DNA from: Streptantibioticus cattleyicolor NRRL 8057 = DSM 46488
GTDB lineage: Bacteria > Actinomycetota > Actinomycetes > Streptomycetales > Streptomycetaceae
DNA: 64,000 bases
Reading direction: 5' to 3'
NCBI RefSeq assembly: GCF_000240165.1
Contig: NC_017586.1
Span: 930,001-994,000 of the forward strand
Made by a program: the position numbers and the translations under genes. The notes beneath the pieces are model-generated. The model saw nothing but the letters and a program-made list of their open reading frames with translations. It had not been told where the DNA came from and did no database searches. Positions 1 to 64,000 of this stretch are shown piece after piece (positions within the stretch are counted from its first letter, which is position 1; every line of letters starts with the position of its first letter).

Positions 1-1
1 G

Positions 2-655
2 GCGCTCTCCGCGACGGCCCGGCGCAACCTGGAGGTGCTGCGGGGGTGGGCCGACCGCGCTCCGGCCGACCACGCTGTGGCCGGTGACCGGGGCCGTCGC
101 ATCCATCTGCGCTTCTACCTGCGCCCCGAGGAGATCACCGGGGCCGGCGGCCGGGTGACCGGGGTCCGCTTCGAGCGCACCGTGCCGGACGGGGACGGCG
201 GCGTGCGCGGCACCGGACGCACCGAGTGGTTCGGGGCCGGGCTGGTGCTGCGTTCGGTGGGGTACCGCGGGGCTCCGCCGGCCGGGCTGCCGTTCGACGC
301 CGAGCGGGGGGTGGTGCCCAACGAGGGCGGCCGGGTGCTGCGGGACGGCCGGCGCTCCCCGGGCGAGTACGTCGCGGGGTGGATCAAACGCGGCCCGACC
401 GGCGTGATCGGCAGCAACCGTCCGTGCGCCAAGGAGACGGTGGCCGCGCTGCTGGCCGACGCCGACGAGCTGCGCGGACGTCCGCTGCCCGGTGATCCGC
501 TGGCGGGGCTGCGGGCGCTGGGGGCCTCCCCGGTGGGGTGGCCGGGGTGGCAGGCGATCGAGGCCGCCGAGCGCGAACTCGGCCGGCGGCTGGAGCGCGG
601 CCCGGTGAAGATCCCCGACTGGCCGGGGCTGCTGGCCGCGGCCAAGGTGGGGTGA
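2..655 (+). CDS. Ferredoxin-NADP reductase, adrenodoxin-reductase type (3' part)
   Basis: This is the C-terminal 217 codons of an FAD/NADP-dependent reductase; the 5' end lies outside the window. The segment GWIKRGPTGVIGSNRPCAKE is the characteristic C-terminal FAD-contact motif of the adrenodoxin reductase/FprA family, preceded by a typical 'VLRSVGYRG' strand. Such enzymes pass electrons from NADPH to ferredoxins that feed P450s and other Fe-S enzymes in the cytoplasm. The missing part should hold the FAD- and NADP-binding GxGxxG/GxGxxA motifs. The stop lies 10 bp from the end of the convergent ArsR gene. The family assignment is secure, the electron partner is unknown. Confidence 0.85.
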   Translation, partial: ALSATARRNLEVLRGWADRAPADHAVAGDRGRRIHLRFYLRPEEITGAGGRVTGVRFERTVPDGDGGVRGTGRTEWFGAGLVLRSVGYRGAPPAGLPFDAERGVVPNEGGRVLRDGRRSPGEYVAGWIKRGPTGVIGSNRPCAKETVAALLADADELRGRPLPGDPLAGLRALGASPVGWPGWQAIEAAERELGRRLERGPVKIPDWPGLLAAAKVG

Positions 656-665
656 CCGGCGCCGG

Positions 666-1028
666 TCAGCGCGTACCGGCGGCGGCCGGCGACGCCTGCC
701 GTTCGGCCGCGGCCAGCACCGCGTCGAGCAGCCCGGGGAAGAGCGCCTCCAGATCGTCCCGGCGCAGCCCGTTCATCTTGGCGGTGCCCCGGTAGCACTG
801 GCAGATCACCCCGGCCTCGCGCAGCACCCGGAAGTGGTGCGTGGAGGTCGACTTGCTCACCGTCAACTCCACCTCGGAGCAGGCCATTTCGGCCTCGGCG
901 GCGGCCAGCGCGCGCACCACGCGCAGCCGCATCGGGTCCGACAGCGCGTGCAGCACCGCCTCCAGGCGGATCTCGTCGCGGCCGGGGTGGGGCAGGGTCC
1001 GGCCGGCCGGGGGCGGGGAAGACGGCAT
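666..1028 (-). CDS. ArsR-family transcriptional repressor
   Basis: This 120-residue protein has a single winged helix-turn-helix: 'LEAVLHALSDPMRLRVVRAL' followed by the recognition helix 'SKSTSTHHFRVLREAGVI'. The length and arrangement match ArsR-type repressors. Three cysteines (in MACSEV and ICQCYRG) flank the helix-turn-helix and could sense electrophiles or metals, but no classical ELCVCD metal motif is present. The ATG at 1028 was chosen because the family N-terminus begins about 25 residues before the first helix. The gene is divergent from an Old Yellow Enzyme gene and shares a 121-bp promoter region holding an inverted repeat, so it probably represses that enzyme. The inducer is unknown. 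Confidence 0.85.
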   Translation of the reverse strand: MPSSPPPAGRTLPHPGRDEIRLEAVLHALSDPMRLRVVRALAAAEAEMACSEVELTVSKSTSTHHFRVLREAGVICQCYRGTAKMNGLRRDDLEALFPGLLDAVLAAAERQASPAAAGTR

Positions 1029-1077
1029 GTCCCCATGGTAGCGGCTGGTACGAGGAGCGTCGTAGTTTGACAGTTGC

Positions 1078-1103
1078 CGTAGTACGAGAGTTATCGTCGT
1101 ACG
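1078..1103. promoter_or_regulatory. Imperfect inverted repeat, candidate ArsR operator
   Basis: The arms CGTAGTACGA and TCGTCGTACG (8 of 10 positions complementary) flank a 6-nt spacer, GAGTTA. The repeat lies between the divergent ArsR and flavin oxidoreductase starts, 46 bp upstream of the latter. Position and symmetry suit an operator for a dimeric winged-helix repressor. There is no experimental support. Confidence 0.45.
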
Positions 1104-1149
1104 CCTCGGCGATCGTCCGCCGGCCCCGCAACGAGGAGAACGCGTCATC

Positions 1150-2253
1150 GTGAGCACCCTGTTCGAGCCGTACACCCTGCGATCCGTGACCGTGCGCAAC
1201 CGGGTCTGGATGGCACCGATGTGCCAGTACTCCGCGGCGCCGGAGGGCCCCGGCCAGGGCGTGCCCACCGACTGGCACTTCCAGCACCTGGCCTCCCGGG
1301 CGGCCGGCGGCGCGGGGCTCATCCTCACCGAGGCCACCGCGGTGAGCCCGGAAGGCCGCATCAGCCCCTACGACCTGGGCCTGTGGAACGACGCCCAGAC
1401 CGAGGCGTTCCGCCGGATCACCGGCTTCCTCAAGGCACAGGGCGCCACCCCCGGCATCCAGCTCGCCCACGCCGGGCGCAAGGCCTCGACCGAGCGCACC
1501 TGGGTCGACCGCGGCGCCCCGATCGCCCCCGGCCAGGGGTACGGCTGGACCCCGGTCGCGCCGAGCCCGCTGCCGTTCACCGAGGGCCACCCCACGCCGC
1601 GGGAGCTGACCGTGGCGGAGATCGCGCGCCTCACCGAGCAGTTCGCCGAGGCGGCCCGGCGGGCGCTGGCGGCCGGGTTCGAGGTGGTCGAGATCCACGG
1701 CGCCCACGGCTACCTGATCAACGAGTTCCTCTCCCCGTACACCAACCGCCGCACCGACGAGTACGGCGGCTCGTACGAGAACCGCACGCGCTTCCCGCTC
1801 CAGGTGGTCGACGCGGTCCGCGCGGTGTGGCCGGAGGAACTGCCGCTGTTCTTCCGCATCTCCGCCACCGACTGGCTCACCGAGAACCCCGAGGACGAGC
1901 GGGACGGCTGGACCGGCGACGACACCGTGCGCTTCGCCGGTGACCTGCGGGCCCGTGGCGTCGATCTGCTGGACGTCTCCACCGGCGGCAACGCCCCGAA
2001 CGCCGCCATCACGGTCGCCCCGGGCTACCAGGTGCCGTTCGCCACCCGGGTGAGGAACGAGACCGGGCTGCCGGTGGCCACCGTCGGCCTGATCACCGAG
2101 CCCGGCCAGGCCGACAAGATCGTCGCCAACGGCGAGGCCGACGCGGTGCTCCTCGGCCGTGAACTGCTGCGCGACCCTTACTGGCCGCAGCGTGCCGCCG
2201 CCGCCCTCGGCGCCCCGCTCCCGGTGCCGGACCCCTACCACCGGGCGCACTGA
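1150..2253 (+). CDS. NADH:flavin oxidoreductase, Old Yellow Enzyme family (YqjM-like)
   Basis: This 367-residue FMN-dependent TIM-barrel ene-reductase would reduce electrophilic alkenes such as enones, quinones or nitro compounds with NAD(P)H. Visible family motifs are APMCQYSA near residue 22 (the Cys and Tyr of the thermophilic-like/YqjM class), AHAGRKAS, the active-site EIHGAHGYLINEF with the His pair, and NRRTDEYGGS. The length is normal for the class. Translation begins at GTG 1150 with GAGGAG 12 bp upstream. The divergent ArsR gene and the intervening palindrome suggest induction by a reactive substrate. The physiological substrate cannot be read from the sequence. Confidence 0.9.
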   Translation: MSTLFEPYTLRSVTVRNRVWMAPMCQYSAAPEGPGQGVPTDWHFQHLASRAAGGAGLILTEATAVSPEGRISPYDLGLWNDAQTEAFRRITGFLKAQGATPGIQLAHAGRKASTERTWVDRGAPIAPGQGYGWTPVAPSPLPFTEGHPTPRELTVAEIARLTEQFAEAARRALAAGFEVVEIHGAHGYLINEFLSPYTNRRTDEYGGSYENRTRFPLQVVDAVRAVWPEELPLFFRISATDWLTENPEDERDGWTGDDTVRFAGDLRARGVDLLDVSTGGNAPNAAITVAPGYQVPFATRVRNETGLPVATVGLITEPGQADKIVANGEADAVLLGRELLRDPYWPQRAAAALGAPLPVPDPYHRAH

Positions 2254-2286
2254 CCGGCGCGGCGGCGGGGAGGCCCGGTGGGCCAG

Positions 2287-2292
2287 TAGAGT
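2287..2292 (+). promoter_or_regulatory. -10 hexamer of a probable leaderless promoter (ung)
   Basis: TAGAGT ends 8 nt before the GTG of the uracil-DNA glycosylase gene, and no Shine-Dalgarno sequence precedes that start. This is the classic geometry of leaderless transcripts in actinomycetes. No convincing -35 element was identified. Confidence 0.45.
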
Positions 2293-2300
2293 GACCCACC

Positions 2301-2978
2301 GTGGCTGGACGACCCTTGAACGAGATCGTCGAGGCGGACTGGGCCGAGGCGCTCGCGCCGGTGGCGGACCGGATCGCCGCGATGGGCGACTTCCTGCGCG
2401 CCGAGATCGCCGCGGGACGCACGTATCTGCCCGCCGGACAGCATGTGCTGCGCGCCTTCCAGCAGCCGTTCAAACAGGTGCGGGTGCTCATCGTCGGGCA
2501 GGATCCGTATCCGACGCCGGGTCACGCGGTGGGGCTGAGCTTCTCGGTCGCCCCGGACGTGCGGCCGCTGCCGGGCAGCCTGGTGAACATCTTCCGGGAA
2601 TACCAGCAGGACCTGGGCCATCCGCCGCCGTCCAACGGGGATCTGACGCCGTGGACCCGCAACGGTGTGCTGCTGCTCAACAGGGCGCTGACCACCGCCC
2701 CGCGCCGCCCCGCCGCCCACCGCGGCAAGGGCTGGGAGGAGGTCACCGAGCAGGCGATCCGGGCGCTGGTGGCCCGTGGTACGCCGCTGGTGTCGATCCT
2801 GTGGGGGCGGGACGCGCGCAATCTGCGCCCGCTGCTCGGCCAGTTGCCGGCCATCGAGTCGGCGCACCCGTCGCCGATGTCCGCCGACCGCGGCTTCTTC
2901 GGCTCGCGGCCGTTCAGCCGGGCCAACGAACTGCTGGTCCGCCAGGGTGCCGAGCCGGTGGACTGGCGCCTGCCGTGA
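2301..2978 (+). CDS. ung: Uracil-DNA glycosylase, family 1
   Basis: This 225-residue enzyme removes uracil from DNA at the start of base-excision repair. The water-activating motif [17 protein letters not shown] (Asp68, Tyr70) and the DNA-intercalation loop HPSPMS near residue 195 are intact, and the 'LLLNRALTT' uracil-recognition strand is present. Its length equals that of family-1 UDGs. The start is GTG 2301, which appears leaderless: a TAGAGT hexamer sits 8 nt upstream and there is no ribosome site. It is a stand-alone housekeeping gene between the flavin reductase and a scramblase-like gene with its own promoter. Confidence 0.95.
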
Positions 2979-2992
2979 CGACGCCGGGAAGG

Positions 2993-2998
2993 TAGTCT
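2993..2998 (+). promoter_or_regulatory. -10 hexamer of a probable leaderless promoter
   Basis: TAGTCT ends 7 nt before GTG 3006, with no Shine-Dalgarno sequence between. The spacing is that expected when transcription starts at or next to the start codon. Confidence 0.4.
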
Positions 2999-3005
2999 GC
3001 GCGGC

Positions 3006-3983
3006 GTGAGCACGCATTCGAATTCCCCTGCGGCCGGCTGGTACGCGGACCCGCACGGTACGCCGGACCTGCGCTGGTGGGACGGCTCGCAGTGGACCGA
3101 GCACGTCCACGCCGCCGTGCCGCAGCGGCAGCCGGCACCGCAGGCCCCGCCGGCCGCGCAGCCGCAGCCCGTCCCGCAGGCCCAGGCACCGCAGGCCCAG
3201 GCAGCGCAGTTCCCGGCACCGCAGGCCCAGGCACCGCAGCCGCCCGCCATGCCGCCGCACCCGGGCGCCCCGCAGGGGATGCCGCAGCGGGAGAACCCGT
3301 GGGAGCTGGGGGTCGACGGGGCGCACGACCCGGCGCGGATCCAGCGCCAGGTGCAGCACCAGGCGGGCGTGGCGCCCACCGCGGGCGGCGGCGGGACGCT
3401 CTTCACCGAGCCGGTGCTGGTGGTCAACCAGAAGGCCAAGCTGATCGAGGTCAGCAACGAGTACAGCGTCTTCGACCAGGCCGGACGGCAGATCGGCTCG
3501 GTGGCCGAGGTCGGGCAGAGCGCCGCCCGCAAGGTGGTGCGGTTCCTGTCCAACGTCGACCAGTTCCTGACCCACCGGCTGGAGGTGCGCGACGCCTACG
3601 GGCAGCCGGTGCTGATGCTCACCCGGCCGGCGAAGTTCATCAAGTCCAAGATGCTCGTGCAGCGCGCGGACGGCGGCCAGCTCGGCGAGATCGTGCAGCA
3701 GAACGTCTTCGGGAAGATCAACTTCGGCTTCGTGGCCGACGGTCGGCAGATCGGCGCCATCAAGGCGGAGAACTGGCGGGCCTGGAACTTCTCCGTCGTC
3801 GACCACACCGACACCGAGGTCGCCCGGATCACCAAGACCTGGGAGGGGCTGGCCAAGGCGGTCTTCACCACGGCCGACAACTACGTGCTCCAGATCCACC
3901 GCCCACTGGCCGATCCGCTGCTGAGCATGGTGGTCGCCTCCGCGCTCACCGTGGACACCGCGCTGAAGCAGGACAGCCGCTGA
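3006..3983 (+). CDS. DUF2510 plus phospholipid-scramblase/LURP-one-like protein
   Basis: The 325-residue protein has three parts. Residues about 9-35 form a DUF2510 module (GWYADPHGTPDLRWWDGSQW), a short Trp-rich domain found at the N-terminus of many actinobacterial membrane-associated proteins. Residues about 36-95 are a Pro/Ala/Gln-rich linker. From about 132 a LURP-one/scramblase-type beta-barrel begins with 'EPVLVVNQKAKLIEV'. No export signal or clear transmembrane helix is seen, so it probably acts at the inner face of the membrane; real scramblase activity in bacteria is not established. GTG 3006 seems leaderless. A sugar-kinase-like gene starts 2 bp after its stop, implying co-translation. 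Confidence 0.8.
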   Translation: MSTHSNSPAAGWYADPHGTPDLRWWDGSQWTEHVHAAVPQRQPAPQAPPAAQPQPVPQAQAPQAQAAQFPAPQAQAPQPPAMPPHPGAPQGMPQRENPWELGVDGAHDPARIQRQVQHQAGVAPTAGGGGTLFTEPVLVVNQKAKLIEVSNEYSVFDQAGRQIGSVAEVGQSAARKVVRFLSNVDQFLTHRLEVRDAYGQPVLMLTRPAKFIKSKMLVQRADGGQLGEIVQQNVFGKINFGFVADGRQIGAIKAENWRAWNFSVVDHTDTEVARITKTWEGLAKAVFTTADNYVLQIHRPLADPLLSMVVASALTVDTALKQDSR

Positions 3984-3985
3984 CC

Positions 3986-4984
3986 ATGGGCGGCGACCGG
4001 GTGCTGGGGGTCGACTCCGGTGGCTCCGGCGTGCGGATCACGCTGGCCGCGCTGCCCGCGCCGGGCGAGCCGGTGACGGCCGATCCGGCGTTCACCCGTG
4101 CCGTGTCCGATCCGGTGCCCGTCGGTCCGCGCGGCCTCGACGCCGAGCGGCTGCTGGCCCATGTCCTCCCAGTGGCCGAGGAGTTGACGGCGCGGGCCGG
4201 ACGGCCCCGGATCGCCGCCGCCACGATCGGCGCCGCCGGGCTGGCCTCCCTCGGCACCGCGGTGCGTGAACGGCTCCCGGCCGCGCTGCGGAACGGCCTC
4301 GGGGTGGGCCGGCTGGCGCTGGCGGCCGACGCGGTGACCGCCTACGCCGGAGCGCTGGGCGTGCGGCGCGGGGTGGTGGTCGCGGCCGGGACGGGGCTGG
4401 TCGCGCTCGGCGCCGAACCGGGCGGCGGGGGGTGGCGGCGCGCCGACGGCTGGGGACACCTGCTCGGCGACTGCGGCGGCGGTGCCTGGATCGGCCGGGC
4501 CGGTCTGGAGGCGGCGTTGCGCGCCCACGACGGGCGCCCGGAGGGCTCGGCGGCGCTGCTGGACCGGCTGACCGCGCGCTTCGGCCCGGCGCCGGAGTTG
4601 CCGGGGACGCTCTATCCGCGCGCCGACCGGGCGGCGGTGCTGGCGTCGTTCGCCCCCGAGGTGGGGCGGTGCGCGGCGCACGACCCGGTGGCGGCGCGGA
4701 TCCTGCGGCAGGCGGCCCGCCATCTGCTGGACGCGGCGGCGGCGGTGCGGCCGGAGCCGGTACGGACCGGGGACGGGTGGGAACTGGCGCTCACCGGCGG
4801 GCTGTTGAACCTCGGCGAGCCGCTGCTCGGCCCGGTGCGCGAGCTGGCGCCGCACGCGGCGCCCGGGGCACGACTGGTGGCGGCCGACGGCGATCCGCTG
4901 CTGGGCGCGGTGCGGATCGCGGCGGCGCTGGCGCACGGCGGGCCGATGCTGCCGGCCGACCCCCGGCTGCTGACGCTGCACTGA
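3986..4984 (+). CDS. BadF/BadG/BcrA/BcrD-type kinase (N-acetylglucosamine kinase-like)
   Basis: This 332-residue protein of the actin-like ASKHA fold starts with the phosphate-1 loop 'VLGVDSGGSGVRITLA'. It carries 'VVAAGTGLVALG' and a second nucleotide loop 'GWGHLLGDCGGGAWIG' about residue 150, typical of GlcNAc kinases and related BadF-family ATPases. It most likely phosphorylates an amino sugar or related sugar in the cytoplasm, but the substrate is uncertain. ATG 3986 follows the preceding stop by 2 bp with only a weak ribosome site, so translation is probably coupled to the scramblase-like gene. The usual GDxGS motif reads GDCGGG here. Confidence 0.8.
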   Translation: MGGDRVLGVDSGGSGVRITLAALPAPGEPVTADPAFTRAVSDPVPVGPRGLDAERLLAHVLPVAEELTARAGRPRIAAATIGAAGLASLGTAVRERLPAALRNGLGVGRLALAADAVTAYAGALGVRRGVVVAAGTGLVALGAEPGGGGWRRADGWGHLLGDCGGGAWIGRAGLEAALRAHDGRPEGSAALLDRLTARFGPAPELPGTLYPRADRAAVLASFAPEVGRCAAHDPVAARILRQAARHLLDAAAAVRPEPVRTGDGWELALTGGLLNLGEPLLGPVRELAPHAAPGARLVAADGDPLLGAVRIAAALAHGGPMLPADPRLLTLH

Positions 4985-5083
4985 ACCGGGGCCGCCCGCC
5001 CGCACGTTGCCGACGATCCGGACCAAACGGGACCTTCCGCAGCACCACGCCACCCGCCCGAACACCGGAACGCACAAAACCGT

Positions 5084-5089
5084 TAGCAT
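5084..5089 (+). promoter_or_regulatory. -10 hexamer, possible leaderless promoter
   Basis: TAGCAT ends 8 nt before ATG 5098. A GAGG between the two could serve as a poor ribosome site, so leaderless and short-leader readings are both possible. Confidence 0.35.
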
Positions 5090-5097
5090 GCGAGGCC

Positions 5098-5985
5098 ATG
5101 AGCTCAGCCACTGGCCCCGCACCTGGCCTGCCCGTACGAATGCCGCGTCCACGACAGCCTGGACGGCACCGGCGGCCGGAGCCGCTGGCCGCCCCGCAGG
5201 GCGCGCCCGCCCTGGTCCTCGCCGTCCCCGGCGCCCCCTCCGCCGCGATCCGCTCGCTCGTCGAGGAGGTCGTGAGCATAGCCCGTTCCGAACTGTCCGG
5301 GCTGGACGCGCGGATCGGGTACCTGGACGCCCCCGGGGAGGACGAGGCGTTCCCGGCGCTGCGTGACGTGCTGGCCGGGGCCGGTGCCGAGGAGCGGGAG
5401 GACGGCGTCCCGGCGGCGGTCGTCGTGCCGCTGCTGGCCGGGCCGGAGCCGGCGGTGCTGGCCCGGGTGGCGCAGGCGGTCGCGGACAGCGGGGTGACCG
5501 CGGAGGTGACCGACGCGCTCGGTCCGCACCCGCTGCTCGCCGAGGCGCTGCACGTACGGCTCTCCGAGGCCGGGCTGGCCCGCGCGGACCGGGCCCGGCT
5601 GTTCACCGTGGCCACCGCGGCCGACGGCATCGTGCTGGTCACCACCGGCGGCCAGGAGGCGGTGTCGGCGGCCGGTGTCACCGGGTTGCTGCTGGCCGCG
5701 CGGCTCGCGGTGCCGGTGCTGGCGGCCGGGCTCGACGTGGACGGCTCGGTCGCCGCCGTCGCCGAGCAGCTGCGGGCCTCCGGCTCGACCCGGCTGGCGC
5801 TGGCGCCCTGCGTGGTCGGCCCCGAACTCCCCGAGGGGCTGCTGGCCTCCGCCGCCGAGCAGGCCGGCTGCGACACCTGCGAGCCGCTGGGCGCCTACCC
5901 GGCGGTGGGCAAGCTGGTGCTGGCGAAGTACACCACGGTGCTGGGCCTCGCCCCGCAGGCACCGCAGAGCGCGCCGGCCCACTGA
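5098..5985 (+). CDS. CbiX/sirohydrochlorin-chelatase-related protein, function uncertain
   Basis: The 295-residue protein has a basic N-terminus followed by alternating alpha/beta segments ('ALVLAVPGAPSAAIRSLVEEV', 'VVVPLLAGPEPAVLARVAQAV') that resemble the two-lobed ferrochelatase/CbiX fold common in actinomycete proteins of this size. The usual metal-binding His of true chelatases (HGS near the start) is not visible, since the equivalent position reads 'VPGAPS', so catalytic activity is doubtful. Two Cys (CDTCE) near the C-terminus may bind metal. It stands alone, ending at a strong bidirectional terminator. Domain assignment is tentative. Confidence 0.7.
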   Translation: MSSATGPAPGLPVRMPRPRQPGRHRRPEPLAAPQGAPALVLAVPGAPSAAIRSLVEEVVSIARSELSGLDARIGYLDAPGEDEAFPALRDVLAGAGAEEREDGVPAAVVVPLLAGPEPAVLARVAQAVADSGVTAEVTDALGPHPLLAEALHVRLSEAGLARADRARLFTVATAADGIVLVTTGGQEAVSAAGVTGLLLAARLAVPVLAAGLDVDGSVAAVAEQLRASGSTRLALAPCVVGPELPEGLLASAAEQAGCDTCEPLGAYPAVGKLVLAKYTTVLGLAPQAPQSAPAH

Positions 5986-6008
5986 CCGGCGCGGCGTGAC
6001 CGCACCAA

Positions 6009-6043
6009 ACGGCCGGGGACGACATGTGCGCGTCCCCGGCCGT
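6009..6043. terminator. Bidirectional terminator hairpin
   Basis: Perfect 13-bp arms (ACGGCCGGGGACG and its complement) around a 9-nt loop lie between two convergent genes, the CbiX-like protein and the lactonase. There is no U-tract, as is usual in Streptomyces. Confidence 0.75.
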
Positions 6044-6065
6044 CCGGCTCGACGGCCGCATCCGG

Positions 6066-7106
6066 TCAGCGGAAGACCACGCAGGAGGCCGCCGCGACCG
6101 GCAGCGTGCCGGACCGGTGCGGGGTCCCGGTGGCCGGGTCGAGGTCGAACCAGGTCACCTCGCCGGAGCGTTCGTTGGCCGCGTACAGCCGGCGCCCGGC
6201 CGGGTCCAGGGTGAGGTGGCGCGGCCACGAACCGCCGCATCCGGTGCGCCCGGTGAGCTCCAGCCGGCCGCCGTCCGGGCTCACGGCCAGGACCGCGATC
6301 TCGTCCCGGCCGCGTACCGCGACCCAGGCGAAGCGGCCGTCGGGGGCGAGCACGATCTCCGAGGGGTGGTCGGTGCCGGGTTCGCCGAGCGGCTGGGTGT
6401 GGCCGGTGGGGCGCAGTTCGCGGGTCTCGCCGTCCCAGGCGGCGACGGTGATGCCGGCCCCGAGTTCCTCGACGACGTAGGCGTGGTGGCCGGCCGGGTG
6501 GAAGGTGAGGTGGCGCGGGCCGCTGCCGGGGCGCAGCGCGGTCTGGCGCCGTACCCGCAGTTCGCCGGTGGCCGGGTCGAGGGCGCACACCCGCACCGAG
6601 TCGGTGCCCAGGTCGACGGTGAGCAGGGTGCGCCCTCGCGGGTCCGGGGTGACCGCGTGCGCGTGCGGGCCCTCCTGACGCTCCGGGTGCGGGCCGTCGC
6701 CCTCGTGCCGCAGGACGTGGCGGAGCGCGGCGGGGGCCTGTTCGGGGTCGAGGGAGAGCACGCTGACGCTGCCGCCGGCGTAGTTGGCGGTGATCAGGTG
6801 GCCGTCGTAGAGGCACAGGTGGGTGGGGGCGCCGCCGCCGACCCGCACGGCCGGGGCCAGCAGCGCGGGGGCGTCCGGGTCGCGCAGCGAGAAGGCGGCG
6901 GCCTGACCGTGCTCCTCCTGCTCGCTGACCGCGTAGAGCACGCCGCCGTCCTGCGACAGGGCGAGGAAGGAAGGGTCGGGCACGGCGTCGGTGCGGCCGG
7001 TCACGGTGAGGGAGCCGTCGGCCGGGTCGACCGCCGCCACGGTGATCCCGGCCCCGCCGGCCGAGGTGAACGATCCGATGTACGCCCGCTGTCCGCTGCC
7101 GGTCAC
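6066..7106 (-). CDS. 6-phosphogluconolactonase-like seven-bladed beta-propeller (lactonase family)
   Basis: The 346-residue protein contains repeated blades with 'YIGSFTSAGGAGITVAAVD', 'PSFLALSQDGGVLYAVSE', 'GPHPERQEGPHAHAV', 'GPRHLTFHPAGHHAYVVEE' and 'WPRHLTLDPAGRRLYAANE'. This pattern and the length match the YbhE/Pgl lactonase family, which hydrolyses 6-phosphogluconolactone or related lactones. There is no obvious signal peptide. GTG 7106 was chosen because blade 1 starts five residues later and an AGGGGA lies just upstream; longer in-frame starts would add unrelated residues. No pentose-phosphate genes adjoin it. Confidence 0.8.
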   Translation of the reverse strand: MTGSGQRAYIGSFTSAGGAGITVAAVDPADGSLTVTGRTDAVPDPSFLALSQDGGVLYAVSEQEEHGQAAAFSLRDPDAPALLAPAVRVGGGAPTHLCLYDGHLITANYAGGSVSVLSLDPEQAPAALRHVLRHEGDGPHPERQEGPHAHAVTPDPRGRTLLTVDLGTDSVRVCALDPATGELRVRRQTALRPGSGPRHLTFHPAGHHAYVVEELGAGITVAAWDGETRELRPTGHTQPLGEPGTDHPSEIVLAPDGRFAWVAVRGRDEIAVLAVSPDGGRLELTGRTGCGGSWPRHLTLDPAGRRLYAANERSGEVTWFDLDPATGTPHRSGTLPVAAASCVVFR

Positions 7107-7321
7107 GAAGTTCCGTCCCCTGTACGCCTGCACGTACGTGTCCGTAGATGCCCGTAGCCGCCGGTGACGCGGTACGGCTGCCGCAGCAGACGGTAGTACG
7201 CGGGCCGCCGGGCGTGCCCAGGGCGGCGAAGGGCCGTCGGGGTGAAAAGGGGCGGTCGGAGCGAGTGAACGCGACCGACGGGCCGAATCCCAGACTTGGT
7301 GAACGCGGCGGCGCACTGTAA

Positions 7322-7336
7322 CAAGACCGCGTCTTG
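7322..7336. promoter_or_regulatory. Short palindrome upstream of the secreted Asn-rich protein gene
   Basis: CAAGAC-CGC-GTCTTG is a perfect 6-bp inverted repeat 26 bp upstream of GTG 7363 in the divergent promoter region. It could be an operator or a small 5' hairpin. Confidence 0.3.
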
Positions 7337-7362
7337 CACACCGCGAGGGCGAGGAGCGCACG

Positions 7363-7740
7363 GTGAGGAATTTCGCACGCATCAGCGTGATGATGGCGGC
7401 GGCCGGCGGATTGCTGCTGGCCGCGGGGGGCACTTCGTCCGCTGCCGGGTGGCATGGCGGCTGGCTGCTCGATTCCGACGACGGTGGATGGCACGGCGAC
7501 AGTTACGGAGATCTCAGCTCCGAATTCCGTTGCGGAAAGCGAGCGGAATTCTGTATCAACGGCGCGGTGGACAGCGGGAATGTGAAGGACGCGCAGAACG
7601 TCTACATCAACGGCAGCCCGAACGACAGCGGCGGCCCGACCAATATCAACGGCAGCGTCAACGTGGACAACACGATCAAGAACACCCAGCACAGCGACAA
7701 CGTCCTGCAGGCGACCCACAAGGGCGTGCAGCGGCTGTGA
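7363..7740 (+). CDS. Small secreted Asn-rich repeat protein
   Basis: This 125-residue protein has a clear Sec signal (MRNFARISVMMAAAGGLLLA... cleaved near 'SSAAG'), a Gly/Trp/Asp-rich segment, then a core with two Cys and Asn-rich motifs: CINGAVDSGNVKDAQNVYIN, GSPNDSGGPTNINGSVNV, DNTIKNTQHSDNV. The spaced N-G-S/N-V units resemble beta-solenoid or amyloid-type repeats, but it is not a recognisable chaplin or rodlin. GTG 7363 follows GAGGAG by 6 nt. The convergent neighbour at 7802-8227 shares the C(I/V)NG(A/P)V(D/H)SGN motif, so the two are probably a functional or duplicated pair. Function is unknown; a cell-surface role is an inference. Confidence 0.8.
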   Translation: MRNFARISVMMAAAGGLLLAAGGTSSAAGWHGGWLLDSDDGGWHGDSYGDLSSEFRCGKRAEFCINGAVDSGNVKDAQNVYINGSPNDSGGPTNINGSVNVDNTIKNTQHSDNVLQATHKGVQRL

Positions 7741-7748
7741 CGACCGGG

Positions 7749-7790
7749 CGGGAGCGGCCGTCCCCCGGTCCGGGCGGACGATCGCTCCCG
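7749..7790. terminator. Hairpin between the convergent secreted-protein genes
   Basis: CGGGAGCG and CGCTCCCG arms (8 bp) enclose a GC-rich stretch with an inner GTCC/GGAC pairing. Its location between two convergent stops supports bidirectional termination. Confidence 0.55.
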
Positions 7791-7801
7791 TCGCGGGCCG
7801 G

Positions 7802-8227
7802 CTACAGCCGCGGCACCAGGCCGCCCAGGAGGTTCTGGACGGCGTTGGTGCTGCCGGCGGTGTTGCCGGTGGAGGCGTTGTGGCTGTTGGTGGAGCCGTT
7901 GGTGTTGTCGATGTTGCCGCTGCTGTTGGGATTTCCGTGGTTGATGAAATTCCCGCTGTTGACGCTGTTCCCGCTGTGCACCGGGCCGTTGACGCAGGGG
8001 TGGGGCATCGGCGACTTGTAGACCGGCGACTTGTAATGGATGTCGGCCAGCCGGTTGTTGCAGATGACGCCGGACGTCATGGCGGTGAGGGTGCCGACGT
8101 CGGCACCGAGTACGGAGGAGAGCAGGGACGACGGCTCCGGCCCGGTCTGGGCGTGCGCGGCCCCGGCGCCCGCCAGGATCAGCCCGCAGGCGCCGAAGAC
8201 GGTTCCGGCGTGCACGACTCTTCTCAC
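7802..8227 (-). CDS. Small secreted Asn/Gly/Ser repeat protein
   Basis: The 141-residue protein has a Sec signal (VRRVVHAGTVFGACGLILAG..., cleavage near AHA|QTG). The mature N-terminal part has one Cys (ICNNRLADIHYKSPVY), then CVNGPVHSGNSVNSGNFINH and a run of NxSGN/NSHN/TGNT units to residue about 128, ending LGGLVPRL. The repeated (N/H)SGN spacing suggests stacked beta turns as in curli-like or solenoid proteins. GTG 8227 has AAGGAG upstream, which fixes the start. It is convergent with the related protein at 7363-7740. The function is unknown; adhesive or surface-structural roles are conjecture. Confidence 0.8.
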   Translation of the reverse strand: MRRVVHAGTVFGACGLILAGAGAAHAQTGPEPSSLLSSVLGADVGTLTAMTSGVICNNRLADIHYKSPVYKSPMPHPCVNGPVHSGNSVNSGNFINHGNPNSSGNIDNTNGSTNSHNASTGNTAGSTNAVQNLLGGLVPRL

Positions 8228-8376
8228 TGGTCGCTCCTTGTCGTTTCGGCGTCCCGCTACCCCGGCGTTTTCGCCGCCGTGGTACGCGTGCATTCTCCGA
8301 CGGCATTGTCGGACCGGCTGCGGAAAAACCCCTCGGTGGAGAGAATCACGCGGATGGCGCACCGGCCGCCGGGGCG

Positions 8377-9858
8377 TCAGGCGGCCAGCGCCGGGCGGGG
8401 CGCGGCGTTGAGCGGGGCGTGGAGTTCGCGCAGCGCGGCTTCGAGGCCGTGCAGATGCACCAGGGCCGGGTGGTCCACGGCGGGCGCACCGGCCGGGTGG
8501 TGGGCCGCATCGGCCGCCTCGTGCGGGGCGAGCAGCCGCAGCACGGCCGTCTCCACCCGGGCGCAGGCGGCCACCAGCACCTCGTCGTGGCCGGCCGCGT
8601 GCTCGGCGACGGCCCCGGCGAGTCCGCGGACCTGCCGCGCGCAGTCGTCGAGCAGCGCGAGCACCCGGCGAGCCCGGGCCTTGCGGGCGCGCAGCGGGCT
8701 GAGCGGGTGCACCAGGGGCGCCAGCGTCAGGCGGACCCGGCCGAGCAGCAGGTCGAGCCGGGCGATGTGCGGGTGGAGCGGCTGCGCCGACCCGGCCGCG
8801 ACGGTGGCGTCCCGCACCGCGTGCAGGGTGCGGCGGATCCAGGCGTCCGTGGTGGCGTGCGTGGTGACCGGGAGCACCAGGGCCACGGCGAGCGCCGCGC
8901 CGAGCGCCCCCACCCCGGTCTCGGTCAGCCGCAGGACGAGCAGGTCCGGGGTGAGGACCCCGAGGAGCCCGTAGAGCAGCCCGGCCATCGAGGTCACCGC
9001 GAACATCATCCAGCTGTAGGAGACCGGGGCGGCGTAGAAGATGCCGAAGACGCAGGCGGCGACGAGCGCCAGGGTGGGCACCGGGGCGCCGTTCAGCGGA
9101 ACGGCCACCACCAGCCCCGCCACGATGCCGGTCACCGTGCCGAGGACCCGGCGGAAGCCGCGGACCAGCGTCTCACCGCGCGAGGAGGTGTTGACGAAGA
9201 TCCACCACGCGGTGACCACCGCCCAGTACCAGCGCTGCTGGGAGACGAGTTGTCCGGCGCCGAGCGCGAAGGCGCAGGCGAGGGTGGCCTGGACGGCCTG
9301 GCGGGTGGTGACCCGGGCCAGTCCGCGCCCGCCCGGCGGGGTGAGGACGACGGGCGGCGGCTGCCGCCGCTCGTAGCACCACGCCCCGAAGCGGACCGCC
9401 GCGGAGGCGATCAGTCCGGTCGCCATGGCGGCGTAGAGCGCGGGCAGTTGGCCGGGGACGGCCCGCAGGAACTGCGCCATGAAGAACGCCATGAACGCGA
9501 AGATCCCCAGCGCGTTGCCCCGGGCTCCCCAGCGGCGGGCGTAGACCCCGGCGCCGACCACGGCGAGGAACGCGGCGTCCCGCGCCCATGGCACCGTGTG
9601 CAGCGCGGTGGCGAGCGCCAGCACCGGGGCGCCGACGACCGGCAGCAGCACGGTGGTGACCGCCTGCGCCCGCACCCCGGCGTCGGCCACCGTGAAGAGC
9701 GCGAGCAGCGCGGCGAGTCCGCCGACGATCGCCCCCGGCAGGGTGTGGCCGACCAGGTAGGACGAGGTCACCGCCGCACCCACGCCGAGGACGGCCCGCA
9801 GCGCGGCACGCAGCCGCGTCCGCCCCGGATCCGGAGCCACCAACATCCTCTTGAGCAC
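8377..9858 (-). CDS. FUSC-family integral membrane transporter (aromatic acid exporter-like)
   Basis: The 493-residue protein shows two sets of hydrophobic helices, about residues 15-170 and 190-390, including 'GGLAALLALFTVADAG' and 'QRWYWAVVTAWWIFVNTSSRGET', the FUSC signature, followed by a cytoplasmic helical tail. FUSC proteins are linked to export of aromatic acids or amphipaths. Start is uncertain: GTG 9858 has GGGGG(CGG) at suitable distance, while ATG 9846 four codons later has GAGG almost touching it. A divergent Lrp-type regulator begins about 275 bp away and might control it. Confidence 0.8.
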   Translation of the reverse strand: MLKRMLVAPDPGRTRLRAALRAVLGVGAAVTSSYLVGHTLPGAIVGGLAALLALFTVADAGVRAQAVTTVLLPVVGAPVLALATALHTVPWARDAAFLAVVGAGVYARRWGARGNALGIFAFMAFFMAQFLRAVPGQLPALYAAMATGLIASAAVRFGAWCYERRQPPPVVLTPPGGRGLARVTTRQAVQATLACAFALGAGQLVSQQRWYWAVVTAWWIFVNTSSRGETLVRGFRRVLGTVTGIVAGLVVAVPLNGAPVPTLALVAACVFGIFYAAPVSYSWMMFAVTSMAGLLYGLLGVLTPDLLVLRLTETGVGALGAALAVALVLPVTTHATTDAWIRRTLHAVRDATVAAGSAQPLHPHIARLDLLLGRVRLTLAPLVHPLSPLRARKARARRVLALLDDCARQVRGLAGAVAEHAAGHDEVLVAACARVETAVLRLLAPHEAADAAHHPAGAPAVDHPALVHLHGLEAALRELHAPLNAAPRPALAA

Positions 9859-10132
9859 AGCTTTCCGCCCCCTGGGTGTCTCGGTACGTCCTGATATGAA
9901 AAAGGCGCCGCGGGATCCGCAGCGCCATCGACCCCTCCATGACAGCACCCGTGGCCCCACTGGCTCAAGAGATCGCTCGCAGGATGTGCCATTGGCCCAG
10001 CACGGGCGGGGCCGGCACGGCCAGGGGCGGGCCAACGGCCCAGGTCGCGGCGGGGACCGCCGGGGCGGGCGGGCCGTTGGTAGAGTCGCAGCGCCCGACC
10101 CCGCACGCCAGGACCTAGGAGACCGCCGCGCC

Positions 10133-10669
10133 ATGGCCGTGGACGAGCTGGACGCCAGGATCCTGCGGTTGCTGCTGGAGCAGCCGCGAACCAGCGTCCG
10201 GGAGTACGCCCGCATCCTGGGCGTGGCCCGGGGCACCTTGCAGGCGCGGCTGGACCGGCTGGAGCGGGACGGGGTGATCACCGGTTACGGGCCCCGGCTG
10301 TCGCCGGCCGCGCTGGGCCACCCGGTGACGGCGTTCCTGCGGATCGAGGTGACCCAGGGCAACCTCAACGACGTCGGGGCGCGGCTGGCCGCGGTGCCGC
10401 AGATCATCGAGGTCTTCTCGGTCACCGGCGACGGCGACCTCCTCACCCGGGTGGCAGCCCGCGACAACACGCATCTGGAGGACGTCATCCAGCGGGTGAT
10501 CAGCATGCCCGGCGTGGTCCGCACCCGTACCGAGGTGGTGCTGAGGGAGCGGGTGCCGCACCGGATGCTGCCACTGGTCGAGTCGGTGGGGCGGGGCGCG
10601 GCGCGGCCGGCACCCCGGCACACCCCGGCCCACCGCACGCCGCCGGGCGACCCGGGTCCGGCCGGCTGA
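10133..10669 (+). CDS. Lrp/AsnC-family transcriptional regulator
   Basis: The 178-residue protein has an N-terminal helix-turn-helix (DELDARILRLLLEQPRTSVREYARILGVARGTLQARLDRL, split over residues 4-45) and a C-terminal RAM ligand-binding domain (VFSVTGDGDLLTRVAARD, MPGVVRTRTEVVL). Such regulators bind amino acids or related metabolites as dimers and octamers. A disordered Pro/Arg tail of about 25 residues is unusual but common in Streptomyces. A TAGAGT hexamer at 10081-10086 could be its -10 element. It is divergent from the FUSC gene; target genes are not deducible. Confidence 0.88.
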   Translation: MAVDELDARILRLLLEQPRTSVREYARILGVARGTLQARLDRLERDGVITGYGPRLSPAALGHPVTAFLRIEVTQGNLNDVGARLAAVPQIIEVFSVTGDGDLLTRVAARDNTHLEDVIQRVISMPGVVRTRTEVVLRERVPHRMLPLVESVGRGAARPAPRHTPAHRTPPGDPGPAG

Positions 10670-10693
10670 GCCGCGCTTGGCAAGCTGGTGGCC

Positions 10694-11365
10694 ATGGACA
10701 CCCGCGCGGTCATCTTCGATCTGGACGGCACGCTGGTGGACAGCGAGCCGGCGTACTACGAGGCGGGCCGGCAACTGCTGGCCCGGTACGGGGTGGACGG
10801 CTACTCGTGGGAGCACCACGCCCGGTTCGTCGGCATCGGCACCGAGGAGACGCTGGCGGCGCTGCGCGCGGAGTACCGGATCGCGGCCCCGGTTCAGGAG
10901 TTGCTGGCCGGGAAGAACCGGATCTACCTGGAGTTGGCGGGGCGCACGGTGCGGGCGTTCCCGGGGATGCGTGAGCTGGTGGAGCGGCTGCGGGCGGCCG
11001 GGGTGCCGATGGCGGTCGCCTCGGGTTCGTCGCCGCGGGCGATCCGCGCGGTGCTGGCCGGCACCGGGCTGGACGGGGCGTTCGCGCTGACCGTCTCGGC
11101 GGAGCAGGTGGAGCACGGCAAGCCGGCCCCGGACGTCTTCCTGGCCGCGGCGGAGCGGCTGGGCGTGGCGCCGGAGCGGTGCGTGGTGCTGGAGGACGCG
11201 GCGCCGGGTGTGACGGCGGCGGCCCGGGCCGGCATGCGGTGCGTCGCCGTACCGTATCTGCCCGAGCAGGCGGACGATCCGGCGTTCGCCTCGGCGGACC
11301 TGCTCTTCCCGGGCGGGCAACGGGAGTTCGACGCCGCCCGGACGTACGCGTGGATCATGTCCTGA
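10694..11365 (+). CDS. HAD-superfamily hydrolase, beta-phosphoglucomutase-like
   Basis: This 223-residue protein has all four HAD motifs: DLDGTLVDSEP (nucleophile and acid Asp), SGSSPRAI (Thr/Ser), Lys in 'HGKPAPDVFLAAAERLG' and the metal-binding acidic pair in VLEDAAPGVTAA. The cap type matches subfamily IA phosphatases/phosphomutases. It probably dephosphorylates a small sugar phosphate in the cytoplasm. ATG 10694 is preferred; an in-frame GTG at 10688 would add two residues. The ribosome site is weak, and it lies only 24 bp after the Lrp gene, so read-through is likely. Confidence 0.88.
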   Translation: MDTRAVIFDLDGTLVDSEPAYYEAGRQLLARYGVDGYSWEHHARFVGIGTEETLAALRAEYRIAAPVQELLAGKNRIYLELAGRTVRAFPGMRELVERLRAAGVPMAVASGSSPRAIRAVLAGTGLDGAFALTVSAEQVEHGKPAPDVFLAAAERLGVAPERCVVLEDAAPGVTAAARAGMRCVAVPYLPEQADDPAFASADLLFPGGQREFDAARTYAWIMS

Positions 11366-11438
11366 CCCCGGGGACGCGGGCCGCCGTACCGGGCGGCGCG
11401 GCGGGAAGCCCACGGGGCCGCCCGACGTTGGTAGAAAC

Positions 11439-12587
11439 GTGAACTACTTTGCGGACGCCGAGGCACCGGGGGCCACCGGGGCCGTCACCGAGGTCGAGGT
11501 CGCCGTCATCGGGGCCGGCCAGGCGGGGCTGTCGGCCGGCTACTTCCTGCGCCGCGCCGGACTGCGGCCGGGGACGGACTTCGTGCTGCTGGACCACTCC
11601 CCCGGCCCCGGCGGCGCCTGGCAGTTCCGCTGGCCCACGCTCACGTACGGCAAGGCGCACCGGGTGCACGACCTGCCGGGGCTCGCGCTGACCGGGGCCG
11701 ACGAGGGGCGCCCGGCCGCCGAGGTGGTGGCCGGCTACTTCGCGGCCTACGAGGACGCCTTCGGCCTGCGGGTACGCCGCCCGGTGCACGTCGGCGAGGT
11801 GCGTGCCGCACCGGACGGCCGGCTGCTGGTGGTCTCCGCCGCCGGAACCTGGTCGGCGCGGGCGCTGATCAACGCCACCGGCACCTGGGACCGCCCGTTC
11901 CTGCCGCACTACCCCGGCCAGGAGAGCTTCCGGGGACGCCAACTGCACACCGCCGGGTACCGGGGGCCGGAGGAGTTCGCCGGGCAGCGCGTGATCGTGG
12001 TCGGCGGCGGCGCCTCCGGCACCCAGCACCTGCTGGAGCTGGCCGGCGTGGCGGCCCGTACCACCTGGGTCACCCGGCGCCCGCCGGTCTTCGTCACCGG
12101 CCCGTTCGACGCCGGGCGCGGCCGGGACGCGGTGGCCCGGGTCGAGGAACGCACCCGGCGCGGGCTCCCGCCGCGCAGCGTGGTCTCCGTCACCGGGCTG
12201 ACCTCGACCCCGGCGGTCGAACGGGCCCGGGCGGCCGGGGTGCTCCGGCGGCTGCCGATGTTCGACCGGGTCACCCCGGACGGCGTGGCCTGGGCCGACG
12301 GACGCGAGATCGAGGCCGACGTGATCCTGTGGGCCACCGGGTTCCGCGCCGACCTCGCCCATCTCGCCCCGCTGCGGCTGCGGGAGCCCGGCGGCGGGAT
12401 CCGGATGGCCGGCACCCGGGTGGTCAAGAACCCGCGCGTCCACCTCATCGGCTACGGCGGCTCGGCGAGCACGATCGGCGCCAACCGGGCCGGGCGCGCC
12501 GCGGTGCGGGAGATCACCGCGCTGCTCGGGATCGGCGACCGAACACACGAACACGGGAGCGAACGTTCGCCAGAACGCGTGTACTGA
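11439..12587 (+). CDS. FAD/NAD(P)-binding oxidoreductase, flavin monooxygenase-like
   Basis: The 382-residue flavoprotein has an FAD Rossmann motif (VIGAGQAGLSAGYFL), a second dinucleotide motif (VVGGGASGTQHLLEL) in the middle and the C-terminal 'ILWATGFRADL' strand typical of FMO/ArsO-type oxygenases. It likely hydroxylates or oxidises a small substrate with NADPH and O2. GTG 11439 has no convincing ribosome site; a start at the later GTG before 'TEVEVAVIGAG' is possible. No partner gene is evident. A tiny possible ORF follows 150 bp downstream. Confidence 0.85.
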   Translation: MNYFADAEAPGATGAVTEVEVAVIGAGQAGLSAGYFLRRAGLRPGTDFVLLDHSPGPGGAWQFRWPTLTYGKAHRVHDLPGLALTGADEGRPAAEVVAGYFAAYEDAFGLRVRRPVHVGEVRAAPDGRLLVVSAAGTWSARALINATGTWDRPFLPHYPGQESFRGRQLHTAGYRGPEEFAGQRVIVVGGGASGTQHLLELAGVAARTTWVTRRPPVFVTGPFDAGRGRDAVARVEERTRRGLPPRSVVSVTGLTSTPAVERARAAGVLRRLPMFDRVTPDGVAWADGREIEADVILWATGFRADLAHLAPLRLREPGGGIRMAGTRVVKNPRVHLIGYGGSASTIGANRAGRAAVREITALLGIGDRTHEHGSERSPERVY

Positions 12588-12737
12588 CACCCAAGTGGCC
12601 CCACGGCACCACCGGGGCCGGTGATGCTTGCGGTGTGCGGGTGACGAGCCGCGGACCGTCACCGGCACCACCCCGGCCATGTCCCTTACTGCGCCGGGGA
12701 GTTCGGTCCCACAACGCTATGCGCAAGGAGAAACCCG

Positions 12738-12797
12738 ATGAACCTCGTCACCAGCCTGCTCGCCGGCGTCCTGCACTTCCTGGGCTGGCTGATCTGA
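12738..12797 (+). CDS. Possible 19-residue hydrophobic peptide
   Basis: The ORF encodes MNLVTSLLAGVLHFLGWLI and is preceded by a perfect AAGGAG with 7-nt spacing. The peptide could form one amphipathic or membrane-inserted helix. It is followed within 22 bp by a strong terminator. The combination of ribosome site, codon choice (all GC-ending) and terminator suggests a genuine transcription unit. It is short enough to occur by chance, so confidence is moderate. No function is proposed. Confidence 0.5.
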   Translation: MNLVTSLLAGVLHFLGWLI

Positions 12798-12818
12798 GCT
12801 GACCTGACGCGACGGAAC

Positions 12819-12856
12819 GGCGCCCCCCACCCCTCGTCCCGGGGTGGCGGGGCGCC
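12819..12856. terminator. Strong bidirectional terminator hairpin
   Basis: GGCGCCCC-CCACCCC pairs with GGGGTGG-C-GGGGCGCC (15 bp, one bulge) around a short loop. It separates the small-peptide ORF from the convergent MHS transporter gene. Confidence 0.8.
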
Positions 12857-12867
12857 GCCCGCGCGGC

Positions 12868-14169
12868 TCAGCGGTCCAGCGGACGCCCCGCGGTCTCCGG
12901 CAGCACCACGTAGACGGCGGCCGAGACCAGGCAGAGCACCGCCACGTACCACGGGAACCACTCGGCGTGGCCGGCCTGCTGGAACCAGGTGCCGACGTAC
13001 GGCGCCGTACCGCCGAAGACCGCCACCGTCAGCGAGTAGGGGAAGCCGATGCCCGCGGCGCGCACCCGGGCCGGGAAGACCTCGGCGTTGACCGCGGCAG
13101 CCACCGAGGTGTAGCCGGTGAGCAGCACCATCCCCGCACACCCCACCAGCACCAGCGACAGCAGCGAACCGGTGAGCAGGTGCAGCAGCGGCACCACCAG
13201 CACCGCGAACCCCACCGCGAAGCCGATCAGCAGCGGCTTGCGGCCGATCCGGTCGGAGAGCATCCCGCCGAGCGGCTGGAGCACCGCGAAGAACGCCAGC
13301 GTGATGGTGCCCGCGGTCAGCGCGTCCCCCTTGCCGAGCCCCGCGTGGACGGTGGCGTAGGTCGGCAGATAGGTGGTCCAGGTGTAGTACGCGATGGTGC
13401 CGCCGACCGTGATGCCGCAGATCAGCAACGACTGGCGGGGGTGGCGGCGGAGCGCCTCGAAGAGCCCGGGGCGCGGCGCCCGCTGCTGCTCCTCACTGCG
13501 GGTCTCCACCGCGCCGCGCCGGATCCACAGCCCGACCAGCGAGATCACCGCGCCCACGGCGAACGCCACCCGCCAGCCCCACGAGGTCATCTGCGCGTCG
13601 GTCAGCACCTGCGCGAGCAGCGCCGCGAGCCCGGAGGCGACGAGCTGCCCGGCGGTGGTCGACACGTACTGGAAGCTGGAGAAGAGCCCGCGCCGGCCCG
13701 GACCGGCCGACTCCACCAGGAACGTGGTGGACGCGGCGAACTCCCCGCCCACCGACAGCCCTTGCAGCAGCCGCGCCACCACCAGCACCACCGGGCCCAG
13801 CACACCGGCGCTCGTGTACGTCGGCGTCACCGCAACCAGCAGGCTGCCGCCGCCCATCAGCACGATGGTCACACTCAGCGCCGCCCGCCGGCCGAGCCGG
13901 TCGGCCACCGCGCCCATCAGCAGCCCGCCGACCGGCCGCATGAAGAAGCCGACCGCGAAGACCGCGAACGTCGACAGCAGCGGCACCAGGGAGTTGCCGG
14001 CGCCCTTGGGGAAGATCTGGCCGGCGAAGTAGACGGCGAGGAAGGAGTAGGCGTACCAGTCGTACCACTCGACGGCGTTGCCGACGGAGGCCGCGGCGAG
14101 CTGCCGCACCGGCAGCCGTGCCGGGGAGGCGGCGGGACGGGACTGTGCTATCGGGGCCGAACCGGTCAT
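12868..14169 (-). CDS. MHS-family MFS transporter (carboxylate/osmolyte:H+ symporter-like)
   Basis: The 433-residue protein has 12 predicted membrane helices. It shows the metabolite:H+ symporter signature: 'GNAVEWYDWYAYSFLAVYFA' at the start, 'FFMRPVGGLLMGAVADRLGRR' after helix 2 and 'LLQGLSVGGEFAAS' in helix 4. The family carries alpha-ketoglutarate, shikimate, proline/betaine and other carboxylates. ATG 14169 follows AGAAGGA. It is divergent from lutABC with about 150 bp between starts, so it is a plausible lactate or related acid carrier, although the usual LldP-type permease is unrelated. Substrate is inferred from context only. Confidence 0.85.
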   Translation of the reverse strand: MTGSAPIAQSRPAASPARLPVRQLAAASVGNAVEWYDWYAYSFLAVYFAGQIFPKGAGNSLVPLLSTFAVFAVGFFMRPVGGLLMGAVADRLGRRAALSVTIVLMGGGSLLVAVTPTYTSAGVLGPVVLVVARLLQGLSVGGEFAASTTFLVESAGPGRRGLFSSFQYVSTTAGQLVASGLAALLAQVLTDAQMTSWGWRVAFAVGAVISLVGLWIRRGAVETRSEEQQRAPRPGLFEALRRHPRQSLLICGITVGGTIAYYTWTTYLPTYATVHAGLGKGDALTAGTITLAFFAVLQPLGGMLSDRIGRKPLLIGFAVGFAVLVVPLLHLLTGSLLSLVLVGCAGMVLLTGYTSVAAAVNAEVFPARVRAAGIGFPYSLTVAVFGGTAPYVGTWFQQAGHAEWFPWYVAVLCLVSAAVYVVLPETAGRPLDR

Positions 14170-14321
14170 CTCGTGCGGATCCTTCTGCGGCGGGACGTGG
14201 ACCGGCCATTCTCCGCCGCGACCCCGTCCCGCGTCTGCGGGCCGCGGGTAAATTTCACATGGCAAGATCGCGGAACGCCCCGCGGACCACCGGCGGCGGC
14301 GCGCGTCCCCCGGGAGGCAGC

Positions 14322-15122
14322 ATGCGGGTAGCCCTCTTCATCACCTGCGTCAACGACGCGCTCCATCCGGACACCGGGCGCGCGGTGGTCCGGCTGCTGG
14401 AGCGGCTCGGGGTGCGGGTGGAGTTCCCGGCCGCGCAGACCTGCTGCGGCCAGATGCAGTACAACACCGGTTACCGGCACGAGAGCGAGCCGTTGCTGCG
14501 CCGCTTCGCCGAGGTCTTCGCCGGGTACGACGCGGTGGTCGCCCCGTCCGGTTCGTGCGCGGCGATGGTCCGGGACGCCTACCCGCGGATCGGTGCCCGG
14601 GCCGCCGCCGAGGGGCGGGGCGGCCGGCTGGCCGAGCTGGCGGCGTCGGTGGCGCCCAAGGTGTTCGAGCTGTCGGAGTTCCTCGTCGACGTCCTCGGGG
14701 TGGTGGACGTCGGCGCGTACTTCCCGCACACCGTGGCGTACCACCCGACCTGCCACGGGCTGCGGCTGCTCGGGCTCGGCGACCGGCCGCTGCGGCTGCT
14801 GCGCGCGGTACGCGGGCTCACCCTGGTCGAGCTGCCCGGTGCCGAGGAGTGCTGCGGCTTCGGCGGCACCTTCTCGGTGAAGAACCCCGCGGTGTCGGTG
14901 GCGATGGGGCGGGACAAGGTGGCCGGTGCCCGGGCCTCCGGAGCCGAGGTGCTGTGCGCCGCCGACAACTCCTGTCTGACGCACATCGGCGCCACCGCGA
15001 GCCGGCTCGGCGGCGGCCCCCGGATGCTCCACCTCGCCGAGATCCTGGCCCGCACCGAGGCCGACGGCCCCGCCCTCGCGGCCCCGGCCCGCCCGTCCCG
15101 CACGGAAGGAGGCGTTCAATGA
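14322..15122 (+). CDS. lutA: Lactate utilization protein A (CCG-domain Fe-S oxidoreductase)
   Basis: This 266-residue cytoplasmic subunit of the L-lactate oxidation complex has two cysteine-rich CCG domains: TCCGQMQYNTGY near residue 45 and HPTCHGLRLL...ECCGFGGTFSVKN near 145-190, plus CAADNSCLTHIG. These ligate Fe-S clusters for electron transfer. The start follows GGGAGG by suitable spacing. The stop overlaps the next ATG by 4 bp (ATGA), so lutA and lutB are translationally coupled. Gene order A-B-C is as in Bacillus. Confidence 0.92.
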   Translation: MRVALFITCVNDALHPDTGRAVVRLLERLGVRVEFPAAQTCCGQMQYNTGYRHESEPLLRRFAEVFAGYDAVVAPSGSCAAMVRDAYPRIGARAAAEGRGGRLAELAASVAPKVFELSEFLVDVLGVVDVGAYFPHTVAYHPTCHGLRLLGLGDRPLRLLRAVRGLTLVELPGAEECCGFGGTFSVKNPAVSVAMGRDKVAGARASGAEVLCAADNSCLTHIGATASRLGGGPRMLHLAEILARTEADGPALAAPARPSRTEGGVQ

Positions 15123-16606
15123 CCGCCGTACCGCTGGGCATGCCCGCCTTCCCGCGCGCCGCCGAGTCCGCCGTAGGCGACCCGGTGCTGCGCGGCAACC
15201 TGCGCCACGCCACTCACACCATCCGCGCCAAGCGGGCCCGGGCCGTCGCCGAACTCGACGACTGGGCGCGGCTGCGGGCGGCCGGCGCCGCCGTCAAGGA
15301 CCGCACGCTGCGCCATCTCGGCCATTATCTGGAGCAGTTGGAGGCGTCGGTCACCGCGGCCGGCGGCCAGGTGCACTGGGCCGCCGACGCCGCCGAGGCC
15401 AACCGGATCGTCACCGGCCTGGTGCGGGCCACCGGCGAGCGCGAGGTGGTCAAGGTCAAGTCGATGGCCACCCAGGAGATCGGCCTCAACGAGGCGCTGA
15501 CGGCGGCCGGGATCACCGCGTACGAGACCGATCTGGCCGAGCTGATCGTGCAGCTCGGCGACGACCGGCCGTCGCACATCCTGGTCCCCGCGATCCACCG
15601 CAACCGCGGCGAGATCCGCGACATCTTCCTGCGCACCATGGCCCGTTGGGGCCGTCCGGCGCCGGACGGGCTGACCGACGACCCCGCGCAGCTCGCCGAG
15701 GCGGCCCGGCTGCATCTGCGGGAGAAGTTCCTGCGGGCCAAGGTGGCGGTCTCCGGCGCCAACTTCATGGTGGCCGAGACCGGCACGTTGGTGGTGGTGG
15801 AGTCCGAGGGCAACGGGCGGATGTGCCTGACCCTGCCCGAGACGCTGATCTCGGTGGTGGGCCTGGAGAAGGTCGTGCCGACCTGGCGTGACCTGGAGGT
15901 CTTCCTCCAGTTGCTGCCGCGTTCGTCGACCGCGGAGCGGATGAACCCGTACACCTCGATGTGGACGGGGACCACCGCCGGCGACGGCCCCGGGGCGTTC
16001 CATCTGGTGCTGCTGGACAACGGGCGCACCGACGCCCTCGCCGACCAGGTCGGCCGGCAGGCGCTGCGCTGTATCCGCTGCTCGGCCTGTCTCAACGTGT
16101 GCCCGGTGTACGAGCGGGCCGGCGGCCACGCCTACGGTTCGGCCTACCCCGGGCCGATCGGCGCCATCCTCACCCCCCAACTGCGCGGTACGGCCACGGC
16201 GTTGGACGCCTCGCTGCCGTACGCCTCCTCGCTGTGCGGCGCCTGCTACGAGGTGTGCCCGGTGGCCATCGACATCCCGGAGGTCCTGGTGCACCTGCGG
16301 GAACGGGTGGTGCAGGGCGGTGCGGTGACCCGGCAGGGGGCCAGGGTGACGATCCGCCCGGCCAAGGGGCACGCGGCGGAGCGGGCGGCGATGCGGGCGG
16401 CCCGCTGGGCGTTCCAGCACCCCCGGGCGCTGCGCGCCGCCGAACGGCTCGCCTCCCGCACCCGCGCCGCGCACCCGTCCCGGCTGCCGTCGCCCGGTCC
16501 GGCCGGCGCCTGGTCGCGCGGGCGTGACCTGCCGGCGGTGCCCGCGGAACCGTTCCGCGACTGGTGGCAGCGCACCCGCGGCGGACGGCAGGAGGGCACC
16601 CGGTGA
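15119..16606 (+). CDS. lutB: Lactate utilization protein B (Fe-S protein with LUD domain)
   Basis: This 495-residue subunit combines an N-terminal LUD domain (KVKSMATQEIGLNEAL; VSGANFMVAETGTLVVVESE) with two 4Fe-4S motifs: CIRCSACLNVCPVYERAGGH near residue 317 and LCGACYEVCPVAIDIPEVL near 372, the ferredoxin-like core. A C-terminal alpha-helical tail of about 100 residues is typical. It would relay electrons during lactate oxidation to pyruvate. It overlaps lutA by 4 bp and lutC by 4 bp, giving a tightly coupled operon. Confidence 0.93.
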   Translation: MTAVPLGMPAFPRAAESAVGDPVLRGNLRHATHTIRAKRARAVAELDDWARLRAAGAAVKDRTLRHLGHYLEQLEASVTAAGGQVHWAADAAEANRIVTGLVRATGEREVVKVKSMATQEIGLNEALTAAGITAYETDLAELIVQLGDDRPSHILVPAIHRNRGEIRDIFLRTMARWGRPAPDGLTDDPAQLAEAARLHLREKFLRAKVAVSGANFMVAETGTLVVVESEGNGRMCLTLPETLISVVGLEKVVPTWRDLEVFLQLLPRSSTAERMNPYTSMWTGTTAGDGPGAFHLVLLDNGRTDALADQVGRQALRCIRCSACLNVCPVYERAGGHAYGSAYPGPIGAILTPQLRGTATALDASLPYASSLCGACYEVCPVAIDIPEVLVHLRERVVQGGAVTRQGARVTIRPAKGHAAERAAMRAARWAFQHPRALRAAERLASRTRAAHPSRLPSPGPAGAWSRGRDLPAVPAEPFRDWWQRTRGGRQEGTR

Positions 16607-17271
16607 CCGACGCCCCCCGTCCCGGCAGCCGGGAGGTGATCCTCGGCCGGATCCGCCGCGCGCTGGCCGACGTCCCGGCCGCCGAACGCCCCCGCGACGT
16701 GCCGGTGGACCGCGGCTACCTGCGTACCCACGGCGACCTCACCCCGGACCAACGGGTCGGCCTGCTGGCCGTCAACCTCGCCGACTACCGGGCGGTGGTG
16801 CACCGTTGTCCGGCCGGGGAGGTGCCCGCCGTGGTGGCGGCGCTGCTGGAGGCACGCGGGTCGCGCACCGTGGTGGTGCCGTCCGGCGTCCCCGAGGGGT
16901 GGACGGCGGTGGCCCGCCGCCGGATGGACGTCGTCGGGGACGATCCACACCTGACGCCCCATCAGCTCGACCTGGTCGACAGCGTGCTGACCGGTTGCGC
17001 GGTGGCGGTCGCGGAGACCGGCACGCTGGTGCTGGACGCCTCCCCCGACCAGGGGCGCCGGGCGATCACCCTGGTGCCCGACCACCACGTCTGCGTGGTG
17101 CGGGCGCCGGAGCAGGTGGTCGCCTCGGTACCGGAGGCGCTGGAACGGCTGGTGCCGTCCCGCCCGTTGACCTGGATCTCCGGACCGTCGGCCACCAGCG
17201 ACATCGAACTGGACCGGGTGGAGGGGGTGCACGGGCCGCGGGTACTGGAGGTGGTGCTGGCCGAGGGGTGA
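16603..17271 (+). CDS. lutC: Lactate utilization protein C (LUD domain)
   Basis: The 222-residue LUD-domain protein begins at GTG 16603, overlapping the lutB stop (GTGA). It has 'REVILGRIRRAL' at the N-terminus and 'GCAVAVAETGTLVLDASPDQ' plus 'HVCVVRAPEQVV' as family segments. Together with LutA and LutB it forms the three-part lactate oxidation system that replaces LldD in many actinomycetes. It ends 31 bp before the convergent citrate synthase gene. Confidence 0.92.
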   Translation: MTDAPRPGSREVILGRIRRALADVPAAERPRDVPVDRGYLRTHGDLTPDQRVGLLAVNLADYRAVVHRCPAGEVPAVVAALLEARGSRTVVVPSGVPEGWTAVARRRMDVVGDDPHLTPHQLDLVDSVLTGCAVAVAETGTLVLDASPDQGRRAITLVPDHHVCVVRAPEQVVASVPEALERLVPSRPLTWISGPSATSDIELDRVEGVHGPRVLEVVLAEG

Positions 17272-17302
17272 GCGGGGCGGCCGTGGCCTCACGCGCCCGT
17301 CC

Positions 17303-18475
17303 TCACGCGGCCGGGACCGGCACGGGCGGGGGCGGGCCGACGTAGCGGGCGGCGGGCCGGATGATCTTGCTGTCCGCGGCCTGCTCCAGGATGTTGGCGC
17401 TCCAGCCGACGACCCGGGCGACGGCGAACGTCGGCGTGAACATCGTGCGTGGCAGCCCGCACAGCTCCATCACCACCCCGGCGAAGAACTCCACGTTGAT
17501 GTGGAGTTCGCGGCCCGGCTTGAGTTCGGCGAGTATCGCCTCGGCACGCTCCTCCACGGCCACCGCGAAGTCGACCAGAGGTCCGCCGAAGCCGCGGGCG
17601 ACCTCCTTCAGCAGCCGGGAACGAGGGTCTTCGGTGCGGTAGACGCGGTGACCGAAGCCCATCAGGCGTTCCCCGGCCAGGACCCGCTCGCGCAGCCAGG
17701 CGTCGATGCGGTCGGGGGTGCCGATGGCCTCCAGGGTGTCGAGCGCCCGGCTGGGGGCGCCGCCGTGCAGCGGACCGGAGAGCGCGCCGATCGCCCCGGT
17801 CAGGCAGGCGGCGAGATCGGCCCCGGTGGAGGCGATCACCCGGGCGGTGAAGGTTGACGAATTGAATCCATGGTCAATGGTTGACATGAGGTATTGCTCG
17901 ATCGCCCGGGCCCGGGCCGGGTCCGGCTCCTCGCCGGTGAGCATGTACAGGTAGTTGGCGGCGTGCGGCAGGTCGGCGCGGGGCGCCACCGGTTCGAGCC
18001 CCTGGCCCAGCCGGTGCAGCGCGGTCACCAGGGTGGGCACCAGCGCGCAGGCGGCCAGCGCGTCGTCGGCCCGTCGCTCGGGCGTCAGGTCGTACAGCGG
18101 CGCGAAGCCGGCCACCGCTCCGGCCAGCGAGAGCGCGGTGCGCAGCCCGGCGAGCGGACCGGCCGCGGCGGTGGCCCGTGCCACGGCGGGCAGCGCGGCC
18201 AGCACCTCGGGGGGCGCGGCGCGCACCGCGGCGGTGCGCGCGGTGAACTCCGCCCGCGCGGCGGCGTCCGGCAGCGTGCCGTGGTGCATCAGGTGCCAGA
18301 CGTCCTCGAAGGTGCGGGTGCGGGCCAGTTCGACGGCGGAGTACTGCCGGTAGTGGTAGAAGCCCTCGCGCCCGCGCACGTCGCCCAGTTCGGTGTCGGT
18401 GACGACGACTCCCGCGAGCCCGCGCGGTACGTCGGGTGACACGCTCGCGGACGGTCGGGTGGCAGCGGTCGGCAT
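17303..18475 (-). CDS. Citrate synthase family protein (type II-like, 390 aa)
   Basis: This enzyme condenses acetyl-CoA (or propionyl-CoA) with oxaloacetate. Conserved segments include 'GREGFYHYRQYSAVELA', 'IDHGFNSSTFTARVIAST', 'GALSGPLHGGAPSRALDTL' and 'MGFGHRVYRTEDPRS', which hold the active-site His residues, and 'NVEFFAGVVMELCGLP'. The length is normal. A GAAGGAGGG precedes ATG 18475. It diverges from a second citrate-synthase gene that has an N-terminal DNA-binding domain; the two share a repeat-rich 132-bp promoter. Citrate versus 2-methylcitrate specificity cannot be decided. Confidence 0.88.
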   Translation of the reverse strand: MPTAATRPSASVSPDVPRGLAGVVVTDTELGDVRGREGFYHYRQYSAVELARTRTFEDVWHLMHHGTLPDAAARAEFTARTAAVRAAPPEVLAALPAVARATAAAGPLAGLRTALSLAGAVAGFAPLYDLTPERRADDALAACALVPTLVTALHRLGQGLEPVAPRADLPHAANYLYMLTGEEPDPARARAIEQYLMSTIDHGFNSSTFTARVIASTGADLAACLTGAIGALSGPLHGGAPSRALDTLEAIGTPDRIDAWLRERVLAGERLMGFGHRVYRTEDPRSRLLKEVARGFGGPLVDFAVAVEERAEAILAELKPGRELHINVEFFAGVVMELCGLPRTMFTPTFAVARVVGWSANILEQAADSKIIRPAARYVGPPPPVPVPAA

Positions 18476-18514
18476 GGTGGTGCCCTCCTTCGGCGTTCTT
18501 CCTCGCCCTCCAGG

Positions 18515-18573
18515 AACATTGATCTAGACTCTCCACTCTTGACGAATCTTCTGTCAATATTGATTCAGTCAAC
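18515..18573. promoter_or_regulatory. Repeat-rich shared promoter of the two citrate synthase genes
   Basis: This AT-richer stretch holds TTGAC-N9-GTCAA (18539-18557), TTGA-N5-TCAA (18560-18572) and a direct repeat ATTGAT at 18518 and 18559, 41 bp apart. These look like regulator sites in the shared promoter of the divergent genes. The helix-turn-helix of the neighbouring citrate synthase is an obvious candidate binder. Confidence 0.5.
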
Positions 18574-18607
18574 ATGAAGGCGGCATGCCGCCCGGTGATG
18601 CGATGGG

Positions 18608-19897
18608 ATGGCCTCCATGACCCACCACGACGAGCCGAGCACCCGGCCGGCCCGGCTGAGCACCAAGGAGGCCGCACGGCGGCTCGGGGTCAAGCCCGAG
18701 ACGCTCTACGCCTACGTCAGCCGTGGCTTGCTCACCAGCCACCGGTCCCCGGGCGGCCGGGGCAGCACCTTCGCCGCCGACGAGGTCGACGCGCTGCTGC
18801 GTCGCAACCGGCGCCCCCGATCCGCCGCCCCCGACCCCGCCTCCCGTACCCCGGCCGACGCCGTCACCGTCCCCACCGGCATCACCCTCATCGAGGACGA
18901 CCGCTACTGGTTCCGCGGGGTGGACGCGGTGGAGTTCGCCACCCACTACGGCTACGAGGAGACCGCCGAGTGGCTGTGGACCGGCGAGCTGCGCCCTGGG
19001 ATCCGCTTCACCGCGCCGCCCGAACCGCTCGCCGCCGCCGAACGCGCCGTCGCCGCGCTCCCCGAGCACAGCGGCCCAACCGACCGGCTGCGTGCCGCCA
19101 CCGTGGCCGCCGCGGCGGCCGATCCGCTGCGGTTCGACCTCACCCCGGACACGGTGCTCACCACGGCCCGGGGCCTGATCGCCACCCTCACCGACGCGCT
19201 GCCGCCGGCCGGCGGCCGACGCCGTGAGCCGGGCGGCACGGTGGCGTACCGGCTCTGGTCGCGGCTGGCCCCGGACGGCGCCGACGACGCCTCGGTCCCG
19301 GTGGTGCAGGCGGCCCTGGCGCTCCTGGCCGACCACGACCTGGCCGCCTCCACGCTGGCCGCCCGGGTCGCCGCCTCTGCGCGGGCGCATCCGTACGCCG
19401 TCGTCTCGGCCGGACTCGGCGCGCTGGAGGGCCCGGTGCACGGCTCCGCCAGTGGGCTGGCCCACCGGATGCTCGCCGAGGTGCTGCAACGCGGCAGCGC
19501 CGGCGCCGTCGTCTCCGACCTGCTGCGCACCGGACGGCGGGTGCCCGGCCTTGGCCACCGCCTCTACCGCGGTGAGGACCCCCGGGCCCGGATGCTCTTC
19601 GGGCTGCTGGAAGGGGTGCCGGCCGCCGCCGACGCGCTGGCCGCGGCGCGCGAGGTGGTCCGCGCCGCCGACCGCGACCTGGCCGTGGGCGCCAACGTCG
19701 ACCTCGCCCTCGCCGTGCTCTCGGTCGGCGCCGGCCTGCCGCCGGAGGCCGGTGAGACCCTGTTCGCCGTCTCCCGTACGGCCGGCTGGATCGCGCACGC
19801 CCTGGAGGAGTACGCCGAGCGCCCGCTGCGGATGCGTCCGCGCGGGCAGTACGACGGCCCGGCCCCGGGGCAGCCGCTGCCGCGTCCGGCGCGGTGA
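18608..19897 (+). CDS. Citrate synthase with N-terminal MerR/excisionase-type helix-turn-helix
   Basis: The 429-residue protein fuses a helix-turn-helix (STKEAARRLGVKPETLYAYV followed by a wing 'SPGGRGSTFAADEVDALL', residues about 17-62) to a citrate-synthase domain with EGPVHGSASGLAHRML and 'GLGHRLYRGEDPRA'. Some catalytic positions differ from canonical enzymes (HGSASG for HGGAxx), so activity may be reduced. It could act as a metabolite-sensing regulator or trigger enzyme of itself and the divergent citrate synthase; this is inference. ATG 18608 and ATG 18617 are both possible, with no clear ribosome site. Confidence 0.85.
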   Translation: MASMTHHDEPSTRPARLSTKEAARRLGVKPETLYAYVSRGLLTSHRSPGGRGSTFAADEVDALLRRNRRPRSAAPDPASRTPADAVTVPTGITLIEDDRYWFRGVDAVEFATHYGYEETAEWLWTGELRPGIRFTAPPEPLAAAERAVAALPEHSGPTDRLRAATVAAAAADPLRFDLTPDTVLTTARGLIATLTDALPPAGGRRREPGGTVAYRLWSRLAPDGADDASVPVVQAALALLADHDLAASTLAARVAASARAHPYAVVSAGLGALEGPVHGSASGLAHRMLAEVLQRGSAGAVVSDLLRTGRRVPGLGHRLYRGEDPRARMLFGLLEGVPAAADALAAAREVVRAADRDLAVGANVDLALAVLSVGAGLPPEAGETLFAVSRTAGWIAHALEEYAERPLRMRPRGQYDGPAPGQPLPRPAR

Positions 19898-19919
19898 CGG
19901 CGGCCCGGGGCCGGGGCGG

Positions 19920-21776
19920 TCAGGCCACCGCGGCGGTGTCCGCCGGGCCGGTGCCGGCGGCCGGTTCGCCGGAGGGTGCCAGCCGTGCGTCGCGGCGCAC
20001 CAGGGCCGCGTACCGCCCGCCGAGCGCGAGGAGTTCGTCGTGCGTGCCGCGTTCGGCGATCCGGCCGTGGTCGAGCACCACGATCTGGTCGGCGTCGCGC
20101 ACGGTGGAGAGCCGGTGCGCGATGGTGATCGTGGTGCGTCCGGCCGCGAGGGCGTCGATGGCCTCCTGCACCGCGTGTTCGGTACGGGTGTCCAGGGCGC
20201 TGGTGGCCTCGTCCAGGATGAGCACCGGCGGGTCGCGCAGGATGGTCCGGGCGATGGCCAGGCGCTGCTTCTCGCCGCCGGAGAAACGGTAGCCGCGTTC
20301 GCCGACCACGGTGTCGTAGCCGTCGGGCAGGGCCGCGACGTGGTCGTGGATCTGCGCGGCGCGGGCGGCGGCGACCAGTTCCTCGTCGGTGGCGTCCGGT
20401 TTGGCGAACCGCAGGTTGTCCGCGACCGAGGCGTGGAACAGGTACGTCTCCTGCGAGACCACCCCGACCGCCGAGGCGAGGGTGTCGAACGCCAGGTCGC
20501 GTACGTCGACGCCGTCCAGCGTGACCCGGCCGCCGGTGACGTCGTAGAGCCGGGGCACCAGGTAGCTCAGGGTGCTCTTGCCGGATCCGGTGGCGCCGAC
20601 GATCGCCAGGCTGCCGCCGGGCGGCACCGTCAGGTCGATGCCGCGCAGGACGGGGTCGCCGCCCGCCGGATCGTAGGCGAAGTCCACGTCCTCGAACCGG
20701 ACTTCACCACGTACCCGGGCGAGCCGGACGGGGTCGGGGCGCTCGGTGATGTCCACCGGCAGGTCGAGGTATTCGAAGATCCGCTGGAAGAGCGCGACCG
20801 AGGTCTGCACCTGCACGCCGGTCTGCAACAGGCTGACGGTGGGCCGGAACAGGCCCTGCTGGAGGGAGACGAACGCCACCAGCGTGCCGATGGAGACCGC
20901 CGGGCCGCCCACGTGCAGCGCGACCCCGGCCGCCCAGTAGAGCAGCGCGGGCATGGCGGCCATGACGATGCCGATGGTGGACATCCGCCAGCGGCCCGCC
21001 ATGTTGGACCGGACCTCCAGCCCGACCAGTTGCTCCGACTCCCGCTCGAACGCCTTGGTGAGGGAGTCGGCGCGGCCCATGGTGCGGCCCAGCAGGATGC
21101 CGCTGACCGAGAGCGACTCGGTGACGATCGCCGACATCGCGGCCATCTGCTTCTGCCGCGCCGTGGTGATCGTCTTGCGTTCCCGGCCGACCCGGCGGCT
21201 GATCCACGCGAACGCCGGAAGGAGCAGCAGCGAGACCACGGTCAGCCGCCAGTCGAGGGCGAGCATGGCCACGATCGAGGCGACGACGCTGGTGAGGTTG
21301 GAGACGATCGAGGTGGCGGTGGAGGTGACGGTGGCCTGCATCCCGCCGATGTCGTTGGCGATCCGCGACTGCACCTCACCGGTGCGGGTGCGGGTGAAGA
21401 ACGACAGGGACATGCGCTGCAGGCGCGCGTAGACGGCCGTGCGCAGGTCGTGCATGACGCGCTGGCCCACCGTGGTGGAGATCAACGTCTGGAGCACGCC
21501 GAAGACGCTGTTGAGCACGGCCGTGACGATCATGCCCAGGGCCAGCAGGCTCAGCAGCCCGATCCGGTCGTGCGGGATGGCGACGTCGAGGATGGCCCGC
21601 AGCAGGAACGGCGAGGCCACGGAGACCAGCGAGGAGGCGGCCACCAGCAGGCCGACCACGGCCAGCCGGCCGCGGTAGGGGCGGAAGAGCCGCAGGATGC
21701 GCCGGACGTCGGCGGGCTCACCGGGGTTGGCGGGGTCCTTGGGGGGCGGGGTCCAGTCGGGTTCGTCGGGTTTCAT
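19920..21776 (-). CDS. ABC exporter half-transporter (permease-ATPase fusion)
   Basis: The 618-residue protein has a six-helix transmembrane domain (about residues 40-330) and an ATPase domain with Walker A GATGSGKST, Q-loop region 'VSQETYLF', signature FSGGEKQRLA and Walker B VLILDEATSALD, followed by the His-switch 'IAHRLS'. Such half-transporters dimerise to export drugs, lipids or peptides. ATG 21776 has AAGGAG upstream (short spacing) and is preferred over an upstream ATG that would add a basic, non-conserved leader. It diverges from a MarR gene with nested palindromes between them, suggesting MarR-controlled multidrug efflux. Confidence 0.9.
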   Translation of the reverse strand: MKPDEPDWTPPPKDPANPGEPADVRRILRLFRPYRGRLAVVGLLVAASSLVSVASPFLLRAILDVAIPHDRIGLLSLLALGMIVTAVLNSVFGVLQTLISTTVGQRVMHDLRTAVYARLQRMSLSFFTRTRTGEVQSRIANDIGGMQATVTSTATSIVSNLTSVVASIVAMLALDWRLTVVSLLLLPAFAWISRRVGRERKTITTARQKQMAAMSAIVTESLSVSGILLGRTMGRADSLTKAFERESEQLVGLEVRSNMAGRWRMSTIGIVMAAMPALLYWAAGVALHVGGPAVSIGTLVAFVSLQQGLFRPTVSLLQTGVQVQTSVALFQRIFEYLDLPVDITERPDPVRLARVRGEVRFEDVDFAYDPAGGDPVLRGIDLTVPPGGSLAIVGATGSGKSTLSYLVPRLYDVTGGRVTLDGVDVRDLAFDTLASAVGVVSQETYLFHASVADNLRFAKPDATDEELVAAARAAQIHDHVAALPDGYDTVVGERGYRFSGGEKQRLAIARTILRDPPVLILDEATSALDTRTEHAVQEAIDALAAGRTTITIAHRLSTVRDADQIVVLDHGRIAERGTHDELLALGGRYAALVRRDARLAPSGEPAAGTGPADTAAVA

Positions 21777-21880
21777 GGGCTCCTTCGGGGGCCGGGTGCG
21801 ACGGGCGCCGGGGACGCGGGCGGCCTCGCGTGACCGGCGTGACGGGCGTGAGGGCAGCCCGCGGCGACGACGACACAAGC

Positions 21881-21915
21881 GAGCATAGTTCATTGTTACC
21901 TATGCTCACAATGAA
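21881..21915. promoter_or_regulatory. Two nested perfect inverted repeats, candidate MarR operators
   Basis: GAGCATAG-N11-CTATGCTC (21881-21907) overlaps TTCATTGT-N11-ACAATGAA (21889-21915). Both have perfect 8-bp arms and 11-nt spacers, and they are offset by 8 bp. They lie between the ABC exporter and MarR starts, 17 bp from the MarR ATG. Confidence 0.65.
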
Positions 21916-21932
21916 TACGGTCCTGATATCGT

Positions 21933-22385
21933 ATGAACATGGTCACCGACCCCGCCGAACCCGCCGGAAACCTCCCCGAGCAACTGCTCCGGCTCACCCG
22001 GCGGCTGCACCGCGCCCAGAAGCGGCACCTCGAACCGCTGGGCATCACACCCGCCATGGCCCGGCTGCTGCGGGTGGCCGCCCACCACGACCGGCCGCCG
22101 CGCATGGTCGACCTCGCCCAGCGCCTCGACGTCGTCCCGCGCGCGGTGACCACGCTCGTGGACGCCCTGGAAGCCGGCGGGCTGGTCCACCGCCTCGCCG
22201 ACCCGGCCAACCGCCGGGTGGTCCGCGTCGCGCTCACCCCGGACGGCGAGGCCACCCTCGACCGACTGCGGACCGCCCGCCGGGTCGCCGCCGAGGAACT
22301 CCTGGCGCCGCTGACCCCGGCCCAGCGCACACACCTCGCCGAGCTGCTGGAGACCCTGGTCGGCGCGGACGACAACGCCTGCTGA
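21933..22385 (+). CDS. MarR-family transcriptional regulator
   Basis: The 150-residue winged-helix regulator has 'LGITPAMARLLRVAAHH', helix-turn-helix 'RMVDLAQRLDVVPRAVTTLV' and the wing 'LADPANRRVVRVALTPDGEA' with the family Asp-x-Arg. It probably represses the divergent ABC exporter and itself and is released by small phenolic or drug ligands. ATG 21933 and ATG 21939 are both possible; there is no ribosome site, and the 5' palindromes end 17 bp away, so transcription is probably short-leader or leaderless. Confidence 0.88.
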   Translation: MNMVTDPAEPAGNLPEQLLRLTRRLHRAQKRHLEPLGITPAMARLLRVAAHHDRPPRMVDLAQRLDVVPRAVTTLVDALEAGGLVHRLADPANRRVVRVALTPDGEATLDRLRTARRVAAEELLAPLTPAQRTHLAELLETLVGADDNAC

Positions 22386-22398
22386 GCGCGGCAGCCGC

Positions 22399-23193
22399 CT
22401 AGTTGAGCATCCCCAGCGCCGCCATCGTGCCGATCCCGCCGGCCCCCAGGAAGAGCGGCATCAGCACCTTGACCTCCACCCAGCTGCCCGCCCGGAACCG
22501 CATGAAGTGCGGCGGCCCCACCGGGTACCAGCGCTTGCGGCCGATGGGTATGGGCCAAAGGATCGGACACCCGGAGACCGTGATCGCGTCGCCCAGGCAG
22601 TGCACCAGCGCGCCGAGCACCACCGGCAGCCCGATCCACATGTACTGCTGTCCCGGCTGGTCGAACAGCCACGTCCGGCCGTTGCCGGGGTCGTCGAGCA
22701 CGCCGGCCAGCAGCCACGCGCCGGTGGCCCCCAGCAGCCACACCAGGATGTGGCTGGCCCCCCGAACCTGCCGCCACAGCAGCCCGTCCACGGCGAGCAC
22801 CAGGTGGACGAAGAGCACCGCGAGCACCCCCCAGCGCCCGCCGTACACGGAGATCGCCGAGGCCCCGGCGCCGCACATCACCGCCCACGGCCAGGTGTGC
22901 GTCAGCGTGCGGTGACCACCGTTGCGCCGGGGGTCGCCCTTCATCCGGGTCGCGTTGTAGACGGCGTGCGAGATCTTCTCCACCACATCGCACAGGGCGT
23001 GCGACAGCGGCCCGAACGCCTTCGATATGGTGGCCGGCTTGTGGTCCAGGTCGGGGGCGAGCGCGGCGCCGGCGCAGGTCAGGGCGCCCACCACCAGCGT
23101 CGGCCAGGGCATGGGGTGGCCCAGCTGGGCGGCCACCCAGCCCACGCCCACCCAGGCCGCGGCCCCGGACAGTGAGTGCGCCGGTCCCATCAT
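22399..23193 (-). CDS. Metal-dependent integral membrane hydrolase (YdjM/DUF457 family)
   Basis: The 264-residue membrane protein has the family pattern of His/Asp residues between hydrophobic helices: 'MMGPAHSLSGAAAW', 'LAPDLDHKPATISKAFG', 'NGGHRTLTHTWPWA' and 'LGDAITVSGCPILWPI'. These match the YdjM/LexA-regulated membrane-bound metal-dependent hydrolase family, whose substrate is unknown. Start is at tandem ATG codons 23193/23190 after a G-rich ribosome site. It is convergent with the MarR gene (13 bp apart) and divergent from the helicase. Confidence 0.85.
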   Translation of the reverse strand: MMGPAHSLSGAAAWVGVGWVAAQLGHPMPWPTLVVGALTCAGAALAPDLDHKPATISKAFGPLSHALCDVVEKISHAVYNATRMKGDPRRNGGHRTLTHTWPWAVMCGAGASAISVYGGRWGVLAVLFVHLVLAVDGLLWRQVRGASHILVWLLGATGAWLLAGVLDDPGNGRTWLFDQPGQQYMWIGLPVVLGALVHCLGDAITVSGCPILWPIPIGRKRWYPVGPPHFMRFRAGSWVEVKVLMPLFLGAGGIGTMAALGMLN

Positions 23194-23376
23194 GGTCGGC
23201 CCGCCCCCCTTCGGCCCGTCCGTGACGGGTTTCCTTCGTGCCGCCGGGGCGAGGCGGCGCGTTGCCGTCGGCCGGGCGGGAGTTGACGTCGGTACGGCCG
23301 CCCAGCCTAGCGGCGGATGATCTTCGCACGTACGGCCGGTTCCGCCCCGGGGGCGGAAGCCAGGCAAGATGGGAGC

Positions 23377-25890
23377 GTGACCCTTATCGATCAGATGCCT
23401 GCGACCGCGGATCCCGACGCCCTCTTCGAAGCCTTCTCCGGATGGGCCGAGGAACGGGGTATCGCCCTGTATCCGGCCCAGGAGGAGGCGCTGATCGAGG
23501 TGGTCTCCGGGGCCAACGTGATCCTGTCCACGCCGACCGGCTCCGGCAAGAGCCTGGTGGCGGCGGGGGCCCACTTCGCCGCGCTCGCCCGGGACGAGGT
23601 CACCTTCTACACCGCGCCGATCAAGGCGCTGGTGTCGGAGAAGTTCTTCGACCTGTGCAAGCTGTTCGGCACCGAGAACGTCGGCATGCTCACCGGCGAC
23701 GCCTCGGTCAACCCGGACGCCCCGGTCATCTGCTGCACCGCCGAGGTACTCGCCTCCATCGCGCTGCGCGACGGCAAGGACGCGGACGTGGGCCAGGTGG
23801 TGATGGACGAGTTCCACTTCTACGCCGAGCCCGACCGCGGCTGGGCCTGGCAGATCCCGCTGCTGGAGCTGCCGCAGGCGCAGTTCCTGCTGATGTCGGC
23901 GACGCTCGGCGACGTCGCCCGGTTCGAGGCGGACCTCACCCGGCGCACCGGCCGCCCCACCGCCGTGGTCCGCTCGGCCACCCGTCCGGTGCCGTTGTCC
24001 TACGAGTACCGCACGACACCGATGACCGAGACGCTGACCGAGCTGCTGGAGACCCACCAGGCGCCGGTGTACATCGTCCACTTCACGCAGGCGGCGGCGG
24101 TCGAACGCGCGCAGGCGCTGATGAGCATCAACATGTGTACGCGCCAGGAGAAGGACGCGATCGCCGAGCTGATCGGGAACTTCCGTTTCACCACCAAGTT
24201 CGGCCGCAACCTGTCGCGTTACGTACGGCACGGTATCGGCGTCCACCACGCCGGGATGCTGCCGAAGTACCGGCGCCTGGTGGAGCGCCTCGCCCAGGCC
24301 GGACTGCTGAAGGTGATCTGCGGCACCGACACCCTGGGCGTGGGCGTCAACGTGCCCATCCGCTCCGTGCTGTTCACCGCGCTCACCAAGTACGACGGAT
24401 CGCGGGTGCGGGTGCTGCGGGCGCGCGAGTTCCACCAGATCGCCGGACGGGCCGGGCGGGCCGGCTTCGACACCTCCGGCCTGGTGGTGGCGCAGGCCCC
24501 CGAGCACGTCATCGAGAACGAGAAGGCGCTGGCCAAGGCGGGCGACGACCCGAAGAAGCGCCGCAAGGTGGTGCGCAAGAAGGCCCCCGAGGGCTTCGTC
24601 AACTGGTCGCAGCAGACCTACGAGAAGCTGATCGCCGCCGAACCGGAGCCGCTGACCTCCCGCTTCCGGGTCACGCACGCCATGCTGCTGTCGGTGATCG
24701 CCCGGCCGGGCAACGCCTTCGACGCCATGCGCCGGCTGCTGGAGGACAACCACGAGCCGCGCGGCGCCCAGCTCAGGCACATCCGGCGGGCCATCGCCAT
24801 CTACCGCTCGCTGCTCGACGGCGGCGTGGTGGAACGGCTCGACACACCCGACGCGGAGGGGCGGATCGTCCGGCTCACCGTCGACCTCCAGCAGGACTTC
24901 GCCCTCAACCAGCCGCTGTCCACCTTCGCCCTGGCCTCGTTCGACCTGCTCGACCCCGAATCGCCGTCGTACGCGCTCGACATGCTCTCGGTGGTCGAGT
25001 CGACCCTGGACGACCCCCGGCAGATCCTCGCCGCCCAGCAGAACAAGGCCCGCGCCGAGGCCGTGGCCCAGATGAAGGCCGACGGCGTGGAGTACGAGGA
25101 GCGCATGGAACTGCTCCAGGACGTCTCGTACCCCAAGCCGCTGGAGGAACTGCTCTTCCACGCCTACGGCGTCTACCGCAAGAGCCACCCCTGGGTCGGC
25201 GACCATCCGCTGTCGCCCAAGTCCGTGGTGCGCGACATGTACGAACGGGCCATGGCCTTCACCGAGTTCATCGCCCACTACGAACTCGCCCGGGCCGAGG
25301 GCATCGTGCTGCGCTACCTGGCGAGCGCCTACAAGACGCTGGAACACACCGTCCCCGAGGACCTGAAGTCCGAGGACCTCCAGGACCTGATCGCCTGGCT
25401 CGGCGAGATGGTGCGCCAGGTCGACTCCAGCCTGCTCGACGAGTGGGAGCAGCTCGCCAACCCGCAGGAGGAGACCGCCGAGGAGGCCGCCGAACGCGCC
25501 GACCACGTCAAGCCGGTCACCACCAACGCCCGCGCCTTCCGGGTGCTGGTACGCAACGCGATGTTCCGCCGGGTCGAGCTGGCCGCCCTGGAGCGCTACG
25601 ACGAACTGGGCGAACTCGACGCCGCCTCCGGCTGGGACGCCGACGCCTGGGCCGACGCGATGGACGCCTACTGGGACGAGTACGACGACCTGGGCACCGG
25701 CCCGGACGCCCGCGGCCCCAAGCTGATCCAGATCGAGGAGGACCCGCGGCACGGGCTGTGGCAGGTCCGCCAGGTCTTCGCCGACCCGGCCGGCGACCAC
25801 GACTGGGGCATCTCCGCCGAGGTCGACCTGGCCGCCTCCGACGAGGAGGGCCGCGCGGTGGTGCGGGTCACCGCCGTGGGAGCCCTGTGA
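23377..25890 (+). CDS. DExH-box RNA helicase, Ski2/Mtr4-like
   Basis: The 837-residue SF2 helicase has motif I STPTGSGKS, Ia 'YTAPIKALVSEKF', II MDEFH, III MSATLGD, V 'GTDTLGVGVNVPIRSV' and VI FHQIAGRAGRAG. The C-terminal third is the helical region of actinobacterial Ski2-like helicases. It likely remodels structured RNA in turnover or ribosome metabolism. GTG 23377 may be leaderless: CAAGAT at 23365 is a -10 candidate 6 nt upstream, though the same stretch contains GGGAG. It is the longest gene of the window's first half and shows no truncation. Confidence 0.92.
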   Translation: MTLIDQMPATADPDALFEAFSGWAEERGIALYPAQEEALIEVVSGANVILSTPTGSGKSLVAAGAHFAALARDEVTFYTAPIKALVSEKFFDLCKLFGTENVGMLTGDASVNPDAPVICCTAEVLASIALRDGKDADVGQVVMDEFHFYAEPDRGWAWQIPLLELPQAQFLLMSATLGDVARFEADLTRRTGRPTAVVRSATRPVPLSYEYRTTPMTETLTELLETHQAPVYIVHFTQAAAVERAQALMSINMCTRQEKDAIAELIGNFRFTTKFGRNLSRYVRHGIGVHHAGMLPKYRRLVERLAQAGLLKVICGTDTLGVGVNVPIRSVLFTALTKYDGSRVRVLRAREFHQIAGRAGRAGFDTSGLVVAQAPEHVIENEKALAKAGDDPKKRRKVVRKKAPEGFVNWSQQTYEKLIAAEPEPLTSRFRVTHAMLLSVIARPGNAFDAMRRLLEDNHEPRGAQLRHIRRAIAIYRSLLDGGVVERLDTPDAEGRIVRLTVDLQQDFALNQPLSTFALASFDLLDPESPSYALDMLSVVESTLDDPRQILAAQQNKARAEAVAQMKADGVEYEERMELLQDVSYPKPLEELLFHAYGVYRKSHPWVGDHPLSPKSVVRDMYERAMAFTEFIAHYELARAEGIVLRYLASAYKTLEHTVPEDLKSEDLQDLIAWLGEMVRQVDSSLLDEWEQLANPQEETAEEAAERADHVKPVTTNARAFRVLVRNAMFRRVELAALERYDELGELDAASGWDADAWADAMDAYWDEYDDLGTGPDARGPKLIQIEEDPRHGLWQVRQVFADPAGDHDWGISAEVDLAASDEEGRAVVRVTAVGAL

Positions 25891-26050
25891 CCGCGTCCCG
25901 GCCCGGGCTGGGTACGCTGACGCCGGCCCGGACTGCTCCGGCCGACGGGCTCCGGGTGCCCGGTCCGCGGGGCCGGGCCGAAGGCGCGGCGGGCCGGACG
26001 CGCCGTCCGGGCGGCCCCGGCCCGGCCGACAGGGAAGAAGGGACGCGACG

Positions 26051-26917
26051 GTGACGACCAACCCCGCCGAGCGGCTGGTGGACCTGCTCGATCTGGAACG
26101 GATCGAGGAGAACATCTTCCGCGGTCGCAGCCCCCAGGAGCGCCTCCAGCGGGTCTTCGGCGGCCAGGTGGCCGGCCAGGCGCTGGTCGCCGCCGGCCGC
26201 ACCACCGACGGCGACCGTCCGGTGCACTCGCTGCACGCGTACTTCCTGCGCCCCGGGCGGCCCGGCGTGCCCATCGTGTACCAGGTCGAACGGGTCCGCG
26301 ACGGGCGCTCGTTCACCACGCGCCGGGTGGTCGCGGTCCAGCAGGGCCGCACGATCTTCAACCTCACCGCCTCCTTCCACCTGCCCGAACCGGGCTTCCA
26401 CCACCAACTGCCGATGCCGGAGGTCCCCGGCCCGGAGAAACTGCCGAAACTCGCCGACGAACTGCGCGAACACCTCGGCACGCTGCCCGAGGCCATGGAA
26501 CGCATGGCCCGCCGGCTCGCCTTCGACATCCGCTACGTGGAGCGGCTGCGCTGGACCCCCGAGGAGGTCCGGGGCGCCGAACCGCGCAGCGCCGTGTGGA
26601 TGCGCGCGGTCGGCCCGCTCGGCGACGACCCGCTCGTCCACACCTGCGCCCTCACCTACGCCAGCGACATGATGCTGCTGGACGCGGTGCGGGTGCCGAT
26701 CGAGCCGCTGTGGGGACCACGCGGCTTCGACATGGCCTCGCTGGACCACGCCATGTGGTTCCACCGCCCGTTCCGCGCCGACGAGTGGTTCCTGTACCAG
26801 CAGGAGTCCCCCGTCGCCGGCGGCGCCCGCGGACTGGCCCGGGGCCAGATCTACGACCGCGACGGCAACCTGCTGGTCTCGGTGATGCAGGAAGGACTCT
26901 TCCGCCCGCTGTCCTGA
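26051..26917 (+). CDS. tesB: Acyl-CoA thioesterase II
   Basis: The 288-residue double-hotdog thioesterase has 'FRGRSPQERLQRVFGGQVAGQAL' and 'VHSLHAYFLRPGRP' in the first hotdog, and 'FDMASLDHAMWFHRPFRADEW' and 'GGARGLARGQIYDRDGNLLVS' in the second, where the catalytic Asp/Gln/Thr set of TesB resides. It hydrolyses medium- to long-chain acyl-CoA. A GAAGAAGGGAC precedes GTG 26051. It lies after a 160-bp gap downstream of the helicase. Confidence 0.93.
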   Translation: MTTNPAERLVDLLDLERIEENIFRGRSPQERLQRVFGGQVAGQALVAAGRTTDGDRPVHSLHAYFLRPGRPGVPIVYQVERVRDGRSFTTRRVVAVQQGRTIFNLTASFHLPEPGFHHQLPMPEVPGPEKLPKLADELREHLGTLPEAMERMARRLAFDIRYVERLRWTPEEVRGAEPRSAVWMRAVGPLGDDPLVHTCALTYASDMMLLDAVRVPIEPLWGPRGFDMASLDHAMWFHRPFRADEWFLYQQESPVAGGARGLARGQIYDRDGNLLVSVMQEGLFRPLS

Positions 26918-27019
26918 CCCTCCCGCGCCCCCGTCCGGCCGGGCCTGAACCGGTGCCCGTCCGGCCTGTCACCCCCGCGCGCCGCCGGCCCTTGCGGCCC
27001 GGCGTAGTTGACTGACGCC

Positions 27020-27436
27020 ATGCAGCCCTGCGTCTTCTGCGCCGTCATCGTCGGCGAGGTACCGAGCCACCGGGTCTACGCGGACGAGACCGCGGTGGCC
27101 TTCCTCGACGCCCGGCCCATCTTCCCCGGCCACTGCCTGGTGGTCCCCCGCCTTCACGTCCACACCCTGACCGATCTCCCCGCACCCGACATCGGCCCCT
27201 TCTTCACCCGCGTCCAGCGCGTCACCTCGGCCGTGGAGCGCGCCATGGCCGCCGCGGGCTCCTTCGTCGCGCAGAACAACCGGGTCAGCCAGTCGGTCCC
27301 CCACCTCCATGTCCACATCGTGCCCCGCAACCCCAAGGACGGTCTCCGGGGCTTCTTCTGGCCGCGCGGTCGCTACGAGGACGAGGCCCACGCGAGCGCC
27401 GTCGCCGACCGGTTGCGGGCGGCCCTCGCCGACTGA
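27020..27436 (+). CDS. HIT-family hydrolase
   Basis: This 138-residue protein has the histidine triad PHLHVHIVPR near residue 93 and the N-terminal CVFCAVIVGEVPSHRVYAD with a CxxC that often binds zinc in this family. HIT proteins cleave nucleoside phosphoramidates or dinucleotide polyphosphates. ATG 27020 is taken as the start because the CxxC region begins at residue 4; an upstream in-frame TTG is less likely. It is followed 51 bp later by a VOC protein. Confidence 0.9.
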   Translation: MQPCVFCAVIVGEVPSHRVYADETAVAFLDARPIFPGHCLVVPRLHVHTLTDLPAPDIGPFFTRVQRVTSAVERAMAAAGSFVAQNNRVSQSVPHLHVHIVPRNPKDGLRGFFWPRGRYEDEAHASAVADRLRAALAD

Positions 27437-27474
27437 GGCACCATCTCCGTGCCCCTCGCCCCCGGCCGCTCTGG

Positions 27475-27480
27475 CATAGT
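27475..27480 (+). promoter_or_regulatory. -10 hexamer of a probable leaderless promoter
   Basis: CATAGT ends 7 nt before ATG 27488, with only C-rich sequence between and no ribosome site, consistent with leaderless transcription of the VOC gene. Confidence 0.4.
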
Positions 27481-27487
27481 CACCCCC

Positions 27488-27850
27488 ATGCTCACCATCG
27501 GTACCGTCGTGGTCGGCTGCTCGGACGTCCGGCGAGCCGCCGCGTTCTGGAGCGCGGCCCTCGACTACGTCCCCCGTGACGGCGAGACCACGGACGACTG
27601 GACCGTCCTCGTCCCGGCCCGCGGCCCCGGCGCCGCGATCGCCCTCGACCTCAGCGAATCCCCGGTCCAGGAGTATCCGCGGGTGCACCTCGACCTGTAC
27701 ACCGCGGAACCGGAGGCAGAGATCGACCGTCTGCTGGCACTCGGCGCCGAGCGCGTCGGCTGGGACCTTTATCCGCCGGACCCCGACTTCGTGGTGCTCG
27801 CCGACACCGAGGGCAACCGCTTCTGCGTGATCGACACCGGTCACCACTGA
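27488..27850 (+). CDS. VOC-superfamily (glyoxalase/bleomycin-resistance-like) protein
   Basis: The 120-residue protein has two beta-alpha-beta-beta-beta modules: 'GTVVVGCSDVRRAAAFWSAAL' and 'PRVHLDLYTAEPEAEIDRLLALGA', ending 'VVLADTEGNRFCVID', the typical 'DPEGN' C-terminal strand. The family includes lyases and binding proteins. The usual metal His/Glu set is incomplete at the first position, so the activity is unclear. It probably has its own leaderless promoter. The adjoining gene is convergent. Confidence 0.82.
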   Translation: MLTIGTVVVGCSDVRRAAAFWSAALDYVPRDGETTDDWTVLVPARGPGAAIALDLSESPVQEYPRVHLDLYTAEPEAEIDRLLALGAERVGWDLYPPDPDFVVLADTEGNRFCVIDTGHH

Positions 27851-27913
27851 CCCGGTGGCCGTCGGTGGCCGGCGCCCCGGGCGGACTGCCGGAGCGGGGT
27901 TCGGCGGCCGGCC

Positions 27914-28183
27914 TCAGCGGTGCGGGGTGTGGCCGTGGTGGGCGGGCTTGCGCCGTTCCACCGGGCGGGCACCGAGCGGTCGGCGCGGCGCCTGGTGCCC
28001 TCCGGTGGCCAGCATCCGTATCTCGCCCCGGTCGCTTATCTCCGCGCGGACTATTCCGGTCTCGTCCATGTAGATCGGGTGGCCGCCGGCGCCCTTCAGC
28101 TCCGTGCGCCTGACGACGACCACGTCGCTCCCGGCGCCTGTCGGTGCCTCGAAGACCAGCTCGTAGATCTCGGGGTAGCTCAT
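27914..28183 (-). CDS. Small conserved Streptomyces protein (DUF6296-like)
   Basis: The 89-residue hydrophilic protein includes 'YELVFEAPTGAGSDVVVVRR' and 'GHPIYMDETGIVRAEISDRG' followed by 'EIRMLATGGHQAPRRP' and a basic tail. This pattern resembles the small actinomycete family DUF6296, recalled from memory rather than searched. ATG 28183 is preceded by AGGAGGG at 6-nt spacing, a strong site, so the gene is real. There is no signal peptide or membrane segment. The function is unknown. Confidence 0.65.
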   Translation of the reverse strand: MSYPEIYELVFEAPTGAGSDVVVVRRTELKGAGGHPIYMDETGIVRAEISDRGEIRMLATGGHQAPRRPLGARPVERRKPAHHGHTPHR

Positions 28184-28449
28184 AAGGTCCCTCCTGGCTG
28201 AGACCGCCCCCACTCACCCGTCCACCCCAGTGGACCATATGCTGGTTATCCGTAAAAGGCGGCGCTATGCCATGTGTGCCCGTTTTCCGGGGCACGACCG
28301 GGCGGATCCCGTTTGTGGCACGGCCCGGGCGGCGTCGAGATTTTTCGTTGAACCCCGCACGGAGCGGCTCCCCATTCCGCCCCGCACGGGTCCGCCCTCC
28401 CGTCAAACCGGGCCCGCCGGGAAGCTTTCCGGAGCCGGCGGTGCCGCCC

Positions 28450-28860
28450 TCAGCGGACGTCGATGGCGAACGTCCGGGAGACCTCGCGGATCCTGGGGTG
28501 CTTGTCCTGCGGCGAGGCCCCCTCGGTGAGCACGCCCCGCAGTTGCAGGATCCCGCGGTGCTGCGCCCGGATCCCCAGGTTGAGCCAACCCCCGCCGTGG
28601 TAGGCGCCGCGCGAGCAGGCCGTCGTCCGCCAGCCGCCACGTCCCGCCCGCTGCTGTATGCAGAACCGGTTGAACGTATAGTTGTCGTCCGTCGCCCTCC
28701 CCCCGGCGTGTATGCGTCCGCCCACATGGACCGTGTGCGGTCCTGCCGCGAAGTACATGTCGGACTTCGCCGACGCGGTCGTCGTGGCGAGCCCGAAGGC
28801 GGTGACGCCGATTGCGGCGACGACGGCGACGCGGAGCGATTGGCGCTTGCGGTTCTTCAT
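28450..28860 (-). CDS. Small secreted basic protein of unknown function
   Basis: The 136-residue protein has a clear Sec signal (MKNRKRQSLRVAVVAAIGVT, cleavage near 'TASA|KS'), then a beta-rich mature domain with two Cys (FNRFCIQQ, TTACSRGAY) that may form a disulfide. The region 'GPHTVHVGGRIHAGGRATDD' and 'LGIRAQHRGILQLRG' is Gly/Arg/His rich. ATG 28860 has GGGGAGAAG immediately upstream. I recognise no enzyme motif. It could be an extracellular binding or inhibitor protein. Confidence 0.75.
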   Translation of the reverse strand: MKNRKRQSLRVAVVAAIGVTAFGLATTTASAKSDMYFAAGPHTVHVGGRIHAGGRATDDNYTFNRFCIQQRAGRGGWRTTACSRGAYHGGGWLNLGIRAQHRGILQLRGVLTEGASPQDKHPRIREVSRTFAIDVR

Positions 28861-29102
28861 CTTCTCCCCTTCGTCGACACCGTTTCCCGGCAGCGGGACA
28901 CCGGTCACGCGTCCTGGCCCGGTCACGGTGTGCGGTGGCCTTACGGCTTGTACGCCGGCCTCTTCGGCCGGGACGGACAACGTAGCCGTGCTCATCGTCG
29001 CCCATGACTCCACGGCGACCGGACACGGGGCCGGATTTCGCCGCCTCCGCACACCACCCCGCGGCCCGGCCACCACCCGGTCGGAGCCCCGGAGTCGCCG
29101 GG

Positions 29103-31004
29103 TCAGCGTCGCCGCAGCCATCGCCGCAACGCGGTGGGCCTGCGCGGGCCCCTCGGCCGAGCGCCTTGCCCCGGCCGCGCGACCGGATGCCGAGCACCGG
29201 CGTCCCGGTCGCCCGGGGTGCGCGGCAGGGTGGGCCGGGCCGTAGGAGGCGACGCCGATGAGGGCGCGGGATGCGGAGGCGCCGCCGTCAGGGATGCGGT
29301 CGGGGGCGCGGAAGACGTGGGCAGCGGCACGGCGGGCCAGGGGCGGGCGGCCTGGTGGCCGCGTCGGTGCCGAAGGGCATCGGGGCGGAGCGTGTCCGTC
29401 GCCATCGGTTCGGGGCCGCCCGGGAACGGCTCCCGTGGTACGCCACCCGGCACGACCGGCCTCGCCATGCCTGGCCGAGCCGACACCGGCCCCGTCACAC
29501 CTGGTCTTGCCGACACCGGCCTCGACGGAGTCGGCCGCACACCTCCCGGCCCCGTCGGACCGTGGGGTGACAAACCCCGGATCGCCGGGCCGGACACCCA
29601 CGGGCCAGGTGTCCGCGGAGTTGTGCGGACGGGCTCGGGAGGCACCGAGGCGGTCGCCGAGGGCCCCGGCGGTGTGGGCGGAAGGCGTACGGGCTCGGAT
29701 CGGGGTACAGGGGCGGGTCGGGCGGACCAGGTCGGCGCCGGCCCGGGCGAAGCGGGCCCGGGCGATACCGGCGGTTGCTGCGGGACCGGCTGCCGTGTCC
29801 CGGCGTCCAGCCCGAACAGCTCGGGCGTACCCATCTCCCTCGCGGCGTTGCCGACGGCACCGGGGCCCACCGGCTCGGGCCACGTCTGGGCGGGTACCGG
29901 GGGCTGGGGCACGGTGGGCCAGAGTTGCGTGGGCCGGGGTTCGCGATCGGTGAGCCACGGGCGGGTGGCCTCCGGTGGTGTCGGCGGTGACGGGTTCCGC
30001 ACGATTCGCTGCCTTCCCGGGTCCCAGGGCGCCGGAGACGGGTGCGTCGGCGGGGCCGGCTGATCGGTGGGGAACGTGGTGTCCGCTCCGCCCGGGGTCA
30101 GGCCGCTTGCCGCCGTCTCCCAACGCCCTTGCTGCGATGTCGGTTCGCGCCTACCCCGACCCGACGGCTCGCGCACATCGTGGGCACCGCCCGGCGCGGG
30201 GCGGGTGAGCCTGGCCCGGTGCAGTGCGAAGCCGAGGGCCGCGCGGGCGGTGTCGATCTCCTCGGGCGCCTCCGCGAACGGTGACACCGCGGGTGGTTCG
30301 GCCGCGAGGGACGCGGTCGGCGAAGGGGCGCGGGACGGGTGGAGACCGCACAGGTAGGCGTGCTCGACCGGGTCAGTGACGAGGTCGGCGGTCTCCTCGG
30401 GTCCGAGCAGGGCGCACCAGGCGGCTGCTTCGTGCCATGCGTCGGTGGCGTCGGCCACCATCCGCTCGGTCCTGCGGGCCCGCCAGCCTTCGGCTCGGCG
30501 GTCTTCCCCGGCCTCCAGCCGGGCCCGGGCTTCCTCGGGCAGCCGACCGGTGAGCCACGAGATGCCGGTGCGGGCGAATTCCCGTACCTCTTCGGCGGGG
30601 TAGAGCCACACCACGGCCCGGTACCGGTTGAGGTACCACTGGGCGGGCCGGAAGCAGCCGAGTCTGGCCAGTTTCACGAAGCGGTCCCGGCTCACCTCGA
30701 TCATCTCCGCGCCGCTGAAGGTGCCGACCAGCTGGATCCGCTCCAACAGCGTTTCGGGGAAGCCCTCTTCGCTTCCGAGACGGGCGATCTCGGCATGGCT
30801 CACCATGCGCCGCCCACCGGGACCGGGAACGGTGGAAATATGGCCGAGTTGTACCGCGAGCTCGAAGGCCGGCCGTTCCAGTCCGAGCGCCGCCCGGGCG
30901 AGCGTCTGGGAAAGGACGGCCGCCCCTCCGCCGCCCGGCGCGCTTCCCGCCCCACCGACACACCCGGCCCTCGTCCGGCCCCGCAGGCTCTCCCGTACCG
31001 CCAT
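29103..31004 (-). CDS. DUF6397-type protein with N-terminal helix-turn-helix
   Basis: The 633-residue protein has a conserved N-terminal third (residues about 30-240) with 'AARALGLERPAFELAVQLGHI'-like packing, 'MVSHAEIARLGSEEGFPETL' and 'WYLNRYRAVVWLYPAEEVRE', consistent with a helix-turn-helix-like fold of an actinomycete family (DUF6397, by recollection). The C-terminal 400 residues are Pro/Ala/Arg rich, low-complexity and probably disordered, with short repeats such as RPVSARPGVTGPVSARPG. ATG 31004 has GGGGAGG upstream. The function is unknown. Confidence 0.75.
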   Translation of the reverse strand: MAVRESLRGRTRAGCVGGAGSAPGGGGAAVLSQTLARAALGLERPAFELAVQLGHISTVPGPGGRRMVSHAEIARLGSEEGFPETLLERIQLVGTFSGAEMIEVSRDRFVKLARLGCFRPAQWYLNRYRAVVWLYPAEEVREFARTGISWLTGRLPEEARARLEAGEDRRAEGWRARRTERMVADATDAWHEAAAWCALLGPEETADLVTDPVEHAYLCGLHPSRAPSPTASLAAEPPAVSPFAEAPEEIDTARAALGFALHRARLTRPAPGGAHDVREPSGRGRREPTSQQGRWETAASGLTPGGADTTFPTDQPAPPTHPSPAPWDPGRQRIVRNPSPPTPPEATRPWLTDREPRPTQLWPTVPQPPVPAQTWPEPVGPGAVGNAAREMGTPELFGLDAGTRQPVPQQPPVSPGPASPGPAPTWSARPAPVPRSEPVRLPPTPPGPSATASVPPEPVRTTPRTPGPWVSGPAIRGLSPHGPTGPGGVRPTPSRPVSARPGVTGPVSARPGMARPVVPGGVPREPFPGGPEPMATDTLRPDALRHRRGHQAARPWPAVPLPTSSAPPTASLTAAPPHPAPSSASPPTARPTLPRTPGDRDAGARHPVARPGQGARPRGPRRPTALRRWLRRR

Positions 31005-31346
31005 GACGACCTCCCCGTTGCGTTGCGCCCATCGATCGATCACCGACAGTGACGAATGTAACCCCTCGATCGGACACCACGGCAAGGGCTGTGGATAACT
31101 CTCCGCGATCGGAGATTCACCCTGTGGATAACTCCGGAAGACCGTCGAACCGGAGTAACACTGGTCACGGGCCGCTGGATTGACGGCGGTCCGGATCGGT
31201 GACAGCCGATGGAACGGGGGATGACGATGAACGGGTTTCCGCAAGGGAACGGCACGCCGGGACGTGCCGGCCGGATGTCGCGGGGCGTGACCGGGGCGCG
31301 GACGAAGGGGCTTCGGGTGGTCGGGCCTCGGCTGAAGTGGCCCCGG
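31005..31346. other. 342-bp gap between the DUF6397 gene and the conservon
   Basis: No gene is supported here. It holds a 13-bp direct repeat containing TGTGGATAA twice, a CTCCG/CGGAG hairpin at 31101-31114, and an ACTCCG...CGGAGT pair at 31131-31156. The stretch to the left is the DUF6397 promoter. Where a CvnD GTPase gene would be expected (after cvnC), no remnant is visible. Confidence 0.5.
31089..31134. repeat. Two direct repeats containing TGTGGATAA (DnaA-box-like)
   Basis: CTGTGGATAACTC occurs at 31089-31101 and 31122-31134, 33 bp apart (about three helical turns) and in the same orientation. The complement TTATCCACA equals the classical E. coli DnaA box. Only two boxes are present, upstream of the DUF6397 gene. 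Confidence 0.6.
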
Positions 31347-31775
31347 CTAAAGGGACTTCAGGCCGCTGATGACGTGGCGCAGCAGCCCCACGTCGGGCGG
31401 TTCGGCTGGCGGCTCCGGGCCGCCGACGCGTATCCGGCCGCTGCGCAGCAGATCGCCGAGGAGCACTCGTACCACCCCGAGCGGAAGGTCGGCCCGCGAG
31501 GCGAGTTCGGCCACCGAGAGCGGGCCTGGGCGGCAGAGTTCCAGCAGGGCGAAGTGGTCGTCGCCGAGGGCGTCGGGCGTCCCGGGCAACGGGGCGCCGG
31601 CGGTCCGCGCGGGGTCGGTCTTCTGCGCCGGCCGCACCACGGCCACCGGGTCGATCCCGGCGGCCCGTGCGTCGTCGGGGCTGGTGCGACCGCGGGTCAC
31701 GGTGTAGGGGCGCACCATCGGTCCGGCTTCGTCGTCGTACCACAGCGCGCCCGGTTCACCCCGCGTCCCGCTCAC
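31347..31775 (-). CDS. cvnC: DUF742 protein (conservon protein C)
   Basis: This 142-residue CvnC protein begins 'GALWYDDEAGPMVRPYTVTRGRT', the DUF742 N-terminus, and has a helix-turn-helix-like segment 'ELCRPGPLSVAELASRADLPLGVVRVLLGDL' and the C-terminal 'PDVGLLRHVISGLKSL'. Conservon proteins form membrane-associated heterocomplexes resembling G-protein systems. GTG 31775 lies 6 bp after the roadblock gene. In known conservons a GTPase gene (cvnD) follows; here none does. Confidence 0.9.
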   Translation of the reverse strand: MSGTRGEPGALWYDDEAGPMVRPYTVTRGRTSPDDARAAGIDPVAVVRPAQKTDPARTAGAPLPGTPDALGDDHFALLELCRPGPLSVAELASRADLPLGVVRVLLGDLLRSGRIRVGGPEPPAEPPDVGLLRHVISGLKSL

Positions 31776-31781
31776 GGTCGG

Positions 31782-32213
31782 TCACATCCCGGGTCTGCTG
31801 TCGCCGTTGCGGGCCTCGACGGCGAGGTGTTCGCCGACCCGGTGGACGAGCAGGGTCATCTCGTAGGCGATCTGCCCGACATCGGCGTTGGCCCCGGTCA
31901 GCACGGACAGGCAGCTGCCGTCCCCAGCCGCGGTGACGAAGAGGAATCCGTCGTCGAGTTCGACCATGGTCTGGCGCACCGATCCGGCGCCGAAGTGGCG
32001 CCCCGCGCCCTTGGCCAGGCTGTGGAAACCGGAGGAGACGGCGGCCAGGTGCTCCGCGTCCGCGGGCTCCAGCTCACGGCTCTTACCGGTCACCAGTCCG
32101 TCGGTCGACAGCACCAGGGCGTGCCGTACTTCCTTCACGCGGTCCGTCAGGTCGTCCAGCAGCCAGCCGAGCCCCGCGTTCCCTTCCGGCCTGGTGGTAC
32201 GGGCACTGCTCAC
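31782..32213 (-). CDS. cvnB: Roadblock/LC7-domain protein (conservon protein B)
   Basis: The 143-residue protein has 'GWLLDDLTDRVKEVRHALVLSTDG' and 'HFGAGSVRQTMVELDDGFLFVTAAGDGSCLSVL', the roadblock/LC7 fold that usually modulates a small GTPase. The start GTG 32213 overlaps the stop of the sensor-kinase gene (GTGA). Translational coupling implies stoichiometric expression with CvnA and CvnC. It is standard in length. Confidence 0.92.
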   Translation of the reverse strand: MSSARTTRPEGNAGLGWLLDDLTDRVKEVRHALVLSTDGLVTGKSRELEPADAEHLAAVSSGFHSLAKGAGRHFGAGSVRQTMVELDDGFLFVTAAGDGSCLSVLTGANADVGQIAYEMTLLVHRVGEHLAVEARNGDSRPGM

Positions 32214-34942
32214 GGTGTTCCCCCGTCTTCCTCTCTCGACTTCGTCAAGGCCGCCGATTCCGAGCGCCCTCGAGCGATTCCCCGGGCGAAGGCGGTCATC
32301 GTGGAACGGGCCGCCTCCGGTGATCGTTCCCGCTGGGCCCGGTACGACTCCTCCGCCGTGTCCGGGTCCGTTGTCGCTGATGTGCCGTGTCGTGCGTCTG
32401 TCGTGTCAGGTGGTGCGTGGTGCCGTGGTTCGTGGTGCGGGCCGGGCGTTCGGGCCGGCTCGGGCGGAGCGGTCGTGCCGGGCGTGCTGCGTGCGCGGGC
32501 GTCCTCGCGCCGGTCGCCCGGCGGAGTGCGCCCTGGTCCGGCCGGCTCACCGGAGCGATCCGGGTGGCCGTCCGGGCCGACGGTCGCGTCCGCCCGCCCT
32601 CCGGGGTCCCGGTGGTACCGGCGGTCGTCCGCGGTCCTGCTGTGTTCCAACGTCTCCGGGCGGGTCCGCCGTGGCGCCAGGCCGCTGTTGCGGGTGCGGC
32701 GCGGCAGACCGGCCGCGGTGGTGGGCGCCGCGGTCGCCGTCTCGGTGTCGGCCCTCTTCCCGTCGGCCGTGTCCGCTCCGGTCGTCCCCGGTGTCTCCAC
32801 TGCGGATGCCCGTCCGACCGTACCGCTCGCGTGGGCCCCTTCGGCAACCCCCGCAGCCGCCTGCGGGCCCCCTTGCGCGCCCCCGACCGACGCGGTTTCG
32901 GCCACCGCTTCCGGCTCGCGCCCGGTGCCGACGCGCACCGCGGCGCGCCTGGCCCGCTCGCGGCGAGCGGTCGCGGTGGATCTGAAGTCGTCGGGGCCGG
33001 TGTTGTGTTCGGTGCCGTCCGCCACCGGCACCAGCAGATCGTCGGGGAGGTGCACCACGGCCACGGTGCCCTGGCCCGGGGCGGGACGCAGGACGACGCG
33101 GATACCGTGCCGGGCGGCCAGCCGGCCGATGGTGAACAGGCCGAGGCGGTCGGTCTCGGGCAGGTCGGCTCCCCGGGCGGCGTCCTGGAGTTCACGGTTG
33201 GCCTGGGCGACGCGTTCGGCCCCCATACCCAGGCCCTGGTCCTCGACCTCGATCACGAAGCCGGCCTCCGAACGCGATCCGTCGACCACGACCTGGGTGT
33301 CCGGCGGGGAGAAGGAGCAGGCGTTCTCGAGCAGTTCGGCCAGCAGGTGGAGCACGTCGGCGACAGCGCCGCCGGTGAGCGCCATACGCGGCATACGACG
33401 CACCACGATGCGCTGGTAGTCCTCGATCTCGCCGACCGCCGCCTTGACCACCTCGACCAGTCGGACGGGGCGCCGCCAGGCCCGGCCGGGTGCGTTGCCG
33501 GACAGGATGAGGAGCCCTTCGGCGTGGCGGCGCATGCGGGTGGTCATGTGGTCGAGCCGGAAGAGGTCGGCCAGTTCGGCCGGGTCCTCGGTGCGGCGTT
33601 CCATCTCGTCGATCAGGGTGAGTTGGCGGTGCAGCAGCACCTGGCTGCGCCGGGCCAGGGTGGTGAAGACGGCGGCGACACCGCGGCGCAGCCGGGCCTG
33701 TTCGACGGTGGCCTGGACGGCGGCCCGTTGAGCGATGCCGAATGCGCGGGCGACTTGGCCGATTTCGTCGTTCCCGAGCCGTAGTGCCGGGCCGCCGCCG
33801 TGGACGGCGGTCCGTTCGGCCTCGGCGATCTCCTCCAGGGAGGCGCCCTCGCGCAAGGTGCGCAGGAGTACGGGGAGCCTGCGTCCGGAGAGTTCCTCGG
33901 CGGCGTCCCGCAGCGCGGTGAGCCGGGTGGCGATGCGCCTGCTGATACGGAGGGAGATGAGCAGTGAGGCGATGACGGCGAGGAGACCGAGGAGGCTGAC
34001 GCCGGCGGCGCGCACGAGCACGGACATGCCGGTGTCATGGGCGGTGCGGCCGACGTCACGGGCGGCGTCGGTGTCGATGGTGCCGAGTTGGTCGAGTGCC
34101 GCGTCGGCGGTGTGCCGCCATTCGTCGGCGGGCAGGCCGGCCGCCGCGGTCAGCGGGGAGGAGCTGCGGGCGGTCTCCTCCATGGTGAACAAGGTGGAGC
34201 CGATGTCGCCGGTCTCGAACCGGTCGAGCCGGGTGGCCTCGGAGGCGGGAAGTTCGGCTTGGTAGACGTGGTGCAGCAGGCGCCGGCCGTCGACGGTGCC
34301 GAGGAAGTCACGGAACTGTCCGTCGGTCATGCCGCCCGCGAGACGGCCGCCGGTGACCATCGCGTCCTCTCGGGAGAGGAGTTCACGGGCACGGGAGAGT
34401 TCGACGACGACGGAGGAGCGGTGGGCGACCTCGCCGCTTTGCAGGTCGGTGAGGGAGGTGCGCAGCCGGAAGCCGGGGTCGATGAGGTTGGAGTAACCGC
34501 TCAGGATGTCGGACCAGTTGGTGGTCCGGGCGCTGACCTGGCGGCGGAGCCGGGGCAGGGTGTCGAGGGCGGTGAGCAGTTCGGCGAAGTGCTGTTGCTG
34601 GGTGGTGCTGAGGACGGTGTGGGAGGTGCGGTGGCGGGCGTGGTCGCGCAGGAGTCCCAGTCGGGTGTCGGTGACCCGGCTCAGGCGGGTGAAGTCGGCG
34701 GAGCCGGTGCGCCCGTCGGATGCGGTGTACTCGACGGCGGCGAGGCGTTCTTGTTGCAGGGCCATGGTCAGCTCGTCGACGGGGGTGCCGTAGCGGTGGT
34801 AGGTGCCGGTGAGTCTGATGAGGGCGAACGCGCCGCGCACGGTGGTGTAGGAGCTGTAGGTCCACAGTGCGGCCAGGGTGACCATCGGGACGAGCAGCAG
34901 GGCGAGGAGCTGCGTACGGATGGTGCGGGGGCGCAGGTGCAT
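32210..34942 (-). CDS. cvnA: Conservon sensor histidine-kinase-like protein A
   Basis: The 910-residue membrane protein has TM1 (residues about 11-31), a long extracellular sensor region to about 305 of the nitrate-sensor-like type, TM2 (about 308-333), a HAMP-like linker, a dimerisation helix with 'LFRLDHMTTRMRRHAEGLLIL' near 460-480 and an ATPase domain (ELLENACSFSPP at 536, 'EVEDQGLGMG' near 565, GLFTIGRLA). A Thr/Arg/Pro-rich tail of about 270 residues is probably disordered. ATG 34942 is preferred: codons upstream are atypical (tca, cta, caa), arguing against a longer reading. It heads cvnA-B-C. Confidence 0.88.
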   Translation of the reverse strand: MHLRPRTIRTQLLALLLVPMVTLAALWTYSSYTTVRGAFALIRLTGTYHRYGTPVDELTMALQQERLAAVEYTASDGRTGSADFTRLSRVTDTRLGLLRDHARHRTSHTVLSTTQQQHFAELLTALDTLPRLRRQVSARTTNWSDILSGYSNLIDPGFRLRTSLTDLQSGEVAHRSSVVVELSRARELLSREDAMVTGGRLAGGMTDGQFRDFLGTVDGRRLLHHVYQAELPASEATRLDRFETGDIGSTLFTMEETARSSSPLTAAAGLPADEWRHTADAALDQLGTIDTDAARDVGRTAHDTGMSVLVRAAGVSLLGLLAVIASLLISLRISRRIATRLTALRDAAEELSGRRLPVLLRTLREGASLEEIAEAERTAVHGGGPALRLGNDEIGQVARAFGIAQRAAVQATVEQARLRRGVAAVFTTLARRSQVLLHRQLTLIDEMERRTEDPAELADLFRLDHMTTRMRRHAEGLLILSGNAPGRAWRRPVRLVEVVKAAVGEIEDYQRIVVRRMPRMALTGGAVADVLHLLAELLENACSFSPPDTQVVVDGSRSEAGFVIEVEDQGLGMGAERVAQANRELQDAARGADLPETDRLGLFTIGRLAARHGIRVVLRPAPGQGTVAVVHLPDDLLVPVADGTEHNTGPDDFRSTATARRERARRAAVRVGTGREPEAVAETASVGGAQGGPQAAAGVAEGAHASGTVGRASAVETPGTTGADTADGKRADTETATAAPTTAAGLPRRTRNSGLAPRRTRPETLEHSRTADDRRYHRDPGGRADATVGPDGHPDRSGEPAGPGRTPPGDRREDARARSTPGTTAPPEPARTPGPHHEPRHHAPPDTTDARHGTSATTDPDTAEESYRAQRERSPEAARSTMTAFARGIARGRSESAALTKSREEDGGTP

Positions 34943-35806
34943 GGGCTGGCGGGTCCTCGGTCGTTGGCGGAACGCGGCGGCAGGGGAAGCCGGTTCGCCC
35001 ACGGGTCGGTGCGGGGTCCGCACAGTCTGGTACGGCTGGCGGCCTGGCGGTAGTGGTTGTGACGGTTCGGAGAAAGAGACGGTGGTCACCACGGTCGCCG
35101 GTGGCGGGCGGAAGTCGTCGGCGTCGGGCGGTCGGCCGTCGCCGTCGGGGCGGGTGCATGACGCCGGTGTCGGGGCTGCCGGGGCGGACGGCGGGGGGCG
35201 TGGCGGGTTGCGGTCCCGGCGGCGGGGCGACTCCCCCGTTGGCCCAGGGCGGGGTGAACGAGGGCGGGCCGGTCGTCCACCCGCCGTCGGCAGCGGACGG
35301 TGGAGTGCGCCAACGCCGGCCGTGCTGACACGGCCCCCCGGCGCGTCGGCTTCCGGCCCGTCCGCGCCCCTCGCGAGGCCCGCTGTCCCGGCACCGGCCC
35401 GCGGCCCGCCTGGGCTGCCGCCTTGCGCTCCGCGCCCGTCGCGCGGCCCGCTGTCCCGTGGATGCCGCCGCCTCGCTTCCGCTTGCCCCGATCCCGCCGC
35501 TTCTCCGGCCCCCGCTTCCGGGCAGCACCCGTCACCGTCACAACTGCCGCGCCGCCGGCTCCCGCCTCCGCCTCGGCTCCTCCGGCTCCCCTCCCTGCCA
35601 ACCCCGGCTTCAGCCTGCTCCGCCCGTACCTCGCTCGCCTCCGCCCCCTCCCGCACCCCATCCCCCGGCCACGCCCAGGGCTCAGCCCCCGGGGTCCGCG
35701 CCCGCACCGACCCCGACCGGCGCCGTACTCCGCGCGGGGCACTCCGGCGGAGGCTCGGTGGGCGTTCCCGGGGGCGTGAACGGGGGGTGGCGCGCACCAT
35801 GGGGGC
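34943..35806. other. 864-bp non-coding gap upstream of cvnA
   Basis: No gene is supported. Open frames exist on both strands because of high GC, but their codon third positions are not biased as in real genes. The top strand between about 35300 and 35720 is strongly pyrimidine-rich. A 30-bp direct repeat (28/30) lies at 35361 and 35429. The cvnA promoter should be near 34943-35090. The rest holds no feature I recognise. Confidence 0.5.
35361..35458. repeat. 30-bp direct repeat in the cvnA upstream gap
   Basis: The unit TCCGCGCCC-x-TCGCG-x-GGCCCGCTGTCCCG occurs at 35361-35390 and 35429-35458 with two mismatches. It sits in a low-complexity pyrimidine-rich stretch and has no known role. Confidence 0.6.
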
Positions 35807-36235
35807 ATGGCAGAGACGATGACCGACGCGCAATGGCGAGCTTTCGTCACGGAGGGCACCAGGACCGGGAAGGTGTCGACCGTGCGGGCGGACGGTGGAC
35901 CGCATGTCGCCCCGGTGTGGTTCCTGCTCGACGGGGACGACGTGGTCTTCACGACCGACAAGCGGTCGGTGAAGGGGCGGAACCTGGCGCGGGACGGGCG
36001 GGTGGCGTTGTGCGTGGACGACGACCGTCCGCCGTACGCCTTCGCGGTGCTGCACGGGCGGGCGGTGCTCAGTGAGGATCCGGGGGAGCTGCGGGCGTGG
36101 GCCACCCGGATCGCCGCCCGCTACATGGGTGAGGAGAAGGCGGTGGAGTACGGGGAACGCAACGGTGTGCCGGGCGAGGTCCTGGTGCGGGTGCGGGTCG
36201 ACAAGGTGACGGCGGTCGGTGGCGTGGCGGTTTGA
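35807..36235 (+). CDS. PPOX-class (pyridoxamine-5'-phosphate oxidase-like / F420-dependent) protein
   Basis: The 142-residue split-barrel protein has 'GTRTGKVSTVRADGGPHVAPVWF', 'VVFTTDKRSVKGRNLARDGRVAL' and 'DDRPPYAFAVLHGRAVLSEDPGELRAWATR', a pattern of small F420- or FMN-dependent reductases of the PPOX superfamily in actinomycetes. Cofactor choice is not determinable by eye, but the length favours F420-type enzymes. ATG 35807 has only a weak ribosome site; ATG 35819 is possible. Convergent to the UPF0060 gene at 36317. Confidence 0.85.
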   Translation: MAETMTDAQWRAFVTEGTRTGKVSTVRADGGPHVAPVWFLLDGDDVVFTTDKRSVKGRNLARDGRVALCVDDDRPPYAFAVLHGRAVLSEDPGELRAWATRIAARYMGEEKAVEYGERNGVPGEVLVRVRVDKVTAVGGVAV

Positions 36236-36316
36236 CGGGCCGGCCGGTCCTCACCGGCATCCGGTGGTCGTCCGACGCACGGCGCTTTGTCGACACGTCG
36301 ATGGACGGCCCGGGGG

Positions 36317-36652
36317 TCAGCCGTTGCGGGGGGCGTACATGATGACGGCGACGCCGGCCAGGCAGATCAGGGCGCCCGCGATGTCGTACCGGTCGGGGCG
36401 GAAGCCGTCGGCGAGGACGCCCCAGAGCAGCGAGCCGGCGACGAAGACACCGCCGTAGGCGGCGAGGATGCGGCCGAAGGAGGCGTCGGGTTGGAGGGTG
36501 GCGACGAAGCCGTAGACACCGAGGGCGACCACCCCGGCGGCGGCCCAGGGCCAGCCGCGGTGTTCGCGGACCGCCTGCCAGATCAGCCAGGCGCCGCCGA
36601 TCTCGCAGAGCGCGGCGAGGACGAACAGGGCGGCGGAGCGAAGGGTGATCAT
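36317..36652 (-). CDS. YnfA/UPF0060 small membrane protein
   Basis: The 111-residue protein has four hydrophobic helices: '[20 protein letters not shown]', '[20 protein letters not shown]', '[20 protein letters not shown]' and '[18 protein letters not shown]'. The '[11 protein letters not shown]' motif and '[12 protein letters not shown]' loop are hallmarks of the YnfA family, which is distantly related to small multidrug transporters. It is convergent with the PPOX gene and divergent from the methyltransferase. The function is not proven in the family. Confidence 0.92.
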
Positions 36653-36724
36653 GCGACCATGATGCCCGCCGCGGGGCCGGCCCGGTCGTGCGGTCCGCGA
36701 TCAGCGCAGGAAGGGGAGCCGCGA

Positions 36725-37330
36725 GTGAGGAACGACGATCCGGCGAGCGTCCGCGAGTTCTTCGCCGCCCGGGCGGACACCTGGGACACCAAGTATCCGG
36801 ACGACACCCCGGCGTACGAGGCGGCCGTGGCCGAACTCGGGCTGCGGGCCGGGGAGTCGGCGCTCGACGCGGGGTGCGGCACGGGGCGGGCGCTGCCGGC
36901 GTTGCGGGCGGCGGTCGGAGCCTCGGGGCGGGTGATCGGGGCGGATCTGACCCCGGAGATGTTGCGGGTGGCGGCCAGGGCGGGGCGGGACCGGGCGGCG
37001 TTGCTGGTGGAGGCGGAGGCGGGGCGGCTGCCGTTGCGGGCGCGTTCGGTGGACGCCGTCTTCGCCGCCGGGCTGGTCCATCACCTGCCGGATCCGGCGG
37101 CCGGGTTGCGGGAGTTCGCGCGCGTGGCCCGGCCGGGGGCGCGGCTGGCCCTGTTCCATCCGCTGGGCCGGGCCGCGCTCGCCGCGCGGCGCGGTTACAC
37201 GCTCACGCCGGACGACGTGCGGGACGAGCCCAATCTCCGTCCACTGCTGACCGGTTCGGGGTGGGAATTGAGCGTCTTCGACGACGGAGACGACCGTTAC
37301 CTGGCGCTCGCGGTGCGGACCGCGGACTGA
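36725..37330 (+). CDS. Class I SAM-dependent methyltransferase
   Basis: The 201-residue protein has the SAM-binding motif I 'ALDAGCGTGRALPALRAAVG' near residue 47, the acidic post-I strand 'VIGADLTPEMLRVA', motif II 'VDAVFAAGLVHHLPDP' and the 'FARVARPGARLALFHPLGR' strand. It is of the UbiE/Methyltransf_11 type and probably methylates a small molecule. GTG 36725 follows GGAAGGGGAG. Its 3' end overlaps the convergent hydrolase gene by 34 bp, in an 18-bp tandem duplication. Confidence 0.88.
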   Translation: MRNDDPASVREFFAARADTWDTKYPDDTPAYEAAVAELGLRAGESALDAGCGTGRALPALRAAVGASGRVIGADLTPEMLRVAARAGRDRAALLVEAEAGRLPLRARSVDAVFAAGLVHHLPDPAAGLREFARVARPGARLALFHPLGRAALAARRGYTLTPDDVRDEPNLRPLLTGSGWELSVFDDGDDRYLALAVRTAD

Positions 37331-38132
37331 ACGGACCGCGCGGACTGAACGGACCGCGCGGCGCCGTCCTCCGCCGCGTCAGCGATGGCGTGCACGAACG
37401 CCTCGGGGTTGTCGAACATCATGCAGTGTCCGGCCTCCGGAACGGTCTCCACCACCACGCCGGCCGCGCGGAGTCCGGTGGCGCCGGTGAGCGGTCCGCT
37501 CAGGGCGCCTTGGAGGTAGCGTCGCGGGATCTCCAGGTCGAGCAGGAGCCGGCGCATGGTGGGGTCGGTGGCACGGACCAGGTGGACCGCGGAACGGTGC
37601 AGCGCCACCGGGTCGGCGAGGCGCATCGTGGCCCGCCACCGCGGCCCGACGCCGGTCAGCACCGCGTCGAGTCCGGGGCCGCGGACGAACTCCTCCTCGC
37701 TCCACCGCGCGATGCCGGAGCTGCCGGGGCGCGGCGGGGTGCCGACGAGCCGGTCGAGGTTGGCCTCGGCCAGGACGAGCCGGCCCACCAGTGCGGGGTG
37801 GCGTGCCGCGAGCACGATGGCCACCGCGCCGCCCATGCTGTGGGCCACCAGTTCGGCGTTCCCGGCGCCGGCCGTGACCAGTGCGGCGGCCAGCGCGTCG
37901 GCGTGTTCCTCCAGGGTGTAGCCGAAGTCCCGGGGCCGGTCGCTGATCCCGAAGCCGGGCAGGTCGACGAAGACGACCGGCGGCCGGAGAGTGCCGGGTG
38001 GGCGGCGATGTGCGCGAAGTAGGGGGCGGACGCGGCCCCGAGTCCGTGGACGTAGACCCGGGCGGGCCCCTCCCCCGGCGCCTCGGTCCAGCGGATCCGG
38101 TCGCCCTGCTCGGTGAACGGCGTGTCGTACAC
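37297..38132 (-). pseudogene. Alpha/beta hydrolase interrupted by a -1 frameshift
   Basis: The N-terminal part (VYDTPFTEQGDRIRW... with 'VYVHGLGAASAPYFAHIAAH') starts at GTG 38132 after GGGGAGG, then runs in the wrong frame after 'HPALSGRR' near 37980. The correct continuation (VVFVDLPGFGISDRPRDFGY, then nucleophile AHSMGGAVAIVLAA, ending ARSVQSARSVQSAVRT) lies in a second frame from about 37980 to 37297. A single missing base near 37970-37985 explains it. The intact length would be about 278 residues. It is either a true pseudogene or a sequencing error. It is divergent from a PadR regulator, so an intact gene would be a likely target. Confidence 0.7.
37321..37356. repeat. Perfect 18-bp tandem duplication
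   Basis: Two consecutive copies of CGCGGACTGAACGGACCG lie in the convergent overlap. The unit includes the methyltransferase stop codon and adds a six-residue repeat (ARSVQS) to the hydrolase C-terminus. It preserves the hydrolase frame. Confidence 0.85.
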
Positions 38133-38287
38133 GGTTCCTCCCCTTCCACCGGCGCCGGTTCCCGGTACGCGGCTCACGGACGTGAACGCGGGCAGGCCGG
38201 CGTCCGCGCCGAGCGATCCGCGCGTCCGGCGGGAAACCCACGCCTCGAAGACCCCTCGAATATACCTCGTCATCGATGTACCAACGT

Positions 38288-38308
38288 AGCGATGCATCAA
38301 AGCGATGC
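38288..38308. promoter_or_regulatory. Direct and inverted repeats upstream of padR-like gene
   Basis: AGCGATGC occurs at 38288-38295 and 38301-38308, and GCATC/GATGC forms an inverted repeat between them, just upstream of ATG 38315. The nearby palindromes CATCGATG and GATGCATC also fall in this 45-bp AT-richer stretch. These could be PadR sites. Confidence 0.4.
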
Positions 38309-38314
38309 GACACA

Positions 38315-38869
38315 ATGACCGGCGTGCTGGAGCTCGCGATTCTCGGATTCCTCTACGACGCCTCACTCCACGGGTACGACCTGCGGCGCCGTATCACGGC
38401 GCTGACCGGGCACGTCCGTCCGATCTCGGAGGGCACGCTGTATCCGGCGATCAAGCGGCTGGAGAAGGCGGGGCTGCTCCGGCGGGAGACGCAGCCGGGC
38501 GCCGCCGCGGCGCCCCGGCACATGCTGACGCTGACTCCGGCCGGACGCGCCGAACTACGGCACCGGCTCGCCGAACCCGTCGAGCAGGACATCACCGACG
38601 AGAACCGCTGGTTCGTCGTCCTGGCCTTCCTGCGCCACCTCGACGACGCCGCCGCGCAGGCGGCCGTGCTCCGCCGCCGGCTGGCCTTCCTGGAGCAGCC
38701 CAGCAGTTACTTCTACGAGGGCGGCCGGCCGCAGAACGCGGAGGAGTTCGACGACCCGTTCCGGCGCGGGGTGCTCGTCATCGCCCGCGCCACCTCGCAG
38801 ACCGAACTGCGGTGGCTGCGCTCGACCATCGAGGAACTGGACGCCCAGGCCCCGCCCACGACCCCCTGA
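38315..38869 (+). CDS. PadR-family transcriptional regulator
   Basis: The 184-residue protein has a PadR winged helix: 'LELAILGFLYDASLHGYDLR', 'SEGTLYPAIKRLEKAGLLRR' and the wing 'PRHMLTLTPAGRAELRHRL', then a C-terminal dimerisation helix domain (LAFLRHLDDAAAQAAVLRR). It is probably a repressor of the divergent hydrolase and itself. ATG 38315 was chosen because the family N-terminus starts there; an upstream ATG at 38276 would place the repeat-bearing promoter inside the gene. Confidence 0.9.
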   Translation: MTGVLELAILGFLYDASLHGYDLRRRITALTGHVRPISEGTLYPAIKRLEKAGLLRRETQPGAAAAPRHMLTLTPAGRAELRHRLAEPVEQDITDENRWFVVLAFLRHLDDAAAQAAVLRRRLAFLEQPSSYFYEGGRPQNAEEFDDPFRRGVLVIARATSQTELRWLRSTIEELDAQAPPTTP

Positions 38870-38941
38870 CCCACGGCCCGTTCACGCGGGCCTCGGCCTC
38901 GTCCACGCAAGCCACGCCCCCCTCACGGCACGCCCCGCCCG

Positions 38942-40309
38942 CTACCGCACCGCCCCCGCCGCCTTCCGCGCCGCCACCAGCACCGGGTCCCACACCGGCG
39001 AGAACGGCGGGGCGTACCCCAGGTCCAGCGCCGTCATCTGCTCGACCGTCATGCCCGCCGTCAGCGCCACCGCGGCGACGTCGACCCGCTTGGCCGCGCC
39101 CTCGCGGCCCACGATCTGGACGCCGAGCAGCCTGCCGCTGCCGCGTTCGGCGAGCATCTTGACGGTCATCGGCGCCGCGCCCGGGTAGTAGCCGGCCCGG
39201 CTGGTGGATTCCACGACCGCGGTGACGTACCGCAGTCCGGCCGCCCGGGCCTGCGACTCCTTCAGCCCGGAGCGGGCGATCTCCACGTCGCAGACCTTGC
39301 TGACCGCGGTGCCCACCACCCCGGGGAACGTGGCGTAGTCGCCGCCGATGTTGGCCCCGATGACCAGGCCGTGCTTGTTGGCGTGGGTGCCGAGGGCGAT
39401 GTGCTGGAGAGCGCCGGAGACGAGGTTGAGCACCTCGACGCAGTCGCCGCCGGCCCAGATCCCCTCGTGGCCGCGGACGCGTTGGGCACGGTCGGTGAGC
39501 AGGCCCCCCGCGTCGCCCAGCGGAAGTCCGGCGGCGCGGGCGAGTTCGGTGTCGGGACGGACGCCGAGGCCCAGGACGACGAGGTCGGCGGGGCGTTCGC
39601 CGGTGTCGGTGGCCACCGCGCGGACGCGTCCGTCGGGACCGGTGAGCACGGCGCGGGCCTCGGCGCCGGTGACCACCTCGATGCCCATGCCCTCCATGGC
39701 CTTGCGCACCAGCAGCCCCATGTCCGGGTCGAGGGTGGACATCGGCTGCTCGCCCCGGTCGAGGAGGGTCACCGACAGCCCCCGGCGGAGCATCGCCTCG
39801 GCCATCTCGACGCCGATGTAGCCGCCGCCGACCACCACCGCGCGGCGCACCCCGTCCCGTTCCAGGCCGCGCAGCACCGCCTCGCCGTCGCCCAGGGTCT
39901 GCACCCCGTACACGCCGGGCGCGTCGATGCCGGAGACCGGCGGGCGCACCGGCACCGCGCCGGTGGCGATGACGAGCTGGTCGAAGCGGTGCCACGCCTC
40001 GCCGCCGCCGTCCGCGTCCCGGGTGCGTACCCGGCGGCCGGCCACGTCGATCTCCGTGACCTCGGTGCCCAGCCGCAGGTCGATGCCACGGGACCGGTGT
40101 TCCTGCGCGGTACGGGCGACGAGGGCGTCGGCGCCGGAGACCTGGCCGCTGATCCAGTAGGGGATGCCGCAGGCGGAGTAGGAGGTGTGCCGGCCGCGTT
40201 CGAAGACCACGATCTCCAGGTCGTCCGGCCCTCTGCGGCGGCGTGCCTGGGAGGCGGCCGACATCCCTGTCGCGTCCGCCCCGATCACCACGAGTCGTTC
40301 CGCCGCCAT
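38942..40309 (-). CDS. CoA-disulfide reductase / NADH oxidase-like FAD enzyme
   Basis: The 455-residue flavoprotein has a first dinucleotide motif 'VVIGADATGMSAASQARRR', the active-site Cys47 in SYSACGIPYWISG as in CoA-disulfide reductase and NADH oxidases, 'VVVGGGYIGVEMAEAML' as the NAD motif, 'GIWAGGDCVEVLNLVSG' and a C-terminal dimerisation domain 'VGTAVSKVCDVEIARSGL'. It would reduce CoA disulfide, other disulfides or O2 with NAD(P)H. The start follows GAGGGGAGA. There is no rhodanese fusion. The first motif reads GADATG rather than GGxAAG, the only mild oddity. Confidence 0.88.
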   Translation of the reverse strand: MAAERLVVIGADATGMSAASQARRRRGPDDLEIVVFERGRHTSYSACGIPYWISGQVSGADALVARTAQEHRSRGIDLRLGTEVTEIDVAGRRVRTRDADGGGEAWHRFDQLVIATGAVPVRPPVSGIDAPGVYGVQTLGDGEAVLRGLERDGVRRAVVVGGGYIGVEMAEAMLRRGLSVTLLDRGEQPMSTLDPDMGLLVRKAMEGMGIEVVTGAEARAVLTGPDGRVRAVATDTGERPADLVVLGLGVRPDTELARAAGLPLGDAGGLLTDRAQRVRGHEGIWAGGDCVEVLNLVSGALQHIALGTHANKHGLVIGANIGGDYATFPGVVGTAVSKVCDVEIARSGLKESQARAAGLRYVTAVVESTSRAGYYPGAAPMTVKMLAERGSGRLLGVQIVGREGAAKRVDVAAVALTAGMTVEQMTALDLGYAPPFSPVWDPVLVAARKAAGAVR

Positions 40310-40467
40310 CGGCCGTCTCCCCTCGTCCCGCCGCGAGGCGGTCGTCCGCCACCGCGCGCCCCTGTCGTACGCCTTCCGCCGCCACCCTGCCGCAACCGGG
40401 GCGCCGCGCGCGACGTGACAACCGGTGACACGCCTTCACGGCATCGGTACCGACGTCAGGAGCAACC

Positions 40468-40899
40468 GTGTTCCGTACCGTTCTCCGCACCTGCGCCGCG
40501 GTCGCCGCGGCCGGGGCGCTCGCGTGCGCCGCGCCGGCCGCCACCGCCGCGCCCCGGGCCGGGCAGGGCTCGCCGCAGTACACCGCCGCCGAGGTCCACC
40601 GGTTCCTTACCGGCTTCTACGGGCAGCACGGCCCCAGCGCGTACCGGCGGATCCATCAGGTGACCCCGGAGCTGCGGCGCCGGGCCGCCGGGACGACCGG
40701 GTACGACCTGCTGCTGTGCGCGCAGAACACGCCGCGCGGCATCGGTGTCGGCGAGGTCACCACCGCGGCGTCGGCGGGGCAGGGCTGGGCGACGGTGACC
40801 ACGCGGTGGTCGGGTGGCGCGCGCCGTTCCTTCACCGCGTACGTGGGGCTGGACCGGCGGCAGCCGCTGCGGCTGAGCGGGATCGACTGCCGGCCGTGA
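40468..40899 (+). CDS. Small secreted protein of unknown function
   Basis: The 143-residue protein has a Sec signal (MFRTVLRTCAAVAAAGALAC, cleavage near 'ATAA|PRAG'), and a mature domain 'AEVHRFLTGFYGQHGPSAYR', 'TTGYDLLLCAQNTPRGIGVG' and 'ATVTTRWSGGARRSFTAYVG', with two Cys likely paired (LLLC, IDCRP). I do not recognise the family; a small NTF2-like or cystatin-like beta fold is possible. GTG 40468 has CAGGAGC upstream. It lies before an RNase gene also secreted. Confidence 0.8.
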   Translation: MFRTVLRTCAAVAAAGALACAAPAATAAPRAGQGSPQYTAAEVHRFLTGFYGQHGPSAYRRIHQVTPELRRRAAGTTGYDLLLCAQNTPRGIGVGEVTTAASAGQGWATVTTRWSGGARRSFTAYVGLDRRQPLRLSGIDCRP

Positions 40900-41105
40900 C
40901 GCCCGCGCCGAGCCGTCCGCCCCGCGTCCCCCGCCCGGCGGACGGCCCGGGCGCCCCCTACATCCTCGCCGCGAACGCCCCGACTCGCCCGCATACACCG
41001 GGACTTCACACATCCGCCAACCCGTGCGCTTGTCAGGTAAACGTCAAGTGAAGCCTCGTCGCAAGCCCTTCTGCCATCCGGTGCGCCGCCTTCACACTGA
41101 CGGAC

Positions 41106-41555
41106 ATGCGACTGAATCTACGCGCGTGGCGCTCCCGTGGTCCGGCGGTGCTCCTCGCCGGGGCGATCGCCCTCGGCCCCGCCACCGTGCTGGCCGCCAC
41201 GGCTCAGGCAGCCACCCCCACGACAGCCTCCTCCGCCGCCCTGCGCCCGGCGGTGACCGTCCACCCCGCCTCCGTCGGCAGCGTCTGCCAGTCGGCGCTG
41301 CCCAGCCAGGCGGACGACACCCTCGACCTGATCGCCCAGGGCGGACCGTTCCCGTACGCCAAGGACGGCGAGGTCTTCTACAACAACGAGGACGTGCTCC
41401 CCAGCGAGCCGACCGGCTACTACCACGCCTACACGGTGAAGACCCCCGGCGTGAGCACGCGCGGCGCCCGCCGGATCGTCACCGCCGACGACGGCACGGA
41501 CTACTACACCGCCGACCACTACTCGACGTTCCAGGTGATCGACTTCAGCTGCTGA
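41106..41555 (+). CDS. Secreted guanyl-specific ribonuclease homologue (RNase Sa family) lacking the catalytic Glu
   Basis: The 149-residue protein has a signal peptide (cleavage near AQA|ATPTT) and aligns closely with RNase Sa: CQSALPSQADDTLDLIAQGG, PFPYAKDGEVFYNNEDVLPS, TGYYHAYTVKTPGVSTRGAR and DYYTADHYSTFQVIDFSC. RNase Sa numbering gives Cys7/96 (here Cys61/149), Glu41 (Glu95), Arg65 (Arg119), Arg69 (Arg123) and His85 (His138). Catalytic base Glu54, in the invariant YYHEY motif, is Ala108 here (YYHAY; codon gcc). Activity is therefore expected to be strongly reduced. The opposite strand carries a hairpin terminator after the stop. Confidence 0.93.
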   Translation: MRLNLRAWRSRGPAVLLAGAIALGPATVLAATAQAATPTTASSAALRPAVTVHPASVGSVCQSALPSQADDTLDLIAQGGPFPYAKDGEVFYNNEDVLPSEPTGYYHAYTVKTPGVSTRGARRIVTADDGTDYYTADHYSTFQVIDFSC

Positions 41556-41573
41556 GCCCGTCTCGGCCCGCCG

Positions 41574-41603
41574 CGGCGGGGTGCCCCGCCGGGCACCCCG
41601 CCG
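41574..41603. terminator. Bidirectional terminator hairpin
   Basis: Perfect 13-bp arms (CGGCGGGGTGCCC and GGGCACCCCGCCG) with a 4-nt loop lie between the convergent RNase-like and tautomerase genes. Confidence 0.85.
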
Positions 41604-41610
41604 TCGCCGT

Positions 41611-41793
41611 TCACCGGTCGGCGACGAGCTTGCCGGCCACGCCCCAGCTCTCGGCCGGGGTCTCCTGGAACCACACGTAGACGGTCTCGGCCGGGATCTG
41701 GTACGCGTCCACGAAGGCGTCGGTGATCCGGCGGACCAGGTCGCGCTTGAGCTCGACGGTGCGCGGACCCTGCTGGATGGTGACGTTCGGCAT
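41611..41793 (-). CDS. 4-oxalocrotonate tautomerase-family protein
   Basis: This 60-residue protein is of the 4-OT fold: Pro2 after Met removal is the catalytic base (MPNVTIQQGPRTVELKRDLV). 'RITDAFVDAYQIPAETVYVW' and 'QETPAESWGVAGKL' complete the beta-alpha-beta unit. It probably tautomerises or dehalogenates a small acid. ATG 41793 follows GGAGGACACC. It lies downstream of a LysR gene in the same direction, 113 bp apart, so a common operon is possible but not certain. Confidence 0.9.
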   Translation of the reverse strand: MPNVTIQQGPRTVELKRDLVRRITDAFVDAYQIPAETVYVWFQETPAESWGVAGKLVADR

Positions 41794-41906
41794 GGTGTCC
41801 TCCCAACTCCCCGGCGGCTCCCGGCGGTTCCGGGCCGCTCACCGGCATGACCCAAGTCCATCGCGGCCGGCCCGGACGGCCAAGGCGCATCCGGCTCTCG
41901 CAGCGA

Positions 41907-42830
41907 TCAGCCGAGGTGATCGCCGAGGGCGGCCAGGGCACCCCCGGCGCGGACGTCGGCGCACGCGGCCAGCAGCTCCCGGGTCCCCGGGGCCGGATCG
42001 GCGCGGTGCACCGCGAGCGCCGTGGTGATGGTGAGCCCGGGCGGGCCGAACGGTACGAAGGCCACCCGGGAGACCCGCAGCCGGGCGGCGTGGGCGGCGT
42101 AGACCACCGTCCACATCGGGGTGCCGGCGCCGATCGCGGCGAGGGTGTCCTCCAGCGTGCTGGCCGGCGGGCCGGGGATCGGCTCGAACCCGGCCTCCCG
42201 GCAGGCGGTGAGCACCAGGTCGACCAGCGGCGGGTTGTTGCGGCGCGGCGTCAACCGCAGCGGCAGCGCGGCCAGTTCGGCGAGGGACACCCGCGCGCGG
42301 CCGGCCACCGGGTGCCCGGCCGGCACCACGGCCACCAGCGGCTCCTGCCAGACCGGCACCACGCGCAGCCGCGGGTCCTCGTCCTGCTCACCGCGGACGA
42401 AGGCGGCGTCGAGGCGGCCGGTGGCGACCTGTTCGAGCCGGTCTCGGGTGGGCGGATGGACCAGCTCCACCCCGGTGTCCGGGGCGTGCCGGGAGAGCGC
42501 GTCCAGCACGGCGTCGAGGTGGCCGCCCATGCCCGTGCTGGTGCCGACGCGCAGCGTACGGCCCGGCCCGGCGGCCTGGCGGGTGACGACGGCGCGGGCC
42601 CGTTCGGCGGCGGCCAGTACGGCGCGGGCCTCGGGGAGCAGCCGTTCGCCGGCCGGGGTGAGGCGCACATGACGCGGTGAACGGTCGAAGAGGTCGACGC
42701 CCAGCTCCCGTTCCAGCCGCCGTATCACCTGGCTGACCGCGGGCTGGCCGATGTGCAGCCGCTCGGCGGCCCGGCCGAAGTGGAGTTCTTCGGCGACGGC
42801 GGTGAAGTACGCGAACTGGCGCAGTTCCAC
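41907..42830 (-). CDS. LysR-family transcriptional regulator
   Basis: The 307-residue regulator has an N-terminal winged helix-turn-helix 'LRQFAYFTAVAEELHFGRAA' and 'RLHIGQPAVSQVIRRLERELG', then a periplasmic-binding-like effector domain (LRVGTSTGMGGHLDAVLDAL; DAAFVRGEQDEDPRLRVVPV). GTG 42830 has GAGGAAAC upstream and begins at the canonical 'VELRQF'. Its target may be the tautomerase gene or the divergent NUDIX gene, since LysR proteins commonly act on an adjacent divergent unit. Confidence 0.92.
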   Translation of the reverse strand: MELRQFAYFTAVAEELHFGRAAERLHIGQPAVSQVIRRLERELGVDLFDRSPRHVRLTPAGERLLPEARAVLAAAERARAVVTRQAAGPGRTLRVGTSTGMGGHLDAVLDALSRHAPDTGVELVHPPTRDRLEQVATGRLDAAFVRGEQDEDPRLRVVPVWQEPLVAVVPAGHPVAGRARVSLAELAALPLRLTPRRNNPPLVDLVLTACREAGFEPIPGPPASTLEDTLAAIGAGTPMWTVVYAAHAARLRVSRVAFVPFGPPGLTITTALAVHRADPAPGTRELLAACADVRAGGALAALGDHLG

Positions 42831-42942
42831 GGGGGTTTCCTCGGCCTTCCTGCGGTACGGGCACGGTGCCCTGGCACGGTACGCGGCGGCCGGACGCCAT
42901 GGTGGTGCGGGGCGGTCGGCGCGGGTCTGCTTGGATGGCGCC

Positions 42943-43458
42943 ATGGCTGCCCAAGGACGCTCGGCGGACGAGCTGCTGGACATCGTGGACGAACACGACC
43001 GCGTCATCGGCCAGGCGCCGCGCGGTGAGGCGTACGCCCGACGGCTGCGCCACCGCTCGGTGTTCGTGCTGGCCCGGGACCCCGAGGGCCGGATCTTCGT
43101 GCACCGGCGCACCGCGGAGAAACTGGTCTTCCCCTCGCGTTACGACATGTTCGTCGGCGGGGTGGTCGGCGCCGGCGAGGGGTACGACGAGGCGGCGCTG
43201 CGCGAGGCCGAGGAGGAACTGGGCGTCACCGGGCTCCCGCGGCCCGTCCCGGTGCTGTCGTTCCTGTACGAGTCCTCGGAGCACTCCTGGTGGTCGCGGG
43301 TGTACGAGGTGGAGTGCGCGCTGCCGGTGCGTCCGCAGGTGGAGGAGGTCGCCTGGCACGCCTTCCTCACCGAGGAGGAGCTGGCGGGCAGGCTGGACGA
43401 GTGGCCGTGGGTGCCGGACGGGCTGGAGGCGTACCGGCGGCTGCGGGAGCTGCGCTGA
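42943..43458 (+). CDS. NUDIX hydrolase (YfcD/IPP-isomerase-like)
   Basis: The 171-residue protein has the Nudix box 'GGVVGAGEGYDEAALREAEEELGV' (residues about 75-98; canonical GX5EX7REUXEEXGU with the REAEEEL core). The N-terminal 'DELLDIVDEHDRVIGQAPRG' resembles the YfcD/isopentenyl-diphosphate isomerase branch. Substrate is unknown. It has a weak ribosome site; ATG 42943 is chosen because the family N-terminus aligns. Divergent from LysR, convergent with the Ni/Co permease. Confidence 0.88.
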   Translation: MAAQGRSADELLDIVDEHDRVIGQAPRGEAYARRLRHRSVFVLARDPEGRIFVHRRTAEKLVFPSRYDMFVGGVVGAGEGYDEAALREAEEELGVTGLPRPVPVLSFLYESSEHSWWSRVYEVECALPVRPQVEEVAWHAFLTEEELAGRLDEWPWVPDGLEAYRRLRELR

Positions 43459-43500
43459 GGCCGACGCGAACGTGTGACGCCACGCCGGCCCCGGTGACGG

Positions 43501-44628
43501 TCAGCCGGCGGACTCCTCCGCGGCGCGCAGCCCGTGGTCCCACTTCTCCTCGATGCGGGCGAACTTCCACACCGCGAGCGCCACGATCCAGGTGACGGCG
43601 AAGAGTCCGACGATCCAGAAGCCGACGGTGTTGAGGTCGACGCCGGAGACCGCGTCCCAGAATCCGCCGGTGAGCGAGAGCTTGTCGGCGAGGATGCCGA
43701 GGAGTTCGATGCCGCCGATGATCAGGGCCACCGCGATCGACAGCCCGGTGATGGTGAGGTTGTAGTAGACCTTGCGCACCGGCTTGGAGAACGCCCAGCC
43801 GTAGGCGAAGTTCATGAACGAGCCGTCGATGGTGTCCAGCAGCGACATGCCCGCGGCGAAGAGCACCGGCAGGCACAGGATGGCGTACCAGGGCAGGCCG
43901 GAGGCGACCGATCCGGCGGCCAGCACCAGCAGGCTGATCTCGGTGACGGTGTCGAAGCCGAGGCCGAACAGGATGCCGAGCGGGTACATCTGCCAGGGCT
44001 TGCGGATGGCGCGGGTGGCCCGGCCGAGGACGCGGTTGAGCAGGCCGCGGCTGTTGAGCTGCTCCTCCAGGGCGGCCTCGTCGTACTCGCCGCGCCGCAT
44101 GTCGCGGAAGACCTTGAGCAGGTTGCCGAGGATGACGAGGTTGATGGCGGCGATCAGGACGAGGAAGCAGCCGGAGACCAGGGTGCCGATGAGGCCGCCG
44201 ACCTGGTGGAGCCGGGAGTTGTCGTCGGACAGCCCGGTGCCGACCGCCTTGACCCCGAGGGCCAGCAGGAAGGTGAGGCCGAAGACCACCGAGGAGTGGC
44301 CCAGGGAGAACCAGAAGCCGACCGACAGCGGTCGCTTGCCGTCGCTCATCAGCTTGCGGGTGGTGTTGTCGATGGCCGCGATGTGGTCGGCGTCGAAGGC
44401 GTGCCGCATCCCGAGGGTGTAGGCGGTCAGCCCGGTGCCGAAGCCGAACGCCCCGCCGGACAGGCGGTAGTGCCCGGGGACGACCAGCAGCCCGAGGATG
44501 CCGAAGCCGACCACGTGCAGCAGTGCGATGAAGGCGCCCATGCCGCCGAGGCGTCCCCACTCGGCGCGCGTCAGGGAGCGGCGTTTCCGGTCGGCGGCCG
44601 GCGTGCTCGGTGCTTCGGTCACAGCCAC
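43501..44628 (-). CDS. Nickel/cobalt permease, NiCoT family
   Basis: The 375-residue membrane protein carries the family signature RHAFDADHIAAIDN in helix 2, 'GFWFSLGHSSVVFGLTFLLA', 'GLGFDTVTEISLLVLAAG' and 'LFAAGMSLLDTIDGSFMNFAYG', all diagnostic of the HoxN/NixA (NiCoT) permeases. The selectivity between Ni and Co is not readable. GTG 44628 has GGGGGAG upstream. It lies downstream of a GntR-type gene with 124 bp between. A TTGC/GCAA inverted repeat upstream could be a nickel-responsive (Nur) site. Confidence 0.93.
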   Translation of the reverse strand: MAVTEAPSTPAADRKRRSLTRAEWGRLGGMGAFIALLHVVGFGILGLLVVPGHYRLSGGAFGFGTGLTAYTLGMRHAFDADHIAAIDNTTRKLMSDGKRPLSVGFWFSLGHSSVVFGLTFLLALGVKAVGTGLSDDNSRLHQVGGLIGTLVSGCFLVLIAAINLVILGNLLKVFRDMRRGEYDEAALEEQLNSRGLLNRVLGRATRAIRKPWQMYPLGILFGLGFDTVTEISLLVLAAGSVASGLPWYAILCLPVLFAAGMSLLDTIDGSFMNFAYGWAFSKPVRKVYYNLTITGLSIAVALIIGGIELLGILADKLSLTGGFWDAVSGVDLNTVGFWIVGLFAVTWIVALAVWKFARIEEKWDHGLRAAEESAG

Positions 44629-44668
44629 GGGCGGGCTCCCCCTGGGTCGTACGGGCAGTTGTTCGTAA

Positions 44669-44685
44669 TTGCACTTTACTCGCAA
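44669..44685. promoter_or_regulatory. TTGC-N9-GCAA inverted repeat upstream of the Ni/Co permease
   Basis: TTGC (44669-44672) and GCAA (44682-44685) are spaced by 9 nt, 40 bp upstream of the GTG. Streptomyces Nur boxes are built from TGCAA-type half-sites, so nickel control is a reasonable guess. The match is imperfect. Confidence 0.35.
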
Positions 44686-44752
44686 CAGCGAGCCGCCCGC
44701 ACCCCCGCGTACTCCGCCGATCGCCCAGGTCACGGCGGTGGCGCCGGTTGCG

Positions 44753-45472
44753 TCAGGGGGCCAGGACGTCCAGCTCGCGCAGGGCGCCCACGCAGATCTC
44801 GCGCATCAGCCGCTCGGCCCCGCCGGCGTCCCGGGCCCGTACGGCCTCGGCCACCCGGACGTGCAGGGTGACCGCCTCGGGGTCGGGGGCGCTGAACATC
44901 ACGTGGTGCTCGGTGCGGCCGGTGAGCACCTCGGCGACCACGTCACCGAGGCGGGCGAACATCTCGTTCCCCGACGCGGCGAGCATCAGGCGGTGGAACG
45001 CCACGTCGTGCACGAGGTATTCGGCGAGGTCGGCGGCGCGGGCGGCGGCGGCCATCTCGGCGGCGAGCACGGTGAGCCGGGCGCACTGCTCGGGCGCGGC
45101 GGCACCGGCGGCGAGCCCGGCGGCCACCGGCTCGACGGCGGTGCGCAGCATGGTCAGCGAACGCAGCTGCCGCGGCCGGTCGGCGCCGGCCAGCCGCCAG
45201 CGGATGACGGCCGGGTCGAAGACGTTCCACTCCTCGGTGCGCCGCACCCGTACCCCGACCCGGCGGCGGCTCTCCACCAGGTGCATCGCCTCCAGCACCC
45301 GGACCGCCTCGCGGACGACGGTGCGCGAGACGCCGTAGTGGCGCTCCAACTCGTCGATCCGCAGGATGGCGCCCGGAGGGTACTCGCCGGAGGCGATGGC
45401 GGGGCCGAGTTCCGCCAGCACACGGGCGTGGAGGCCGCCGGAGGGGGCAGCTGGGTCTTCGGGCACGGGCAT
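44753..45472 (-). CDS. FadR/GntR-type regulator with FCD domain, likely gluconate operon repressor
   Basis: The 239-residue regulator has a GntR winged helix-turn-helix ('LRIDELERHYGVSRTVVREA', 'VLEAMHLVESRRRVGVRVRR') and a C-terminal FCD domain with 'DVAFHRLMLAASGNEMF' and 'HVRVAEAVRARDAGGAERLM' (His residues that bind metal/ligand). It is divergent from gntK and gntP with repeated elements between, so it most likely represses gluconate uptake and is released by gluconate or gluconate-6-phosphate. The start ATG 45472 is clear; the length is typical. Confidence 0.9.
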   Translation of the reverse strand: MPVPEDPAAPSGGLHARVLAELGPAIASGEYPPGAILRIDELERHYGVSRTVVREAVRVLEAMHLVESRRRVGVRVRRTEEWNVFDPAVIRWRLAGADRPRQLRSLTMLRTAVEPVAAGLAAGAAAPEQCARLTVLAAEMAAAARAADLAEYLVHDVAFHRLMLAASGNEMFARLGDVVAEVLTGRTEHHVMFSAPDPEAVTLHVRVAEAVRARDAGGAERLMREICVGALRELDVLAP

Positions 45473-45495
45473 GGACGACAGCCTATGCGCAGGGC

Positions 45496-45552
45496 ATGTC
45501 GTATGACTTTTATGTCACAAGCTCTTGAATAAGTAGTACCTATGACGTTTAT
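45496..45552. promoter_or_regulatory. Repeated elements in the gntR-gntK intergenic region
   Basis: ATGTCGTATGAC (with GTC-GTAT-GAC symmetry at 45498-45507), TATGTC at 45511-45516 and TATGAC-GTTTAT at 45541-45552 are repeats of the same core (TATGAC-TTTTAT at 45502-45513). They sit in an AT-richer stretch and are good candidates for the regulator's operators. Confidence 0.45.
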
Positions 45553-45587
45553 TGAGTGCGTCGTTCGGACGAGGAGGTACCAACGCC

Positions 45588-46148
45588 ATGACCGCGGAAG
45601 ATCCGCAGCCCGAATCCGGTTCCCCGGCCGCCTCCGGCCCCCGGCCGCGCTCCACCGCCCCGGTGGTCGTGGTGATGGGGGTCTCCGGTTCGGGGAAGTC
45701 CACGGTGGGCGGGCTGCTGGCGGAGCGGCTCGGCGTGCCGTACGCCGAGGCGGACGACTTCCACCCGCCGGCCAACATCGCCAAGATGTCGGCCGGTCAC
45801 CCGCTGGACGACGCCGACCGGGCGCCGTGGCTCAACTCCATCGCGGAGTGGATCGCCCGGCACAACGGTGACGGCGGCGTGGTCACCTGCTCGGCGCTGA
45901 AGCGGCGCTACCGGGACCGGCTGCGCGAGGCCGCGCCCGGGCTGTTCTTCCTCCACCTCGACGGCTCGGCCGAGCTGATAGCGGCCCGCCTCCAGGCGCG
46001 GATGGAGCACTTCATGCCGCCGGAGCTGCTGCGTTCGCAGTTGGACGCGCTGGAGCCGCTGGAGCCGGACGAGGCCGGGGCCGTCATCCCGATCGACGGC
46101 GGCCCGCGGGAGACCACCGACCGGGCGCTGGCCGCCCTGCCGCGCTGA
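45588..46148 (+). CDS. gntK: Gluconokinase
   Basis: The 186-residue kinase has P-loop 'VMGVSGSGKSTVGGLLAERLG' (Gly-Ser-Gly-Lys-Ser), 'ADDFHPPANIAKMSAGHPLDDADR', 'WLNSIAEWIA' and 'LHLDGSAELIAARLQARMEHFMPPELLRSQLDALE' as family segments. It phosphorylates D-gluconate to 6-phosphogluconate for the pentose phosphate or Entner-Doudoroff routes. ATG 45588 has GAGGAGG upstream. It is followed by a gluconate permease and preceded by a divergent regulator, a complete uptake-and-activation set. Confidence 0.95.
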   Translation: MTAEDPQPESGSPAASGPRPRSTAPVVVVMGVSGSGKSTVGGLLAERLGVPYAEADDFHPPANIAKMSAGHPLDDADRAPWLNSIAEWIARHNGDGGVVTCSALKRRYRDRLREAAPGLFFLHLDGSAELIAARLQARMEHFMPPELLRSQLDALEPLEPDEAGAVIPIDGGPRETTDRALAALPR

Positions 46149-46292
46149 CCCCGGCCCGCCACCACCCGTCCACCCGTCCGCCTCGTCCGCCCGGCGGCCC
46201 CGGCACCGGCGCCGGCCCGGCCGCCGGAGCGGACGTGACCGCACCCGTCCCGGTGCGTCCTCACCCACCCCCCTCACCCACGGAGTTGTGAC

Positions 46293-47693
46293 ATGCCCGC
46301 ACTCAGCGTCGAGCTGCTGGCCGCCGCCCCGGCACCACCACCGATCACCCACGCCGGTGATCTCCAGCTGGGCATCGCCGCGCTGGTCGGGATCGCCGTC
46401 ATCGTGCTGCTGATCACCCGCTGGAAGATGCACGCCTTCCTGGCGCTGACGATCGGCTCCGGGGTGCTCGGCGTCGTCGCGGGTGCCCCGCTGGCGGCCA
46501 CCATCACCAGCTTCACCACCGGGCTGGGCTCCACGGTGGCCGGGGTGGGCGTGCTCATCGCGCTCGGCGCGATCCTGGGCAAGCTGCTCGCCGACTCCGG
46601 GGGCGCCGACCAGATCGTGGACACCATCCTGGCCCGCGCCGGGGAGCGCCGACTGCCGTGGGCGATGACGCTGATCGCGGCGCTCATCGGGCTGCCGCTC
46701 TTCTTCGAGGTCGGCATCGTGCTGCTGATCCCGGTGGTGCTGCTGGCGGCCCGGCGCGGCAACCAGTCGCTGATGCGGATCGGAGTGCCGGCGCTGGCCG
46801 GGCTGTCGGTGATGCACGGCCTCGTCCCGCCGCACCCGGGGCCGCTGGCGGCGGTGGCCGCGATCCACGCCAACCTGGGGACCACGCTCGCGCTGGGGGT
46901 GCTGGTGGCGATCCCGACGGTGATCATCGCCGGTCCGCTCTACGGGCGGATCGCGGACCGGTGGGTCAAGGTGACCCCGCCGGACCGGATGACCCCGGCG
47001 CGTGCCTCCGACGACCTCCAGCGGCGTCCGGGGTTCGCGGCCACCGTCGCCACGGTGCTGCTGCCGGTGGTGATGATGCTCGCCAAGGCGCTGGTGGACG
47101 TCCTGGTCAAGGATGAACACAGCACCGTCTACCGGGTCTTCGACGTGATCGGCACGCCGGTGGTGGCGCTGCTGGCGGCGGTGGTCGTCGCGATGTTCAC
47201 GCTGGGCCGGCCGGCCGGCTTCGGCAAGGAGCGGATCTCCTCGACGGTGGAGGCGGCGCTGGGGCCGATCGCCGGGATCGTGCTGATCGTGGGCGCGGGC
47301 GGCGGCTTCAAGCAGGTGCTGGTGGACGCAGGGGTAGGCCGGATGATCCTGGGCTGGTCGCACGGGTGGCACATCTCGCCGCTGCTGCTGGCGTGGCTGA
47401 TCGCGGTGCTGATCCGGGTGGCCACCGGTTCGGCGACGGTGGCCACCATCTCGGCGGCCGGACTGGTGGCCCCGCTGGCGGCCGACATGAGCACCACGCA
47501 CAGCGCGCTGCTGGTGCTGGCGGTGGGCACCGGCTCGCTCTTCTTCTCGCACGTCAACGACGCCGGGTTCTGGCTGGTCCAGGAGTACTTCGGGATGTCG
47601 GTCCCGCAGACCCTGAAGTCCTGGTCGGTGATGGAGACGGTGATCTCGGTGGTGGGCCTGGTGTTCATCATGGGGCTGTCGCTGGTGCTGTGA
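46293..47693 (+). CDS. gntP: Gluconate:H+ symporter, GntP family
   Basis: The 466-residue permease has 12-14 hydrophobic segments and GntP markers: 'KMHAFLALTIGSGVLGVVAG', 'GLPLFFEVGIVLLIPVVLLA', 'MHGLVPPHPGPLAAVAAIHA' and 'SLFFSHVNDAGFWLVQEYFG'. It imports gluconate (or related sugar acids) with protons. ATG 46293 lies 145 bp after gntK; CGGAG upstream provides a ribosome site. The operon partner is gntK. A strong hairpin ends the unit. Confidence 0.95.
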   Translation: MPALSVELLAAAPAPPPITHAGDLQLGIAALVGIAVIVLLITRWKMHAFLALTIGSGVLGVVAGAPLAATITSFTTGLGSTVAGVGVLIALGAILGKLLADSGGADQIVDTILARAGERRLPWAMTLIAALIGLPLFFEVGIVLLIPVVLLAARRGNQSLMRIGVPALAGLSVMHGLVPPHPGPLAAVAAIHANLGTTLALGVLVAIPTVIIAGPLYGRIADRWVKVTPPDRMTPARASDDLQRRPGFAATVATVLLPVVMMLAKALVDVLVKDEHSTVYRVFDVIGTPVVALLAAVVVAMFTLGRPAGFGKERISSTVEAALGPIAGIVLIVGAGGGFKQVLVDAGVGRMILGWSHGWHISPLLLAWLIAVLIRVATGSATVATISAAGLVAPLAADMSTTHSALLVLAVGTGSLFFSHVNDAGFWLVQEYFGMSVPQTLKSWSVMETVISVVGLVFIMGLSLVL

Positions 47694-47700
47694 GGCGGAC

Positions 47701-47735
47701 GGTGACCGCGGTGGGTGCCGCCCGCCGCGGTCACC
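47701..47735. terminator. Terminator hairpin at gntP/gudD convergent ends
   Basis: GGTGACCGCGG and CCGCGGTCACC (11-bp perfect arms) lie between the stop of gntP and the last codons of the glucarate dehydratase-like gene, whose stop it overlaps. Confidence 0.75.
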
Positions 47736-49017
47736 AGCGCGGCAGGTCCGGTACGGCCCAGCCGGGGTCCGCGGCCCGCATCGCGGCGGCGTCGTCCCGG
47801 TCGCGCAGGGTGCCGTCGTCGGCGAGCCACCGCCGGTGCAGGGCGGCGAGAGCGGCGCGGTCGAGGTCGACGCCGAGCCCGGGGGCGTCGCCGACGGTGA
47901 GCGCTCCGCCGGTGAAGACGTGGCGTTCGGTGACGACGTCCTCGGTGAGCCACGGGTAGTGCGTGTCGCAGGAGTGGTCCAGGCCGGGCAGGGTCGCGGC
48001 GACGTGGGTCGTCGCGGCCAGGCTGATGCCCAGGTGGGTGTTGGAGTGCATGGACACCCCGACGCCGTGGGTGCGGCAGATCGCGGCCAGGTGCTGGGTG
48101 TTGCGCAGGCCGCCCCAGTAGTGGTGGTCGCACAGGACGATCGCCACCGCCCGGCGGGCGAACGCCTCGGGGATCTCGGCGAACGTGGTGACGCACATGT
48201 TGGTGGCCAGCGGCACCTCGGTGGCCGCGGCCACCCGCGCCATCCGTTCCGTGGTGTCCGTCGGGTCCTCCAGGTACTCCAGGACCCCGGCCAGCTCCCG
48301 GGCCACCCGCAGCGACGTCTCCACCGACCAGGCGCCGTTGGGGTCCAGCCGCAGCGGGCTGCCGGGGAACGCCTCGGCGAGCGCGCGGACCGCGGCGACC
48401 TCCCGGTCGGGCGGGAGGACGCCGCCCTTGAGCTTGAACGAGGTGAAGCCGTGGTCGCGGACGAACCGGCGGGCCTGGGCGACGATCCCGGCCGGGTCGA
48501 GGGCGGCACCCCAGTCGTCCACCGGGCCGCCGCCGGGGTGCCCGGCCCACCGGTGGAACAGGTAGGCGCTGTAGTCGACGGTGTCGCGGACCTTGCCGCC
48601 GAGCAGCGCGTGCACCGGCAGCCCCACCGTGCGGCCCAGCGCGTCGAGCAGGGCCACCTCGAAGGCGGAGACCACCGACAGGCGCAGCTTGCCGGCCGTG
48701 CGCACGCCGCGCAGTCCGCCGCCGCCCGCCCCGTCCGCCGCCCCGCCGCACACCCGCTCGGCGAGCCCGGCGAGCCCGTTCACCTCGGTGACCGGCCGCC
48801 CGCGCAGCGTCCGGGCCAGCGGTCGCGCCGCCGCCAGATACCCGCGGTCCCCGTACGTCTCCCCCAGGCCGCTCACCCCGTCCTCGGTCACCACCTCCAC
48901 CACCAGCCGTGGTGTGTACGGCTGGTGGACCCCCTGGACGTTGAGGAGCGGCGCGTCGGCGACGAGCACCGGCGTCAGCCGTACCTCGGCGATGGTCACA
49001 CCCCGCGGTGCCCGCAC
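47731..49017 (-). CDS. Glucarate dehydratase-family enzyme (enolase superfamily)
   Basis: This 428-residue protein matches glucarate dehydratases of the enolase superfamily: 'FTSFKLKGGVLPPDREVAA' (Lys-x-Lys acid/base), 'PLRLDPNGAWSVETSLRVA' (metal Asp/Asn), 'YLEDPTDTTERMARVA' (Glu), 'LCDHHYWGGLRNTQ' and 'SMHSNTHLGISLAATT' (His/Asn). It dehydrates a hexarate to a keto-deoxy product. GTG 49017 has GAGAGGCGGG upstream; the alternative GTG 48999 has no clear site. It follows an SDR gene 32 bp upstream in the same direction. Specificity (glucarate, galactarate or other) needs testing. Confidence 0.88.
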   Translation of the reverse strand: MRAPRGVTIAEVRLTPVLVADAPLLNVQGVHQPYTPRLVVEVVTEDGVSGLGETYGDRGYLAAARPLARTLRGRPVTEVNGLAGLAERVCGGAADGAGGGGLRGVRTAGKLRLSVVSAFEVALLDALGRTVGLPVHALLGGKVRDTVDYSAYLFHRWAGHPGGGPVDDWGAALDPAGIVAQARRFVRDHGFTSFKLKGGVLPPDREVAAVRALAEAFPGSPLRLDPNGAWSVETSLRVARELAGVLEYLEDPTDTTERMARVAAATEVPLATNMCVTTFAEIPEAFARRAVAIVLCDHHYWGGLRNTQHLAAICRTHGVGVSMHSNTHLGISLAATTHVAATLPGLDHSCDTHYPWLTEDVVTERHVFTGGALTVGDAPGLGVDLDRAALAALHRRWLADDGTLRDRDDAAAMRAADPGWAVPDLPRW

Positions 49018-49049
49018 GGGATCCCGCCTCTCGGGTCGGTGGTGGACGG

Positions 49050-49814
49050 TCACATGTGCGTGCCGCCGTCGATGCGGATCTCGGTGCCGGTGATGAAGGC
49101 GCCGTCGTCGGAGGCGAGCATGGCGACCACGCCGGCCACGGTCTGCGGCGGGGCGAAGCCGTCGCCGATCGCCGGGGCGAGTTTGGCCAGCAGGGACCAG
49201 TCGGCGTCGGCGGGGAGTTTGGGGTCGGCGGTCATGGCCGACCGGATGGAGCCCGGCGCGACGCAGGCGGCCCGCAGGCCCTGCTTGCTGTACTCCAGGG
49301 CGAGGGCGTGGGTGAAGGACTGGATGCCGCCCTTGCTGGCGGAGTAGGCGGCCATGTAGGGGTGGGCGAAGGAGGCCGAGGTGGAGCTGAAGTTGACCAC
49401 CACGCCGCGTCCGGTCTCCAGCAGGGCGGGCAGCGCGGCCCGGGTGACCAGGAAGGTGCCGGTGAGGTTGGTGCCGATGATCGTGTTCCACAGCTCCAGC
49501 GACGTCTCGTGGGTGTGCGAGCCGCGCAGGATCCCGGCCGCGTTCACCAGGACGTCCAGCCCGCCGAGGCCGGGTATCGCCGCGCCGACGACCTCCTGGA
49601 CGGAGCGTTCGTCGGAGACGTCGAGGACGGCGGTGGTCAGGCGGGCGGCGTGGCCGGCGTCGGCGGCGCGGGCCGCGGTCGCCTTGAGGCCGTCCTCGTC
49701 GATGTCGGCGCCGACGACGACGGCGCCCTCGTCGAGCAGCCGTGCCACGGTGGCCTGCCCGATGCCCGAGCCCGCCCCGGTGACCAGCGCCTTGCGCCCG
49801 TCGAAACGGTTCAT
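49050..49814 (-). CDS. SDR-family dehydrogenase (sugar or sugar-acid)
   Basis: The 254-residue classical SDR has 'GRKALVTGAGSGIGQATVAR' (cofactor glycine motif), 'DVLVNAAGIL', catalytic Ser in 'VVNFSSTSASFAHPYMAAYS', Tyr-x-x-x-Lys as YSASKGG, and 'DGAFITGTEIRIDGG'. ATG 49814 has GGAATGGGAG upstream; an overlapping GTG (49817) is possible. It is immediately upstream of the glucarate dehydratase-like gene, so it probably acts on the same sugar-acid pathway. NADP versus NAD preference is not assigned. Confidence 0.9.
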   Translation of the reverse strand: MNRFDGRKALVTGAGSGIGQATVARLLDEGAVVVGADIDEDGLKATAARAADAGHAARLTTAVLDVSDERSVQEVVGAAIPGLGGLDVLVNAAGILRGSHTHETSLELWNTIIGTNLTGTFLVTRAALPALLETGRGVVVNFSSTSASFAHPYMAAYSASKGGIQSFTHALALEYSKQGLRAACVAPGSIRSAMTADPKLPADADWSLLAKLAPAIGDGFAPPQTVAGVVAMLASDDGAFITGTEIRIDGGTHM

Positions 49815-49936
49815 CACGCTCCCATTCCTCCAGTATTGTGCCGATCTTGGTGAGCGGCCGTGACGAAGGTAGCGGATACCGCCGCGACTGAGAACACGTT
49901 CCAGGAATGTTCCCGGCGGCGGCGCCCTCTGGACGG

Positions 49937-49956
49937 CATACCGACTGGTCGGCATG
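49937..49956. promoter_or_regulatory. TetR-type palindrome A upstream of the phosphotransferase-ACAD operon
   Basis: CATACCGACTGGTCGGCATG is palindromic at 9 of 10 positions. Its core ATACCGAC-x-GGT-x-GGCAT is almost identical to the site at 54013-54032 beside the TetR gene (16 of 18 bases). It lies 40 bp before the phosphotransferase start. Confidence 0.65.
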
Positions 49957-49996
49957 ATGGCCTGGTGAACGCGATCCGAGCTCTGAGGAGCAGCGC

Positions 49997-51070
49997 ATGG
50001 AGGACACCGTGAAGCCGGCCCCGGGCGCGGCCGGGCAGCCCGTACCGGACGGCGGCGACCCGCCGGGGCTCGACCTGGTCCGGCTCCGCGCCCACCTGGA
50101 CGCCGAGCGCCCCGGACTGGTCGCCGGGGAGCTGACCGCCCGGCTGATCGAGGGCGGCCGGTCCAACCTCACGTACGCGGTGACCGACGGCACCGCGCGC
50201 TGGGTGGTCCGCCGCCCGCCGCTGGGCCACGTCCTGGCCACCGCGCACGACATGGGCCGCGAGTTCACGGTCATCAGCGCGCTCCACCCGACCGCCGTCC
50301 CGGTCCCCGAGCCGGTGCTGCTCTGCCAGGACGAGGAGGTGCTCGGCGCGCCGTTCTACGTCATGGAGTTCGTGGACGGCACCGCCTACCGCACCGCCGG
50401 CCAGCTCGCCGCCCTCGGCCCGGAGCGCACCCGGGAGGTGGTGCTGGGGCTGGTGGACACCCTGGTGGAGCTGCACGCGGTGGCTCCGGAGGCGGCCGGG
50501 CTGGCCGGCTTCGGACGCCCGGAGGGCTTCCTGGAGCGGCAGTTGCGGCGCTGGGGCAAGCAACTGGCCGCCTCCCGCAGCCGCGACCTGCCCGGCATCG
50601 ACGCGCTCCAGGCCGCGCTCGGCGCCGCGCTGCCCGCCTCCCCCGAGCCCACCGTGGTGCACGGCGACTACCGGCTGGACAACGTGCTGATCGGCACCGA
50701 CGGCGCGGTGCGGGCGGTGCTCGACTGGGAGATGTCCACCCTCGGCGACCCCCTCACCGACCTGGGCCTGCTGGCCATGTACAGCGCGCCGCTGCCGATC
50801 GCGGACTCCCCGGTCTCCACCGCGGGCGACGCCCCCGGCCACCCCTCGCCGGCCGAGCTGGTCGAGCGCTACGCGGAGCGTTCCGGCCGCGACACCTCGG
50901 CGATCTCCTGGTACACCGCCTTCGCCTACTTCAAGCTCGCGGTGATCCTGGAGGGCATCCACTACCGCTTCACCCTCGGCCGGACCGTGGGCGCCGGCTT
51001 CGACCGGATCGGGCAGCTCGTCCCGGTCTTCATCGAGCGCGGCCTGACCATCCTCGACAAGGAGCTGTGA
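49997..51070 (+). CDS. Phosphotransferase-family protein (ACAD10-type kinase)
   Basis: The 357-residue protein has the aminoglycoside-phosphotransferase-like fold: '[20 protein letters not shown]' (nucleotide loop), '[17 protein letters not shown]' (catalytic Asp) and '[18 protein letters not shown]' (metal Asp). In bacteria this subgroup sits next to acyl-CoA dehydrogenases, as here: the ACAD gene starts 4 bp after its stop. It may activate a hydroxy-acid for beta-oxidation, as human ACAD10/11 do for 4-hydroxyacyl-CoA; this is inference. ATG 49997 has GAGGAG upstream. Confidence 0.88.
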
Positions 51071-51074
51071 CGCC

Positions 51075-52283
51075 ATGGAGTTCGGATACGACGCCCGTAC
51101 CGAGGAGTTGCGCGGCAGGCTGCTGGCCTTCATGGACGAGCACGTGCTGCCGGCCGAGCCGGTCTTCGCCGAGCAGCGGGCCGCGGCGGCCGACCCCTGG
51201 TCGCCGCCGCCGGTGGTCGAGGAGCTGAAGGCCGAGGCCCGGTCGCGGGGCCTGTGGAACCTGTTCCTGCCCGGTGAACGGGGGGCCGGGCTGACCAATC
51301 TCCAGTACGCACCGCTCGCCGAGATCACCGGCCGCAGCCCGCATCTGGCGCCGCCCGCCCTCAACTGCGCGGCGCCGGACACCGGGAACATGGAGGTGCT
51401 CAACGAGTTCGGCACCGAGGCGCAGCGCAAGCAGTGGCTCAACCCGCTGCTGGCCGGGGAGATCCGCTCCGCGTTCGCCATGACCGAGCCCGACGTGGCC
51501 TCCTCGGACGCCACCAACATCGAGACCCGGATCGAGCGCGACGGCGACTCCTACGTCATCAACGGTCGCAAGTGGTACATCTCGGGCGCGATGAACCCGG
51601 CCTGCGCGATCTTCATCGTGATGGGCAAGACCGATCCGTCGGCCGAACGCCACCGGCAGCAGAGCATGGTGCTGGTCCCCCGTGACACCCCCGGGGTCGA
51701 AGTCCGGCGCGGGATGCGGGTGTTCGGGTACGACGACGGCGACCACGGGGGCCACGCCGAGGTGGTCTTCACCGACGTGCGGGTGCCGGTGGAGAACCTG
51801 ATCGGCGAGGAGGGCGGCGGCTTCGCCATCGCGCAGGCCAGGCTCGGGCCGGGCCGCATCCACCACTGCATGCGGCTGCTGGGGATGGCCGAGCGGGCGC
51901 TGGAGCTGATGTGCCGGCGGGTGGTGGCGCGTACCGCGTTCGGCAGGCCGCTGGCGGCGCAGGGCGTGATCCGGGAGTGGATCGCCGAGGCCCGGGTGGA
52001 GATCGAGCAGTTGCGGCTGCTGGTGCTGAAGACCGCGTGGCTGATGGACACCGTCGGCAACCGCGGCGCGCACACCGAGATCCAGGCCATCAAGATCGCT
52101 ACCCCGGCCGCGGTGCAGCGCATCATCGACCGGGCGATCCAGGCGCACGGCGCCGGCGGGGTCAGCCAGGACTTCCCGCTGGCCGAACTGTGGGCGGCGG
52201 CCCGCACGTTGCGCCTGGCGGACGGCCCGGACGAGGTGCACAAGCGCTCGCTGGCCCGCCGCGAACTGCGCAAGTACGCCTGA
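51075..52283 (+). CDS. Acyl-CoA dehydrogenase (ACAD10/11-like)
   Basis: The 402-residue flavoprotein has '[20 protein letters not shown]', '[17 protein letters not shown]', '[20 protein letters not shown]', '[20 protein letters not shown]' and '[20 protein letters not shown]'. It oxidises acyl-CoA to 2-enoyl-CoA or, in the kinase-linked subgroup, handles a phosphorylated hydroxyacyl substrate. AAGGAGC precedes ATG 51075. The 4-bp gap from the phosphotransferase gene shows co-translation. Chain length is not predicted. Confidence 0.93.
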
Positions 52284-52301
52284 CCCGGCGGCGATACGGA
52301 A

Positions 52302-52334
52302 GGCGCCCGGCCCGCACCACGCGGACCGGGCGCC
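52302..52334. terminator. Terminator hairpin
   Basis: GGCGCCCGG and CCGGGCGCC (plus inner CCGC/GCGG pairs) followed by GTTTTC end the ACAD unit, shared with the convergent quinone oxidoreductase gene. Confidence 0.75.
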
Positions 52335-52348
52335 GTTTTCGCGTCCCG

Positions 52349-53332
52349 TCAGGGGACCACGACGAGGCGGCCGGTGGTGGTCCCGTCCGCCACACGCTGC
52401 ACCGCCTCGGCGGCCTGGTCGAACGGCACCCGCTCGCTCACCAGCGGCTTGACGGCGCCCTGGGCGGCGAGCCGGGTGAGTTCCGCGTGGCAGGCGCGGA
52501 CGGCGGCCGGGTCGTGGGTGTTGTACAGCCCCCAGTGCAGCCCGAGGATCGAGTAGTTCTTGACCAGGGCGTGGTTGAGGCCGGGGGCGGGGATGGTGCC
52601 GCTGGTGAAGCCGACGACCACGATGCGCCCCTCGAAGGCGACGCACTTGGTGGACCTGGTGTACGCCTCGCCGCCCACCGGGTCGTAGACCACGTCGGCG
52701 CCCCGGCCGCCGGTGGCCTCCTTGACCACGGCGACGAAGTCCTCGCGGTGGCGGTCGACCACGATGTCGCAGCCGAGCTTGAGTGCCTGGTCCGCCTTCT
52801 CCGGGCCGCCGGCCACGCCGATCACGGTGGCCCCGGCCGCCTTGCCGAGCTGGACGGCGGCGCTGCCGACCCCGCCGGCCGCGGCGTGCACCAGCAGCGT
52901 CTCGCCGGCCTGGAGCGCGGCCCGCCGGTGGAGCCCGAACCAGCCGGTCTGGTAGCCGATGTGCAAGGCGGCGGCCTCGGCGTCGTCCAGCGCCGGCGGC
53001 GCGGGGAAGACCCCGGTGGCCGGGACGACGGCCAACTCGGCGAAGGCACCGCCGGGCAGCGCGGCCGGCGTGATCACCCGCTCACCCACCGCCGGGGCGG
53101 CCACGCCCTCGCCCGTCGCCACGACCTCACCGCACAGCTCCACCCCCGGGGTGAACGGCAGCGGCGGACGCACCTGGTACTGGCCGCGGCACAACAGCGC
53201 GTCGGGGAAGTTGACCCCGGCCGCCCGTACCCGCAGCAGCACCTCACCGGGGCCGGGGACGGGGTCGGCCACCTGATCGAGGCGCATCGCCTCGCGCGGC
53301 TCCCCGGTCTCGTGCACGCGCCATGCCTTCAC
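52349..53332 (-). CDS. NADPH:quinone oxidoreductase (zinc-free MDR family)
   Basis: The 327-residue MDR-family protein has 'GVNFPDALLCRGQYQVRPPL' and 'FTPGVELCGEVVATGEGV' in the catalytic domain and 'TLLVHAAAGGVGSAAVQLGK' for NADPH binding. The lack of the usual zinc Cys/His residues places it with quinone/enoyl reductases. It may serve an electron-sink or enoyl-CoA-like step. GTG 53332 follows GGAGAAC. It lies 16 bp downstream of the TetR gene in the same direction, so they are probably one operon. Confidence 0.9.
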   Translation of the reverse strand: MKAWRVHETGEPREAMRLDQVADPVPGPGEVLLRVRAAGVNFPDALLCRGQYQVRPPLPFTPGVELCGEVVATGEGVAAPAVGERVITPAALPGGAFAELAVVPATGVFPAPPALDDAEAAALHIGYQTGWFGLHRRAALQAGETLLVHAAAGGVGSAAVQLGKAAGATVIGVAGGPEKADQALKLGCDIVVDRHREDFVAVVKEATGGRGADVVYDPVGGEAYTRSTKCVAFEGRIVVVGFTSGTIPAPGLNHALVKNYSILGLHWGLYNTHDPAAVRACHAELTRLAAQGAVKPLVSERVPFDQAAEAVQRVADGTTTGRLVVVP

Positions 53333-53348
53333 AACGTTCTCCGTGGGT

Positions 53349-53948
53349 TCAGGGCCGCCGTACCGAATACAGCAGCAGATCGGCGAATTCCGTGGCGACC
53401 TGATCGGCGGTGAGCGGTCCGTCCGCGCGGTACCAGGTGCCCAGGTGGTGCACCGAGCCGAAGAAGAAGTCCACCACCAGGTCGGGACGGAGCTGCGACC
53501 GGAAGACACCGGTGCACTGTCCCTCCTCGACCAGCGCGCGGAACCGCTCGTGGTAGCGGCGGCGTTCGGCGCGGACGGCCTTCTGCTTCTCGGGGCTGAG
53601 CTGGTGCATCGAGCGGAAGAAGATCTTGGTGTCGTCCAGGTTCTCGATGCTGGTGACGACGACGTCGGCGGCGGCCCGGTGGAGGCGTCCGGCGACGTCG
53701 TCGGCGCCCGCCGCGATCTGCTCCAGGCGTTCGGTCTGGAGCCGCAGGACGCGGGCGTAGACCTCGTACAGCAGATCGTCCTTGCTGCCGAAGTAGTGGT
53801 AGAGCGCGCCCTTGGTCACCCCGGCGGCCTCCACGATCTCCTGGACCGAGGTGCGGTCGAACCCGCGCTCCGCGAAGAGCCGGGTGGCCTCGGCGAGCAG
53901 CCGCCGGGGAACCGCGGCCGTCGCCTTCGTCGTACTGGCCTGTGCCAT
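53349..53948 (-). CDS. TetR-family transcriptional regulator of the acyl-CoA locus
   Basis: The 199-residue regulator has 'LLAEATRLFAERGFDRTSVQ' and 'IVEAAGVTKGALYHYFGSKD' (helix-turn-helix) and a helical ligand domain typical of fatty-acid-type TetR proteins. A 20-bp palindrome at 54013-54032 sits upstream of it; a nearly identical one precedes the phosphotransferase-ACAD operon. The regulator probably senses an acyl-CoA and represses both units. ATG 53948 has AGGAAAGG upstream. Confidence 0.92.
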   Translation of the reverse strand: MAQASTTKATAAVPRRLLAEATRLFAERGFDRTSVQEIVEAAGVTKGALYHYFGSKDDLLYEVYARVLRLQTERLEQIAAGADDVAGRLHRAAADVVVTSIENLDDTKIFFRSMHQLSPEKQKAVRAERRRYHERFRALVEEGQCTGVFRSQLRPDLVVDFFFGSVHHLGTWYRADGPLTADQVATEFADLLLYSVRRP

Positions 53949-54012
53949 GGCCGGTGCCTTTCCTCGCGTGCCGGTTCTCACGCGGTGCCTTGTGTGCCGG
54001 ATCGCCGGACAG

Positions 54013-54032
54013 GATACCGACCGGTAGGCATC
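54013..54032. promoter_or_regulatory. TetR-type palindrome B upstream of the TetR gene
   Basis: GATACCGACCGGTAGGCATC has the same core as site A (49937-49956). It lies 65 bp upstream of the TetR ATG. Its last base is the first base of the MITE-like element described next. Confidence 0.65.
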
Positions 54033-54238
54033 TGGGTCCTGTCGTCAAAAGATCGCCGGGCCGCCCGGAGGGCGGTGCCCCGCGGGGTCTACGGGGGTCC
54101 CCCCAGGCGAAGCTCTGGGGGCGTGTGATCGCAAGGCGGAGGGAGGAGAGCGCAGCGGGCTGCGCCGACGACCGACAACGCCGCGAGCGCGCGTGCCGGA
54201 CCCCGCGGGGCAGGCGAGATTTTGACGACAGGGCCCAG
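54032..54238. mobile_element. MITE-like element with about 26-bp terminal inverted repeats
   Basis: The left end reads CTGGGTCCTGTCGTCAAAA then GATCGCC (54032-54057); the right end, read on the other strand, is CTGGGCCCTGTCGTCAAAA then TCTCGCC (54213-54238). The 207-bp interior holds GGGGTCCCCCC-type hairpins and no ORF. The length, terminal repeats and lack of a transposase fit a miniature inverted-repeat element mobilised by an IS5-type transposase that shares the CCTGTCGTCAAA end, a pattern common in Streptomyces by recollection. No clear target-site duplication was seen. Confidence 0.65.
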
Positions 54239-54240
54239 GA

Positions 54241-55914
54241 TCAGTTCACGGCGTCCCCGCCGGCCGCCGCGGCGCGCAGTTCGCGGCGCAGGATCTTGCC
54301 GGTGGTGGTCTTCGGCAGTTCCGGCACCACCTCGACGGAGCGCGGGTACTTGTAGGCGGCGAGCCGGTCCTTGCAGTACGCGATGATCTCGTCCGGCGAC
54401 GCCTCGGTGCCGGGGCGCAGGCTCACGTAGGCCCGTACCGTCTCGCCGCGGTAGGGGTCGGGGACGCCGACGACCGCGGCCTCCCGGACGGCGGGGTGGG
54501 TGTAGAGGACGTCCTCCACCTCGCGCGGCCAGACCTTGAAGCCGGAGGCGTTGATCATGTCCTTCTTGCGGTCGATCACGTAGAGCCAGCCGGCGGTGTC
54601 CATGAAGCCGATGTCGCCGGTGCGCAGTTCGCCGTCGGGCATGGTGGCCGTGGACTCCTCGGGGCGCCGCCAGTAGCCGGGGACGACCATCGGGCCGCGC
54701 ACCGCGATCTCCCCCGGCTCGCCGAACGGGACGTCCCGCCCCGCGTCGTCCACGATGCGCACCACCGTGTCGGGGCCGGGGATGCCGACGGCCAGGGTGC
54801 CGGAGACCGGGTCCACCGGGGCTTCCAGGCCCGGCGGGACGCTGGCGCAGGGCGCGGTGCACTCGGTGAGCCCGTAGCCGTTGCGGATGTAGTGGCCGAA
54901 GCGCTCGCGGAACCGCTCGACCACGGCGGGCGGCAGCGGGGCGCCGCCCGAGCTGAGCATCCGGAACGAGGCGAAGTCCTCGGCGGTGGCGTCCGGGCGG
55001 GCCATCAGCGCCATGTAGGCGGTGGACGGCCCGACCATGTAGGCCGGGCGGTGCTCCCGGATCGCGTCGAGCACCACGCCGGGCTCGAAGCGGTAGGCCA
55101 ACACGATGCTGTTGCCGCCGGTGAGCGCGGCCATCAACTGGCAGACCATGCCGGTGATGTGGAACAGCGGGGCCAGCGCGAAGATCGCCGAGTCGTCCGG
55201 CAGGGCGAGCAGCCGCGCCTGGCGGTAGGCGTTGTAGACGATGTTGCCGTGGGTGTTGGTGGCGCCCTTGGGCACCCCGGAGGTGCCGGAGGTGTAGCTG
55301 ATCAGGGCGATGTCGTCCGCCGTGAGGTCGCGGCCGGCGGGCGGCGGGCCGGCGGCGGCGCGGGCCACCGTGAGCAGGTCGTCGGCGTCGGTGGCACGCA
55401 CCCGGCCGAGGTCGCGCAGGACCCGTTCGTCGTTGCGGGTCTGGAGGTCCAGTTCGCTCGCGGTGAGCGCGATGCGCACCGGTGAGCCCTCGGTGGTCTT
55501 GCGGAGGTAGGACTCCCAGGCCCGTTCGTGGCAGACGATCGCGGTGACCTCGGCATCGGTGAGCACGTGGGTGATCTCGCGCTCCTTGTACATGGGGTTG
55601 ACCGGCACCACGATGCCGCCGGCCTTCCACGCGCCGAGCACGGCGAGCACGAACTGCGGGGTGTTCTGGAGCACCACGGCGATCCGGTCGCCGCGCTGGA
55701 AGCCGCGCCCGGCCAGATGGCGGGCGAGGCCGTCGGTCAGCTCGCCGACCTGACGGTATGTCAACTTGCCGTCGAAGTAGGCGATCGCGACCCGCTCGGG
55801 GGCCGCGGCGGCCGACGCGCGGAAGGCGTGCAGCGGGGTGGGCGGCGGCGCCGCCAGGGCGAGTTGGTCGGCGTCCCAGTGCTGCAGCCAGGGCTTGTCC
55901 TCGTAGCGCATCAT
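54241..55914 (-). CDS. AMP-dependent acyl-CoA synthetase
   Basis: The 557-residue ligase has 'ISYTSGTSGVPKGATNTHGN' (P-loop motif), 'YMVGPSTAYMALMARPD', 'NGYGLTECTAPCASVPPG' and 'LRTGDIGFMDTAGWLYVIDR' with 'KDMINASGFKVWPREVEDVL', the A5-A8 motifs of ANL enzymes, and 'LPKTTTGKILRREL' with the catalytic Lys at the C-terminus. It activates a fatty or other carboxylic acid with CoA. Start is tandem ATG 55914/55911 after GAGGAAGGG. It lies 109 bp downstream of an SDR in the same direction. Confidence 0.93.
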   Translation of the reverse strand: MMRYEDKPWLQHWDADQLALAAPPPTPLHAFRASAAAAPERVAIAYFDGKLTYRQVGELTDGLARHLAGRGFQRGDRIAVVLQNTPQFVLAVLGAWKAGGIVVPVNPMYKEREITHVLTDAEVTAIVCHERAWESYLRKTTEGSPVRIALTASELDLQTRNDERVLRDLGRVRATDADDLLTVARAAAGPPPAGRDLTADDIALISYTSGTSGVPKGATNTHGNIVYNAYRQARLLALPDDSAIFALAPLFHITGMVCQLMAALTGGNSIVLAYRFEPGVVLDAIREHRPAYMVGPSTAYMALMARPDATAEDFASFRMLSSGGAPLPPAVVERFRERFGHYIRNGYGLTECTAPCASVPPGLEAPVDPVSGTLAVGIPGPDTVVRIVDDAGRDVPFGEPGEIAVRGPMVVPGYWRRPEESTATMPDGELRTGDIGFMDTAGWLYVIDRKKDMINASGFKVWPREVEDVLYTHPAVREAAVVGVPDPYRGETVRAYVSLRPGTEASPDEIIAYCKDRLAAYKYPRSVEVVPELPKTTTGKILRRELRAAAAGGDAVN

Positions 55915-56023
55915 CGCGCCCTTCCTCGCTCGTCCGTTTCGCTGCCGGTGCGCTCGTCCGTTTCGCCGCCGCTCCGGTGGCGGGCCGCCTTCGGCCGCCG
56001 CGCGGGTGCGACGGTGCGCCCGG

Positions 56024-56803
56024 TCACCGTCCGTCCTCCACCTTGCGCTGGAGCTTGTTCATGCCCGCGAGCCACGCGTCCGGATCCGTGGCCCGGGCCG
56101 TGTAGTAACCGGCGACCTCGGGGTGGGGCAGGATCAGGAAGCGTTCGGCGGCGATGCCGTCCAGGACCGCGTCGGCGACCCGTTCCGGCTCGATGGCGCC
56201 GGGGGCGAGCACGATCTGCCCGGTCTGCCCGGTGGCGGCGAGCATGTCGGTGCGCACCCCCTGCGGGCAGACGGCGTGCGCCGCGATGCCGCGGTGCCGG
56301 TAGGTGACCGAGAGCCATTCGGCGTGGGCGAGCGCGGCGTGCTTGGTCACCGAGTAGGGCGCGGCGCCGACCATGGTGAGCAGACCGGCCGCGGAGACGG
56401 TGGCCACGAACCGGCCGCCGCCGCGTTCCAGCCAGCGCGGCACCAGCACCCGCGCGGCCCGCACGTGGGCCATCACGTTGACCTCCCAGGCCAGCGCCCA
56501 GTCGGCCTCCGGGGCCTCCGGTCCGCCGCCGGTGCCCACCCCGGCGTTGGCGCAGTAGACGTCGATGCCGCCGCCGAGGTCGTGTTCGGCCCGGTCGATC
56601 AGCGCGGCAACCTCGTCGGGCGCGGCGGCGTCGCCGGGCAGGGCGAGACCGCCGCTCTCCTTGGCGGTGCGCTGGGCCGCGTCCGCGTCGAGGTCGTTGA
56701 CGGCGACGGCGGCCCCCTCGGCGGCGAACCGGCGGGCGAGGGCGGCGCCGATGCCGCGCCCCGCTCCGGTGACGAAGACCCGTCTGTCCTGGTACGCGCC
56801 CAC
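56024..56803 (-). CDS. SDR-family dehydrogenase (fatty-acid or steroid type)
   Basis: The 259-residue SDR has 'RRVFVTGAGRGIGAALARRF' (cofactor motif), 'YCANAGVGTGGGPEAPEADW', catalytic Ser in 'VATVSAAGLLTMVGAAPYSV' and Tyr-Ser-Val-Thr-Lys. The C-terminal 'RVADAVLDGIAAERFLILPH' is typical of acyl-chain SDRs. GTG 56803 has GGAGGG upstream. It is followed by the acyl-CoA synthetase gene, suggesting a role in lipid or isoprenoid acid breakdown. A TACTAA-GCGG-TTGGTA repeat lies 105 bp upstream. Confidence 0.9.
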   Translation of the reverse strand: MGAYQDRRVFVTGAGRGIGAALARRFAAEGAAVAVNDLDADAAQRTAKESGGLALPGDAAAPDEVAALIDRAEHDLGGGIDVYCANAGVGTGGGPEAPEADWALAWEVNVMAHVRAARVLVPRWLERGGGRFVATVSAAGLLTMVGAAPYSVTKHAALAHAEWLSVTYRHRGIAAHAVCPQGVRTDMLAATGQTGQIVLAPGAIEPERVADAVLDGIAAERFLILPHPEVAGYYTARATDPDAWLAGMNKLQRKVEDGR

Positions 56804-56907
56804 GCTGGCGTCCCTCCGCTCGGCATCGGCCCCCGTGGTCTGCACTGCCGGCCGCGCCCCACCCCGCGAACGCCCGGTCCGCGCGGGGATTCGCCGCCCG
56901 CTCGGCA

Positions 56908-56923
56908 TACTAAGCGGTTGGTA
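56908..56923. promoter_or_regulatory. Imperfect palindrome upstream of the SDR gene
   Basis: TACTAA-GCGG-TTGGTA (5/6 arm positions complementary) resembles TetR-type operators. It differs from sites A and B, so it is probably read by another regulator. Confidence 0.35.
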
Positions 56924-57027
56924 AGCGTTGCGGAAGGCCCCGGCGCACCGGAAACCGCAACCGGCACCCTGGCCGCCGTCGTCTCCTTCGGTGATGATGT
57001 CCACCCCAGGCTTCGAAGGGACCGGCC

Positions 57028-58362
57028 ATGACGGGAATCGGGGTGGATCCGTACTGGGAACTCTCCTTCGGCACCGACGCGCGCCCGGATCCGGGCCAGC
57101 GCGACCGGCTGCTGCGCGGGGTGGCGACGACCGGGGTCACCGATCTGATCGTCTTCGCCCACGGCTGGAACAACGACCACTCCTCCGCGACCCGGCTGCA
57201 CCGGCGCTTCTTCACCCCCTTCCCGGCCCTGCTGGAACGAGCCCCCGCGCACGCCCGGGCGGCCGGCCGCCCCGCCCCCCGGGTCGGCTACACCGGGGTC
57301 TTCTGGCCCGCCCTGCGCTTCGCCGACGAGCCCATCCCCGACCACACCCCGACCCGGCTCAGTGAGCAGACCGCGCGCCTGGCCATCCAGCGCGGTCTGG
57401 ACAAGGTCACCCTCGACGCGCTGCTGGCGTTCTTCCCGGAGGCGGTGCGCGATCTGCACCGGATGGCGATACTGCTGCGCGAACGCGCCGAGAGCACCGA
57501 GCGGCTGGCCGAGTTCTGCACCCTGGCCCGGCGGCTGGCGGACGCCGGCGACCACGTGGCCGCCGCCGACCGGCGGGCCAGCGGCGCCCGTCCGGTGCTG
57601 CTGGACGGCGCCCCGGTCACCGTGTGCACCCGGCTCGCCGACGCGCTGGAGTCCACCGGCGCCGAGACCGTCCCGTCGGCCGCCCCGGAACCCGACGAGG
57701 AGGCCGACTCCGAACCCGGCGACGGCCCGCCCCCGTTCGTCCGGCTGTGGAGCGGCGCCCGCGAACTGCTGCGGCAGGCCACGTACCACCGTACGAAGGG
57801 GTACGCGCGCGCGGTCGGCGAGTCGGGGCTCGCCCCGGTGCTGGCCCGGCTGGCCACCGCCGCCCCCGGCACCCGGATCCACCTGGTGGGCCACAGCTAC
57901 GGCGCCCGGCTGGTGTGCTTCGCGCAGCGCGCGCTGCCGGCCGCGGCGCCGGCCACCGGTTCGCTGGTGCTCCTCCAAGGCGCCCTGTCCGTCTCGGCGT
58001 TCGGCCCCGACGGCGTGCTGCGCGGACTGCACCGGCGGGTGGACGGTCCGCTGGTGGCCTGCCACTCCACGTACGACGACGCGCTCGGCACGCTGTACCC
58101 GGCGGCCTCCCGGCTGCCCGGCGAGCCCGAGCCGCCCGGCGCCGTCGGCCACGAGGGGCTGCGGGAGGGACCGGCCGGGGTACGGCTCACCCTGGCCGAG
58201 ACCGCGCCCCGCTCGGGCCGGCCGTTCCCGGCGCGCGGTCACGTCAGCGTGGACGCCGGCGCGGTGGTGCGGCGCGGCCACCCGCCGATCGGCGCGCACA
58301 TGGACATCTGCCACGCGGAGTTGGCGAGGGTGGTGTTGCGGGCGGGGCACATCCTCCCGTGA
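57028..58362 (+). CDS. Alpha/beta-hydrolase-fold protein, unusual 444-aa form
   Basis: The 444-residue protein has the N-terminal strand 'TDLIVFAHGWNNDHSSATRL' with an oxyanion-like HGWNN, and a nucleophile elbow 'RIHLVGHSYGARLVCFAQRA' about residue 289. A helical insertion of about 200 residues separates the two, longer than a typical lid. It is probably an intracellular esterase or lipase-like hydrolase of unknown substrate. ATG 57028 is a clean start. It precedes the CDPS gene by 384 bp on the same strand; a functional link is possible but not shown. Confidence 0.75.
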   Translation: MTGIGVDPYWELSFGTDARPDPGQRDRLLRGVATTGVTDLIVFAHGWNNDHSSATRLHRRFFTPFPALLERAPAHARAAGRPAPRVGYTGVFWPALRFADEPIPDHTPTRLSEQTARLAIQRGLDKVTLDALLAFFPEAVRDLHRMAILLRERAESTERLAEFCTLARRLADAGDHVAAADRRASGARPVLLDGAPVTVCTRLADALESTGAETVPSAAPEPDEEADSEPGDGPPPFVRLWSGARELLRQATYHRTKGYARAVGESGLAPVLARLATAAPGTRIHLVGHSYGARLVCFAQRALPAAAPATGSLVLLQGALSVSAFGPDGVLRGLHRRVDGPLVACHSTYDDALGTLYPAASRLPGEPEPPGAVGHEGLREGPAGVRLTLAETAPRSGRPFPARGHVSVDAGAVVRRGHPPIGAHMDICHAELARVVLRAGHILP

Positions 58363-58376
58363 GGGGGCCTCCGGGG

Positions 58377-58392
58377 CGGGGGCGCGCCCCCG
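58377..58392. terminator. Perfect 16-bp palindrome, terminator-like
   Basis: CGGGGGCGCGCCCCCG lies 15 bp after the alpha/beta hydrolase stop. As a short perfect palindrome it could form a very stable hairpin that ends the preceding transcript. Confidence 0.45.
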
Positions 58393-58531
58393 AGGGGGGA
58401 CCCCGGTGGGTCGGGCGCCGGGGGTCGAGACCCCGGGGCGCCGGGACCCCAGGGGCGCGACGGCCCTGGGGGGCAGGGCACCGGGGCGGGGACGCCAGCG
58501 GCCCCGGGGGCGCGGGACGCCCGGGGGCGCC

Positions 58532-58578
58532 AGGGACCCGGAGAGGTCAGGGACCCGGAGGGGTCAAGGGACCCGGGG
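58532..58578. repeat. Degenerate tandem AGGGACCCGG repeats
   Basis: Three successive units beginning AGGGACCCGG (at 58532, 58549 and 58567; unit 17-18 bp) occur in the G-rich gap, the first two followed by AGAGGTC and AGGGGTCA. They look like replication-slippage products. Confidence 0.6.
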
Positions 58579-58746
58579 CCGGGACGGCGCTGGTCAACGG
58601 TGGCCTTGTCATATGGTCGGCCGAGTCATTCGCGCCGGGGCGTGCCCCTACGCGCCCTCAAGGTGACGATGCGCCACCGCGGCTCCGGGGAAGCACTCGG
58701 GGGACCGCCGAGGTTCGCGCGGTCGAGTGCACAGAGGGGCAAGAGC

Positions 58747-59583
58747 ATGCACGACAACGGTCATCGGCCCACCGCCGCCGGCGTCCGGCCGGGGACGGTC
58801 CAGGCGCGGCCGGCGGCCGGGACGGCCTCGCTCACCGCGCCGGCCCCTGCCCCTGCCCCCGCCCCGGAGCCCGCCCCCGCGACCGCCCCGGTGCCCGCGA
58901 TGCGCTCCGGCGACTTCAACTGCCGCCCCCTGACCCCCAACTGCGCCCGGGTCGTCGACGCCGGCGAACACGCCGTGGTCGGCGTCAGCCTCGGCAACAG
59001 CTACTTCCGCGGCGACATACTGCGCGCCCTGCTGCGCTGGCTCAGCGGACGGTTCGCCCAGCTCGACGTGGTGATCCCGGACTCCTCCTACCGCGACAAC
59101 CTGCTGGCCGCGGGGTACCAACCGGCGCACGCGGACGGCAAGGCGCACCGCGAGGCGGCCACCGCCCGCAGCCGCGTCCTGCGTTCATGGCGGGAGGCCG
59201 GCGTACCGCTCTCCGGCGACGCCCACGTCCACCTGCTCTCCGACCTCACCGCCAACCCGGCCTACCGCGCGCTGCGGCTGCGGGTGGAGCACGCGCTCCG
59301 CCTCGACCCCGAGTTGTACGCCGAGTGCCTGGCGATGAGCCGCGCGGCGCTGCGTTCCCAGCTCAAGGGGGTCACCCCGTCCGCCGCCCAGGCCGAGGCC
59401 GGGATCCAGTACCTCACCGCCGAACTCCCCTTCTTCATCGGCTCCGCCGAGCTGTTCGGGGTCTCCTCGTCGCTGTGCTTCTACCACAAGCCGGTGCCCG
59501 TCGCCGATCTGCTCTTCACCCGCCCCGGCCCGCTGCGCCCGCCACGCGAGCAGGGGTACGCCCTGATCCAGCCGGTGACGTAA
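58747..59583 (+). CDS. tRNA-dependent cyclodipeptide synthase (NYH subfamily)
   Basis: The 278-residue enzyme joins two aminoacyl-tRNAs into a cyclic dipeptide by a ping-pong mechanism. It matches AlbC along its core: VGVSLGNSYFRGD (catalytic Ser81, AlbC Ser37), 'GIQYLTAELPFFIG' (Tyr222 and Glu226, AlbC Tyr178/Glu182), and 'SSSLCFYHKPVPVADLLF' (Tyr246-His247). Asn84/Tyr246/His247 place it in the NYH subfamily. Residues about 30-51 are an Ala/Pro repeat (APAPAPAPEPAP) absent from AlbC; an ATG at 58900 would give a shorter protein. AGAGGGG precedes ATG 58747. The product is not predicted. A transporter gene follows 61 bp downstream. Confidence 0.9.
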   Translation: MHDNGHRPTAAGVRPGTVQARPAAGTASLTAPAPAPAPAPEPAPATAPVPAMRSGDFNCRPLTPNCARVVDAGEHAVVGVSLGNSYFRGDILRALLRWLSGRFAQLDVVIPDSSYRDNLLAAGYQPAHADGKAHREAATARSRVLRSWREAGVPLSGDAHVHLLSDLTANPAYRALRLRVEHALRLDPELYAECLAMSRAALRSQLKGVTPSAAQAEAGIQYLTAELPFFIGSAELFGVSSSLCFYHKPVPVADLLFTRPGPLRPPREQGYALIQPVT

Positions 59584-59644
59584 CGTCCAGCCCGCGAGAC
59601 AACGCGTCCCACCCATTGACTACCCGGCGCACCCCCGTGAGAGT

Positions 59645-60955
59645 GTGCCCAGCGTGATCGAGGACGTTGCACCCCAGGAAGCGGCGACCGGCGGGGCGGA
59701 GAGCCTGCGACGGGTGGCGGTGGCCAGTTTCGTCGGAACCGCCATCGAATTCTACGATTTCTACATCTACGGCACCGCTGCCGCCCTCGTACTCAACCAC
59801 GCCTTCTTCCCCAACCTCTCGCCGCTCAACGCCACGCTCGCCTCGTTCTCCACCTACGCGGTGGCGTTCGTCGCGCGGCCGGTGGGGTCGGTGCTCTTCG
59901 GACACTTCGGGGACCGGGTGGGACGCAAGTCGGTGCTGGTCGTCTCGCTGCTGCTGATGGGGCTGTCCACCGCGCTGGTGGGGGCGCTGCCCGGGTACGG
60001 GACGTGGGGGGCGGCGGCGCCGGTGCTGCTGGTGGTGCTCCGGTTCACCCAGGGGATCGGGCTGGGCGGCGAGTGGGGCGGTGCCGCGCTGCTGGCGGTG
60101 GAGCACGCGCCGGGCCGCCGCCGCGGACTGTACGCGGCCTTCCCGCAACTGGGGCCCTCCGTCGGCTTCTTCGCGGCCACCGGGATCTTCTGGGTGCTCT
60201 CCGGCTGCCTCAGCGACGCCGCGTTCACCTCGTGGGGGTGGCGGATCCCCTTCCTGCTCTCCTTCGTCCTGGTCGCGGTGGGGCTCTTCGTACGGCTGAA
60301 GATCAGCGAGACACCGGTCTTCGCCCGGGCCATGGCGGCCAACGAGGCGGGCCGCGTGCCGGTGGCCGACGTACTCCGCCGCCACCCGCGTGAACTCCTG
60401 CTGGGCGCCGGCGGCATGGTGGTGGCCTACGGCCTGTTCTACACCGCCACCACCTACTGCCTGGCCTACGCCACCGGAACGCTGAAGCTGGCGCGCGGCA
60501 CGATGCTCGGGCTGTCCATGGTCGCCTGCGTCTTCCTGGCCGCCGGCACCTGGCTGGCCGCCACCCGCTCCGACCGCGCCGGCCGACGCACCCTGGTCCT
60601 CGCCGGCTCCGGCGCGGCGGCCATCTGGGGCCTCGTCCTCTTCCCCCTCCTCGACACCAAGCAACCCCTGCTCGTCGCCGTGGCCATCGGCGGCGCCCTC
60701 TTCCTCATGGGCGTGATCTACGGCCCGATGGGCGCCTTCCTCCCCGAACTCTTCTCCACCCACGTCCGCTACTCCGGCGCCTCCCTCGCCTACAACCTCG
60801 GCGGCGTCCTCGGAGGCTCGGTGGCCCCCCTGGTCTCCACCCGCCTCCAAGCCGCCTACGGCTCCCACGCGGTGGGGTGGTACCTGACGGCGATGGCGCT
60901 GGTGTCGGTGGGGTGTGTGCTGGCGCTGCCGGAAACCCGGGAACGGGAGCTGTAG
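59645..60955 (+). CDS. MHS-family MFS transporter adjacent to the CDPS
   Basis: The 436-residue permease has 'ASFVGTAIEFYDFYIYGTAA', 'FVARPVGSVLFGHFGDRVGR' and 'RFTQGIGLGGEWGGAALLAV', the MHS signatures, with 12 predicted helices. It starts at GTG 59645, 61 bp after the CDPS stop, on the same strand, so the pair is likely co-transcribed. It is a different branch from the lut-linked permease at 12868-14169. Export of the cyclic dipeptide (or import of a related metabolite) is a testable guess. The ribosome site is weak; GTG 59654 is an alternative. Confidence 0.88.
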   Translation: MPSVIEDVAPQEAATGGAESLRRVAVASFVGTAIEFYDFYIYGTAAALVLNHAFFPNLSPLNATLASFSTYAVAFVARPVGSVLFGHFGDRVGRKSVLVVSLLLMGLSTALVGALPGYGTWGAAAPVLLVVLRFTQGIGLGGEWGGAALLAVEHAPGRRRGLYAAFPQLGPSVGFFAATGIFWVLSGCLSDAAFTSWGWRIPFLLSFVLVAVGLFVRLKISETPVFARAMAANEAGRVPVADVLRRHPRELLLGAGGMVVAYGLFYTATTYCLAYATGTLKLARGTMLGLSMVACVFLAAGTWLAATRSDRAGRRTLVLAGSGAAAIWGLVLFPLLDTKQPLLVAVAIGGALFLMGVIYGPMGAFLPELFSTHVRYSGASLAYNLGGVLGGSVAPLVSTRLQAAYGSHAVGWYLTAMALVSVGCVLALPETREREL

Positions 60956-61001
60956 GCACCGCTCGCGGTACCGTCACAACCTCCGACCGAGGAAGGTGAC
61001 C

Positions 61002-61331
61002 ATGCCGCGAGACGACGACTACCTCGCCGTTCTGACCACGACGGACACCGAGGACCGGGCCCGCGAACTGGCCGCGACCGCCGTCGACGAGCGCCTCGCC
61101 GCCTGCGCCCAGATCGACGGCCCGATCCGCAGCCTCTACCGCTGGGACGGCAAGGTCCAGGACGACCAGGAATGGCGGGTGCTCTACAAGACTTCGACCG
61201 ACCGCTACCCGGAGCTTGAGGCGCATATCAAGAGCGTGCACACCTACGACACCCCCGAGATCATCGCCGTGCCGATCACGGAAGGCAGCGGCGAGTACCT
61301 GTCATGGCTGCGCGCCGAGACGAGGCCGTGA
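61002..61331 (+). CDS. cutA: CutA1 divalent-cation tolerance protein
   Basis: The 109-residue protein has the CutA1 features: 'YLAVLTTTDTEDRARELAAT', 'ERLAACAQIDGPIRSLYRWD', 'EWRVLYKTSTDRYPELEAHI' and 'HTYDTPEIIAVPITEGSGEYLSWL'. It forms a ferredoxin-like trimer and is linked to copper/divalent-cation tolerance. GAGGAAGG precedes ATG 61002. It is a single gene, convergent to the HD-domain gene. Confidence 0.95.
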   Translation: MPRDDDYLAVLTTTDTEDRARELAATAVDERLAACAQIDGPIRSLYRWDGKVQDDQEWRVLYKTSTDRYPELEAHIKSVHTYDTPEIIAVPITEGSGEYLSWLRAETRP

Positions 61332-61405
61332 GCTGAGGCCTCGCGGAGCAGTCGGGCTTTGCCATTGCCGACCCGGCCCGGGCCTGCCTCCGCTGCTGTG
61401 TCAGC

Positions 61406-61981
61406 TCAGGCGAGGTAAGTCTGCTGCCACTGAATGGAGTCCATGCACAGGGCGGCCTCCGCCAGTGCCTGGGCCGAGGCCGTCTTGAGCGTGGCAAGAC
61501 TGCTGTCGATCCATGGCTGTACGTTCGCGCAGCCTTGCTCCCGGTACTCGACGGCCTGCAAGAGGCATTCGAGCTTGTCGGCGTCATGGGCCACGATGAC
61601 TTCGAGCGAGTCGCCGGTCTCGTACTCGTTGACCACTTGCTGTACGCCCGCCTTCACCGCGGGATGCGCCGCGGAGACCTGGTCGGCCGTGACCCGCTCG
61701 TTCGACGCCGCTTGCAGATAGCGGCGCCCGATGTGCGGGATGTCTCCGATCCGCGTCTCCTGGGTGTCGTGGAACAGGCAGAGCAACGCCACCTTCGCCG
61801 GGTCCGCCCCCTCCATCATGGCGAGCACCGCGCCGATCACGCCGGTCCGGAAGCTGTGCTCAGCGATGGTCTCGGGGTCCTTCACCCCAGCAATCCACCA
61901 GCCCGACCGCTTGGCCCGCTTCAGCATCCCCATTTCCAGCAGGAATCCGGCAGTCCCGGCGGCTTCCTCGTTCTTCGGCAC
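61406..61981 (-). CDS. HD-domain phosphohydrolase (5'-nucleotidase YfbR-like)
   Basis: The 191-residue protein has 'DPETIAEHSFRTGVIGAVLA' (first His of the HD set), 'ALLCLFHDTQETRIGDIPHI' (His-Asp pair) and 'VIVAHDADKLECLLQAVEYR' (third metal Asp). It resembles the HD3/YfbR family that dephosphorylates deoxynucleotides. GTG 61981 follows GGAGG. It lies downstream of a frameshifted regulator in the same direction, a grouping often seen in actinomycetes. Confidence 0.85.
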   Translation of the reverse strand: MPKNEEAAGTAGFLLEMGMLKRAKRSGWWIAGVKDPETIAEHSFRTGVIGAVLAMMEGADPAKVALLCLFHDTQETRIGDIPHIGRRYLQAASNERVTADQVSAAHPAVKAGVQQVVNEYETGDSLEVIVAHDADKLECLLQAVEYREQGCANVQPWIDSSLATLKTASAQALAEAALCMDSIQWQQTYLA

Positions 61982-62103
61982 GACGCCTCCAGTCGGTTCC
62001 GTCTGTCAATCGCTTACCAGGAGTTGCCGCACCTCGGCGGAGGTCACGCCAAGACTGTAGTTGAGCCCCTACCGCGGCAGTCGGGGCCCAACTGGTGCCG
62101 AAA

Positions 62104-63446
62104 TTAAGCTGCCGCGACTTCCGGCAACGCCTTCAAGCGATCACGGAACTCCCGGACGGCGGGTACCTTCTTATAGCTGCCGAGCTTGCTGGAAAAGGCT
62201 GCAAGGCACTCAACTGCCCTCGCGGAGGACACTCGTTCTTCAAGCAGAGCAAGCCCGCGGTTGGCCGCGTCGAGGGCACCATGCAGATCCTTGCCCTCCA
62301 ACCGGGCTTGCGCCAGGCGACCCGAGCGTACGGCTTGGTCCCGAGGAACCGCCTTCTCGATCGAGTCAGCAAGAGCGCGCGTTGCCTTGTCCACCTGCCC
62401 CGAGCGCAAAAGAACCTTGCCGCGACTGGAAGCGATCTGCCCTTCGCCATACCAGCTCAGCCAGTCCGAACGGTGTCCGTTCGACCGGTCCCAGCTTGTC
62501 TCGGAGAGGTGCAGTGCTGCCGCTGCCCGACGGTGGTCCCCCTGCCGTGACAGAGCCACGGCCCTGTGCAGGTGCAGGAACGAGCAAGTGGAGGACGGCA
62601 GCTTGGCCGGTCCCTTGCTCAAGGCGGTTTCGACCAACGTCACGCGTTCGCCATCCTGCCCTGTTTCCGAGATGTGCACGCCCATCTCCGCCAGGACGAA
62701 GGCACCGAGATCGTCATCGCCAGACGCTTGAGCCGATCGCAGAGCGGCAACGTAGTGCTGTTGTCCGGCGGACTTGAGGCCGGCGTCATAGGCCATCCAG
62801 CCGGTCAAGTACGCGACTTGTGCAGCGAGCCAGTGCAGTCGCGTGCCCACCGCATCCGAGTAACGAGCGTTCTTGAGCAAGGCAGTGATCAGTTCGAGGT
62901 CGCTGCGCGACGACTCCAGCAGCCGCGCTCCCCCATCTGATCATCCAACGTTCGCAGCGTGACGACACGCTGCTCGATGGTGGTCACCATGGCGTCTGTC
63001 ACCCGGTCACCCTTGGCGGCAGCGGCAAAGGCTGAGGGCGCCTCGGCCCAGCTCGCCGCCAGCGTTGCGAGTGCGCTTCCAGTGATGGTGAGGAAACCCC
63101 TCCGGTCCATGTGGCCGCTCCCGACGAGATCCGTTAGTACCTCCACGGTACCCGCGGGAGTCCATGGCGCGTCCAGACAAGTTACACCGAACACCGGGAG
63201 CCACTTTGGCCACGCCTTTGGATCAACCTGGTCCAAAGGCACTCCGATCATGCGTGCGATGGCTCGTTGGGCCCTGGCTTCAGGCCGCCTACCGTAACGC
63301 TTCCACTTGTATACGTTCGGGTAGGACGTCTGGATCGGTTCACCCAGCTCGTCGGCAGCTTTGACTAGCAGCTTTGTGAACTCGACAGGCTTCCAGTTGT
63401 ACATCTCACGGAGACAGGTTAACGGGTGAGACCACTGTGTCTGCAT
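62104..63446 (-). pseudogene. XRE/TPR-type regulator gene with a -1 frameshift
   Basis: The first half (MQTQWSHPLTCLREMYNWKP, with a helix-turn-helix-like N-terminus, and 'MDRRGFLTITGSALATLAAS' in its middle) ends abnormally at 'QMGERGCWSRRAATSN'. The second half (ALLKNARYSDAVGTRLHWLA, TPR-like helices to 'RLKALPEVAAA') lies in the next frame from 62880. Adding one G in the GGGG after codon ATG (62925-62940) restores a continuous protein of about 447 residues. GGAGGG precedes ATG 63446. A homopolymer sequencing error is as likely as a true pseudogene. Its third codon positions are less GC-rich than those of its neighbours. Confidence 0.75.
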
Positions 63447-63566
63447 CAAGCCCTCCGTTTCGCCAGCCCGTTCGAAACTAGCTGCATCCGCTCGGATCAA
63501 TGAGCGCACGAGCCAAATGGCAACATCGGGCAATATTCCCCTCCCCCCTAATCCCCCGCAACGCTT

Positions 63567-63596
63567 CTTCCCGCCGGAGTCCACTCCGGCGGGAAG
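63567..63596. promoter_or_regulatory. 30-bp perfect palindrome between divergent genes
   Basis: CTTCCCGCCGGAGT and its complement (14-bp arms) around a CC centre form a very stable hairpin. It lies 72 bp upstream of the ATP-binding protein gene and 121 bp upstream of the divergent regulator. It could be an operator or a transcription attenuator. A second palindrome (GTACG-TC-CGTAC) follows at 63608-63619. Confidence 0.55.
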
Positions 63597-63667
63597 CGAG
63601 CGCAACCGTACGTCCGTACGAAGCTGAACTGTGTTTGCCTCCTCCAATGCAAGTGTCAGGAGCCGAC

Positions 63668-64000
63668 ATGACCTACGTAGTCAGTACGCGCTTCTCCATC
63701 CCCGCGGACCTCACCTGTATCAAGGCAGCCCGTAACCACATCGTCCGCATGGTCGCCGACTGGAATGGACTTGATGTGACGGCTCTCGGCGACCTCCGCT
63801 CGGTGGCCTCGGAGTTGCTGGCCAACGGGGTCGAGCACGCTCGTGGAACACCACTGACGATCCGTCTGCGTCAGCGGGACCGGCGGCTCCTGCTCGAAGT
63901 CTTCGACGGCAGCCCGGATGCTCCGCGACCCCGCTGCGTTCCCGCCGGGGCCGAACGCGGACGGGGCCTGGTCGTCATCGCCGCCCTGGCGGAGGAGTGG
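63668..64000 (+). CDS. Anti-sigma-like ATP-binding protein (partial)
   Basis: The first 111 codons of a HATPase_c_2 protein of the RsbW/SpoIIAB type: 'LRSVASELLANGVEHARGTP' holds the N box (Glu and Asn), 'LEVFDGSPDAPRPR' the G1 box and 'GAERGRGLVVIAALAEEW' the G2 box. In Streptomyces these small kinases bind anti-sigma antagonists or act alone. AGGAG precedes ATG 63668. The 3' end lies outside the window. It is divergent from the frameshifted regulator, suggesting joint control. Confidence 0.85.
   Translation, partial: MTYVVSTRFSIPADLTCIKAARNHIVRMVADWNGLDVTALGDLRSVASELLANGVEHARGTPLTIRLRQRDRRLLLEVFDGSPDAPRPRCVPAGAERGRGLVVIAALAEEW

Follow-up and report, generated by a model that had tools for sequence, protein, structure and literature searches.

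The window, by which we mean the whole 64,000-nt stretch of DNA analysed here, carries an orphan cyclodipeptide synthase (CDPS) gene of the tryptophan type that is likely part of a split pathway: its product is probably tailored in trans by a methyltransferase and a prenyltransferase encoded on a megaplasmid of the same genome. We give the account as a whole, a Trp-type CDPS on a gained islet with tailoring in trans and an unlinked permease, about an even chance of being right. The two-replicon pathway, in which the pair on the 1.8-Mb megaplasmid is fed by a couple of orphan cyclo(Trp-Trp) synthases from the chromosome, only one of them islet-borne, is put forward more tentatively.

Judged by its residues and family matches, the window gene encodes a genuine NYH-type CDPS. 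The protein matches PF16715 over the full model (positions 1–220 of 220, E 2.3e-81, 273 bits against a cut-off of 27) and the NCBIfam model TIGR04539 with 249 bits (cut-off 45). The complete active site that a sequence-only reading of the window had described was found at the named positions (Ser81, Tyr222, Glu226, Tyr246 and His247), with Asn84 completing the NYH trio. The alignment to AlbC that this reading proposed was carried out: all catalytic residues fall opposite their counterparts Ser37, Asn40, Tyr178, Glu182, Tyr202 and His203. The Pfam match covers residues 57–276; the N-terminal 56 residues lie outside it and are Ala/Pro-rich in part, and an alternative ATG start at 58900 was judged by eye to be without a ribosome-binding site. 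Genes were called with a custom GC-frame script and not with a standard gene finder; their coordinates are collected in Table 1.

Table 1. Features of the CDPS islet, its left flank and the megaplasmid tailoring pair (window positions unless a locus is named)
Feature	Coordinates	Strand	Remarks
Left flank, alpha/beta-hydrolase-like backbone gene	57028..58362	+	44–53% identical orthologues in five relatives
Islet	58363..64000 and 487 bases beyond it		Missing in the five relatives examined
CDPS, NYH subfamily	58747..59583	+	278 aa, intact; PF16715 and catalytic residues
MFS permease, metabolite:H+ symporter-like (MHS-like)	59645..60955	+	Start GTG 59645 or 59654
CutA-like protein	61002..61331	+	PF03091, E 1.8e-36; NCBIfam CutA models below cut-off
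HD-domain (YfbR-like) protein	61406..61981	-	PF13023, E 8.8e-27
NsdA-family regulator, two reading frames	62104..63647	-	N part 62889-63647, C part 62104-62880
Histidine-kinase-like ATPase / RsbA-type, leaves the window	63500..64000	+	PF13581, E 1.4e-10; NF041045 below cut-off; start at 63500 provisional
PF00494 prenyltransferase and methyltransferase pair	L159, 8590-9621 and 9618-10433		Megaplasmid contig; 4-bp overlap

The closest CDPS relative found, and the one relative that a scan of named genomes with short exact peptides gave, is 53% identical and lies in a Goodfellowiella locus (L007). CDPS matches at E 1e-30 occur in 25 of the 71 genomes of the family sample, our genome included, the best one outside it being 46% identical. 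In the class sample, no match at E 1e-35 was seen in the other 73 genomes. The genome itself holds three CDPS matches, all on the contig that is not the megaplasmid: the window CDPS, L009 and L008, the last of which is without the catalytic serine.

Substrate specificity was approached through the P1 and P2 pocket positions, which were derived from AlbC numbering and tested against the motifs that Gondry 2018 lists in its Table 2. The derived pocket of L097 (LGVPLLLA/ASVGKID) matched the printed Trp/Pro row exactly, that of L059 (LGFPWLVF/TGARRMD) matched its printed motif exactly in both parts, and Rv2275-like loci reproduced the printed P1 VGVTMLFN, in some cases together with P2. In one point the two disagree: the fourth P1 place is 119 in Gondry 2018 and 67 in the present fit. 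For the window CDPS we obtained P1 VGVPLFFC and P2 MAASKVP. Pocket prediction, which had also been suggested as a check, accordingly gave a Trp-type P1 close to the LGIPLFFV of Trp-accepting enzymes; a proline in fourth place of P1 marks the Trp-accepting enzymes 73–75 in Gondry 2018 and is printed there in Pro-, Leu- and Cys-type motifs as well. According to Yao 2018, cyclo(Trp-Trp) makers differ from DmtB1-3 by Phe186, a hydrophilic residue at position 200 and Pro207, and in the AlbC alignment the window CDPS has F186, Cys200 and P207, with Cys taken as hydrophilic. Speaking against this assignment, Val156, the one P2 residue common to the CDPSs aligned in Yao 2018, is replaced by Ala in the window CDPS and in L009; L007, L096, L097 and L098 have Val at this place.

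In a tree of 40 rows the window CDPS is sister to L007 (support 95/70), and both belong to a clade of six (99/95) that also contains L096, L098, L097 and L009. Within this clade L009, whose pocket is similar to that of the window CDPS, clusters with L096 and L098 (100/98), and L097 forms a long branch. Pocket residues and tree position together place the window CDPS in the tryptophan group, and its predicted product is most likely cyclo(Trp-Trp). The same product was obtained in E. coli with CDPS14 of Streptomyces cattleya (PMC6592928), which would be the species of the window. CDPS14 may be the window gene or L009. S. cattleya is described as having several distantly related CDPS genes (PMC4159871).

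The sequence-only reading had further stated that the CDPS has no tailoring enzyme and might yield an unmodified cyclic dipeptide. Beside the gene this is correct: Pfam and NCBIfam scans of islet proteins revealed neither a P450 nor a methyltransferase, prenyltransferase or oxidase that we could recognise. Four kinds of genes further upstream (52.3–56.8 kb) were considered as partners, namely an SDR (56024) and an AMP-ligase (54241), backbone genes of which each recurs in four of the five islet-less relatives, and the TetR and zinc-alcohol-dehydrogenase genes; all were rejected because each is found at this position in four or more of the five relatives, which have no CDPS there. CDPSs that lack tailoring genes in their vicinity are not rare. 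We fetched 37 other CDPS loci with their flanks, L008 and L009 among them, and found a P450, methyltransferase or prenyltransferase gene within 3 kb of the CDPS in 27 and none in 10; the count is based on homology to eight reference proteins, several from the same loci, and ‘none’ means none like these. At L059 and L065, for example, a methyltransferase-like ORF seen by eye escaped the reference set.

Genome-wide, the statement on tailoring enzymes did not hold. A search of the genome with the methyltransferase of L096 yielded eight matches: a strong one (53% identity, E 1.1e-87) on the megaplasmid, the next at 1.3e-7. The methyltransferase and prenyltransferase genes found there (L159) have the gene order and the 4-bp overlap of the pair in L096. 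The methyltransferase is 52.6% identical to the companion of the L007 CDPS and 52.1% identical to that of L096; for the prenyltransferase, identity is 38% with the L096 enzyme and 36% with the L097 one. Among the clade members, L007 is accompanied by two methyltransferases, L096 by a methyltransferase, a prenyltransferase of the squalene/phytoene synthase family and a second methyltransferase, L097 by a methyltransferase, a membrane terpene cyclase and a prenyltransferase, and L098 by a P450-like gene, a DUF3050 protein and an AMP-ligase. A methyltransferase on the contig of the pair (C1) is 100% identical to a pSCAT-encoded protein of Streptantibioticus cattleyicolor NRRL 8057, from which we infer that C1 is that megaplasmid and that the window is chromosomal S. 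cattleya DNA. The 19.9-kb stretch of L159 contains no recognised CDPS, and no racemase was recognised by eye among its called genes, four of which were scanned with Pfam. Methyltransferases of this family also occur in two other genomes (G024 and G049, two copies each, 50–56% identity) beside unrelated genes, with no prenyltransferase or CDPS match adjoining and no CDPS at E 1e-30 in either genome; it is therefore the pair, and not the methyltransferase alone, that points to diketopiperazines. The proposal of an unmodified product is weakened by the homology of the pair to one that adjoins a relative's CDPS and by the similar division of nocardioazine B biosynthesis (PMC10156859). In S. cattleya the pathway is probably divided between the window CDPS and the megaplasmid. 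No prenylated diketopiperazine isolated from S. cattleya is described among the matches listed in the open literature.

The chromosomal surroundings of the CDPS indicate how the gene may have come to its place. The gene on its left flank, whose Pfam hydrolase match is below cut-off, was searched in 41 genomes and found in eight, our genome included; synteny was read in five of the seven others (G012, G006, G015, G005 and G008), the weakest two (G025 and G026) being omitted. Both flanks form one block with few changes in all five relatives, and the two flanking genes are directly adjacent in each of them, with a spacing of 22–80 bp in four and of 500 bp in one. The gene set from CDPS to ATPase is therefore an islet of about 6,125 bases (∼6.1 kb) between two convergent backbone genes, the right one ending about 488 bases beyond the window end. 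The islet is present in our genome and absent from the five relatives; parsimony suggests that it was probably gained in the S. cattleya lineage. Within it, the CutA-like gene starts 46 bp past the permease on the same strand, giving a three-gene run CDPS–permease–CutA. The regulator is broken into two frames: positions 1–165 of model NF053720 fall in its N part and positions 185–432 in its C part. Third-position GC content (GC3) is host-like for the CDPS core (0.95), permease (0.93) and CutA (0.91), the window median being 0.95, and lower for the HD gene (0.87) and the two regulator parts (0.72 and 0.69), so that the islet may have been assembled in more than one step. At the left junction (58360-58760) we found two imperfect inverted pairs and no direct-repeat family. 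Promoter- and terminator-like sites were not found in 58300-61100, where 0.7 terminators would be expected by chance, so that the result does not decide for or against an operon. No second genome with the islet arrangement was seen among the samples searched. At the DNA level 211 plasmid records matched the islet; the 15 matches listed are to single genes, the permease or the HD gene. A role in metal resistance was also considered, given the CutA-like gene and the CDPSs known from plasmid metal islands, and was rejected: those CDPSs belong to another clade and have other pockets. A pairing of ‘cyclodipeptide synthase’ with ‘P-type ATPase’ returned no publication in the open literature searched.

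The permease follows the CDPS on the same strand as described before; the reported gap of 61 bp was reproduced and becomes 70 bp with the alternative GTG at 59654. Its assignment to the MHS family stands in so far as TIGR00883 (metabolite/H+ symporter) is the best of 16 families and is matched over nearly the full model (E 1e-126), but the score of 423.3 is 20 bits short of the curated cut-off of 443.45, and we therefore call the protein MHS-like. It passes the cut-offs of PF00083 and PF07690. Homologues at E 1e-60 are common: they were found in 35 of 41 genomes, our genome included, which alone has five matches. Carriers of the MHS family are H+-coupled uptake systems. As the two genes share one islet and are separated by 61–70 bp, in which no terminator-like site was seen, they may still be co-transcribed. 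The permease is nevertheless most likely an islet passenger or a metabolite uptake carrier and not a dedicated exporter.

The opposite had been proposed in the sequence-only reading, namely that the locus is a minimal one which makes an unmodified cyclic dipeptide and exports it through the permease. There are examples of MFS exporters encoded next to CDPSs. In Bacillus, pulcherriminic acid is secreted by the MFS carrier YvmA (PMC11610984), and a survey of 93,107 genomes found only efflux domains, most often MFS, among the resistance domains that recur near CDPSs (Skinnider 2018). The CDPS of the sister locus L007 is followed by an AraC-type regulator gene and, about 0.8 kb away, by an MFS_1 gene of another kind. 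Together with the arrangement of the two genes on one strand of one islet, this makes the export inference reasonable, yet it is not borne out here. A homologue of the window permease is absent from all 37 other CDPS loci, a count that covers homologues of this permease and not MFS carriers generally, and no CDPS was found in the stretches read around the permease's best match in each of the seven other genomes that ranked highest (one match per genome, a second G009 copy that ranked among them being left out). The best model is that of an H+ symporter, and a tailoring pair is available in trans. We therefore regard the make-and-export reading as unlikely; the open literature searched contained no publication in which ‘cyclodipeptide’ was paired with ‘MHS family’. 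A carrier of the uptake group could instead import a precursor for the CDPS, either an aromatic compound or a keto acid. The second-best NCBIfam match is a shikimate transporter, though far under its cut-off (315 versus 538 bits), and the closest homologue (72%, G021) lies ∼240 bp from a ketol-acid-reductoisomerase-like gene, itself a model match below cut-off. However, this substrate assignment depends on a model ranking that is identical for the G021 permease, and with five matches to the permease in the genome we find precursor import very improbable.

Two further readings concern the pathway and the islet as a whole. The megaplasmid pair might serve only L009, in which case the window CDPS would make plain cyclo(Trp-X) on its own. 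In favour of this, L009 clusters with L096, which has the same pair beside it; on the other hand, the L007 methyltransferase is as close to the megaplasmid enzyme as that of L096, and neither gene of the pair is matched in the 19.9-kb stretch around L009. Such a division of labour seems rather doubtful to us, without being far-fetched. The islet could also be a decaying or silent passenger whose genes yield nothing useful. The broken NsdA-like regulator and the failure to find a second genome with the arrangement in the samples searched are consistent with decay, but the genes for CDPS, permease and CutA are undamaged and resemble the host in GC3, and the window CDPS, unlike L008, keeps all catalytic residues; we hold this reading to be improbable.

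In the account that we prefer, the window CDPS would take two Trp-tRNAs and follow the AlbC route: Trp would be transferred to Ser81, a dipeptidyl enzyme would form and cyclisation would release cyclo(L-Trp-L-Trp), a product suggested by the residues, pocket and clade of the enzyme. The gene would have reached the S. cattleya lineage on the ∼6-kb islet, with the permease as a passenger or uptake carrier. L009 would probably supply the same cyclo(Trp-Trp) pool, which the megaplasmid methyltransferase and phytoene-synthase-like prenyltransferase would convert into a methylated and/or prenylated indole diketopiperazine. If this is true, gain or loss of an islet or a plasmid would switch the product. 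An inference common in genome mining is corrected by the analysis: the product of a CDPS that lacks tailoring genes nearby may still be modified, and a neighbouring transporter gene need not encode its exporter. The initial observation of the locus was sound, and its interpretation needed the rest of the genome. Two megaplasmid genes can now be named as candidate partners, which bears on whether diketopiperazine pathways may be divided between replicons in a well-known antibiotic producer.

Several described systems resemble parts of this arrangement. The drimentine loci dmt1-3 (PMC6173783) are related through L097, which belongs to the clade of the window CDPS, has a dmt-type gene set and carries the printed Trp/Pro pocket motif; the prenyltransferase family is in common as well. 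In contrast to the window, the dmt genes form compact loci that include a prenyltransferase and a membrane cyclase, and the window pocket differs by F186, Cys200 and P207, as described for cyclo(Trp-Trp) makers. In Actinosynnema mirum, Amir_4627 and Amir_4628 are a cyclo(Trp-Trp) CDPS and an N-methyltransferase (PMC4159871). The likeness, compared by description, lies in Trp specificity and in the methyltransferase companion that is also seen at L007, whereas the window CDPS has no adjacent one. The comparison with nocardioazine B of Nocardiopsis sp. CMB-M0232 is drawn from published descriptions and not from Noz protein sequences. NozA falls in another Trp group, cW2X (Gondry 2018), the nocardioazine loci lie on one chromosome and those of S. 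cattleya on chromosome and megaplasmid contigs, and the nocardioazine pathway includes a racemase (NozR), of which no counterpart was recognised beside the S. cattleya pair. In both organisms, however, there are two candidate CDPSs per tailoring locus, and CDPSs of the cyclo(Trp-Trp) type are located apart from a phytoene-synthase-like prenyltransferase and a methyltransferase, which in Nocardiopsis are encoded together with the racemase at the separate locus noz2 (PMC10156859) and in S. cattleya at L159.

CDPS (cyclodipeptide synthase) genes were found in heavy-metal resistance islands of Streptomyces plasmids (L061-L064), and all four belong to one clade. A heavy-metal P-type ATPase gene lies within ~20 bp 3′ of the CDPS gene in three of these loci, whose CDPSs are at least 95% identical; in one of the four, a run of genes for a BlaI/CopY regulator, an M56 peptidase and CopC begins within the same distance 3′ of the CDPS gene, and the CDPS there is 54.5% identical. 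Alignment showed that the pocket residues of these plasmid enzymes are unlike those of the window CDPS. A search of an open-access literature collection, covering copper resistance and P-type ATPases, turned up nothing about such an association. These CDPSs possibly make a metal-responsive cyclic dipeptide. Other plasmid CDPS genes, in Priestia, Legionella lytica and Staphylococcus (records H9-H12, H15, H18-H23), encode proteins with 24-26% identity to the window CDPS.

Features discussed in this part, with their positions
Feature	Position	Source
CDPS	L061 7944-8672	Streptomyces plasmid
CDPS	L062 7965-8672	Streptomyces plasmid
CDPS	L063 5956-6663	Streptomyces plasmid
CDPS	L064 5956-6663	Streptomyces plasmid
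Second CDPS, Trp-type	L009 9440-10144 = C2 255966-256640	own chromosome
Third CDPS	L008 9667-10359 = C2 4574690-4575394	own chromosome
NsdA-family regulator, split into two reading frames	window 62104-63647 (-)	
Second MFS permease (PF00083, PF07690)	window 12868-14109 (-)	
Diketopiperazine-type methyltransferase family, two copies	L170 9171-10807	G024
Diketopiperazine-type methyltransferase family, two copies	L171 422-4548	G049

Within the window, the second MFS permease is distant from the CDPS gene. The split regulator neighbours an HD-domain gene (61406), a homologue of which, carried by a plasmid of Streptomyces chartreusis, adjoins a helix-turn-helix gene. In two other genomes, G024 and G049, which gave no CDPS match at E 1e-30, both methyltransferase copies lie close together next to unrelated genes, one of them encoding a protein of 560-568 aa, carbamoyltransferase-like by eye.

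The second CDPS of the genome (L009), like the window CDPS, has no neighbouring tailoring gene matching the eight-protein reference set. Some 4 kb from it lie a P-type ATPase gene, recognised by motif, and a gene that by eye looks copper-chaperone-like. The third (L008) adjoins a cluster encoding an ACP, a KASIII, an ATP-grasp protein and a PLP-decarboxylase. Its PF16715 score is the highest of the three; in the alignment its catalytic Ser is replaced by Gly, and equivalents of Asn, Tyr202 and His203 (AlbC numbering) are missing. The gene setting of L008 is shared by L056, whose CDPS retains Ser, Asn and Tyr.
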